Source: Armatimonadota bacterium (lineage in GTDB: Bacteria > Armatimonadota > JAAZEB01). Taken from it: 32,651 nucleotides of DNA. The position numbers and the translations under genes are program-made. The notes under the pieces are model-generated. The model was not told the DNA's origin. It made no database searches and saw nothing but the letters and a program-made list of their open reading frames with translations. Location of the stretch: contig JAAZEB010000196.1 of assembly GCA_012512505.1 (NCBI GenBank), positions 1 through 32,651 on the forward strand. Direction: 5' to 3'. Below are positions 1 to 32,651 of the stretch, piece after piece (positions within the stretch are counted from its first letter, which is position 1; the number at the start of each line of letters is the position of its first letter).

Positions 1-653
1 ACCGCCAATGCTTCGCCCCTACGGTTCGCGTACGGTTCGCGGCACCCCAAACCGCTGTAGGAGGAGTCCTCGGGGTCGGAGACGCCGATGGGTCGGACGC
101 CGGCGTCCCGCCGGCCACCTTCTCACCCCGCCGTAGGAGTCATCCATGCCCGGCGGGCACCCAGGGCGGGTGGCAAGAGACCTTTTCCAGGGTAGAGCAG
201 CGGGGGTGCCGTGGCGACGCGGCTACCCAGCAGAAGCCCGATCGTTCGGGCACTCCGGTAATCACCTGGGAGAGTAGCGGAGCGCCGCAGCAATGCGGCT
301 TCCTAACAGTGTGAAGCCCGACTGCTTGGGCATTCCGGTAATCCCCTGGAGGAATAACACCCCCTCGGCATCGGAGACACCTTCTACATCGGGGGAGGCC
401 GGCGAGACGCCGGCGATCCGACCCGTCGGTGTCGGAAACGCTTCTTACACCGAGGGGCCGGCCCGGCGGGCGGCCTCCCAGAAGGATGTGGCTGGGCGGC
501 CGCAAGAGGCTATTTTCAGGTAGGCGTCTCCTGACGCCGATGGGTTGGTAATATCGGGGTCGGAGACCCTCCTACGTTGGGCCAAGGGGTGGCTGGCACC
601 CCCCGCCATAGGAGGCGTCTCCGACGCGATGACTGAGGAACGAGGATGGTTGC
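1..653. repeat. Repeat-rich non-coding island
   Basis: No credible gene is seen here; open frames on both strands are Arg/Pro/Gly-rich and lack ribosome-binding sites. The stretch is built from short repeats: an 11-nt tandem duplication (tacggttcgcg at 20-30 and 31-41), a 38-nt imperfect direct repeat (233-270 and 313-350), and several copies of a GTCGGAGAC-type motif in both orientations (76-84, 559-567, and inverted at 619-627, with variants near 371, 432 and 525). The phrase gacgccgatggg occurs at 81-92 and 533-544. The same GTCGGAGAC and GTAGGAG words recur near 7020-7040 and 21700-22080, so this is one member of a dispersed intergenic family. Its function is unknown. Confidence 0.6.
233..350 (+). 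repeat. Two-copy imperfect direct repeat, 80-nt period
   Basis: A unit of about 38 nt beginning gaagcccga is found at 233-270 and again at 313-350, with 7 mismatches by hand alignment. Both copies share the block tccggtaatc followed by ccctgg or acctgg. The starts are exactly 80 nt apart. Nothing coding overlaps them. Confidence 0.6.
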
Positions 654-1490
654 TTAGTCCAGGCTGCGCAGGAACTGGACGGCGCGGCGGACATCGCCCA
701 TGGCGTCTTCGCCGCACTCGCGCTCGATGGCGTAGAAGCCCTGGTAGCCGTGCTCCTTGAAGATGGCGTGCAGCGCCGGCCAGTTGGTCATGCCGGTGCC
801 CAGCGCTACCTCTTCGCCGGAGCCATCCGGGCGCAGCACCGAGTCTTTGGCGTGGGCGTGGACGACGTAGGGGATGAGGGTGCGCAGGCCCGCCACCGGG
901 TCGAAGTCACGCATCGCCTTGTCGTAGTCGAACGGCACGCCGTGGCGCTGGGCGATGATCGGCGGCCAGAGCAGCAGGTTGGCCGGGTCGAAGTTAACGC
1001 GCAGCGAGGGAGAGTTGATCTCTTCCATCAGGGTGCGCACCAGGTAGGGCGGCTCCGGGCCGGTCTCCAGGGCCAGGGTGGCGCCGATGCTGCGGCCGTG
1101 CTCGGCCACTTCGGCCAGTGAGTCGCGGAAGCGGCGGTAGCGGTCGCTGCTCGTGTCTTCGGGGCAGATGCCGGCGTGGGCCATCCAGAGGCCGTTGGCC
1201 ACGTCGACGGCGGTCTCGTTGAGGCGTTTGGCCCAGGCGATGTTCTCGCGCAGGCCCTCCTCCTCGCCCAGATCCACGTTGCCGCCCCAGCCGATGAGGG
1301 CCGACACCTCCAGGCCGTAGCTCTGGATGCGCTTCAGGATCGCTTTGCGCTCGGCGCTGGTCTTGTGCTCCAGGTCCAGGGCGCCGCCGTAAGCGCCGAT
1401 ATGCACGCCTTCGACGCCGAGTTCGCGGGCAATCTCCATGCCGCGGAACGGATCGGCTCCGCCGGTCGTTGGGATGATGGCGATCTTCAT
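654..1490 (-). CDS. Sugar phosphate isomerase/epimerase-like TIM-barrel protein
   Basis: 278 residues of the xylose-isomerase-like TIM-barrel superfamily (AP endonuclease 2 type), whose members usually isomerise or epimerise ketoses, inosose or keto-acids using a divalent metal. Candidate metal ligands are E142 (in LETGPE), D168 (in FDPANL), H211/H213 (in VVHAHAKD) and E256 (in AIERE). The ATG at 1490 is preferred over an upstream in-frame ATG because GGAGG lies about 8 nt before it and the protein then begins with beta-strand 1 (MKIAIIP). No signal peptide is seen, so it should be cytosolic. It is last in a same-strand run after the gamma-glutamyltransferase-like gene, 86 nt away. The substrate cannot be told from sequence. 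Two other barrels of the superfamily occur at 7075-7971 and 14617-15414. Confidence 0.88.
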   Translation of the reverse strand: MKIAIIPTTGGADPFRGMEIARELGVEGVHIGAYGGALDLEHKTSAERKAILKRIQSYGLEVSALIGWGGNVDLGEEEGLRENIAWAKRLNETAVDVANGLWMAHAGICPEDTSSDRYRRFRDSLAEVAEHGRSIGATLALETGPEPPYLVRTLMEEINSPSLRVNFDPANLLLWPPIIAQRHGVPFDYDKAMRDFDPVAGLRTLIPYVVHAHAKDSVLRPDGSGEEVALGTGMTNWPALHAIFKEHGYQGFYAIERECGEDAMGDVRRAVQFLRSLD

Positions 1491-1576
1491 CGATAGTCCT
1501 CCACCCGGCGGCACGCCGTCGCGCTACCGCCGTCTGCCTCCCTGTTCGATGGGAGAGGGCGGAGGTTCCTGCCGCC

Positions 1577-3121
1577 TTAGAGGCCAACGGCCAGGCCGGC
1601 CGTCCGGGGGTCGGCGATGCCGATCAGCCGGCCGCCGTCCACCCGCTGCACGGCGTGTACCGTTGCCACCGTGCCATAGCTCAGGGTGTAGCCGAGCGCC
1701 CGGAGGTAGTCCGCGGCGGGTCGGGGCAGGTGGGGCTCGATCCACAGATCCGCTGCGCCCTCGGTGTGCAGGCGCGCGTAGGCCACAGCATCCTCTACCG
1801 GCAGGTGCACGCCGCAGAAGTAGACGAGGCACTGCAGCACCGCGCTGACGATCTTGCGGCCCCCGAAGCCTCCCAGCGCCAGGATCGGCCGCCCCTCCTT
1901 CAGCACGAGCACCGGGCACAGGTCGTGGAGGGGTCGCTTGCCGGGGGCGGCGGAGTTGGCGCGCCCCGGCAGCGGGTCGAAGCGGTCCATGCCCCCGCCC
2001 AGCAGCGTGCCGGTGCCAGGCAGGGAGACGAACGGGCCGAAGGCACTGCCGTGCGTCAGCGCCAGCGATGCCAGGCCGCCGTGCCGGTCCGCGGTGGTGA
2101 TCTGCACGGTGCCCCCGGGCAGGCCCACCACCTCCGGGCCGTGCAGCACCGCGGCGGCGTGTACCTGCTGCTCAACCCGCTGGCGCAGGGTGGCCGCGTG
2201 GGCGTCCGACAGCAGCCAGTCCAACGGCACGGCGACCGCCTCCGGGTCGCCTAGGTACGCCAGGCGGTCGGTCCAGACCGCCTGCAGGGTGAGGAGGAGC
2301 GTGTGGTAGTAGCGCAGCGACTGCCGCCACAGGTTGTTGAGGTCCATCTCTTCGAGGATCTTCAGCCCCTGCAGCACGCTGGCACCGCCGGCGGGGAGCG
2401 GCGCGGTCTGGATCTCGTAGTCGTGGAAGCGGATCCCCAGCGCCGGACCCTCGCGCGGCGTGTAGGCCGCCAGGTCTGCCTTGGTCAGCATGCCTCCCTG
2501 GGCTTGAACGTGCGCCGCGATCGCGTGGGCGATGCTGCCCCGGTAGAACGATTCCACCCCTTCGGCGGCGAGTTGCTCCAGCAACTGGGCGTGGGCCTCG
2601 TTGGTCACCAGATCCCCGGGCGCGGGCACCCGCCCCCCCGGCAAGAGCCACTCCGCCGTCTCCGGGAAGGCGGCGATCTGCTGCTGGTGTGCCTCAAGGT
2701 GGGCAACGTAGGCCGGCGATGCCGGGAACCCCTCGCGCGCCAGCCGGATCGCCGGGGCGGCGGCTTCCGCGAAGGAGAGCGTGCCGTAGCGCGCCAACGC
2801 CCGCGCCAGGCCCGCCGGCGTGCCGGGCACCGCCAGGGCCAGGTAGCCAACGGCGGGAATCACGCCGTCCACGGCCGCCGGCGCCCGCGCGCCGAACTCC
2901 ACGCAGCCGACCTGCCCCGTGGCGGCATGGTAGGTTACCAGCGCCCCGCCACAGCCCGCCAGGCCGCACTCGGCGGGGGCCACCACCCCGGCGGCCAGGG
3001 CAGCCGCCACCGCCGCGTCAACGGCGTTCCCGCCGGCGCGCAGCACCGCCACGCCGGCCCCCACCGCCTGCCCCGGGCCGACCACCATCCCCTCGGTGGA
3101 TTGCACCGTCGTCGCCTGCAT
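1577..3121 (-). CDS. Gamma-glutamyltransferase-like Ntn hydrolase (divergent)
   Basis: 514 residues, full length for the gamma-glutamyltranspeptidase family, which self-cleaves before a Thr to form a two-subunit N-terminal-nucleophile hydrolase. Family blocks are clear: EGMVVGPGQAVGAGVAVLRAGGNAVDAA near the N-terminus, GTVQITTADRHGG around the expected cleavage site (T338 aligns with the catalytic Thr), PGTGTLLGGGMDRFDP, PGKRPL and the oxyanion GG of GGFGG. Odd points: the Arg that binds the gamma-glutamyl carboxylate (family REtAP) is Gly (G77 in FGARAP), and the Ser-Ser pair of the PLSSM block is His-Asp (PLHDL). True gamma-glutamyl substrates are therefore doubtful. The start at 3121 follows AGGGGG; an in-frame ATG pair lies slightly upstream. 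No signal peptide is seen, whereas classical enzymes are usually periplasmic. Confidence 0.85.
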   Translation of the reverse strand: MQATTVQSTEGMVVGPGQAVGAGVAVLRAGGNAVDAAVAAALAAGVVAPAECGLAGCGGALVTYHAATGQVGCVEFGARAPAAVDGVIPAVGYLALAVPGTPAGLARALARYGTLSFAEAAAPAIRLAREGFPASPAYVAHLEAHQQQIAAFPETAEWLLPGGRVPAPGDLVTNEAHAQLLEQLAAEGVESFYRGSIAHAIAAHVQAQGGMLTKADLAAYTPREGPALGIRFHDYEIQTAPLPAGGASVLQGLKILEEMDLNNLWRQSLRYYHTLLLTLQAVWTDRLAYLGDPEAVAVPLDWLLSDAHAATLRQRVEQQVHAAAVLHGPEVVGLPGGTVQITTADRHGGLASLALTHGSAFGPFVSLPGTGTLLGGGMDRFDPLPGRANSAAPGKRPLHDLCPVLVLKEGRPILALGGFGGRKIVSAVLQCLVYFCGVHLPVEDAVAYARLHTEGAADLWIEPHLPRPAADYLRALGYTLSYGTVATVHAVQRVDGGRLIGIADPRTAGLAVGL

Positions 3122-3216
3122 CACACCCCCTGCGGGCATCATACCCGGGCGCGGGGATCGTATGCGCCGGCGATGGCGGTCAGGTAACTCCCACGATGGC
3201 GCGCGCCGGAGGGCGA

Positions 3217-4038
3217 CTACTGGAACGGGTCCACCCACATCTGCTGCGGATCCACCTGCTGCGGGAGCCAGTGGCCGGGCACCCAGCCGGTGGGCGACTG
3301 GATGTAGAGGCCACGGAACGGCCCTTCAAGCACGCGGTAGAGCGGTCCGTAAGGCCCGAACCCGCTGAGCCGGCCCAGGGCATCGGCCGGGGGAATCCGC
3401 TGCTCCGGCGGGTAGAGCTGCTGCAGCTCTTCCTGGAAGCGCGCCCACTCCTCCTGCCGCTGGCGCTCGGCGTCGGTGGCGGGTGCCGAGTCCTCCTTTG
3501 GCGGGGACTGACCCTCGGCGTCGGCCACCTCCTCCTCCGGCGGCGCATCCAGCGGCACCGGCTGGTCGAGGCGCACGCGAATGGCGTGCGGCGGCAGCGG
3601 GATCACCGACAGGCGGGTGAGCCGCACGCCGGCATCCAGCTTGAAGTCGCCACGGAAGCGCCGGACGTGCTTGGGCGGGAGGCGAATCTGCCGCGCGTCG
3701 CCCTGAATGTCGAAGGCGACCGCCGGCTTCTCCCCGCTCCACAGCAGCACCCGCAGGGTGGGCACCACCGGTTGGCCGGTGACGTTGCGCAGACGCAGCG
3801 TCAGGCGGTATTCCCGCTTCCCCTGGCGGGTGCGGCGGTGCTGCAGTTGGAAATCCTGCACCAATACGCCCAGCACCTCTTGGTTGACGCGCACGGTGCC
3901 GGTGGCGGACTCCACCGGGAAGAACGACGTGCCGGTGGGTGCCGCCCGGGTGGCCCCCCCGGGCGTCTCGCCGCTTGCCGAACCGCTCGCTGCCGCGACG
4001 CCGAGCAGGAGCACCATCAGTCGAAAAAGAGTCTGCAT
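3217..4038 (-). CDS. Secreted protein of unknown function with acidic linker
   Basis: 273 residues; I recognise no family. Residues 1-23 look like a signal peptide (MQTLFRLMVLLLGVAAASGSASG), so the product should be exported. Residues 45-165 are rich in alternating hydrophobic and charged residues and look like a beta-sandwich. Residues 170-225 form a Pro/Glu/Gln-rich, probably disordered linker (APPEEEVADAEG, then RQRQEEWARFQEELQQL). The last 50 residues are Gly/Pro/Trp-rich and end in PQQMWVDPFQ. AGGAGG about 8 nt upstream fixes the ATG. It is divergent from rsmG and about 95 nt before the gamma-glutamyltransferase-like gene on the same strand, so the two may be co-transcribed. Confidence 0.75.
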   Translation of the reverse strand: MQTLFRLMVLLLGVAAASGSASGETPGGATRAAPTGTSFFPVESATGTVRVNQEVLGVLVQDFQLQHRRTRQGKREYRLTLRLRNVTGQPVVPTLRVLLWSGEKPAVAFDIQGDARQIRLPPKHVRRFRGDFKLDAGVRLTRLSVIPLPPHAIRVRLDQPVPLDAPPEEEVADAEGQSPPKEDSAPATDAERQRQEEWARFQEELQQLYPPEQRIPPADALGRLSGFGPYGPLYRVLEGPFRGLYIQSPTGWVPGHWLPQQVDPQQMWVDPFQ

Positions 4039-4222
4039 CCCCCCACCTCCTCTGCAACCGGGTGTGTCTCTTTAGGGAACGCCGCACGCGCGCGCTGGTT
4101 CCCCCGGGGATCGGCGCCCCGGGGCGCCAGGAACGCCCCGCCGCCCGGCGAACTCCTCCCCGGATGGATGATGGCGCCGCGCTGGTGTCGGAGGCGCGGC
4201 GGGCGGGGAAAGGGTTCGGGTG

Positions 4223-4978
4223 ATGGCGGAGCAGGAGCAGGCGTCGGAGGCACTGCCAGAGCGGCCAGCGGCGGAGCTGCTGCAGGAGGGAGCGGCCGCG
4301 CTGGGCATTCCCCTGGCGCCGGAGGAGCTGGCGCGCTACGCCCGCTACGAGCAGGAACTGAGCGACTGGAACCAGCGCATGAACCTGACGGCCACCACCG
4401 ACCCCCGGGAGATCGCCGTCAAGCACATCCTGGACTCGCTCACCTGCTTTTGCGCGGTGTCGGTAGACGCCGGCACGCGGGTGCTGGACGTGGGCACCGG
4501 CGCCGGCTTCCCTGGCCTGGTGATCAAGATCCACGCTCCCGACGCCCCGGTGGTGCTGCTGGACAGCACCCGCAAGAAGCTGCAGTTCCTGGAACACCTG
4601 ACGGGCGTGCTGGGGCTGAGCGGCGTCGAGACCCTCCACGCGCGCGCGGAGGAGGCCGGGCGCGACCGGCGCTACCGTGAGCGTTTCACCCTGGTGGTGG
4701 CGCGCGCCGTCGCCGCGCTGCGCGTCCTGCTGGAGCTCTGCCTGCCCTTCGTGCGGGTGGGGGGCGCCTTCCTTGCCATGAAGGGGCCGCGCGGCGACGA
4801 GGAGGTCGGTCCGGCACGCCACGCACTCTCGGTCCTCGGGGGTGAGGTGGAGCGCGTGGTGCCGCTATCGCTCCCGTTCGGGGCGGGCGAGCGCCGCCTG
4901 ATCGTGGTGCGCAAGCGCCGTCCCACGCCTCCGGCCTACCCGCGCCAGGTCGGCACTCCCACCCGCAAGCCGCTGTAG
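4223..4978 (+). CDS. rsmG: 16S rRNA (guanine-527-N7) methyltransferase RsmG
   Basis: About 251 residues, a little longer than usual for GidB/RsmG, which uses S-adenosylmethionine to methylate G527 of 16S rRNA in the cytosol. Diagnostic blocks are WNQRMNLTA, HILDSL, the SAM-binding motif LDVGTGAGFPGL (residues about 88-99), VLLDSTRKKLQFLE and VARAVAALRVLLELCLPF. The C-terminal tail after RLIVVRKR is Pro-rich. A GTG (4220) directly precedes the ATG (4223) in frame; AAGGG lies about 8 nt before the ATG, which is chosen. The gene stands alone, divergent from the secreted protein at 3217-4038 and followed by a strong hairpin at 5104-5134, rather than next to mnmG as in many bacteria. Confidence 0.95.
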   Translation: MAEQEQASEALPERPAAELLQEGAAALGIPLAPEELARYARYEQELSDWNQRMNLTATTDPREIAVKHILDSLTCFCAVSVDAGTRVLDVGTGAGFPGLVIKIHAPDAPVVLLDSTRKKLQFLEHLTGVLGLSGVETLHARAEEAGRDRRYRERFTLVVARAVAALRVLLELCLPFVRVGGAFLAMKGPRGDEEVGPARHALSVLGGEVERVVPLSLPFGAGERRLIVVRKRRPTPPAYPRQVGTPTRKPL

Positions 4979-5103
4979 CGACGTCGGGGAAGGACTCGCA
5001 CCGCCCGCGCGGAAGAAGGGCCTCAGACCCCCAGGGGGCTTCCTCCACCCTCTCTCGAACGGTTCGCGGAGTCACAACCGTGTGTCGCTTGAGGGATCCG
5101 GCA

Positions 5104-5134
5104 CGGCCGGCAGGGCTACCTCATCTGCCGGCCG
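5104..5134 (+). terminator. Perfect 10-bp hairpin between rsmG and the secreted glycosidase-like gene
   Basis: cggccggcag (5104-5113) pairs perfectly with ctgccggccg (5125-5134) around an 11-nt loop. There is no U-tract. It lies 125 nt after the rsmG stop and 33 nt before the next ATG, so it may end rsmG transcripts or be a leader structure of the downstream gene. Confidence 0.45.
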
Positions 5135-5167
5135 CACGCGCCTTGGAGTGCGGAAGGGCAGGTTGCC

Positions 5168-6859
5168 ATGCTCGAATGGATCGTGTGCGTCGTGCTGGTG
5201 GCGGCGGTGCTGGCACCCGGGGCCGCTGCCGAAGCGCCCGGCTGGCAGCCGGAGGAGTTTCCGATCAGCTACTGGGTGGGCCCGCCGGTGGAGCAGAACC
5301 GGCTGGATGCCTGGCAGACGGTGGCGAATGCCAACTTCACCGTCGCCGGCCCGATGTGGGGCTACAGCGTTGCCGAGAACCGGAAGATGCTCGACTTCTG
5401 CCGGCAGGTCGGCATCAAGGCGCTGGTCGTCGATTCCCGCATCTCTCCCGACCTGGCGACCGATGATGCCCTCACCAAACACGTGAGTGCCATCGTCAAG
5501 GACTACGCCGATCACCCCGCGCTCTACGGCTACTACCTTCAGGATGAGCCGAACGACAGCCTCTTCCCCTTGCTCGGACGGCTGAGCGCCGCCTTCCTGC
5601 GCCGCGACCCAAAACGCCTCCCCTACATCAACCTCTTCCCCACCTACGCGTCCGTCGCGCAGCTTGGCACTCCTACGTATGCGGACCACGTCGACCGCTA
5701 CCTGCGCCTGGTGAAGCCACCGGTGCTGAGCTACGACCACTACTGCCTGATGCAGGACGGCACCGACCGGGCCGACTATTTCGAGAACCTGGGCCTCATC
5801 CGGGAGTACGGGCTGCGTTACAACACGCCTCCCTGGAACATCATCCTCTCCCTGCCTCACCTGGCCTACCGAGACCCGACCGACGCCGAGATGCGCTGGC
5901 AGGTCTACACCTCCCTCGCCTATGGGATGAAGGGCATCATGTACTTCACCTACTGGACGGGTAAGGAGGATGACCAGGCGGGCCGCATGGCGATCGTCGA
6001 CTCGCAGGGGAGGCCAACCAAGCGCTATGGCATCATTCGCCAGCTAAACGGCGAGATGAAGGTCCTGGGCCGCATCCTCCTCGGTCTCACCTCCACCGGC
6101 GTCTACCACAGCGGTGAGATCCCCCCGGGCTGCACCCGGGCCGGAACAGATCTCCCGCTCACTCTGCCGGCGGAGCAGCCCCTGGTCCTCGGTCTTTTCC
6201 GCGGGCGCGATGGCAGCGAATGGGCGATGGTGGTGAACCGTGACTACGACCGCGCGCAGGACGTGACGCTCGGGGTGAAGGGACACGTGGCCAGCGTCGG
6301 GGCGATCTCGCCTGCGGATGGCAAGGAGACCGCCTTGCCGCTCGCCGACGGAAAGCTGACGCTGCAGCTTGCGCCGGGCGATGGGCGGCTTCTGCGGCTG
6401 CTCACGCGCTTCGCCTACGCCGAGCTGCCGAAGCCGGTATCGGAGATCCGCTTCGAGTTTGACCGCGATACCGAGGGCTGGGGCGGCCTGAACTCCCTCG
6501 AGCCGCTGGCGGTCCAGAACGGCATCCTGCGGAGCAAGGTGGTTGGGCCCGACCCGTTCTTCTCGCGCGGGTGGCTGCGGATTCCCGCCAACCGCTACAA
6601 GGAAGTGGTGGTGCGGATGCGCCTGCGCGGCGCCACCTCGGGGCAGTTCTTCTGGACCACCAGCGCGGAGCCCAACTTCGGCGACGACAAGTACCTCAGC
6701 TTCCCGGTGAACGGCGACGGGCAGTTCCACGAGTACGTCATCCCCGTCGGGAAGCACCCGAAGTGGAAGGGGCAGGCGATCCGCGCCATCCGCCTCGACC
6801 CCACGGTCGGCGGCTGCATCGGCGAAACGGTGGAGATCGACTACATCCGCGGACGTTAG
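5168..6859 (+). CDS. Secreted TIM-barrel glycosidase-like protein with C-terminal beta-sandwich
   Basis: 563 residues with an N-terminal signal peptide (about 1-22, ending GAAAEA), so exported. Residues about 30-330 resemble the (beta/alpha)8 catalytic domain of clan GH-A-type glycosidases: a strand followed by YYLQDEPND (D126-E127-P128) is a good acid/base candidate, and later blocks include VLSYDHY, WNIILSLPHL and GIMYFTYWT. Residues about 340-420 look like a beta-rich domain of the kind that follows such barrels. Residues about 440-563 (FEFDRDTEGWGG to EIDYIRGR) resemble a carbohydrate-binding jelly roll. AAGGGCAGG lies just upstream of the ATG. The substrate is not identifiable. It ends on a decayed MFS gene on the opposite strand. 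Confidence 0.75.
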   Translation: MLEWIVCVVLVAAVLAPGAAAEAPGWQPEEFPISYWVGPPVEQNRLDAWQTVANANFTVAGPMWGYSVAENRKMLDFCRQVGIKALVVDSRISPDLATDDALTKHVSAIVKDYADHPALYGYYLQDEPNDSLFPLLGRLSAAFLRRDPKRLPYINLFPTYASVAQLGTPTYADHVDRYLRLVKPPVLSYDHYCLMQDGTDRADYFENLGLIREYGLRYNTPPWNIILSLPHLAYRDPTDAEMRWQVYTSLAYGMKGIMYFTYWTGKEDDQAGRMAIVDSQGRPTKRYGIIRQLNGEMKVLGRILLGLTSTGVYHSGEIPPGCTRAGTDLPLTLPAEQPLVLGLFRGRDGSEWAMVVNRDYDRAQDVTLGVKGHVASVGAISPADGKETALPLADGKLTLQLAPGDGRLLRLLTRFAYAELPKPVSEIRFEFDRDTEGWGGLNSLEPLAVQNGILRSKVVGPDPFFSRGWLRIPANRYKEVVVRMRLRGATSGQFFWTTSAEPNFGDDKYLSFPVNGDGQFHEYVIPVGKHPKWKGQAIRAIRLDPTVGGCIGETVEIDYIRGR

Positions 6860-7038
6860 GCCTGCCGGGCGTGGGGCTCGGCGGCGGTGACCCAGCCAGC
6901 GGTGGCACCTGCCAGAAGCGCGGCCATGGCGCCTGCCACCCCGATCACCCCACCAATCGCGCTGCTGATCCCGAAGAGCCGGCCTCGCCGGGTGGCGGGG
7001 ATCCTCTTCGCCACCAAGCCGACGTAGGAGTCCTCCAT
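6856..7038 (-). pseudogene. Remnant of an MFS transporter gene
   Basis: An open frame of 60 residues reads EDSYVGLVAKRIPATRRGRLFG followed by a Gly/Ala-rich hydrophobic helix (ISSAIGGVIGVAGAMAALLAG). This matches the cytoplasmic loop and following membrane helix of major facilitator transporters (P-x-RRGRLFG). Intact transporters have about 400 residues and 12 helices, and neither flank continues the match, so this is a short relic. Its stop (6856-6858) overlaps that of the convergent gene ending at 6859. The 5' edge carries the GTAGGAGTC-TCCATG wording also seen in the 1-653 repeat island, which suggests a repeat insertion or a deletion end-point here. Confidence 0.5.
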
Positions 7039-7074
7039 GGCCGGCAGGCGGCCACCCAGAACTCCACTACTCCA

Positions 7075-7971
7075 TCAGGACCCGACCAGCCGCTGCAGGT
7101 ATTCCACGTCGCGGCGCAGCACCGCCTGCCGTTCCTCCGGCCGGAAGCGGCCGAGTGACTCATCTTCGAGGCACAGGTCGTGGTCGTAGCCGGCGTCGCG
7201 CAGCAAGTCGCGCACCCGCAGCAGGTCAATATCTCCTTCCTCCAGGGGGCAGACGAAGTCTTCGTAGCGCCAGCCGGGCTCGCGGCGGCGGTCGCGCTCG
7301 GAGGGAGGATAGCCGATGTTCTTGACGTGCGTGTGCCGGGTCTGCGGCGCGAAGCGCGCCAGCACCTCGTAGACTTCCACCAGCGGCAGGCCGGACCAGT
7401 AGAAGTTGCCGGTGTCGAGGGTGAGGCCCAGGCGCGGGTCAGCCGCCCGGTCGAGCAGCCCCTCCAGGAAGGCGGGGTCGTTCCCCTGAACGCCGTGGTT
7501 TTCGATTCCCAGATCGACCGGGGCGTCGGGCGTGGCATCGAGGATGCGCCGCACCGCCGTGGCAAAGCGCTCCAGGTGGGCCTCCCGGGCCTGCCCGGGA
7601 TCGGGCGGCGCCGCCGGCAGTCGCATCAGGGCATCGATGCGCACTACCGGGATCTGGAGGGCGCCGGCTGCCTCCACGACGCGGGTGACCCAGGCGATCT
7701 CCCGGTCTAGATCCTCCCGCCCGAAGTCGTTCGAGAGCAGGAACGCCGGCACGGTGACCCCCGCGTCTTCTAGGTGTCGGCGCAGCTCCTCCACGTCGTC
7801 GTCCGTCTCAATCGGCAGCGTGGGCCGCCCGGGCGTCGGCACGACGGCGGTTACCTGGTAGTCGCGGCCGACGCTCAGCTCCACGGCCGATATGCCAAGC
7901 GCGGTCAGCCCCTGACGGATCGACTCGAACCCTCCGGCCTGGAGGGTGGCATCGCGGATTGAAACGTGCAT
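7075..7971 (-). CDS. Sugar phosphate isomerase/epimerase-like TIM-barrel protein
   Basis: 298 residues of the xylose-isomerase-like TIM-barrel superfamily. Candidate metal ligands are E157 (LGIENHG), D186 (LTLDTGNF), H213/H215 (RHTHVKN) and a late Glu in CLEDES. The ATG at 7971 is chosen because AAGGAG lies about 8 nt upstream and the protein then starts at strand 1; a longer open frame reaching 8112 would overlap the divergent gene. It is divergent from the Gfo/Idh/MocA oxidoreductase at 8103, a common pairing in sugar or inositol catabolism, where one enzyme oxidises and the other isomerises or dehydrates the keto-sugar. It has a probable promoter at 7997-8024. The substrate is unknown. Confidence 0.87.
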   Translation of the reverse strand: MHVSIRDATLQAGGFESIRQGLTALGISAVELSVGRDYQVTAVVPTPGRPTLPIETDDDVEELRRHLEDAGVTVPAFLLSNDFGREDLDREIAWVTRVVEAAGALQIPVVRIDALMRLPAAPPDPGQAREAHLERFATAVRRILDATPDAPVDLGIENHGVQGNDPAFLEGLLDRAADPRLGLTLDTGNFYWSGLPLVEVYEVLARFAPQTRHTHVKNIGYPPSERDRRREPGWRYEDFVCPLEEGDIDLLRVRDLLRDAGYDHDLCLEDESLGRFRPEERQAVLRRDVEYLQRLVGS

Positions 7972-7996
7972 GGCGCTTCTCCTTCGGTCTGCGATC

Positions 7997-8024
7997 AGTA
8001 TACCCGCTCTGCCGCCCCCCGCAA
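7997..8024 (-). promoter_or_regulatory. Probable sigma-70-type promoter for the 7075-7971 gene
   Basis: On the minus strand, TTGCGG (8024-8019) is followed after 16 nt by TATACT (8002-7997). Transcription would begin near 7990, about 20 nt before the ATG. The -10 is one base from consensus; the -35 is weaker. Confidence 0.5.
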
Positions 8025-8102
8025 CCCTGGCGGCTGACAGGAAGGCGCGCCGTGCGGGAAGAAGAAGCGCCCGATGCTGGTCGGCACCGGGGAGGGAAGC
8101 GA

Positions 8103-9197
8103 ATGGGCACACGCTATCGCGCGGCGGTGATCGGGCGCACCGGCGGCGGCGACTATGGCCACGACCTGGAGTACGCCTGGCTGAACCTGCCGGGGGTGGA
8201 GCTGGTGGCGGTGGCTGATGAAGATCCGGAGGGCTTGCGGCGGGCGCAAGCGCGCACCGGCGCCCCCCGCGGCTACACCGACTATCAGGAGATGCTGGCC
8301 CGCGAGGCGGTCCACTTCGTCAGCGTGGCGCCGCGCTGGCCCGATTGCCACGCGGCGATGGTGACCGCCTGCGCTGAGGCGGGGGTGGCCGGCGTCCTCT
8401 GTGAGAAGCCGTTCGTGCGCACGCCGGCGGAGGGCGACGCGGTGCTGGCGGCCTGCCGGCGTGCCGGCACGCGGGTGGCGGTGGCACACCAGGCGCGCGC
8501 CATACCGCAGGTGCAGCACGCCGCGCGGATGCTCGCCGAGGGCGCCCTCGGCCGGGTCCCTACCCTCGTCGGGCACGGGAAGGGCGACGCGCGCGGCGGC
8601 GGCGAGGACCTGATCGTCCTGGGCACGCATATTCTCGACCTGATGTGCTTCCTCGCCGGCAGCCCCGAGTGGGTCTTCGCGCGCGTGCAGACGGAGGGTC
8701 GCGACATCACCCTGGCCGATGCCCGCGAGCCGAGCGAGCCGGTTGGCCCCGTGGCCGGCGATAGCGTGACCGCGGTCTACGGGTTTGCCAACGGCGTCAC
8801 TGGCCTCTTCGAGTCGCACCGGGGCATGGCCGACGGGGGCCGGCGTTTCGGGCTGGAGGTGCATGGCTCCGAGGGGATCCTGGCGATCCGGGCGGGCGAG
8901 GAGTGGGCGGTGCGCTACCTCCCCCAGAGCTACTTCCCGGCGGTGGCGGCGGCCGAGTGGCAGCCCCTCCCGGCCCCGGAGTGGGAGGCGGCGCCCCGCA
9001 AGCTGCTCTTCGGCAACCAGATCCTGGCGCGCGATCTCATCGCCGCCGTTGAGGGGCAGCGCGAGCCGCTCGCGTCCGGCGCCGACGCGGTAGCCGCCCT
9101 GGAGATGATCGTCGGCGTCTATACCGCGCACCTGGCTGGCGCGCGGGTGGCTCTCCCGCTCGCCCAACGGAGCCACCCGCTGCAGTGCCAGCCGTGA
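8103..9197 (+). CDS. Gfo/Idh/MocA family NAD(P)-dependent oxidoreductase
   Basis: 364 residues. The N-terminal Rossmann fold (about 1-125) begins YRAAVIGRTGGGDYG, a looser form of the dinucleotide loop than the usual GxGxxG, and contains the family hallmark EKP (E101-K102-P103). The C-terminal alpha/beta domain has GTHILDLM (H176, D179), matching the catalytic His region. Members oxidise hydroxyls of sugars or cyclitols with NAD(P). GGGGAGGG about 6 nt upstream supports the ATG at 8103 rather than in-frame codons further upstream that would overlap the divergent isomerase gene. The enzyme should be cytosolic. It likely works with the divergent isomerase/epimerase-like neighbour. A perfect hairpin follows the stop. 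Confidence 0.9.
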   Translation: MGTRYRAAVIGRTGGGDYGHDLEYAWLNLPGVELVAVADEDPEGLRRAQARTGAPRGYTDYQEMLAREAVHFVSVAPRWPDCHAAMVTACAEAGVAGVLCEKPFVRTPAEGDAVLAACRRAGTRVAVAHQARAIPQVQHAARMLAEGALGRVPTLVGHGKGDARGGGEDLIVLGTHILDLMCFLAGSPEWVFARVQTEGRDITLADAREPSEPVGPVAGDSVTAVYGFANGVTGLFESHRGMADGGRRFGLEVHGSEGILAIRAGEEWAVRYLPQSYFPAVAAAEWQPLPAPEWEAAPRKLLFGNQILARDLIAAVEGQREPLASGADAVAALEMIVGVYTAHLAGARVALPLAQRSHPLQCQP

Positions 9198-9202
9198 TCG
9201 GC

Positions 9203-9242
9203 GGTGGCGTCGGCTCGCCTCCAGAAGCGAGCCGACGCCACC
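9203..9242. terminator. Perfect 16-bp hairpin, bidirectional terminator
   Basis: ggtggcgtcggctcgc (9203-9218) pairs without mismatch with 9227-9242 around the 8-nt loop ctccagaa. It sits between the convergent stops at 9197 and 9273. It lacks a U-run but the stem is very stable. A short direct repeat, gatgccgggcc, is found twice just after it. Confidence 0.75.
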
Positions 9243-9272
9243 CCGATGCCGGGCCGATGCCGGGCCGCCGCC

Positions 9273-11192
9273 CTACGGCACCTGGTAGCTGTAGACGTGC
9301 GAGCCACTGGCGAAGTAGATGCGGCCGTTCAGGAAGTCGCCGCCGGCGGAGATCGGCACCGGCGACTCCGCCAGCAGCGTCAGCCGGTGGGTGCGTGGCT
9401 CAACCCGGGCGATCCCTTTCACGAAGAGCACGTAGAGGGTGTTGCCCCGCCCGGGCACGAAGACGCGCGGCCCCTGGTGCGACACGCAGGGACCGAACTC
9501 AGCCCCGGTGTCAGCCTCGTGGACCACCTTCCTCGTCTCGGCGTCGAAGACGAAGAAGCGCGTGCGGTCAGCGAAGCCGTAGATCAGGCCGCTCGGGGCG
9601 CGGTAGAGGTCGGTGTAATCCTGTGCGCCGGGGAAGACGGCCTGGTGCCACTCCACCCGGTGCGTGGCCAGGTCCATCACGTACAGCTCCGCCTCGTTCG
9701 CCTTCTTCTCGCCGCCCGTGCCAGGCTGCGTCGTGGTGCCGCCCAGGAGCTTGCCACCGGGAAGCGCCACCAGGCTCATGGTCGAGTGGTCGGGCAGGAT
9801 CTCCGTGTGCTCGATCAGGGTCTGCTTCCGGGTCTCTCGATCCCAGAAGAGGAGGCCGCCGCCCGTGTAGCCGTAGCCGGGGGTGCCCGCCAGCACCACC
9901 GTCTTCCCATCCGGGTGCGCCAGCAGTTCGTGCGGCCGGTTGATCGCCGGGGCGACCTCGGCGAGGTGGAGCGGGTTGCAACCCTCCTTCTCCTTCTCCG
10001 TTGCCACCCAGGGGCGCGCCGGGTCCCACTCCAGCAGGAAGCCGCCGCCGTAGCCGCCGACGAAGAAGCGGTCTCCCTGCCGCGCCACGGTGTTCCACTG
10101 CCCGTAGCTCTCCCGGTTGGTCCAGGAATCTGTCTCCGGGTTGTAGCTGAAGAAGCGCATCGGGAAGGCGGTGCCGCCGCAGATGGTGCCGTCCGGCGCC
10201 GCAGCCAGGCCCATGATGTGCGCCCCCTCGCTCGTGTAGTCGAAGCGCACCTCCTTCGCCTGGCCGGTCTGCGGGTCCTCCACCACGAGACGGCGCTCGA
10301 CTAGGTCGCAGGTGCGTACCCTCTTGCCGTCCGGAAACTCGCGGTGGAAGAGGCCCTGATCGTTGGTGATGATCGGCTTGAGCTGGCGCTGCTCCCGCTT
10401 CCCGATCTTGCGCGCCTGCCCCCGGTAGAGCTCGATCCACTCCTCCGATCCGGAAAGCGCCTGGCCATACACCTTGCCGTCCAGGTCGCGGTAGACGGTG
10501 GCCGTGCCGCGCCCGCGCTCCTCCTCCGCCAGCAGCGGCGTTGCCTTGCCGGTGCCTGGATCAAAGGCGATGATCTGGCTGGCGGTGTTCCCCACGCCGA
10601 AGTAGATCCAGCCGGCGTCGTCGGCGGCCACCGAGCGCTGATACTGCGCCCAGGGCTGCGCGTAGACGTGGCCATAATCCTTCAGCTCGCCCGTCGCCGG
10701 GTTGAAGGAGACCACGCCGCTGTTGGGGTAGGTGACCGACCAGATGACGCCGTTGTCGTCCTCGGTCATCCCCATCGCCATCTGCGGCGCCGTCTTGCCA
10801 AAGAAGGTGAATGCCCGCTTGACCGGGTCGAACTCGACGAAGTGGCTGTTGAAGTGAGTGTAGAAGCGGTTGCGGCTCGACAGGATGGAAGCGTAGGGGC
10901 AGTCGCCCCCGGGTGGGAAGGGCATCGCGAACTCTTCGCTCTTCCCCGTTTCGGCGTCGATGAGCAGGAGGGCGTAGCTGCCCCGCTGGTCGAACAGCCA
11001 CACCAGCACCACGTTGCGGCCGTCGCCGTCGACGGTAGCCACGGTGCCGCGGTGGTTGCTGACCGGCGTTGCCACGCCGTGGTGCCGGAAGCCGTTCCCC
11101 AGTTCCTCGCTGGCGGCGGTGGCTGCCTGGGCCGCCACGCCGAGGAGCGAGATCCCCGCCGCCGCGATCACGGTCGCCAGTGGATGTGCCAT
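9273..11192 (-). CDS. Secreted beta-propeller-like protein (SMP-30/PQQ-repeat style)
   Basis: 639 residues. The N-terminus (MAHPLATVIAAAGISLLGVAAQAATA) is a signal peptide, so the product is exported. The rest is made of repeated blades with a fluctuating pattern such as VEFDPVKRAFTFFG, VVSFNPATGELKDYG, IIAFDPGTGKATPL, FFSYNPETDSWTN, LLFWDRETRKQTLI and FFVFDAETRKVVHE. This (hydrophobic)3-[DN]-P/R-x-T-x-K/E signature is typical of beta-propellers related to SMP-30, Kelch and PQQ repeats. I see no catalytic motif that names a reaction; ligand binding or a sugar lyase/lactonase role are both possible. GGGGGAGG lies about 10 nt before the ATG at 11192. The gene is about 130 nt downstream of the SDR gene on the same strand. 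Confidence 0.78.
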   Translation of the reverse strand: MAHPLATVIAAAGISLLGVAAQAATAASEELGNGFRHHGVATPVSNHRGTVATVDGDGRNVVLVWLFDQRGSYALLLIDAETGKSEEFAMPFPPGGDCPYASILSSRNRFYTHFNSHFVEFDPVKRAFTFFGKTAPQMAMGMTEDDNGVIWSVTYPNSGVVSFNPATGELKDYGHVYAQPWAQYQRSVAADDAGWIYFGVGNTASQIIAFDPGTGKATPLLAEEERGRGTATVYRDLDGKVYGQALSGSEEWIELYRGQARKIGKREQRQLKPIITNDQGLFHREFPDGKRVRTCDLVERRLVVEDPQTGQAKEVRFDYTSEGAHIMGLAAAPDGTICGGTAFPMRFFSYNPETDSWTNRESYGQWNTVARQGDRFFVGGYGGGFLLEWDPARPWVATEKEKEGCNPLHLAEVAPAINRPHELLAHPDGKTVVLAGTPGYGYTGGGLLFWDRETRKQTLIEHTEILPDHSTMSLVALPGGKLLGGTTTQPGTGGEKKANEAELYVMDLATHRVEWHQAVFPGAQDYTDLYRAPSGLIYGFADRTRFFVFDAETRKVVHEADTGAEFGPCVSHQGPRVFVPGRGNTLYVLFVKGIARVEPRTHRLTLLAESPVPISAGGDFLNGRIYFASGSHVYSYQVP

Positions 11193-11320
11193 TGCCTCGG
11201 TCCTCCCCCCGCCCCGCCCTGGCGCGGGCGCGTGTGTTCCCCTCTCATTCGCGGGGAGAGAACCGTTCCCTGCCGAACCGCTGACGCCGCCCCGAGTGGC
11301 ACGTTCGGGAATCCGTAGGG

Positions 11321-12097
11321 CTAGATCGGCTGCTTGACCGGACCAATCTGCAGGGTGTAGACGTTGCTGCGCGGCGGCTGCACCAGCACGCACCAAATGG
11401 CGTGGGCGATGTCCTCGGCCTCCAGCATCTCCCCCGCGGCCTGCTGTGCCACCTGCTCGCCGATGTCCGGCTGATCGCTGGCCAGATTGGTGCCCACGCT
11501 TCCTGGCTCCACCAGGCTGACGCGGATTCCCTCTGGCCCCAGCCGCTTGCGCAGGCTCTCGCTCAGCGCCTGGATGGCCGCCTTGGTGGCGACGTAGAGG
11601 TCGCTGCCGGCTTCGCGCACCTCGGCCGACATTGAGCCCACGTTGACGATGTGGCCGCTGCCCCTGGCGCGCATCCCCTTCACCGCCTCGCGGATGCACG
11701 CCAGGTAGCCCAGGACATTGGCGCGCAAGACGTAGTGCGCGTCGTCGTAGCTGGTCTCCAGGATGCTGCCGCCGGGCAGCGCCGCGTTGTTGATCAGAAT
11801 CTCTGGGTCGCCGAAGCGCTGCCGCGTCTCCGCGAACACCCGCAGCACCTGATCCTCGTAGGCCTGGTCGGCGACGAGACCATGGGAGTCGCCCCCCACC
11901 GCCTCCAGGTCGCGCAGCGCGTCCTTCAGCTCTTGCTCGTGCCGGCCGTAGACGACCACTTTCAGGCCCTTCTTCGCCAGCAGCAGCGCCGTTGCCCGGC
12001 CGATGCCGGTGGTGCCGCCGGTGACGAGGGCCACTTTGCCTGCCAGCTCCAGTACCTCTGGCTCATAAGGCTGCTTTGCCGCGGTGATCGTGCCCAC
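11321..12097 (-). CDS. Short-chain dehydrogenase/reductase (SDR)
   Basis: 258 residues, classical SDR length. Visible motifs are the cofactor loop TGGTTGIG (27-34), NNAA (103-106), the catalytic Asn in ANVLG (N128), the Ser in NVGSMS and YVATK (Y168, K172). It should reduce or oxidise a hydroxyl/carbonyl with NAD(P)H in the cytosol; the substrate is unknown. The start is taken as GTG at 12097, because GGGGAGG lies 5-6 nt before it; an in-frame ATG at 12151 would add a low-complexity Arg/Ala leader. The gene is divergent from the OsmC-family gene (277 nt apart) and upstream of the secreted propeller gene, possibly in one transcript with it. Confidence 0.9.
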   Translation of the reverse strand: MGTITAAKQPYEPEVLELAGKVALVTGGTTGIGRATALLLAKKGLKVVVYGRHEQELKDALRDLEAVGGDSHGLVADQAYEDQVLRVFAETRQRFGDPEILINNAALPGGSILETSYDDAHYVLRANVLGYLACIREAVKGMRARGSGHIVNVGSMSAEVREAGSDLYVATKAAIQALSESLRKRLGPEGIRVSLVEPGSVGTNLASDQPDIGEQVAQQAAGEMLEAEDIAHAIWCVLVQPPRSNVYTLQIGPVKQPI

Positions 12098-12373
12098 GCT
12101 TGCCTCCCCTCGCGTGCCTGCTGCGCCGGCGTCCCGCCTCACCGGCGCCACCCCGCGTCGGCTATGCTACCCATCCCATCCGGGCGCCAATCCCGGTGCC
12201 TGCCGGCTGTTGGCAGCAGCAGGTGACTGCCTGGCGCGGGCGAAACTGCTGGAGCGGCAGGCCCCGGGCGCGGCGGGCGGCGGCCACCGGTGGCTCATCC
12301 GCGCGGTGGGGTGTTTCGCCGTCGGCGAGTGCCTGCCGAAGGAGTACCCAGGAGCAGGTGGGAGGGGAAGCGC

Positions 12374-12790
12374 ATGAACGCCTCAGTGGTGTGGACGCAA
12401 GACCTCAGCTTCACCGGCACGGCCGACTCCGGCTTCCACGTTCCCCTGGGGGCGGCGATGGAGGCGGGGGGTGGCGAGGATGGCTTCCGGCCGATGGAGC
12501 TGCTGCTGGTGGGCCTGGCCGGCTGCACGGCGATGGATGTGATCGCCATCCTCAGGAAGCAGCGCCAGGAGGTAACCAGCTTTGAAGTGAAGGTGCGCGG
12601 CGAGCGTGCCGCCAACCACCCGCGCGTCTTCACCACCATCGAGCTGGAATACCACGTGCGCGGGCGCGGCATCAATCGCGCTGCCGTGGAAAAGGCGATT
12701 GCTCTCTCCGAGACCAAGTACTGCTCGGCCATCGCGATGCTGCGCCAGAGCGCTTCCGTCCGGCACCGCTACCAGATTCTAGAGGAGTGA
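12374..12790 (+). CDS. OsmC family protein
   Basis: 138 residues, the usual length for OsmC/YhfA-type proteins, which act as thiol-dependent organic-hydroperoxide reductases or remain uncharacterised. The two conserved cysteines are present: C51 in LAGCTAMDV and C117 in TKYCSAIAML, along with the RPMELLL block (E42) that contributes to the active site. The ATG at 12374 has GGGAGGGGAAG directly upstream; an in-frame ATG at 12290 lacks this. The gene is cytosolic, convergent with the ferredoxin gene, and separated from it by a hairpin. A redox role with the neighbouring ferredoxin is only a guess. Confidence 0.9.
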   Translation: MNASVVWTQDLSFTGTADSGFHVPLGAAMEAGGGEDGFRPMELLLVGLAGCTAMDVIAILRKQRQEVTSFEVKVRGERAANHPRVFTTIELEYHVRGRGINRAAVEKAIALSETKYCSAIAMLRQSASVRHRYQILEE

Positions 12791-12817
12791 GCGTGGTCGG
12801 GCAGGAGAGGATGAGGT

Positions 12818-12853
12818 GCCGGGGCCGGTTGTCCGGGCCGCAACGGCCCCGGC
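12818..12853. terminator. Hairpin between convergent OsmC and ferredoxin genes
   Basis: gccggggccg (12818-12827) pairs perfectly with cggccccggc (12844-12853); the intervening 16 nt can extend the stem with a bulge (ttg against caa). It is placed between the stops at 12790 and 12910, as expected for a shared terminator. No U-tract is seen. Confidence 0.6.
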
Positions 12854-12909
12854 CAGTTCCTCGCGCCGCCTACCCCGGTCGGCGCCGATTGCGTGGTGAC
12901 TGTCGCCGG

Positions 12910-13083
12910 TTACGCCGCGGAGATCGCCTCCACGGGGCACTCCACCGTACAGGCATCGCAATCGTTGCACTGCTCGGGGTCAATCACGTACGCGTCCACC
13001 CCCTCGGCGATTGCCTCGGAAGGGCAGACCGCGGCGCACGCCCCGCAGGCGGTGCACTGCTCCGCATCGATGACGTGCGGCAT
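12910..13083 (-). CDS. 2x[4Fe-4S] ferredoxin
   Basis: 57 residues, the length of clostridial-type bacterial ferredoxins. Two complete cluster motifs are present: CTACGACAAVCP and CNDCDACTVECP, each C-x2-C-x2-C-x3-C-P, so it should carry two [4Fe-4S] clusters and shuttle low-potential electrons in the cytosol. The ATG at 13083 has GGAGAGGAG about 7 nt upstream; a longer frame to 13146 has no such site and adds a basic tail unlike the family. It is a single gene with its own upstream region shared divergently with GH62. The partner enzyme is not in the window. Confidence 0.93.
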   Translation of the reverse strand: MPHVIDAEQCTACGACAAVCPSEAIAEGVDAYVIDPEQCNDCDACTVECPVEAISAA

Positions 13084-13271
13084 TCGGGAACTCCTCTCCT
13101 TGGTCTTGGAGCGTGAGCGGCTCTCGACGCTCCACCTCCGGAACATCCTCCCGGCGGGCGTGGTTCCCGGCGCGGCGGAGTGAGGCGACGCAGTGCGCTT
13201 GGGTCCGGATGGCCGCGAGACGGTGGCGTGGGAAGCCCACCGCGGCGGCCCGGCGTCAAAGGAGTTACGCG

Positions 13272-14336
13272 ATGGTCACCTCCAGGTCAGCGATCAGCAT
13301 CCTTAGGATGGGGCTGGTATGCTGGGGGCTCCTGGCCCTGCCGTGCGCCCTGCAGGGCCAAGGACCCAGTGTGGCGGGTGGTTCGGCCACTGAGAACCTG
13401 CTGGCCGGGCGGTTCGCATGGCGAGTTGGGCCGCCCTTGATCAGCCATCCAGAATCGACGACGGACACCTACGTCTTGATCAAAGACCCCTCTGTGGTGT
13501 ACTTCAAGCGCCGATGGCGCTTGTTCTGCTCAGTCATTCGCCAGGGGGCACCCTACCAGACGGAATACCTCTCCTTCCGTGACTGGAACAGCGTCGGGAC
13601 TGCGCGACGGCACATCCTCAGGATACACAAGGACGGTCGCTATGGTGCGCCTCAGGTGTTCTACTTCGCACCGCACCGCAAGTGGTACTTGATCTGCCAG
13701 GCGATGCACGACACGTGGAACCCTCAGTATGCCGCAGCCTATGCCACCAGCAGTGACATCACAGACCCCGAGTCCTGGAGCTCCCTGAAGCCCCTCGGCG
13801 CGCTTCCGGCCGACGGCAAGCCCGGCCTCGACTTCTGGATTATCTGCGATGACAGGAAGGCGCATCTGTTCTTTACCACCCTCGACGGGTGCATGTGGCG
13901 CGAGGAGACCAGTTTGAGCAACTTCCCCACCGAATGGTCTCGGCCGGTGCTAGCCCTTCAAGACGACATCTTTGAGGCCGCGCACATCTACCGGGTCAAG
14001 GGCATGGACCGCTACCTGGCGGTCATCGAGGCTCAGTCCGGCCATGGTTGGCGGTACTTCAAGGCCTATCTGGCTGAACGACTGGAGGGCCAATGGAAAC
14101 CGCTCGCGGCGACCAAGGAACTCGCTTTCGCCAGCATGGCCAACACGGAGCACATCGAGCCGCGATGGACCGATTGCATCAGCCACGGGGAACTGCTGCG
14201 GGCGGGCTATGATCAGCGCCTTGAAGTGGACCCGGCCAGACTGCGCTTTCTGTTCCAGGGCGTCCTTGACCGGGAGTGCCAGGGGCGCGGTTACGGTCAG
14301 ATCCCCTGGCGGCTCGGGCTCTTGACTGCCCGGTAG
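13272..14336 (+). CDS. Secreted GH62 alpha-L-arabinofuranosidase
   Basis: 354 residues with a signal peptide (about 1-30, MVTSRSAISILRMGLVCWGLL...), so exported. The five-bladed propeller of glycoside hydrolase family 62, which removes arabinofuranosyl branches from arabinoxylan, is recognisable over its whole length: LIKDPSVVYF, GAPQVFYFAP, DFWIICDD, FPTEWSRPVLALQD, FEAAHIY, ISHGELLRAGYDQ and PWRLGLLT. Expected catalytic residues are all present: D72 (base, KDPS), D187 (pKa modulator) and E307 (acid, SHGE). AAAGGAG lies 7 nt before the ATG. Hand counts of three 60-nt rows inside the gene give 32, 36 and 39 G+C, against 42 in one row of the OsmC gene, so composition may differ from its neighbours. 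GH62 is known mainly from fungi and actinobacteria, which makes acquisition by transfer plausible. Confidence 0.93.
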   Translation: MVTSRSAISILRMGLVCWGLLALPCALQGQGPSVAGGSATENLLAGRFAWRVGPPLISHPESTTDTYVLIKDPSVVYFKRRWRLFCSVIRQGAPYQTEYLSFRDWNSVGTARRHILRIHKDGRYGAPQVFYFAPHRKWYLICQAMHDTWNPQYAAAYATSSDITDPESWSSLKPLGALPADGKPGLDFWIICDDRKAHLFFTTLDGCMWREETSLSNFPTEWSRPVLALQDDIFEAAHIYRVKGMDRYLAVIEAQSGHGWRYFKAYLAERLEGQWKPLAATKELAFASMANTEHIEPRWTDCISHGELLRAGYDQRLEVDPARLRFLFQGVLDRECQGRGYGQIPWRLGLLTAR

Positions 14337-14555
14337 AAAGGGCTTCCGTCTAGCCCACGGGACGATAGGAGGGGGTCGCCGTGGGACGGCGGGTGGACTT
14401 GGAGGCGGTCTGCCCTGCGCTCGCGTCTGTGCTTGTGGTGGTACTGGGCGTGGGCGCCACCTGCCTGGCATCGCGAAAGCTACGGGTGCCTCTACGCGCT
14501 CGCTGCAGATGCGGTAGCCGCGCCGCCGCCACTGGCGCACTACCGACGGAGATGA

Positions 14556-14590
14556 CGCGCCCCTACGCCGCGCAGGATCGTAGGGGCGCG
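14556..14590. terminator. Perfect 12-bp hairpin, bidirectional terminator
   Basis: cgcgcccctacg (14556-14567) pairs exactly with cgtaggggcgcg (14579-14590) around an 11-nt loop. It separates the convergent GH62 (stop 14336) and isomerase-like (stop 14617) genes. Confidence 0.65.
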
Positions 14591-14616
14591 CGGTGGTTCG
14601 TCGGCCGGCTGCTGGC

Positions 14617-15414
14617 CTACATCGCCAGGATCTTGCGGATGGCCTGCGCGGTGGCCTCCAGCGACGCGGTGCCCGGGTCTACCTCGGAGAGAATGGCGTC
14701 GTCGTAGCCGATCTTGCGCAGCTCGGCCATCACCGCCGGGAAGTCCACATCCCCTTCCAGCAGTGGCGTCCACTCGTAGCCCTGGCGCTTGAAGTCCTTG
14801 AAGTGGACCTTCATCAGGTGCTTGCCGCAGATGCGCACCCAGTGCTCCGGGTAGCCGAAGATGGTCATGTTCCCGGTGTCGAAGAAGAGGCCGACGCGCG
14901 GGCTGGCAACCTCATCGCAGAAGTGGGCGAACTCCATCGGGCTGAGGAGGAACTTGTTCCAGACGTACTCGACGGCGACGTTGATGCCGAGCTCCTCGGC
15001 GAAGGGGGCCAGCTTCTGCAGCGCCTGCAGCGAGTTCGCGTACGCCTCGTTGTAGAACAGCTTCGGCGTCAGCGCGCCCAGCGTCAGCAGCATCGTATCG
15101 GCGCCCAGCGCCTTGCTGATGGTCAGGCAGCGCTTGATCGTGTCGAGGCTCTGCTCGCGCACGGCGGCGTCGTTGGTCATCACGTCCTTCGGCGCCTTGG
15201 TGATCATCGGGCAAACGCTCGCCACCTCGATCCCTTCGTCCATCGCCTGGCGTGCCATCCGCGTCAGTTCCGCCTCGGGGGTCTCCAGGGTGATCTCCCC
15301 GCTGTCACGGATCACCAGCTCCAGCGCCTCGTAGCCGGCCGCTTTGGCGTTCTTCAACGTCTCCTCGAAGCTCCACTGTGCCGGGGTGATGATGCAGCTC
15401 AAACCAACTTTCAT
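14617..15414 (-). CDS. Sugar phosphate isomerase/epimerase-like TIM-barrel protein
   Basis: 265 residues of the xylose-isomerase-like superfamily, close in length to hydroxypyruvate isomerase and tagatose-3-epimerase types. Candidate metal ligands are E149 (VAVEYVW), D179 (FFDTGNM), H204 (KVHFKDF) and E244 (ILSEVD). The ATG at 15414 has GAGGAG about 7 nt upstream, and the protein begins directly with strand 1 (MKVGLSCII). It is cytosolic with no signal peptide. It is convergent with the GH62 gene and divergent from the YhaM-like gene. The identity of the sugar is unknown; ketohexose or keto-pentose epimerisation is the commonest role for such proteins. Confidence 0.88.
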   Translation of the reverse strand: MKVGLSCIITPAQWSFEETLKNAKAAGYEALELVIRDSGEITLETPEAELTRMARQAMDEGIEVASVCPMITKAPKDVMTNDAAVREQSLDTIKRCLTISKALGADTMLLTLGALTPKLFYNEAYANSLQALQKLAPFAEELGINVAVEYVWNKFLLSPMEFAHFCDEVASPRVGLFFDTGNMTIFGYPEHWVRICGKHLMKVHFKDFKRQGYEWTPLLEGDVDFPAVMAELRKIGYDDAILSEVDPGTASLEATAQAIRKILAM

Positions 15415-15571
15415 GGTGTATCTCCTCACGGTGCAGGTGGCCGAAAGCCCTCGCCGTTCCCGCTGCCCGCGTACTCGGACGAGCAACGCGGGCTATGACA
15501 CAGGTTAGCTGCCGCGGGCGCGAGTCCTGTTGGCGGAAGGTGAGCCGGCGCCTGGCAAACGGCGGTTTGCA

Positions 15572-15600
15572 TTGACAGGCAGCCGGCCGGCGGCTACAAT
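15572..15600 (+). promoter_or_regulatory. Near-consensus sigma-70-type promoter
   Basis: TTGACA (15572-15577), a 17-nt spacer and TACAAT (15595-15600). The -35 and the spacing match consensus and the -10 differs by one base. Transcription should start near 15607 and give a leader of about 110 nt before the YhaM-like gene at 15716. Confidence 0.8.
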
Positions 15601-15715
15601 GGCGAGTGGAGCGACCTCCAGCCACACGGCGCCAAGGCCGTGGTGCGCCCCGGCGCGAGACGGGCCGCTGCTTGCACCCGGCGGTGTGGCAACCACCGTT
15701 CCCGACGGGAAGTGT

Positions 15716-16756
15716 ATGGCTCGCAAGCGCAAACGCCCCCTGATCTTCGTGTGCGACCTGACGCCTGGAACGACGGTCGACTCCTGCTTTTTCCTGCGCC
15801 AGATCGCCCCCAACGCCGGCAACGGCCCGAAGCTGCGCGCGCGCATTTGGGATCGCACCGGCGAGGCCGCCCTGATCGTCTGGGAGTGGGACCCCCGCGT
15901 TGCCCTGGCCGATGGGCCATACCGGGTGGTGGGAACGGTGGGCACCTACGCGGGCAGCGTGCAGGTGTGCGCCGACCGCCTGGAGGCGTGCCCACTTGAG
16001 GCCGACCTGATGGAGCTGCTGCCGGCGGCCCCGCGCCCCATCGCCGCCATGTGGGCCGACCTGGAGCGGCTGTGCGCCGGCTGCGGCAGCCCACCCCTGC
16101 GGGCGCTCTTCAACCTCATCCTGGCCGACCAGGCTTTGTGCGAGCGCTGGCAACAGGCCCCCGCCGCCGTGCGCCATCACCATGCCTACCTCGGCGGCCT
16201 GCTGGAGCACTCCCTCGGCGTGGCGCGGGTGGCCCTCGCCATCGCCGACCACTACCCGGCCTTGGATCGCGATCTGCTCCTGGCCGGCGCTTTGCTGCAC
16301 GACCTCGGCAAGACGGAGGCCTACCGCATCCAGGGCACGCCCGACATGACCGACCAGGGCCGCCTCCTGGGCCACGTCTACCCCGGCGCGTACCTCGTTC
16401 ACCGCTTCATCGAGCGCCTCCCTGACTTCCCACCCGAACTGCGCGACCGCCTGCTGCACCTGATCGGCAGCCACCACGGCGAGCGGCAGTTTGGCGTGCT
16501 GGAGGTGCCAAAGACCCCGGAGGCGGTGGTGCTCCACTACGCCGATAACGTCGACGCCAAGCTGAGCGCCGTCTTCGCCGCCTGTCAGCAGGCCAACGGC
16601 CAGGCGTGGACCGCCCCGGTGCGCTCGCTGCAGGACGAGCGCGTCTTCGTCGGCAGCGGCAATGCCGCCCCGGCCATGCCCGACCCGGGCACCCTCGACC
16701 TCCTGGACGATCCCTTCCAGGGCAGCCTTTTTGCCTGCGACGACCCCGACGCCTGA
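15716..16756 (+). CDS. YhaM-like HD-domain 3'-5' exoribonuclease
   Basis: 346 residues. Residues about 8-95 form an OB-fold nucleic-acid-binding domain (LTPGTTVDSCFFLRQI...LRARIWDRTG). Residues about 150-290 are an HD phosphohydrolase domain with LLEHSLGVA (H165), ALLHDLGKTE (H195-D196), LLGHVYPG (H220), SHHGE (H253/H254) and ADNVDAKL (D277). This order is that of YhaM/CBF1, a metal-dependent 3'-5' exonuclease acting on RNA and DNA. The ATG at 15716 is chosen because the protein then begins just before the OB fold; GGGAAG is a modest ribosome site. Upstream in-frame codons reach into the promoter. It is followed after 48 nt by the sirtuin gene, so the two are probably one transcript. Confidence 0.88.
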   Translation: MARKRKRPLIFVCDLTPGTTVDSCFFLRQIAPNAGNGPKLRARIWDRTGEAALIVWEWDPRVALADGPYRVVGTVGTYAGSVQVCADRLEACPLEADLMELLPAAPRPIAAMWADLERLCAGCGSPPLRALFNLILADQALCERWQQAPAAVRHHHAYLGGLLEHSLGVARVALAIADHYPALDRDLLLAGALLHDLGKTEAYRIQGTPDMTDQGRLLGHVYPGAYLVHRFIERLPDFPPELRDRLLHLIGSHHGERQFGVLEVPKTPEAVVLHYADNVDAKLSAVFAACQQANGQAWTAPVRSLQDERVFVGSGNAAPAMPDPGTLDLLDDPFQGSLFACDDPDA

Positions 16757-16804
16757 GGCCGTTCACGGCAGGATTGGGCCGCTGCCGCGTCGAAGTGCCT
16801 CCCT

Positions 16805-17572
16805 GTGAGCGAGAACATCCTGATCCCAGACGACCTGGCGCGCGCGCTGCGCGAGGCCCGCAGTGTCGCTGTGCTCACCGGTGCCGGCATCTCCGCCGAA
16901 AGCGGCGTTCCCACCTTCCGCAGCCGGCAGACCGGGCTGTGGGCACGCTACGACCCGATGCAGTTCGTCTCGGTAGAGGGGTTCCGCCGCAACCCGAAGC
17001 TGGTTTGGGAGTGGCACCAGTGGCTGCGCGAGCTGGTCGCCGCCGCCCAGCCGAACCCGGCGCACCTGGCCCTGGCCCGCCTGGAGCGCCTGGTGCCCGC
17101 CTGCACCGTAATCACCCAGAACATTGACGACCTGCACGAGCGCGCTGGCAGCCAGAACGTGGTGCGCCTGCATGGAGACCTCTTTGAGACGCGCTGCTCG
17201 CGCGAGCGCCGGGTGCTGCGCGAAGCGGAGCTGGATACCTCTACCGTGCCGCCGCGCTGCCCCTGCGGCGCCTTCGCCCGCCCCGGCGAGGTTTGGTTTG
17301 GAGAGGCATTGCCGCCGGAGGCGCTCAACGCTGCCGTCCTGGCAATGCGAGCGTGCGACTTCTGCCTGGTCGTGGGAACCTCGGCGGTGGTGCATCCGGC
17401 CGCCGGCCTGGTGAACCTGGTGTCTGACCGGGCCACGCGGGTGGTGGTGAACCTCGAGCGCACCGGGCACGCGGTGAGCGCCGACTATCTGCTGCAGGCC
17501 GCCGCGGGCATGGCCCTGCCGGCCCTGGTGAATGCCGCCTTCGGCCCTGAGCAACCCCCCGCCGCGCCCTGA
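16805..17572 (+). CDS. Sir2-family NAD-dependent protein deacylase (sirtuin)
   Basis: 255 residues, standard for bacterial CobB-type sirtuins, which use NAD to remove acyl groups from lysine. The NAD-site blocks are intact: GAGISAESGVPTFR (26-39), TQNIDDLH (104-111), catalytic H123 in RLHGDLF, VWFGEALP and GTSAVVHPA. Two departures are visible. The acyl-pocket Tyr/Arg pair that marks class III desuccinylases aligns with H71 and L74. The zinc site has C131, C152 and C154, but the second Cys of the first pair is Glu (CSRE) and the second pair is C-P-C rather than C-x2-C. The start is GTG at 16805; the ribosome site is weak, which fits coupling to the YhaM-like gene 48 nt upstream. Confidence 0.92.
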   Translation: MSENILIPDDLARALREARSVAVLTGAGISAESGVPTFRSRQTGLWARYDPMQFVSVEGFRRNPKLVWEWHQWLRELVAAAQPNPAHLALARLERLVPACTVITQNIDDLHERAGSQNVVRLHGDLFETRCSRERRVLREAELDTSTVPPRCPCGAFARPGEVWFGEALPPEALNAAVLAMRACDFCLVVGTSAVVHPAAGLVNLVSDRATRVVVNLERTGHAVSADYLLQAAAGMALPALVNAAFGPEQPPAAP

Positions 17573-17772
17573 ACGGACCATCCGCCGGCCGCTGCCAGAA
17601 GGAAACGGGCTTTGTTCGCCGAACGGTGCCCTCACAGAGGCCCGATGTGGCTGTGGCGGACCCCGCGCGTAAGTGCCGGCAGCCGCACCGGGACCGGGCA
17701 CTCCGTCGATTCCTCCTCGGCGGCAGCGCCTCGCTGGTGCCGGGGGGCGCGATGGGCAGGGAGGAGTTCACC

Positions 17773-18423
17773 ATGCTTCGAGAGCGACGTGCGTTCACCC
17801 TGATCGAGCTGTTGGTAGTGATCGCGATCATAGCGATCCTCGCGGCGATCCTGTTCCCGGTCTTCGCGCGGGCGCGCGAGAACGCGCGGAAGGCCACTTG
17901 TGGCAGCAACCAGAAGCAGGTTGCCAACGCCGTGCTGATGTACGTACAGGACTACGACGAGACGATGCCGCCCTTCTTCTACACCGCGGGGCAGGGTTCC
18001 GCGTTCTGGACGGCGCTGGGCTACCCGGGTGATTGCTACGAGTGCCCGCTGGTGCCCTGCTACCCCTACGTCAAGAACATGAAGGTCACGGCGTGTCCGT
18101 CTGCTTCAGAGACCGGTCGCCTGGGCCACGGTTCGATTGCCTTCAACTGCCAGTTGCAGAAGGTGGCGCTGGCCACTCTGGCGAAGCCCGCGGAAGCGCC
18201 GATGGTGTTTGACGCCAACTGCCACTGGGTGCACCCGGCGGCTGGGGTGCCGGGATCGTTCAATACCTGCAACGGGGGTCGGATTGCGCTCGACCGCCAC
18301 AGCGACGGGATGAACATCGCCTTCGCCGACGGGCACGTGAAGTGGCTGCCGAAAGGAAAGCTGGGCACCCCCGGCCAGCCAGACCTGCCGCCCTTCTGGG
18401 ATCCGGCCTACTGGAACCAGTAG
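17773..18423 (+). CDS. Type II secretion/type IV pilin-like pseudopilin (H-x9-DG type)
   Basis: 216 residues. The N-terminus RRAFTLIELLVVIAIIAILAAILFPVF is a prepilin signal with cleavage expected between Ala and Phe, E at +5 of the mature protein, and a hydrophobic assembly helix. It continues ARARENARKATCGSNQKQ, and the globular part ends with the H-x9-DG motif (RHSDGMNIAFADGHVKWL) found in the large pseudopilin-like families of Planctomycetes, Verrucomicrobia/Lentisphaerae and Armatimonadetes. The role of such proteins is not established; they are thought to be processed by prepilin peptidase and sit at the cell envelope. The ATG at 17773 is set by GGGAGGAG 5-6 nt upstream. No secretion-machine gene is nearby. 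It is followed by a lipoprotein gene. Confidence 0.92.
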   Translation: MLRERRAFTLIELLVVIAIIAILAAILFPVFARARENARKATCGSNQKQVANAVLMYVQDYDETMPPFFYTAGQGSAFWTALGYPGDCYECPLVPCYPYVKNMKVTACPSASETGRLGHGSIAFNCQLQKVALATLAKPAEAPMVFDANCHWVHPAAGVPGSFNTCNGGRIALDRHSDGMNIAFADGHVKWLPKGKLGTPGQPDLPPFWDPAYWNQ

Positions 18424-18510
18424 ACCATCGTCCGGCTCTAGCCCGCTTCTCGTGCCGGCACGCCGTTTCCCGGGCGCCACTGCCGGGAATGAGGCCGCCA
18501 GGAGGCCAGG

Positions 18511-19035
18511 ATGAGGCGGCGAGAGGTTGCGGTGCTGTTGGCGTGGGCGGTGGCCGGCCTTAGCGGCTGTGGTGGGGGAGGCACGGTCCTCGGAGGGCCC
18601 AATGGACCGGGCGCGACGACACCCCCCACGCTAGTGGGTGGGGTGGCCGAGCTGCGCCCTACCACGGTCGCGCTGAGCCCTACGGAGCAGGCGCAGGCGA
18701 CGGCGGCGGTGATCCTCGCGGAGGCACAGACCACTGCCCCGGTGGCGGCTGCAGGCGTGCCCGACCCGTCACAGCCGGAGACGGCCGCGCTGCCGACTGC
18801 CCCGTCGGCTCCTACGACGGCGGACAACGGCGGCTTCCAGGTGCCGGGCATCAGCCTGCCGACGCTGGCGGAGACGGTGTCGCAGACGGCCGCCGTGCTG
18901 GCAACGGCGGGCCTGGCTCTGGTGGAAACCGACCCGGCGGCAGGGCTGCCAGGCGCGCTGCCGCCGGAGTTGCCAACCGCTTTGCGGCCTTACGTGCCGT
19001 TCGGCACCACGGTGCCGGGCCTTACCCCGTTTTGA
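18511..19035 (+). CDS. Putative lipoprotein of unknown function, Ala/Pro/Thr-rich
   Basis: 174 residues, no recognised family. A short signal sequence ends in the lipobox LSGC (Cys near residue 20) followed by GGGG, so the protein should be lipidated and anchored to a membrane. The rest is rich in Ala, Pro and Thr with no charged helix or obvious domain; the central part (PTAPSAPTTADNGG) looks disordered. AGGAGG lies 5 nt before the ATG. It follows the pseudopilin gene by 87 nt on the same strand, so both may be envelope proteins from one transcript. The stop is inside a hairpin shared with the convergent aminotransferase gene. Confidence 0.7.
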   Translation: MRRREVAVLLAWAVAGLSGCGGGGTVLGGPNGPGATTPPTLVGGVAELRPTTVALSPTEQAQATAAVILAEAQTTAPVAAAGVPDPSQPETAALPTAPSAPTTADNGGFQVPGISLPTLAETVSQTAAVLATAGLALVETDPAAGLPGALPPELPTALRPYVPFGTTVPGLTPF

Positions 19036-19062
19036 GCGGGCCTACCGCCGGTAGGCTCGCTC
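19034..19062. terminator. Hairpin overlapping two convergent stop codons
   Basis: gagcgggcctacc (19034-19046) pairs with ggtaggctcgctc (19050-19062), 12 Watson-Crick pairs and one G-T, with a 3-nt loop. It includes most of the lipoprotein stop (19033-19035) and the whole stop of the aminotransferase (19042-19044), which are only 6 nt apart, so it probably ends both transcripts. Confidence 0.6.
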
Positions 19063-20304
19063 CACCTTCAGGATCGCCTCTACGGTATCGAGGGCTTCCT
19101 GTTCGCCACAGCGCTCGTGCAGGTAAAGGTTGAAGTCGGAATCGGTGACGGCCACGGCGTTGGGGCAGGGGAACTGCCGGTTCGGGTCGCCTTGGTACTC
19201 TGGCGCGCACCAGGGGTAGTGGCCGGTGCCAAAGGCGCGCCGTTCCACGAGCCAGCGGGCGTGCGCCTGCAAGGCAACGCGGTAGCTGGTGCCCACCGGC
19301 AGCCCCTCGGCGGCGACGGCGGCGGCGAAAGTATCGCCATCGACGGTGAGTTGCTCGGTATCGACGTGCAGGCGGAGGAACCAGTAGGAGGACTCCGCCC
19401 CCTCCGGCTCCCAGCCGGGCGTCACCGCCCGCGCCTGCTTCAGGCCCTCATGGATCATGGCGGCCACCTTGCGCCGGCTGGCAGCGATGGCATCGATCTT
19501 CTTGAGTTGCACGCGCCCGATGGCCGCGGCCAGGTCGTTCAGGTTCAGGTTCAAGGAGGCAATGACGTTGCTGGCCTCGCCCTCCAGACCGAACGGCTTG
19601 CCGCGATCCGAGGCCCGGCGCGCCTCCCAGTAGATCTCCTCGTTGCGGGTGAAGACCACGCCTCCCTGGGCGGCGGTGGCGTGGTGCTTGCCAGACATGG
19701 TGGAGAAGGCGGCCACGTCACCAAAGGTGCCGACGAGGCGGCCGCGGTAGCGAGCGCCGTGCGCCTGGGCGCAGTCTTCTACCACCGGGATGCCGCGCTC
19801 GCGAGCGAGCGCCAGGATCGGCTCCATCTCCACCGGCTCGCCGGCGATGTGGGCGACGATGATGGCGCTGGTGCGATCCGAGAGGCAGGCGGCGATCTGC
19901 TCCGCGCCCACGTTGTAGGAGCCGGGGCGGGTATCGGCGACGATCGGGATGCAGTTGAGCAGGGCTACCGGCATGATGCCGCCCGGGTCGGTGATTGCCG
20001 GGCAGATGACCTCGGTGAACGGCTCGATCCGGAGCGCCTTGAGGGCGACGTAGAGGGCGCTGCTGCCGGAGTTGACCGCGTCGGCGTAGCCGCCGCCCAG
20101 ATAGTCGGCGAACTCACGGCAGTAGGCTTCCTCCTCGGGGCCGTTGTAGCCAAACACCTCGCCGGTGCGGATCGCCTCCTCGAAGAGGGCGACGGCGGCC
20201 GCCTGCTCCTCCGCGCCGAAGAGGCAGCGTCCGGGCCACGGCCGGGTGCGCACCTTCGGGCCGCCGTTGATGGCGAGCTGGGATGCATACTCGTTGGTGT
20301 TCAT
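19042..20304 (-). CDS. DegT/DnrJ/EryC1/StrS family PLP aminotransferase
   Basis: 420 residues, fold type I PLP enzyme of the sugar/cyclitol aminotransferase family, which transaminates keto-sugars with glutamate or glutamine. Seen: AINGGPKVR at the N-terminus, the substrate loop NSGSSALYVALKAL, VVEDCAQAHGA (D177 for the pyridine nitrogen) and the PLP lysine K206 in STMSGKHHATAAQGG. GGGAGG lies about 9 nt before the ATG. It is the second gene of a tandem pair with the paralogue at 20412-21638, 107 nt apart, and is probably co-transcribed with it. The pair resembles scyllo-inosose-type aminotransferases at the N-terminus, but the substrate is not certain. Confidence 0.9.
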   Translation of the reverse strand: MNTNEYASQLAINGGPKVRTRPWPGRCLFGAEEQAAAVALFEEAIRTGEVFGYNGPEEEAYCREFADYLGGGYADAVNSGSSALYVALKALRIEPFTEVICPAITDPGGIMPVALLNCIPIVADTRPGSYNVGAEQIAACLSDRTSAIIVAHIAGEPVEMEPILALARERGIPVVEDCAQAHGARYRGRLVGTFGDVAAFSTMSGKHHATAAQGGVVFTRNEEIYWEARRASDRGKPFGLEGEASNVIASLNLNLNDLAAAIGRVQLKKIDAIAASRRKVAAMIHEGLKQARAVTPGWEPEGAESSYWFLRLHVDTEQLTVDGDTFAAAVAAEGLPVGTSYRVALQAHARWLVERRAFGTGHYPWCAPEYQGDPNRQFPCPNAVAVTDSDFNLYLHERCGEQEALDTVEAILKVERAYRR

Positions 20305-20329
20305 GCGCCTGAACCTCCCTCGTTCGAGT

Positions 20330-20350
20330 GCCGGCCCACCCGGGGCCGGC
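20330..20350. other. Intercistronic 8-bp hairpin between the two aminotransferase genes
   Basis: gccggccc (20330-20337) pairs perfectly with gggccggc (20343-20350) around a 5-nt loop. It lies 26 nt upstream of the downstream gene's ATG in the 107-nt gap, so it could limit read-through or affect translation of the second gene. Confidence 0.35.
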
Positions 20351-20411
20351 GGATCGCGGGCAACCAGAGCCCGGCGCGCGGCCGCGACCCCACGCCGCTG
20401 CTCTGCTTCCT

Positions 20412-21638
20412 TTACTTCCTGGCAAGCCCCAGTGCCACCTTGTGGATTGCCTTTGCCATGTCGAGGATGTCCTCTTCGGTCATCTGCTCATGGATGAAGA
20501 GCGTCACCAGTTCCTTCAGGCCGCGCTCTGTCTGTGGGCACTGGCCGCGCGTGTACTCCACGGAGCGGCCGCCGGGACCGCCGCGCAGCGGGTAGCCGGA
20601 GGTGCCGAACGTCTGCTTGTCCCACAGGGCGGCCATGCAGAGGAAGATCGGGGCGCCGATGTAGTGGGCCCCGGCCGGGATCCCCTCCGCGTTCAGTGCC
20701 CGCGCGAACGCCTCGGCATCCCACCCGGCTACCCGCAGCGGGTAAAGCCAGTAGGTGTGTTTGCCGCCCTCGGTGGTGGGTGCTGCCTCCAGGCCCTCGA
20801 TGCCGCTGATCTCGGCGGTCAGCAGGTCGCCCAGTTCGTTGCGGCGGGCGACCACCGCGCGCACCTTCTCGGTTTGCACGATGCCGACGGCGCCCTGCAG
20901 TTCGGTCATCCGGTAGTTGGGGGCCAGGAACTCGTAGGTGCGGGGACCCCAGCCGGGTTGGCGGTTCCAGCCCTTGTCGCGGAAGTTGATCAGCCGGTTC
21001 GCGAGCGCCAGGTTGTTGGTGATCGTCACCCCGCCGTCGCCGGTGGTCATGTGCTTCGACTGCTGCAGGCTGAAGCAGCCGACGTCACCGAGGGTACCCA
21101 GCAGCCGCCCTTTATAGGTGGTCTGGTGCGCCTGGCTGCAGTCCTCGATCAGCCAGAGGCCGTGCCGGCGGGCGATATCGACCATTGCGTCCATGTCGCA
21201 TGGGTTGCCGAAGAGGTGCACCACCAGGATCGCCTTCGTGCGCGGGGTGATCTGACGCTCCACGGAAGCCGGGTCCATGTTGTAGGTGCGGTCGATGTCG
21301 GCAAAGACCGGGATGGCGTTCTGATAGAGGATCGGCACAATGGTGCCCCCGTCGGTGATTGGGGCGGTGATGATCTCGTCGCCCGGCTCCGGGTTGATTG
21401 CGCCGATGGCGATGTGGATCGCCGCGGTGCCGGAGGTAGAGGCCACGGCGAGGTCGGCCCCATAGAGCGCCGCGAAGCGCCGCTCGAACTCGGTGACCAT
21501 CGGCCCGCCCAGCCCGAACAGGTTCTGCGAGCGGATCGCTTGCGAGACCAGCGCCACCTCCCGCTCGTCGAACGGCGCCCGCTCTGGGAACGGCGCGGTG
21601 CGCACCGGCGTGCCTCCATCGATTGCCAGCATGCTCAT
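20412..21638 (-). CDS. DegT/DnrJ/EryC1/StrS family PLP aminotransferase
   Basis: 408 residues, paralogous to the next gene downstream. Seen: MLAIDGGTPVRTAPFP, TSGTAAIHIAIGA, APITDGGTIVPILY, WLIEDCSQAHQTTYKG (D166) and the PLP lysine K195 in SLQQSKHMTTGDGG. The N-terminal IDGGTPVR motif is typical of the scyllo-inosose/AHBA-synthase side of the family. AGGAGA lies about 7 nt before the ATG at 21638, which is preferred to a second ATG two codons later. It is first in the tandem pair, immediately downstream of a repeat island, so its promoter must lie within or just beyond 21640-21770; none was recognised. Confidence 0.9.
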   Translation of the reverse strand: MSMLAIDGGTPVRTAPFPERAPFDEREVALVSQAIRSQNLFGLGGPMVTEFERRFAALYGADLAVASTSGTAAIHIAIGAINPEPGDEIITAPITDGGTIVPILYQNAIPVFADIDRTYNMDPASVERQITPRTKAILVVHLFGNPCDMDAMVDIARRHGLWLIEDCSQAHQTTYKGRLLGTLGDVGCFSLQQSKHMTTGDGGVTITNNLALANRLINFRDKGWNRQPGWGPRTYEFLAPNYRMTELQGAVGIVQTEKVRAVVARRNELGDLLTAEISGIEGLEAAPTTEGGKHTYWLYPLRVAGWDAEAFARALNAEGIPAGAHYIGAPIFLCMAALWDKQTFGTSGYPLRGGPGGRSVEYTRGQCPQTERGLKELVTLFIHEQMTEEDILDMAKAIHKVALGLARK

Positions 21639-22119
21639 TTGCTTCTCCTAAACGGATCGCCTATCCGGCGCCCCGTGGGGCCAACGAGGTAGAGTGTCGG
21701 CGTCGGAGACGTCTGCCCTGAAAATGGCCTGTTTGCGGCCAGCCTCACTTCCGGATCGGCGGCGCCTCCTCACCCCGAAGGGGTGGAACAACCTAGCCCA
21801 GGGTGCCGCACCCTGGGGAAACCCGCCCGTGCCCAACCCCGAAACCCTGAAAGGGTTTCACAACGGGGGTTCCCCGGTCCAACCCTTTCAGGGTTCGGCG
21901 AAAATGCGCTCGTGGGGTGTCCCAGGGTGCGGCACCCTGGGCTGGGTTCTGGCACCCCTTCGGGGGGCGGGTCGGATGCCCGCGTGTGAGCCAGGTGTTG
22001 GAGACACATCCCATTCCGTAGGGCGTCTCCGACCGCAGTCTTACTCCCCGCCGTCGGAGGCGTCTCCGGCGCCGAGGGGTGGCCGGCGGGAGCCCCATGC
22101 ACGCCAGGGCTCTCTGGAC
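21639..22119. repeat. Second repeat-rich non-coding island
   Basis: 481 nt without a credible gene. The centre is a nested inverted repeat (21772-21966, listed separately). Its flanks carry the GTCGGAGAC word found in the first island: cgtcggagac at 21701-21710, gttggagac at 21997-22005, inverted gtctccgac at 22025-22033, and ccgtcggaggcgtctccggc at 22051-22070. It lies between the start of an aminotransferase gene and the 3' end of a truncated glycosidase gene. Confidence 0.65.
21772..21966. repeat. Nested palindromic element, about 195 bp
   Basis: Three small palindromes occur in order on the left and in mirror order on the right. A: ccccgaagggg (21773-21783) against ccccttcgggg (21955-21965). 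B: a 21-bp palindrome with arms cccagggtg/caccctggg (21797-21817) whose exact reverse complement is at 21921-21941. C: aaccctgaaagggtt (21843-21857) against aaccctttcagggtt (21881-21895). The centre is near 21869. Spacers are less conserved than the palindromes. The arrangement resembles paired REP/BIME-type units. No transposase is nearby. Confidence 0.75.
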
Positions 22120-23245
22120 TCACTCAACCCGCAGGATTGCGTAGCGCGTGAAAGTGCCGGCCGGCACGCTCACCACGGTGCCTTTGCTGGACCGCCGCGC
22201 CGCGACCCGGCGTGTGCTCGCGAAGTCGGGTGAGACTAGCGCCGCGCGGCGCGCGCGCACCCCGGGCAGCGTGACGCTGATCGGCGGCAGCGCCGGGTAA
22301 GGCACCTCGTAGACCTCCGGGATCGTCCTCCCCGCTGTCGGCACCGCCGCCTGCGCGTTCAAGAGATGCAGAATCCACTGCGGGCGGCCGCGCTTGCGGA
22401 ACAGCGTCACGATCACCCCCGGGGGCGCCTCCACCCGCAGCGGTAGCTCCCCCCGCACCGCCCACGCCACCGTGTCGCGGACGAGCTGCCGGTGCGTGGC
22501 AGAGCGGGTCTCTTTCCACGCCTGCCCCCGTGCCACCCCTCCATGATAGCAGCCGCTGCCCACCTTCTCCGCGAAATAGAGCGCCCGCCCCCGGCCCACC
22601 CGGTTCAGCACGATGGTGGGACTGCCGGTGTCGGTTGTCGCCAACACCCGTGCGCCCGGCGCCGCCTCCACCCGGGCCACCGCCTCCATGGTGCTCACCT
22701 CTCCCGATCCGATCCCGCCCACCGGCGCCTCCTCCCGGAGGGCGATGGACGCGGGCCGCGGCGTCAGGATGCCCCGGCAGCGCACCCCAAGCACGCTCGC
22801 CAGGCCCAGGTTGCGGCGCGGGCTGCCCGTCTCATCGTAGCGCGAGGTCTCGTGGGTGGCGACGAGCGTTCCCCCGTCACGCACAAACCGCTCGATGGCC
22901 TCCATCTGGCGCTCGGAGAGGCAGGCCGCGTTCGGCAGCAACAGGGCGCGGTAGCGCCGCAACCGGCTGGCCGTCAGGTCGGCATCCAGCAGCACGTCGT
23001 AAGGCACGTTGGCGAGGGCCAGCTCCTGGCACCACCCATGCCAGGCGTTCACGTAGTGGGCGTCGTCATACCCCTGGTAGGCATCGCGGGTTTGGGCCGA
23101 GAAGAGGACCGCCACGTTGGCTACTGGATCGGTAGCGGTGAACAGCTCCGGGTGCTGCTGCTGCCAACCGAAGGTGGCTGCGAACAGGTGGAGCGGGGAG
23201 GTCTCCTCCAGCCCTAGCCACGAGCAGTGCCCCAGGGCGTTGGCT
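22120..23245 (-). pseudogene. 5'-truncated glycosidase gene, C-terminal part with trimerisation-like domain
   Basis: A frame open from about 23245 to the stop at 22120 encodes some 370 residues with no good start. It reads GHCSWLGLEETSPLHLF, then FGWQQQHPELFTATDPVANVAVLFS, and continues into VPYDVLLDADLT, YRALLLPNAACLSERQMEAIERFVRDGGTLVATHETS and a late beta-rich domain ending TFTRYAILRVE. This matches the C-terminal part of GH42-like or hypothetical glycosyl hydrolases, in which a flavodoxin-like beta-galactosidase trimerisation domain follows the barrel. The catalytic barrel is missing, and the upstream DNA instead encodes a cupin domain in another frame. A GTG at 23115 could start a shorter product but has no clear ribosome site. 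I take it as a gene beheaded by a deletion. Confidence 0.7.
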
Positions 23246-23459
23246 GCTCCGGCGCGGCGAGCAGCAAGTCCCCCGCGCTTAGGGTGACCTCCGCGTCGTC
23301 TAGCCGATAGCGCGCCGTGCCGGAGCAGATGAAGGTCAGCTCCCAGTCGTCGGCGGTATGATGGTGCAGCACCCCCAGCGGCCGGTGTCGGGAGAAGGAG
23401 GCAAACACCGGAATCTCCGGGTCCGGATAAAGCACCGGGATCGCCGGCGAGGCACCCAT
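23214..23459 (-). pseudogene. Truncated AraC-type cupin (arabinose-binding-like domain) without HTH
   Basis: 81 residues: MGASPAIPVLYPDPEIPVF, then HHHTADDWELTFICSGTARYRLDDAEVTLSAGDLLLAAPEQPTPWG and a quick stop. This is the N-terminal cupin of AraC-family regulators (sugar-sensing domain), which in intact proteins of about 280 residues is followed by a C-terminal double helix-turn-helix. Here the frame stops right after the cupin's P-x-x-x-W region, and the DNA continues as a glycosidase fragment in another frame. The ATG at 23459 lies 8 nt after the stop of the discoidin-like gene. A free-standing small cupin is less likely, since the second half of the barrel is missing. Confidence 0.6.
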
Positions 23460-23467
23460 CTGCCTGC

Positions 23468-24532
23468 CTATTCCACGCGCATTTCTGTCAGCCACAGCAG
23501 GTCGGGCCGGGCGGGGTGCCCGCCGCTGACCGGCATCCAGACGCGAATAGCGGCGGTCTTCACCGGCGTGAAGCGATGCACCGTGCTTTTCGCCGGCTTC
23601 ACTCCGTCGGCAGTCGTCACCGGCATCCAGCGCTCGCCATCCCACACCTGGACCTGATAGCGCGCCGCTGTCCAGTACTGCTCGTCGTAGTAAGCCCAGA
23701 AAAGCTCGATCTCCCGCAGGGTGCGCGGCTGGTCAAACACCAGCGCCGCCCAGTGAGGGGCGCGCGTCTCCGCCGAGGCCCAGGTAACGCCCACGGTGGA
23801 AACGCCCGGCTTCGGCTCCATCACCTCGCCATCGATCAGCGGCGCGGCGCTGTAGCCGGCGAAGTTGCTGTCCACGCGCGCCTCCACGCGCTTGCCGTCT
23901 GCCGGCGGCGTCAGGAGGCGGAAGTGCAGCTTGCGCTCGACCGTGTTGCGCACCGGTGCCGTGTCGGGCAGCGAGAGGGTCAGCCGCGTCTCTGTCTCGG
24001 GGCGGTAGCCGGGCGTCCAGCTGAGGAACACCGACACCGTCGCCGCCTTCCCATCCGCCGAGGGGGTGGCGGTGATGCCCCGGTCTTTCAGCGAGAGGGT
24101 GCGCCCGTTCACCGTCACCCGCAGGCCGTCCAGGTCCAGCCGGCTGCGGTCGGCAAAGCGCCAGGAGACCTTCTTGGGCGGCGCGACGCGCCAGTCGAGG
24201 TCCACCTCCGAACCGTCGGCGTAGCGGACCCCATCGATCACCAGGTTGGTTACTCGCGGCGCCTGCTCGTCATCGAGCACCGTGCCGGGCTGCTTGCCCA
24301 CCACCAGGAGCGTTTCGCCTCCGGGCCACCGGGCGGGATCCAGACGGAAGCGGAGGGTGTTGCCCTGCCGCTCGCCCTGCACCCGCACCCACTTCTTTCC
24401 AGCCACCCGCACGAAGTGCCCTTCGCCCTCGGGCCGTGCTGGTACCGTGAGTGTGATTGGCGCCGTGGCCCGCACCTGGTAGACGACATCGGCCGGTGCC
24501 TGCGCCGCGATGAGGAGCAGCCATGTCAGCAT
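23468..24532 (-). CDS. Secreted discoidin-like (F5/8 type C) domain protein
   Basis: 354 residues. The short N-terminal hydrophobic stretch MLTWLLLIAAQAPADVV is a likely signal peptide. Residues about 20-215 are beta-rich without a recognised family (includes LVIDGVRYADGSEVDLDW, and a metal-free Ig-like look). Residues about 215-354 resemble a coagulation-factor 5/8 type C (discoidin) carbohydrate-binding domain: NFAGYSAAPLIDGEV, HWAALVFDQPRTLREIELFW, YQVQVWDGERWMPV and TAAIRVWMPVSGG. It should bind glycans outside the cytoplasm. GGGGGA precedes the ATG weakly. It is divergent from the large glycosidase-like gene, and its 3' end abuts the truncated cupin gene. No catalytic residues are recognised. 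Confidence 0.75.
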   Translation of the reverse strand: MLTWLLLIAAQAPADVVYQVRATAPITLTVPARPEGEGHFVRVAGKKWVRVQGERQGNTLRFRLDPARWPGGETLLVVGKQPGTVLDDEQAPRVTNLVIDGVRYADGSEVDLDWRVAPPKKVSWRFADRSRLDLDGLRVTVNGRTLSLKDRGITATPSADGKAATVSVFLSWTPGYRPETETRLTLSLPDTAPVRNTVERKLHFRLLTPPADGKRVEARVDSNFAGYSAAPLIDGEVMEPKPGVSTVGVTWASAETRAPHWAALVFDQPRTLREIELFWAYYDEQYWTAARYQVQVWDGERWMPVTTADGVKPAKSTVHRFTPVKTAAIRVWMPVSGGHPARPDLLWLTEMRVE

Positions 24533-24660
24533 CGCACGTCCCCCAATCCGCCCCCGAGGTGGGGAGCCACCCCTGCTTTCGACGGCGCGCGCTATCTCCC
24601 TGTTGCCGGCCGCGCCTGCCAGGCAGGGGTTTGGCGGCCCGACGCGAACTGCTTACCATC

Positions 24661-27600
24661 ATGCGAACACTGCTGCATTCCCTGGCGATCACCCTGTTTG
24701 GCGCCGTGCCCCTGCTGGCGGCGGGGCTGACCGATCCGGAGGTGCCGCTGGTCACCGTCGGCCCGCCGGTGGCCGACTCGGCCGCGGAGGGGTGGGTTCC
24801 CCTGGCCGGCTTCGCGGCCCCGATGACGGGCGGGTTGGCCGAGCCTCATCCGGAGGCGCGCCTCCGGCGCAGCGCCACGCACCTCCTGGTGGCCGTGCGC
24901 GTGCCGCTGCCGGGCGGACGTGCTCCCTGGGCCGAAACCCGCTCCCGCGATGGCTCCGTTTGGGAAGACGATTCCATCGAGCTCTTCCTCGACCCAGGGC
25001 ATACCCACCAGCGCTACTTCCAGTTAGTGGGGAACGCCGCCGGCGCCTGCCTCGATGCCCGCGAGCGTGATGCCGCCTGGAATGCCGACTGGTCGTTTGC
25101 TGCCCGGCGGGTGGAGGGCGGCTGGGAGGGTGAGTTCGCCATCCCGTTCGCGTCGCTGGGCGTGGCGGCGCCGGCCGAGGGCGCCGTGTGGGGCCTGAAC
25201 GTGTGCGTTAACGTGCACGGCCAGGGCGGCTTCTCCTGGTCGCCGCTGCAGCAGGGCTACCACGAGCCCGGCCGCTTCGGGCACCTGCGCTTCTCGCAGA
25301 ACACCACGGCCGGAGTAGCCTCGTTGGCCGGGCTGCTGGCCGGAACCGGGGAGGTGCAGCTCCGGTTGGAGGGCCCCGACCTGGCCGTCCGCTCGCGGCT
25401 CCTGCGTGACGAAACGCCCCTGACAGAGGCATCCGCCGTGCCGATCACCGCCGGGCAAGCCACTGTGCCGGTGGCCTTCCCCCGTGAGGGCCGCTTTCCA
25501 GTGCCCGGCCGCTACCGCCTGTTCGTTACCGCCTCTCGCCCCGGTGACGCCGTGCCGCTGCTGCAGTTCGCCGCCGAGCATGCCGTGCGCCCCCTCCTCT
25601 CCCTGAAGGTGCGCGCCTTCGTCAGCGAGGGCCGCCTCCAGGCCGAGGCGGCGGTGGCGCCCGCCGGGCTGGACCCAAGCCGCCTGCTGTGCCGCTTTAC
25701 CGTGGCGCCCGCCGGCGGGGCCCCCACGCTCACCCGCGAACTGCCTTGCCACCCGGACCGCGCGCTGGTGGCCACTTTCCGTAAAACTGAGCTGCCCTCC
25801 GGCAAGATCGACGTCGCCGCCACCCTCCTGGAGGACGGCACGCCGCTGCGCACGATGACGAAGACGCTGGATCAGCCGCTCTCGCCGCCGTGGTTGGGCG
25901 ACCGCACCGGCATCAGCGACGACGTGCCTGCCCCCTGGACGCCCGTGCGTGTCACCACCGCTGCGCCGTCGTCTCGCGCCGCGGCCACCGCTCGCCCCTC
26001 GTCGCTCACCGCGCACGTTGTCGGCCGCCGCTACACCTTTGCCGGCCCGCTGCCCGCGGCTGTGACCACCGCCGGTGCCTCCGTGCTGGCCGGGCCGGTG
26101 ACGCTGCAGTTGCGCCGGGATGGCAAGCCGGTGGCGTGGCGCCAGCCATGGGTGAAGCTGGGCAAGCGCACGCCCACCGTTGCCCGTCTCGTCGGCGGCG
26201 CCGTCGCCCCGGGCCTGAGCCTCTCCGGCATGACGCAGGTGGAGTTCGACGGGATGATCCGGGTTGACCTCGCCTTGCGGCCGACGGCCGGTCCACGCCC
26301 GGACGGCGTGGTGCTGGAGATTCCGCTCAAGGCGCAGCACGCCCGCTATCTCTACCACTTCCCCGGGCAGTGGGGCAGCGTGGCGAACTCGGGGGCGCTG
26401 CCGGCCGCCGGATGGCAGCACGCCTTCAAGCCGTTCGTCTGGCTGGGCGATGAGGAGCGCGGCTTCTCCTGGTTCTGCGAGTCCGACCGCAATTGGTCGC
26501 CGGCCAACCCGGATGCCGCCCTCAGCGTGCGCCGGGAGGGAGACCGGGTGGTCCTGCGCCTGCACCTGGTGGAAGGCAGCCGCCCGATCGACCGCGAGCT
26601 ACGCTACACCTTCGGCTTCCAGGCCACCCCGGTGAAGCGGCCGGAGAAGGATGTGTGGGACTACCGCATCCACCATGGCGGCAGCTACTCGCTGCACACC
26701 ACGGCCTACCACCGCGCCGGCCGCGTCACTTATCCCGCCGCCGGCCACCTCCGGGGCGACCGCGGCACCTTCGAGGCCTGGATCTGCCCCCTCTTTGACT
26801 CCGACCCGACGCTGCCCGAGGCGGAGAAGCAGAAGATGGGCAACCGCAGCATCTTCACCGTCAGCTTTCCCGGCGACAGCAACTGCGGCATCTACTGGAA
26901 CGAGGTCCACCAGGGCCCGGTGGTCTGGGTGCGCGAGGCGGGCGAGGTGCGCTTCTACGCCGGCTCCGGCACGGCCTGGAGACAGGGCGAATGGCACCAC
27001 CTCGCCTTTAGCTGGGGCGACACGATCCGCGCCTACCTCGACGGAAAGCTCCTCTTCGAGGGAGCCTTCCCGGGCCTGACCACCGAGCCGCTGGAGAAGG
27101 GTCAGATCATCCTGGGCGAGCGGAACGCGCCGTTCGTGCTGGACGACGTGCGCATCCTCGATGAGGCGCGCGTTCCCACCGTGCCGGACGGCCCCCTCGC
27201 CGCCGACGCGCACACCCTGTTCCTCGAGAACTTCGACACCCCGTGGGCCGACGGGAGCACGCAACCGGTGCGAGGCACGCCGGGCACCGCCTCCTCCGGC
27301 GCCGCCCTCGTCGCGGGGCGCTTCGGGCAGGGCCTGCAGTTGGGCGGCCCCACCCGCGAGGGCTATACGCTCCTCGACCGGCTGGCAGACATGGGCGTGC
27401 GCACCGTCTGCTTCCACGAGCACTGGACGCCCTATCAATCGCACCCGTACACCATTCCGGAGCATGAGGCGGACCTGAGCGCCCTGGTGGAGGCGATCCA
27501 CGCCAAGCGGATGCAGCTCCTCCTCTATATGAGCCGGCAGATTGCCGACATCGCTCCGGAGTTCGAATTGTATGGCGAGGACGTGCTGACGGTTCCCTCG

Positions 27601-28497
27601 ACGCTGACTTACACCCGTTACCCGCCGCAGACCGACTACAGCGTTTGCTGGCGCAGCCACTGGCGCGAGTTCTGCCTGAAGGGCCTGGCGGAGACGATGG
27701 ACCGCTTTGGCAATGATGGCTGGTACCTGGACGGCCCCGAGTGGCCGTTCCCCTGTACCAACCGCCACCACGGCTGCGGCTACGTGAAGCCGGACGGCAG
27801 CATCGGGGCGACCTACGACATCTTCGCTACGCGTGAGTTCATGCGCCGCCTCTACGTGCTGACGCGTCAGCGCCGGCCCGATGGCCAACTCAACATCCAC
27901 AACTCGACGGTGATGGTCATCCCCACCCTCGGCTGGGGCACCAGCGTCTGGAACGGCGAGCAGCTCGGCAGCATCGACCGCGGCCCCGAGTTTCTGAAGC
28001 TGATGCCGCTGGATGCGTTCCGCACCGAGATGATGGGCCACCAGTGGGGCACGCCCTCGGAGTTCCTCTGTTACGAGCGCCCCTGGACCACCCACGAGGC
28101 GCTCTCCTTCACCCTGCTGCACGACGTGCTGGTGCGCCCCAACGGCTACGACGACCAACTGGAGGAGATCGCGGCGCTGTGGCGGGCGATGGATGCTTTC
28201 GGGCGCAAGCAGGCGAAGTGGATCCCCTACTGGCGCAGCGCGGGCGTGGCGCGGCCCGACGCCTCGGACGTGAAGGTGAGCCTCTACCATCGGGAGAAGC
28301 AGGGGGCACTGCTGGTGGTCTCTAACCTCTCGGCGCAGGCGCGCACCGCCGCCGTGTCGCTGAACCTGCGGGCGCTGGGCCTCCCGTCCGGCGCCAAAGC
28401 GACCAACGCCCTCACCGGCCAGCCAGTCGACTTTTCCGCCGGCCGGCTCTCCTTGCCCCTCGGCGCCTTCGACTACGCCCTGGTGCGGGTAGAGTAG
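24661..28497 (+). CDS. Large secreted multidomain glycosidase-like protein (CBM9-like, DUF6067-like, LamG, TIM barrel)
   Basis: 1278 residues with a signal peptide (MRTLLHSLAITLFGAVPLLAAG). Domains read from sequence: residues about 25-210 CBM9-like (DDSIELFLDPGHTHQRYFQLV, WEGEFAIPFASLG); about 215-405 two beta-rich segments; about 410-665 a sandwich resembling the DUF6067/GH123-like N-terminal region (FKPFVWLGDEERGFSWFCESDRNW); about 690-845 a LamG/concanavalin-like insert (GTFEAWICP, WHHLAFSWGDTIRAYLDGKLLFEG); about 870-1190 a TIM barrel (MGVRTVCFHEHWTPYQ, MQLLLYMSRQIAD, DGWYLDGPEWPF, QLNIHNSTV); then a C-terminal beta domain. D and E in YLDGPEW are acid-residue candidates. No strong ribosome site precedes the ATG; an in-frame ATG at 24523 would put a basic leader before the signal peptide. 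It ends 88 nt before rhaA on the same strand. Confidence 0.75.
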   Translation: MRTLLHSLAITLFGAVPLLAAGLTDPEVPLVTVGPPVADSAAEGWVPLAGFAAPMTGGLAEPHPEARLRRSATHLLVAVRVPLPGGRAPWAETRSRDGSVWEDDSIELFLDPGHTHQRYFQLVGNAAGACLDARERDAAWNADWSFAARRVEGGWEGEFAIPFASLGVAAPAEGAVWGLNVCVNVHGQGGFSWSPLQQGYHEPGRFGHLRFSQNTTAGVASLAGLLAGTGEVQLRLEGPDLAVRSRLLRDETPLTEASAVPITAGQATVPVAFPREGRFPVPGRYRLFVTASRPGDAVPLLQFAAEHAVRPLLSLKVRAFVSEGRLQAEAAVAPAGLDPSRLLCRFTVAPAGGAPTLTRELPCHPDRALVATFRKTELPSGKIDVAATLLEDGTPLRTMTKTLDQPLSPPWLGDRTGISDDVPAPWTPVRVTTAAPSSRAAATARPSSLTAHVVGRRYTFAGPLPAAVTTAGASVLAGPVTLQLRRDGKPVAWRQPWVKLGKRTPTVARLVGGAVAPGLSLSGMTQVEFDGMIRVDLALRPTAGPRPDGVVLEIPLKAQHARYLYHFPGQWGSVANSGALPAAGWQHAFKPFVWLGDEERGFSWFCESDRNWSPANPDAALSVRREGDRVVLRLHLVEGSRPIDRELRYTFGFQATPVKRPEKDVWDYRIHHGGSYSLHTTAYHRAGRVTYPAAGHLRGDRGTFEAWICPLFDSDPTLPEAEKQKMGNRSIFTVSFPGDSNCGIYWNEVHQGPVVWVREAGEVRFYAGSGTAWRQGEWHHLAFSWGDTIRAYLDGKLLFEGAFPGLTTEPLEKGQIILGERNAPFVLDDVRILDEARVPTVPDGPLAADAHTLFLENFDTPWADGSTQPVRGTPGTASSGAALVAGRFGQGLQLGGPTREGYTLLDRLADMGVRTVCFHEHWTPYQSHPYTIPEHEADLSALVEAIHAKRMQLLLYMSRQIADIAPEFELYGEDVLTVPSTLTYTRYPPQTDYSVCWRSHWREFCLKGLAETMDRFGNDGWYLDGPEWPFPCTNRHHGCGYVKPDGSIGATYDIFATREFMRRLYVLTRQRRPDGQLNIHNSTVMVIPTLGWGTSVWNGEQLGSIDRGPEFLKLMPLDAFRTEMMGHQWGTPSEFLCYERPWTTHEALSFTLLHDVLVRPNGYDDQLEEIAALWRAMDAFGRKQAKWIPYWRSAGVARPDASDVKVSLYHREKQGALLVVSNLSAQARTAAVSLNLRALGLPSGAKATNALTGQPVDFSAGRLSLPLGAFDYALVRVE

Positions 28498-28585
28498 GGG
28501 CAGGGGACCGGGCGGCGACGGCGAACCTCAGGGTGTGCGGCGGCCGGCCGCGCGCCAGGAACGGCACTGACGGAGGGTTTCCACG

Positions 28586-29857
28586 ATGATAGCAGCACTC
28601 GATGCGAAGGCGGTGGAGCGCAACTACCAGGCTGCGCAGGAGGCCTACGCGGCGCTTGGCGTCGATACCGAAGCGGCGCTTTCGAGGCTCGCCGGCGTGC
28701 AGCTCTCGCTGCACTGCTGGCAGGGTGACGACGTTGGCGGCTTCGAGAACCCCGGCGGCGAGCTGACCGGCGGCATTCAGGCCACCGGCAACTACCCCGG
28801 CAAGGCCCGCACCCCCGACGAACTGCGCGACGACCTGGAGACGGTGTTCCGCCTGATCCCCGGCCGGCACCGCGTTGCCCTCCATGCCATCTACCTGGAC
28901 TACCCGGAAAAGGTGGAACGCAACGCCCTGGAGCCGAAGCACTTCCAGCGCTGGATCGATTGGGCCAAGGGCCTGGGCATCAGCCTCGACTTCAACGGCT
29001 CTTTCTTCTCCCACCCGAAATCGGCGGACGGCTTTACCCTCTCGCACCCGGACCCGGGCATCCGCCGCTTCTGGGTGGAGCACGCCATCGCCTGCCGGCA
29101 TGTCTCCGCGGCGATCGGCCGGGCGCAGGGCAACCCCTGCGTCAATAACCTCTGGCTCCCCGATGGCGAGAAGGACCTCCCCGCCGACCGCTGGAGCCCC
29201 CGCGCGCGCCTCCGCGAGGCGCTCGACACCATCTTCGCCGAGGAGATCCCAACCGCGGAGACCAAAGACGCGGTCGAGTCGAAGCTGTTTGGCATCGGTT
29301 CGGAGTCCTACGTCGTCGGCTCTCTCGAGTTCTACCTGGCCTACGCCGTCTCCCGGGGCAAGCTGCTGACGCTCGATACCGGCCACTTCCACCCCACCGA
29401 GCTGGTCTCCGACAAGATCTCCGCCGTGCTGCAGTACGTGCCGGAGGTGCTCCTGCACGTGAGCCGCGGCGTGCGCTGGGATAGCGACCACGTCGTCGTC
29501 CTCTCTGATGAGGTGCGGGCAATCGCCGAAGAGGTGGTGCGCGGGAACGCCCTGGACCGGGTCTGCTTCGGCCTCGATTTCTTCGATGCCAGCATCAACC
29601 GTGTCGCGGCGTGGACCATCGGGGCCCGGGCCACGCTCAAGGCGCTCCTCATCGCCCTGCTGGAGCCAACGGCGATGCTGCAGGAGCTGGAAGCCAAGGG
29701 GGATCGGACGGCACGCCTGGCCCTGATGGACGAGCTGAAATCGATGCCGTTCGCCGCGGTGTGGGATCAGTACTGCTACCGGAACGAGGTGCCGGTCGGG
29801 GCGGCGTGGATCAACGAGATGCGGGCCTACGAGGCGCGCGTGCTCGCCGCGCGCTGA
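28586..29857 (+). CDS. rhaA: L-rhamnose isomerase
   Basis: 423 residues, as expected for RhaA, which converts L-rhamnose to L-rhamnulose in the cytosol using Mn/Zn. The family signature is continuous: [40 protein letters not shown], and the metal and substrate residues E231 (AVESK), D264 and H267 ([10 protein letters not shown]), H291 (LLHVSRG), D299 and D301 (RWDSD) and D331 (FGLDFFDAS). These sit three residues earlier than in the E. coli enzyme. GGAGGG lies about 8 nt before the ATG. It follows the large secreted glycosidase-like gene by 88 nt, suggesting one transcript that releases and then isomerises a deoxy-sugar. rhaB and rhaD are not in the window. Confidence 0.97.
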
Positions 29858-30188
29858 GGGCCGGCAGCGGGCCGCCGCGCCAACCGCTGTAGCCGGAACG
29901 GATTCCCGATTCCGGAACCGTGACGCCAGAATCTGCGGATTCGACGCGTTGACAAGCGGCATCTCGTGTGCTATACTTCGCAATACCTGTGGCAGTCGCG
30001 GCATCGGTGCCGAGGCGCCCCAGAGCGCTGAAGCAAGACGGCGCGGCAGCCGAAGAACTCCGACAACCGGGTCGCGAGCCGGGCAGGAAGCCGGATGTGG
30101 CTTCGGAGGGCGGGGCGCTTCCCCCGGTGGGCGGACAGCGGTTGGCTACCGGCAGACACCGGTAGAACGGCTATAGGAGGGACTGAGC
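29858..30188 (+). promoter_or_regulatory. rhaA-infC intergenic region: weak terminator, promoter and structured leader
   Basis: This 331-nt gap holds no gene. After rhaA a 6-bp stem (ccggaa 29893-29898 with ttccgg 29910-29915) may be a weak terminator. The infC promoter follows (29949-29977). From a predicted start near 29985 the leader runs about 200 nt and is GC-rich with several stems: gaagcc/ggcttc (30087-30092 with 30099-30104) and ctaccgg/ccggtag (30146-30152 with 30159-30165, 6-nt loop). The latter ends 9 nt before the Shine-Dalgarno AGGAGG (30175-30180). Such a leader could regulate infC; no named RNA family was recognised. Confidence 0.6.
29949..29977 (+). promoter_or_regulatory. Near-consensus sigma-70-type promoter of the infC operon
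   Basis: TTGACA (29949-29954), 17-nt spacer, TATACT (29972-29977). This is the strongest promoter seen on the plus strand in the window and drives infC-rpmI-rplT. The predicted transcription start is near 29985, leaving a leader of about 200 nt. Confidence 0.85.
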
Positions 30189-30728
30189 ATAGACAGAGAC
30201 AGAGACAGAGGCAGAGGCAGAGACAGAGAACTGAGGGTCAACCACCGCATTCGCGCGCGTGAGGTGCGCCTCATTGATGATGAGGGAGAGCAGAGGGGTG
30301 TGGTCACCCTGCGCCAGGCGCTCGATCTCGCGCACGAAAAGGGGCTAGACCTGATTGAGGTGGCGCCGCACGCCGTGCCCCCCGTCTGCAAGATCATGGA
30401 CTATGGCAAGTTCAAGTACGAGCAGAGCAAGCGGGAGGGCGAGGCGCGGAAGAAGGCTCGGGCCTCGGAGCTAAAGACCGTGCGCCTGGAGCCGCAGATC
30501 GGCGAACACGACCTGCAGTTCAAGCTCCGGAGCGTTCACAAGTTCCTGCAAGAAGGGGACAAAGTGAAGATTTCGGTAATGTTCCGGGGTCGGTCAATCA
30601 CCCATCCGGAGTTCGGGAAGCGCCTGCTGGAGCAGGTGGTAGAGCGCTCGAGCGAACTGGCCAATGTGGAGCGGCCGCCTGCGTTTGAAGGCCGGATGAT
30701 GACGATGATCCTCAGTCCTAAATCGTAG
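30189..30728 (+). CDS. infC: Translation initiation factor IF-3, apparent AUA start
   Basis: 179 residues from the proposed start. IF-3 binds the 30S subunit, checks the start codon and prevents subunit joining. The family blocks are RVNHRIRAREVRLIDDEG, GLDLIEVAPHAVPPVCKIMDYGKFKYEQ, KARASELKTVRLEPQIGEHD and VKISVMFRGR. The conserved VNHRIRAREV lies upstream of the first GTG (30264), and no ATG, GTG or TTG precedes it in frame. ATA at 30189 sits 8 nt after a perfect AGGAGG (30175-30180) and is taken as the start; CTG at 30183 is too close to that site and CTG at 30231 has none. Non-canonical infC starts (AUU in E. coli) are known to allow autoregulation. Codons 2-13 come from a six-unit hexanucleotide repeat giving Asp/Gly-Arg pairs, all Arg as AGA. 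Confidence 0.92.
   Translation: MDRDRDRGRGRDRELRVNHRIRAREVRLIDDEGEQRGVVTLRQALDLAHEKGLDLIEVAPHAVPPVCKIMDYGKFKYEQSKREGEARKKARASELKTVRLEPQIGEHDLQFKLRSVHKFLQEGDKVKISVMFRGRSITHPEFGKRLLEQVVERSSELANVERPPAFEGRMMTMILSPKS
30192..30227 (+). repeat. Hexanucleotide tandem repeat at the infC 5' end
   Basis: Six units of gacaga (units 4 and 5 are ggcaga) in frame, encoding Asp-Arg three times, Gly-Arg twice and Asp-Arg once. Gain or loss of a unit by slippage would keep the infC frame. The purine-rich tract is also likely unstructured, which may help ribosome entry at the non-canonical start. Confidence 0.85.
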
Positions 30729-31062
30729 CCGTTCCGGGTGCGTTCGTTCGTCGTGACCTGACTGGCCGTGGGCACCGCGGTCAAGGTGACGGGCCGGCGC
30801 AGGGGTGCGCCGGTGTGTGCGAGCGGACGGGCCGTATGGGGTGATGGGCATTCCGCCGTGGCGGCGACAGCGGACGCGGGCAGTGAGCCGTCGGGGGTTC
30901 GCGCGTCCGCTGCCGCGCGGCGGTTGGCCGTAAAGAGAGCAGCCGGGTTCCCAAACCGGAGCCCGGCTGGTGTTTGACCGCAAGGGCTGTTCCGTGGGCG
31001 GGCCCGGTGTTGCCGGCGGCCGGTCAACGGGACAGCCTGTCTTTTGCGAAAGGGGGGCATCA
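30729..31062 (+). promoter_or_regulatory. infC-rpmI gap with a hairpin leader
   Basis: 334 nt with no convincing gene; these genes are usually much closer. A stem of agccggg (30941-30947) with cccggct (30962-30968) encloses a 14-nt loop, preceded by taaagagagc and followed by tggtgttt. It may act as an attenuator or as part of a ribosomal-protein-binding leader for rpmI-rplT. An open frame at 30768-30977 has no ribosome site and an Ala/Arg/Gly composition, so I do not count it as a gene. Confidence 0.45.
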
Positions 31063-31260
31063 ATGCCCAAGTTGAAGACCCGCAAAGGCATCGCCAAGCG
31101 GTTCCGGGTGACCGGATCGGGCAAGATCATGCGCCGGCGGGCGTTCAAGGGCCACCTGATGCTCGGCAAGTCGCCGAGCCAGAAGCGGCGCTTGAGCAGC
31201 CCGGCGGAGGTCACCGGCGGGTATGCCGCCGAGGTCCGGCGCAACCTGCCGTATGCCTGA
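31063..31260 (+). CDS. rpmI: 50S ribosomal protein L35
   Basis: 65 residues, family length. [25 protein letters not shown], then [20 protein letters not shown] match L35 throughout, a small basic protein of the large subunit. AGGGGGG lies about 6 nt before the ATG. It is in the conserved order infC-rpmI-rplT, 48 nt before rplT and clearly co-transcribed with it. Confidence 0.97.
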
Positions 31261-31308
31261 GCAAGCCGAGGCTCGGCCGGCGGTTTGTGATGTTGTTGGG
31301 AGAGAACG

Positions 31309-31680
31309 ATGGCACGAGTTAAACGCGGGATGATGACCCGCAAGCGCCACAATGAGGTCCTGAAGCTGGCCAAGGGCTACCGTGGCGCCAAGCACCGCTT
31401 GTTCCGCCAGGCGCATGAGTCGGTGATGCACGCGGGCCAGTACGCTTACCGCGATCGCCGGCAGCGGAAGCGCGACTTCCGCCGGCTGTGGATTACCCGC
31501 ATCAGCGCGGCGTGCAAGCTAAACGGCCTGCCTTATAACCGCTTCATTGAGGGCCTCACCAAGGCCGGAGTGGCGATCGACCGCAAGATCTTGGCCGACC
31601 TGGCCGTCAATGACGCGGCCGCCTTTGCCGAGATCGTCGGCGTGGCCCGCCAGCACACGACGGCCCCCGCCGCTGCCTGA
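31309..31680 (+). CDS. rplT: 50S ribosomal protein L20
   Basis: 123 residues, family length. [71 protein letters not shown] are diagnostic of L20, which binds 23S rRNA early in assembly and in several bacteria represses its own operon by binding the mRNA. The C-terminal tail is Ala/Thr-rich. GGGAGAG lies about 6 nt before the ATG. It is the last gene of the infC operon and is followed by a perfect 13-bp hairpin. Confidence 0.98.
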
Positions 31681-31688
31681 GTGATTCT

Positions 31689-31738
31689 GCCGAGAGCCCG
31701 GTCCGCTGGCCCCGTGCCCGCGCCGCCGGGCTCTCGGC
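31689..31738 (+). terminator. Perfect 13-bp hairpin ending the infC-rpmI-rplT operon
   Basis: gccgagagcccgg (31689-31701) pairs exactly with ccgggctctcggc (31726-31738), loop 24 nt. It begins 8 nt after the rplT stop and precedes the recombinase gene. There is no long U-run; cgcttccg follows. Confidence 0.65.
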
Positions 31739-31796
31739 GCTTCCGCTGGTCGCGAAACGGCCGGGCGTTGCCCGCCGCCGTAGGAGATCCCGCGCG

Positions 31797-32651
31797 ATGC
31801 CCAACCCCGTGGAGGGTTCTCCCACCCCTTCCCTGGCACAGCTTGCCGAGGAGTTCGTGCTTCACCTCTCGGTGGAGCGAGGGCTTTCCCCAAACACCAT
31901 CGAGGCTTACCGGCGCGACGTGGCCCAGTTCGTGGAGCAGATGGCGGCCCGCGGGGTCGTCACCGCGGCCGGGGTCGATGCGGCGGCGGTGCAGGCGTTC
32001 GTTTCCAGCCTGAAGATGCTGGCCAAAACCAGCGCCGGCCGCAAGCTCTCAGCGGTGCGCGGCTTCTTCAACTACCTGTGCGCCGAGGAGCAGGCCACCG
32101 GCAACCCGGTGGCCGCCGTGGCTCACCCCACTCCCGGGCGGCGCATTCCCGGCACGCTCACCGTGGCCGAGGTGGAGGCGCTGCTGCGCGCCCCCGATAC
32201 TCGCGTCGCCGCCGGCCTGCGCGACCGCGCCATGCTGGAGACGCTCTACTGCAGCGGCATGCGCGTCTCCGAGATCCTCACGGTGCGCCTGGAGGATCTC
32301 AACCTCGATCAGCGCTGGCTGCGCTGCTTTGGCAAAGGGTCCAAGGAGCGGCTAGTGCCGCTCGGGCGCGTGGCGGGGGAGTACCTCCAGCGCTACCTGG
32401 AGCACGTCCGCCCGGCGTGGGCGGCGCGCAGTGGGGCCCCGGAGCTGTTCCTCACCGACCGCGGCCGGCCGCTTAGCCGCTCCGGGTTCTGGCGGCTCCT
32501 CAAGCGCTACGCCCAACAGGCCGGCATCACCAAGAACATCACCCCGCACACGCTGCGCCACTCCTTCGCCACCCACCTGTTGGACGGCGGCGCCGACCTG
32601 CGTGCCATTCAGGAGTTGCTGGGCCACGCGCAGATCGCCACCACCCAGATC
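31797..32651 (+). CDS. Tyrosine recombinase XerC/XerD (3' end outside window)
   Basis: 285 residues are visible and the gene runs off the right edge. Residues about 12-105 are the N-terminal SAM-like core-binding domain (FVLHLSVERGLSPNTIEAYRRDVAQF); residues about 118-285 are the catalytic domain. Seen catalytic residues are R156 (CSGMRVSE), K180 (FGKGSKER), H251 and R254 (HTLRHSFATH) and H277 (LGHAQIATTQI). The nucleophilic Tyr normally follows directly after this last Ile and is just outside the window. Xer enzymes resolve chromosome dimers at dif during division. The sequence cannot safely separate XerC from XerD; I lean to XerD. The ATG at 31797 has GGAG about 11 nt upstream. The partner Xer and dif are not seen. 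Confidence 0.93.
   Translation, partial: MPNPVEGSPTPSLAQLAEEFVLHLSVERGLSPNTIEAYRRDVAQFVEQMAARGVVTAAGVDAAAVQAFVSSLKMLAKTSAGRKLSAVRGFFNYLCAEEQATGNPVAAVAHPTPGRRIPGTLTVAEVEALLRAPDTRVAAGLRDRAMLETLYCSGMRVSEILTVRLEDLNLDQRWLRCFGKGSKERLVPLGRVAGEYLQRYLEHVRPAWAARSGAPELFLTDRGRPLSRSGFWRLLKRYAQQAGITKNITPHTLRHSFATHLLDGGADLRAIQELLGHAQIATTQI

Follow-up and report, generated by a model that had tools for sequence, protein, structure and literature searches.

The nested inverted repeat at positions 21771-21967 of the window, by which we mean the whole 32,651-nucleotide stretch of Armatimonadota DNA analyzed here, is in our view a non-autonomous, MITE/REPIN-like element with mirrored ends of the Acido-Lenti-1 type that belongs to a single-strand transposase, a reading to which we assign a probability of about 80%. 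In related elements, a Y1 (HUH) transposase of the Y...Q..HH type (TnpA-Y1 subclass 1.2) lies between ends of the order A-B-C / C'-B'-A', and Acido-Lenti-1 itself is most likely a DNA end of that element rather than an RNA gene. The evidence comprises the architecture of the element, its copy number, a rule of orientation, covariation of the stems, one genome that carries a gene-bearing copy together with 22 gene-less ones, and an association of the ends with the transposase in Verrucomicrobiota, in Prevotella's family and in Armatimonadota. The window copy has the A-B-C / C'-B'-A' ends of elements of subclass 1.2 and, since neither it nor its own genome was found to contain a Y---Q--HH gene, it is non-autonomous at most.

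The core element is 197 bp long, gene-less, and consists, on inspection of the sequence, of six small palindromes in the order A-B-C ... C'-B'-A'. The left end, a double hairpin of the Acido-Lenti-1 type on the minus strand (21771-21817), is made of palindrome A (CACCCCGAAGGGGTG, 21771-21785), a linker, and palindrome B (CCCAGGGTGCCGCACCCTGGG, 21797-21817), the latter also recovered by repeat search. Further inside lie palindrome C (GAAACCCTGAAAGGGTTTC, 21841-21859), an A-like hairpin, and its counterpart C' (AACCCTTTCAGGGTT, 21881-21895). The right end, a mirror-image double hairpin on the plus strand (21921-21967), is made of palindrome B' (CCCAGGGTGCGGCACCCTGGG, 21921-21941), a linker, and palindrome A' (CACCCCTTCGGGGGG, 21953-21967), which has one outer-stem mismatch in the window copy. 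All 21 nt of B' are the exact reverse complement of B, just as an earlier note on this DNA had stated. Outside the core, a left arm (21695-21770) is common to most copies of the same genome, collapsed ones included, and a remnant of a right arm (21968-21983) extends further in other copies. Repeat search gave two arms of 90 nt each (21768-21857 and 21881-21970) that are 77% complementary and, as single-stranded DNA, the element folds into one long hairpin of -83.1 kcal/mol (z -11.1, with none of 200 shuffles as good), which upholds the description, in the same note, of a nested inverted repeat made of three mirrored palindrome pairs. The check by RNA folding that it had called for gave a similar picture, with a z of -12.4 and, again, 0/200 shuffles as good. 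A chance or unique palindrome is ruled out by the complementarity of the arms, the multiple copies and the fold.

The element sits between two minus-strand genes, one of which (20412-21638) codes for a DegT-family aminotransferase according to the domain scan, the other (22120-23115) having a beta-galactosidase trimerisation domain as its sole match. The latter locus had been taken for a truncated glycosidase that the repeat might have helped to rearrange: the single domain match agrees with the first half of this suggestion, but we found nothing showing that the element truncated the gene or caused a rearrangement. Elsewhere in the window, a plus-strand ORF of 1324 amino acids (24523-28497) with GH123_N, laminin-G and CBM9 domains is a candidate for a large, secreted-looking glycosidase.

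Is the element repeated? In its own genome (5.66 Mb in 396 contigs, 96.9% complete), a 241-nt query around it gives 51 matches. Namely, alignments of 188 nt or more, at 88-100% identity, are obtained at 12 places, one of them being the window copy, 3 further places are truncated at 90-92% identity, and the remaining matches are short or diverged. Uniqueness in the genome, which had been set beforehand as the outcome that would speak against a mobile family, is excluded by these 12 copies. Two copies, on contigs C39 and C169, reach a contig end or stop no more than 3 nt short of it, and the outer arms beyond A and A' are common to most copies. Among the 12 copies, the palindromes vary less than the spacers and the center, as had been claimed from the window alone: the mean pairwise difference is.035 for A,.050 for B,.026 for C,.059 for C',.039 for B' and.029 for A', as compared with.067 and.110 for the spacers and.207 for the center, the linkers standing at.042 and.059. 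Given that the copies have diverged by up to 12%, no recent movement is evident. Across genomes, matches at E <= 0.001 occur in 2 of 41, namely the own genome and one other of the same family (G001). A scan of genome contigs with a strict pattern returned 11 loci only, a count limited by the strictness of the pattern, and viral contigs gave 0 matches to one strict element pattern, which is weak evidence against viral carriage. A Y1 transposase gene (IS200/RAYT-like), which the earlier note had proposed looking for, was not found in the own genome.

At 8 further places in the same genome, a lone A-type palindrome, with a TTCG loop in 5 cases and a GAAG loop in 3, stands where other copies have the whole nest, and at 7 of these 8 places both outer arms are still present, whole or in part. 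We read them as collapsed forms of the element because the orientation of the nest relative to the arms is the same across copies; alternatively, they may be empty sites. One partly collapsed copy (L028, G000:C64:298-418), consisting of A, B, a hybrid center and A', is intermediate between the full and the collapsed form. It should be noted that the intergenic spaces around the copies (L002-L009, L031-L038) are crowded with other repeats, including GC-rich CCGGCG...CGCCGG units and units similar to GGAGCGCCGCAGCGATGCGGC.

The two ends resemble the Acido-Lenti-1 RNA motif (Rfam RF01687), described by Weinberg et al. 2010 (PMC2864571), where it is listed as a probable RNA, not cis-regulatory, in Acidobacteria and Lentisphaerae. 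The left end scores 34.4 bits (E 3.8e-6) and the right end 22.6 bits (E 0.006), both under the gathering score of 37, so that the window ends are not formal members of the family; a further locus of the same genome that resembles a copy (C263) has 47 bits, above that score. We also used a covariance model, hereafter R1, for which 12 motifs were taken from other genomes and none from the genome of the window. Run over the whole window, R1 recovers the same two ends, the left at 46.5 bits (E 3e-10) and the right at 39.0 bits (E 2.1e-8), both with two hairpins, a short linker and stems that covary across the model, while its second stem also matches, in part, palindrome C (21844-21864, minus strand, E 0.015) and, weakly, palindrome C' (21882-21894, plus strand, E 0.23). 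Among the 12 motifs of the model, 12 of 13 base pairs are changed on both sides, and the 27 covarying cells compare with 6.6 in shuffles, none of 500 shuffles being as high. The window copy behaves like an Acido-Lenti-1 motif even though it is not a formal Rfam member. Counted with RF01687 at E <= 0.1, the motif occurs 25 times in the own genome, 3 times in G001 and 24 in G002, 129 in a genome of Verrucomicrobiota (G041), 18 in one of KSB1 (G042), 56 in one of Phycisphaerae (G043), 141 in Prevotella (G044) and 5 in its sister genome from the Prevotellaceae (G045). Over the cut-off, it was found in 0 of 14 named control genomes, of which 2 give a weak signal. In 29 of 30 motifs, hairpin B is preceded on its 5' side by the triplet YAG, the full GTAG being present in just 1 of the 30; the corresponding feet in the window are CTAG and CCAG rather than the GTAG (GT[AG]G) of REP/BIME.

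One could claim, on these grounds, that each end is simply a structured RNA, be it an Acido-Lenti-1 small RNA or a hairpin that terminates or stabilizes an mRNA, and that the repeats are retained for this reason. Rfam does file RF01687 as an sRNA gene of unknown function, the stems covary, the RNA fold of the element is as extreme as the DNA fold, and some of the loops are TTCG. Such a loop would make a stable RNA tetraloop. The Prevotella genome, however, shows the motif in an arrangement that an RNA gene does not account for well. Among the 108 matches listed of its 141, there are 43 adjacent pairs within 1.5 kb, and 42 of the 43 are oriented as in the window, with B inside and A outside; 40 of these 42 listed pairs span 275-412 bp and the other 2 are collapsed A-B-A' palindromes of 72 bp, with 22 of the 108 listed matches remaining unpaired. 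Both strands of such mirror pairs carry the same structure. In 18 full elements, similarity ends sharply at A, spacers and outer flanks being near random, with identities of 0.28-0.38. What is more, one element (L203) is absent at the corresponding place of the sister genome: the flanking aligned blocks are 670 bp apart in Prevotella and 105 bp apart in the sister, although other repeats at this site also differ between the two genomes and the insertion junction is unreadable. Taken with the fact that the motif surrounds one transposase subclass, these points (mirror pairs, sharp ends with unrelated flanks, presence or absence at one site, and the transposase) fit DNA ends better, and we consider a primarily RNA-based explanation quite unlikely. 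That said, the hairpins may still be co-opted in mRNA. The intergenic space at this site (L203:890-1560) also holds other repeats, one of which, starting GTAGGGACGCACC, resembles a GTAG-footed REP.

The link to a transposase comes from relatives of the element. An A-B-C ... C'-B'-A' nest in Verrucomicrobiota (L086, genome G041) encloses, between C and C', a Y1 transposase gene coding for 150 aa, and in Prevotella's family (L159) a Y1 gene is placed in the same way within the nest; in KSB1 (L089), motifs also stand on either side of the gene, but they are in direct orientation. The NCBIfam model for IS200/IS605 transposases is over its cut-off in 3 of 4 such proteins, and the REP-transposase model is reached by 3 of the 4, weakly and under the cut-off. 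Protein searches for Y1 in the Verrucomicrobiota (194 genomes, 37 with a match) and in the family of Prevotella (201 genomes, 27 with a match) provided the loci for a wider comparison. With the Rfam model, at E up to 0.5, RF01687 lies within 300 nt of the gene in 20 of 57 loci and on both sides in 12, the nearest match on the left being on the minus strand in 14 of 15 loci and the nearest on the right on the plus strand in 16 of 17. The Y...Q..HH signature is present in 67 of 68 loci, with L088 dropped for want of such an ORF. R1 detects a double hairpin no more than 300 nt from the gene in 44 of these 67 loci, and on both sides in 32, with B facing the gene in most: the left hairpin is on the minus strand in 33 of 38 cases and the right one on the plus strand in 32 of 38. 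Five of the 67 loci supplied sequences to R1, and subtracting them leaves 39 of 62, with 27 on both sides, 29 of 33 on the left and 27 of 33 on the right. Random control stretches of the same genomes gave a hairpin in 0 of 20, both with the Rfam model and with R1 at E <= 1. At the same time, no hairpin was found within 300 nt in 23 of the 67 loci, and the most distant members (L163-L176) have one in 1 of 14.

The phylum of the window behaves likewise. Namely, 86 of 291 Armatimonadota genomes have a Y1 gene of this kind (the own genome having none), and in the 30 loci that were fetched a hairpin lies within 300 nt in 26 and on both sides in 19, on the minus strand to the left in 21 of 24 and on the plus strand to the right in 18 of 21. 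In a set of 14 genomes, by comparison, class-2-type Y1 loci have a hairpin within 300 nt in 0 of 21 cases, and just 1 of the 21 has any match at E <= 1 (L316, more than 550 nt from the gene). In the same 14 genomes, 13 of 15 further loci taken for the Y...Q..HH type have matches at E <= 0.01 somewhere in the locus; the signature itself is visible in 12 of the 15, as against 0 of the 21 class-2-type loci. In two loci, double hairpins form an array beside the transposase gene, with steps of about 70 nt (L284:836-2204) and 183 nt (L296:2021-2635).

Could the element instead be a MITE belonging to a conventional double-strand (DDE) transposon, with terminal inverted repeats that just happen to be rich in palindromes? 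A gene-less interior and long terminal inverted repeats are features of such MITEs as well, the repeat is extended by the outer arms, and the own genome has no Y1 gene. However, what such ends were found to enclose is a Y1 transposase gene, and covariation of the stems is unneeded for double-strand binding, and this explanation is in our opinion very improbable.

One genome contains both gene-bearing and gene-less forms. In the Verrucomicrobiota genome G041, a search with the A-B-C arm of L086 (101 nt) gives 62 matches, which form 23 inverted pairs and 2 '++' neighbors. As many as 22 of the inverted pairs span 173-303 bp, which is too short for a transposase gene, and one spans 734 bp and contains the transposase; the window element, at 197 bp, is built like the gene-less pairs. 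We propose that the transposase would bind the hairpins when they are single-stranded, probably in the template of the lagging strand, that it would cut next to hairpin B, guided by the YAG foot, and that it may move gene-less copies in trans. Recognition and cutting of hairpins in single-stranded DNA would follow the analogy of IS608/ISDra2 and of REP systems, as these are presented in PMC6006769 and PMC3116915; YAG is reminiscent of the GTAG foot of REP, from which we infer its role as a guide sequence. The copies in the genome of the window were possibly spread by a transposase that has since been lost from the genome or is absent from the assembly, and the collapsed forms (A-B-A', or A alone) may be internal deletions between mirrored palindromes.

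It is also conceivable that no enzyme is involved and that replication slippage, template switching and recombination make the palindromes multiply and nest. This would agree with the lack of a transposase in the own genome and with its 8 collapsed, one-palindrome copies. Moreover, the two 46-nt ends of one Prevotella element agree with each other at 0.893, versus 0.773 between elements (0 of 10000 permutations), as hairpin-templated copying predicts. Enzyme-free spread nevertheless fails to account for the same ends, in the same orientation, around one transposase subclass in several phyla, and we give it very little credence. A more far-reaching version of the transposase reading, which we put forward tentatively and at somewhat less than even odds, would be that TnpA-Y1 of subclass 1.2 is a separate system, recognizing two-hairpin ends (A, linker, YAG, B) rather than the lone hairpin of a REP, with Acido-Lenti-1 as its DNA substrate and not an RNA gene. 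Such a system would have spread gene-less copies to five phyla or more, its ends would be kept matched by hairpin-templated copying, and its layers would be shed singly, from A-B-C..C'-B'-A' to A-B-A' and on to A.

If the transposase reading is true, two orphans are joined, namely an RNA family on the books since 2010 with no function assigned to it and a subclass of transposases that was described without recognizable ends. Annotations of 'Acido-Lenti-1 sRNA', such as those beside Tannerella proteases (reported in PMC13298647), would then be transposon ends. The hairpin pair would also provide a concrete substrate on which to test single-strand transposition outside the model elements, and the element offers a reason for many of the assembly breaks and intergenic repeats in such genomes.

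How does the element compare with known systems? In the work on REPINs and RAYT transposases (Bertels and Rainey 2011, PMC3116915), one finds the same two inverted palindromic units with a variable spacer, a long hairpin with compensatory changes, and many extragenic copies with a Y1 transposase gene near some of them. The window element shares this structure, having inverted palindromic units, a less conserved spacer, a single-hairpin fold and many copies. In contrast to the REP with its GTAG, however, the unit here has two hairpins and a YAG foot, and the transposase is of the Y...Q..HH type, with gene-bearing and gene-less copies having the same ends. A cognate class-2 RAYT is not seen, there being no Y1 gene in the own genome, relatives that flank the Y...Q..HH type, and 0 of 21 class-2 loci with the hairpin. 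A canonical GTAG REP/BIME is ruled out by the foot and by the type of transposase. The earlier note had suggested REP/BIME elements moved by RAYT-type Y1 transposases; the part concerning Y1 stands, in that relatives flank Y1 genes of the IS200/RAYT-like kind, but neither a GTAG foot nor a class-2 RAYT was found. Because no Y1 gene was found in the own genome, the foot is YAG and not GTAG, and the transposase is Y...Q..HH and not class-2 RAYT, 'REPIN-like, of another transposase subclass' fits the element better than 'REP/BIME'. Overall, the earlier interpretation is partly supported, and it was right in kind.

TIRtrons, or TIRYT (Di Nocera et al. 2013, PMC3733652), are similar in that Y1 genes lie between inverted repeats, some of which are double palindromes and some of which form repeat families; of the 26 examples described, PMC6006769 places 20 in subclass 2.1. 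They also differ in that many share GGGGWSAS, and Acido-Lenti-1 does not come up in the portion of the TIRtron paper available to us. As to subclass 1.2, Quentin et al. 2018 (PMC6006769) describe it as generally without terminal IS200 structures, with REP given as 'no', and as occurring mostly in Cyanobacteria and Bacteroidetes. The Y---Q--HH signature, the length of about 150 aa, the DHxH and the low copy number all agree, whereas here double hairpins flank 44 of 67 and 26 of 30 loci, and do so in Verrucomicrobiota and Armatimonadota as well. Acido-Lenti-1, as given in PMC2864571, likewise has the two-hairpin motif that we see at both ends of the element; the difference is that here it is a mirror-paired DNA end, found in other phyla and beside Y1 genes. 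Literal sequences of the element gave no match in open-access papers, and a link of Acido-Lenti-1 to a transposase was not found in the accessible parts of the open-access literature, including PMC2864571, PMC13298647, PMC10059132 and PMC7682815. In other words, the kind of element, be it called REPIN or TIRtron, is already known, and what appears to be new is that this family of hairpins goes together with this subclass of transposases.

Follow-up and report, generated by a model that had tools for sequence, protein, structure and literature searches.

The AUA start codon of a bacterial infC gene is well supported and ordinary for infC

Introduction

At which codon does translation of infC, the gene for translation initiation factor IF-3 (IF3), begin when none of the standard start codons precedes its conserved domain, and does the hexamer repeat at the beginning of the gene take part in its control? 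An initial annotation of the window (by which we mean the whole stretch of DNA analyzed here, 32,651 nucleotides) had proposed an AUA start that is likely autoregulated by IF3, had described AUA as a rare version of such a start, and had read the codon, the slippery repeat behind it, and the rare codons within that repeat as one combined control point for initiation and early elongation. We compared the locus with its relatives and examined each of these proposals.

Results

The window derives from a 5.66-Mb draft genome in 396 contigs, the only one of its species in the collection, and the best named match among those listed was an Armatimonadetes MAG (L031) at 61% identity. Two genomes of the same family, L002 of G001 and L003 of G002, encode IF3 proteins with 86% and 78% identity and are referred to below as the sister genera; the phylum of the comparison genomes is probably Armatimonadota. 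The features of the locus are collected in Table 1. Because its matches to IF3_N and IF3_C span nearly the whole Pfam profiles, infC encodes a full-length IF3. The spacer between infC and rpmI (30729–31062) is 334 nt long here as opposed to 105–113 nt in the sister genera, and immediately 5' of rpmI lies a candidate stem, CTGTTCC...GGGACAG, a comparable element with changed bases being found in L002 and L003. The stem could be an L20-type leader; the spacer element had no Rfam match.

Table 1. Features at and around infC in the window.
Feature	Position	Strand	Basis or context
rhaA	28586–29857		next before infC in the window
Sigma-70-type infC promoter, TTGACA-N17-TATACT	29949–29977	+	sequence; sequence and spacing shared with both sister genera
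infC leader, ~205 nt	29984–30188	+	putative transcription start
Shine-Dalgarno sequence, AGGAGG	30175–30180	+	sequence; GGAGGGACTGRGCAT conserved in family
infC, translation initiation factor IF-3, 179 aa	30189–30728	+	full-length Pfam IF3_N and IF3_C
ATA start codon of infC	30189–30191	+	sequence; AUC in same position in both sister genera
Six hexamers GRC AGA, (Asp/Gly-Arg)x6	30192–30227	+	TRF; two units in sister genera
rpmI	31063–31260		after infC
rplT	31309–31680		after rpmI
Phage-integrase-type (XerC/D-like) recombinase			3' of rplT, last gene of window

Starts further upstream are ruled out by an in-frame TAG at 30174–30176, and between this stop and the IF3 domain there is no ATG, GTG, or TTG in frame, so that ATA is the sole well-placed start. 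The proposed route into the conserved N-terminus was therefore borne out, as was the Shine-Dalgarno (SD) sequence assigned to it, from which ATA is separated by 8 nt (30181–30188). Only two other start-like codons, CTG 30183 and CTG 30231, lie between the stop and the domain, the former 2 nt from the SD and the latter with a weak SD match; GTG 30264 falls within the Pfam match to IF3_N, whose first residue is number 17 when translation is counted from ATA. The gene thus has the makeup of the class with AUU, AUC, or AUA behind an SD and without a usable AUG, GUG, or UUG, and its relatives are arranged alike. We infer that initiation takes place at AUA 30189 in the cell.

Both sister genera conserve the arrangement SD-GACTGRGC-AUC-GACAGAGACAGA. 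They keep GGAGGGACTGRGCAT, followed by AUC (ATA here) and then by GACAGAGACAGA, after which G001 continues directly with GAA CTA CGG and the domain, and G002 with GAC CAT GGT CTG CGC. Across the sister genera, 24 columns around the start site are nearly invariant, and the leader has diverged. As to whether the start and the repeat are conserved, the alignment of 5' ends gave a divided answer: the SD-spaced AUH position is kept, the ATA itself is not, being AUC in both sister genera, and the number of units varies, with two in each of them as against six here. The parsimonious reading of these sequences is an ancestor that probably had AUC and two hexamers, this lineage having changed to AUA and gained four further in-frame units.

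The promoter is conserved in both sister genera, where the leader is only ~100 nt long as compared with ~205 nt here. The extra ~105 nt (within 29984–30174) have no copy elsewhere in the genome, and the idea that the leader is a dispersed repeat was rejected because no repeat copies were found there. Folding of the leader was not above the level of shuffled sequences (z −1.0), and we therefore claim no leader structure. Rfam searches gave zero matches at the gathering threshold over the window and no meaningful match around infC at a relaxed threshold.

For the wider comparison, each infC 5' end was represented by whichever start-like codon in frame had the best SD at a distance of 5–11 nt. 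Among 157 usable genomes (L199, L200, and L240 were left out, as were L204 and L234, in which infC is cut short by a contig end), the best SD-spaced start was AUA in 74, AUC in 62, AUU in 13, ACG in 3, GTG in 2, CTG in 2, and TTG in 1. Relatives with an ATG or GTG start, sought as evidence against an AUA start, thus amounted to the two GTG genomes and none with AUG. Among the five GTG, CTG, or TTG calls, L132 and L229 also have an AUC with a usably spaced SD, and in L274 an ATA stands right before the CTG. Out-of-frame controls shifted by one or two bases left 98 and 74 of the 157 genomes, respectively, without a call and produced no comparable skew. Because nearly every relative has an AUH codon, of the kind that IF3 discriminates against, at this SD-spaced position, the comparison strongly supports the AUA start and, with it, likely autoregulation by IF3. 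AUA is not a rare version, being the commonest class in the phylum sample and also known experimentally in Staphylococcus aureus (PMC13009471). In other bacteria, the 80 infC genes sampled as best matches, an uneven set with many Rhodobacteraceae, had AUA in 45, AUU in 16, and AUC in 15. We conclude that the AUA start is well supported yet ordinary for infC. In the Rhodobacteraceae genes (L043–L081), the AUA start is conserved and is followed by GCC/GGA CGC AGA CCN CAY AAY GCN.

A separate observation concerns ACG: in three genomes, which belong to two families, no other start-like codon of infC is well placed. The ACG-start loci are L112 and L176 (G037), L175 (G061), and L021 (G054), with the SD at 7–8 nt, and in L112 and L175 the frame is free of ATN, GTG, and TTG up to the IF3 domain. 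Two species belonging to one genus (G037, G061) have conserved the codon in the context GAG-TGA-AC(C/T)CG(A/C)-ACG-GAC-AG(A/G)-GAT-AGG. Judged by these sequences, infC apparently starts at ACG in two families, which we offer as a lead only; such starts, if confirmed, would carry IF3 feedback beyond AUH codons.

The six hexamers follow ATA directly, as had been described (TRF score 64, 6.5 copies), in the order GAC AGA three times, GGC AGA twice, and GAC AGA once. No other such tract occurs in the 5.66-Mb genome (at most 2 mismatches per three units); of 291 genomes from the phylum, only 3 have a run of at least four GRCAGA units, and the six-unit tract at infC is the only one of its kind among them. 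Other genomes of the phylum have Arg-rich IF3 tails of their own with varied lengths, which suggests, at the level of sequence, that the N-terminal tail tolerates change. Phase-variable repeats shift the frame or alter promoter spacing, and the tract does neither: its 6-nt unit is two codons inside the coding frame, gain or loss of units keeps that frame, and an on/off switch was accordingly rejected.

On a viral contig (L282, 4920–4958), a stretch of 39 nt encoding ARDRDRDRGRGRDRE in an unrelated protein matches the infC tract exactly, down to the succession of GAC and GGC units. The DNA around this match shares nothing with the window, six-unit GRCAGA arrays occur in at least 120 viral stretches, and the unit order of the infC tract was seen in 2 of 81 loci examined, the L282 contig being one. 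Transfer between the virus and infC was therefore rejected in favor of coincidence in low-complexity coding sequence, such arrays being common in the collection.

The rarity of AGA held up in a codon table of 23 ORFs chosen from the window, in which AGA accounts for 5 of 8,915 codons (0.56 per 1000) and ATA for 7; infC has six AGA within its first 13 codons. A tRNA-Arg(UCU) gene is present, one having been found among the best 30 tRNA loci scanned. Across the phylum, with kinship ignored, AGA makes up 65 of 340 Arg codons (19%) in infC codons 2–13 compared with 29 of 686 (4%) in the core. When the six AGA were replaced by synonymous codons at the usage of the window in 300 versions, the predicted folding of the start region averaged −32.2 kcal/mol with 48% unpaired, as compared to −13.3 kcal/mol with 71% unpaired for the native sequence, and none of the 300 versions was as open as the native one. 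In reporter libraries, the benefit of rare early codons has been attributed to low structure and not to codon rarity, and AGA is listed among the codons that are helpful when placed early (PMC9844084). The predicted folding favors accessibility over programmed stalling as the role of the early AGA codons, and the infC case agrees with a role of rare early codons in accessibility.

Discussion

It is very probable that infC of the window is an ordinary IF3-autoregulated gene whose A-rich start is accessible and whose microsatellite has expanded almost neutrally. IF3 would reject the AUA start of its own gene and thereby limit its own synthesis, a feedback that is likely here by analogy with known infC genes, and the strong SD, the fixed spacing, and the unstructured A-rich stretch after the start may keep the poor codon usable and basal synthesis adequate. 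The AGA codons would be there for accessibility and as a legacy of a conserved Met-Asp-Arg-Asp-Arg beginning, which in-frame slippage may have expanded from two hexamers to six; we infer both the direction and the neutrality of this expansion. The added units would lengthen an Asp/Gly-Arg tail, probably flexible, ahead of the IF3 N-domain, and their effect is probably small. A lineage-specific function of the six-unit tract, unique at infC in the phylum, is possible.

Were AUA and the run of AGA codons instead to stall early ribosomes, IF3 output would depend on charged tRNA-Arg(UCU). The scarcity of AGA in the window genes against its density at the start of infC, along with the one tRNA-Arg(UCU) among the best 30 loci scanned, would suit such a mechanism, but we consider it unlikely since the sister genera have just two AGA there, the early enrichment of AGA is phylum-wide and fits accessibility, and reporter libraries count AGA among the codons that help at early positions (PMC9844084). 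The combined control point is thus unsupported: its unit is frame-neutral and present only twice in the sister genera, the tRNA is present, and accessibility explains the AGA codons better. It is quite unlikely that the GACAGA tract, varying slowly in length, sets the level of IF3 synthesis by way of either start-site accessibility or early elongation, so that the lineage would tune start-codon stringency through in-frame slippage.

The fragmentation of the assembly into 396 contigs and the single genome for the species could be taken to mean that the tract is an artefact, its repeat collapsed or over-extended, and that the base at 30191 is wrong. However, two sister genomes, assembled independently, have the identical SD and first two hexamers, the units differ in their bases (GAC/GGC) in a tract of just 36 nt, and AUA is frequent among relatives, making this explanation very unlikely. 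An internal start at CTG 30231 or GTG 30264, which would leave the ATA-hexamer stretch untranslated, is most improbable. GTG 30264 is the choice of a standard ORF caller, but it would cut the conserved IF3_N residues VNHRIRARE, the SD before ATA is better than at either internal codon, and relatives conserve both the place of the AUH codon and the frame in which the tail is read. That the ORF caller drops 25 codons bears on gene calling. AUA emerges here as a normal infC start in a little-studied phylum.

The closest parallels are the infC genes of L002 and L003, which share with this one the promoter, the SD, the spacer GACTGRGC, and an Asp-Arg-Asp-Arg beginning with AGA codons; the differences lie in their AUC start, two hexamers, and shorter leader. 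In Escherichia coli and Streptomyces, infC starts at AUU and AUC, respectively, with IF3 feedback (PMC5472188 and papers it cites). These genes resemble the present one in having a start codon that IF3 discriminates against, giving negative feedback, but they differ in its third base, and the feedback shown in E. coli would operate here by analogy (PMC5472188). An AUA behind a strong SD at the IF3 gene is found in S. aureus, where the start was mapped by ribosome profiling (Ribo-Ret) and its authors proposed feedback (PMC13009471); here, by comparison, the start is read from the sequence and is followed by a hexamer repeat of a kind not reported in the accessible portion of that account.
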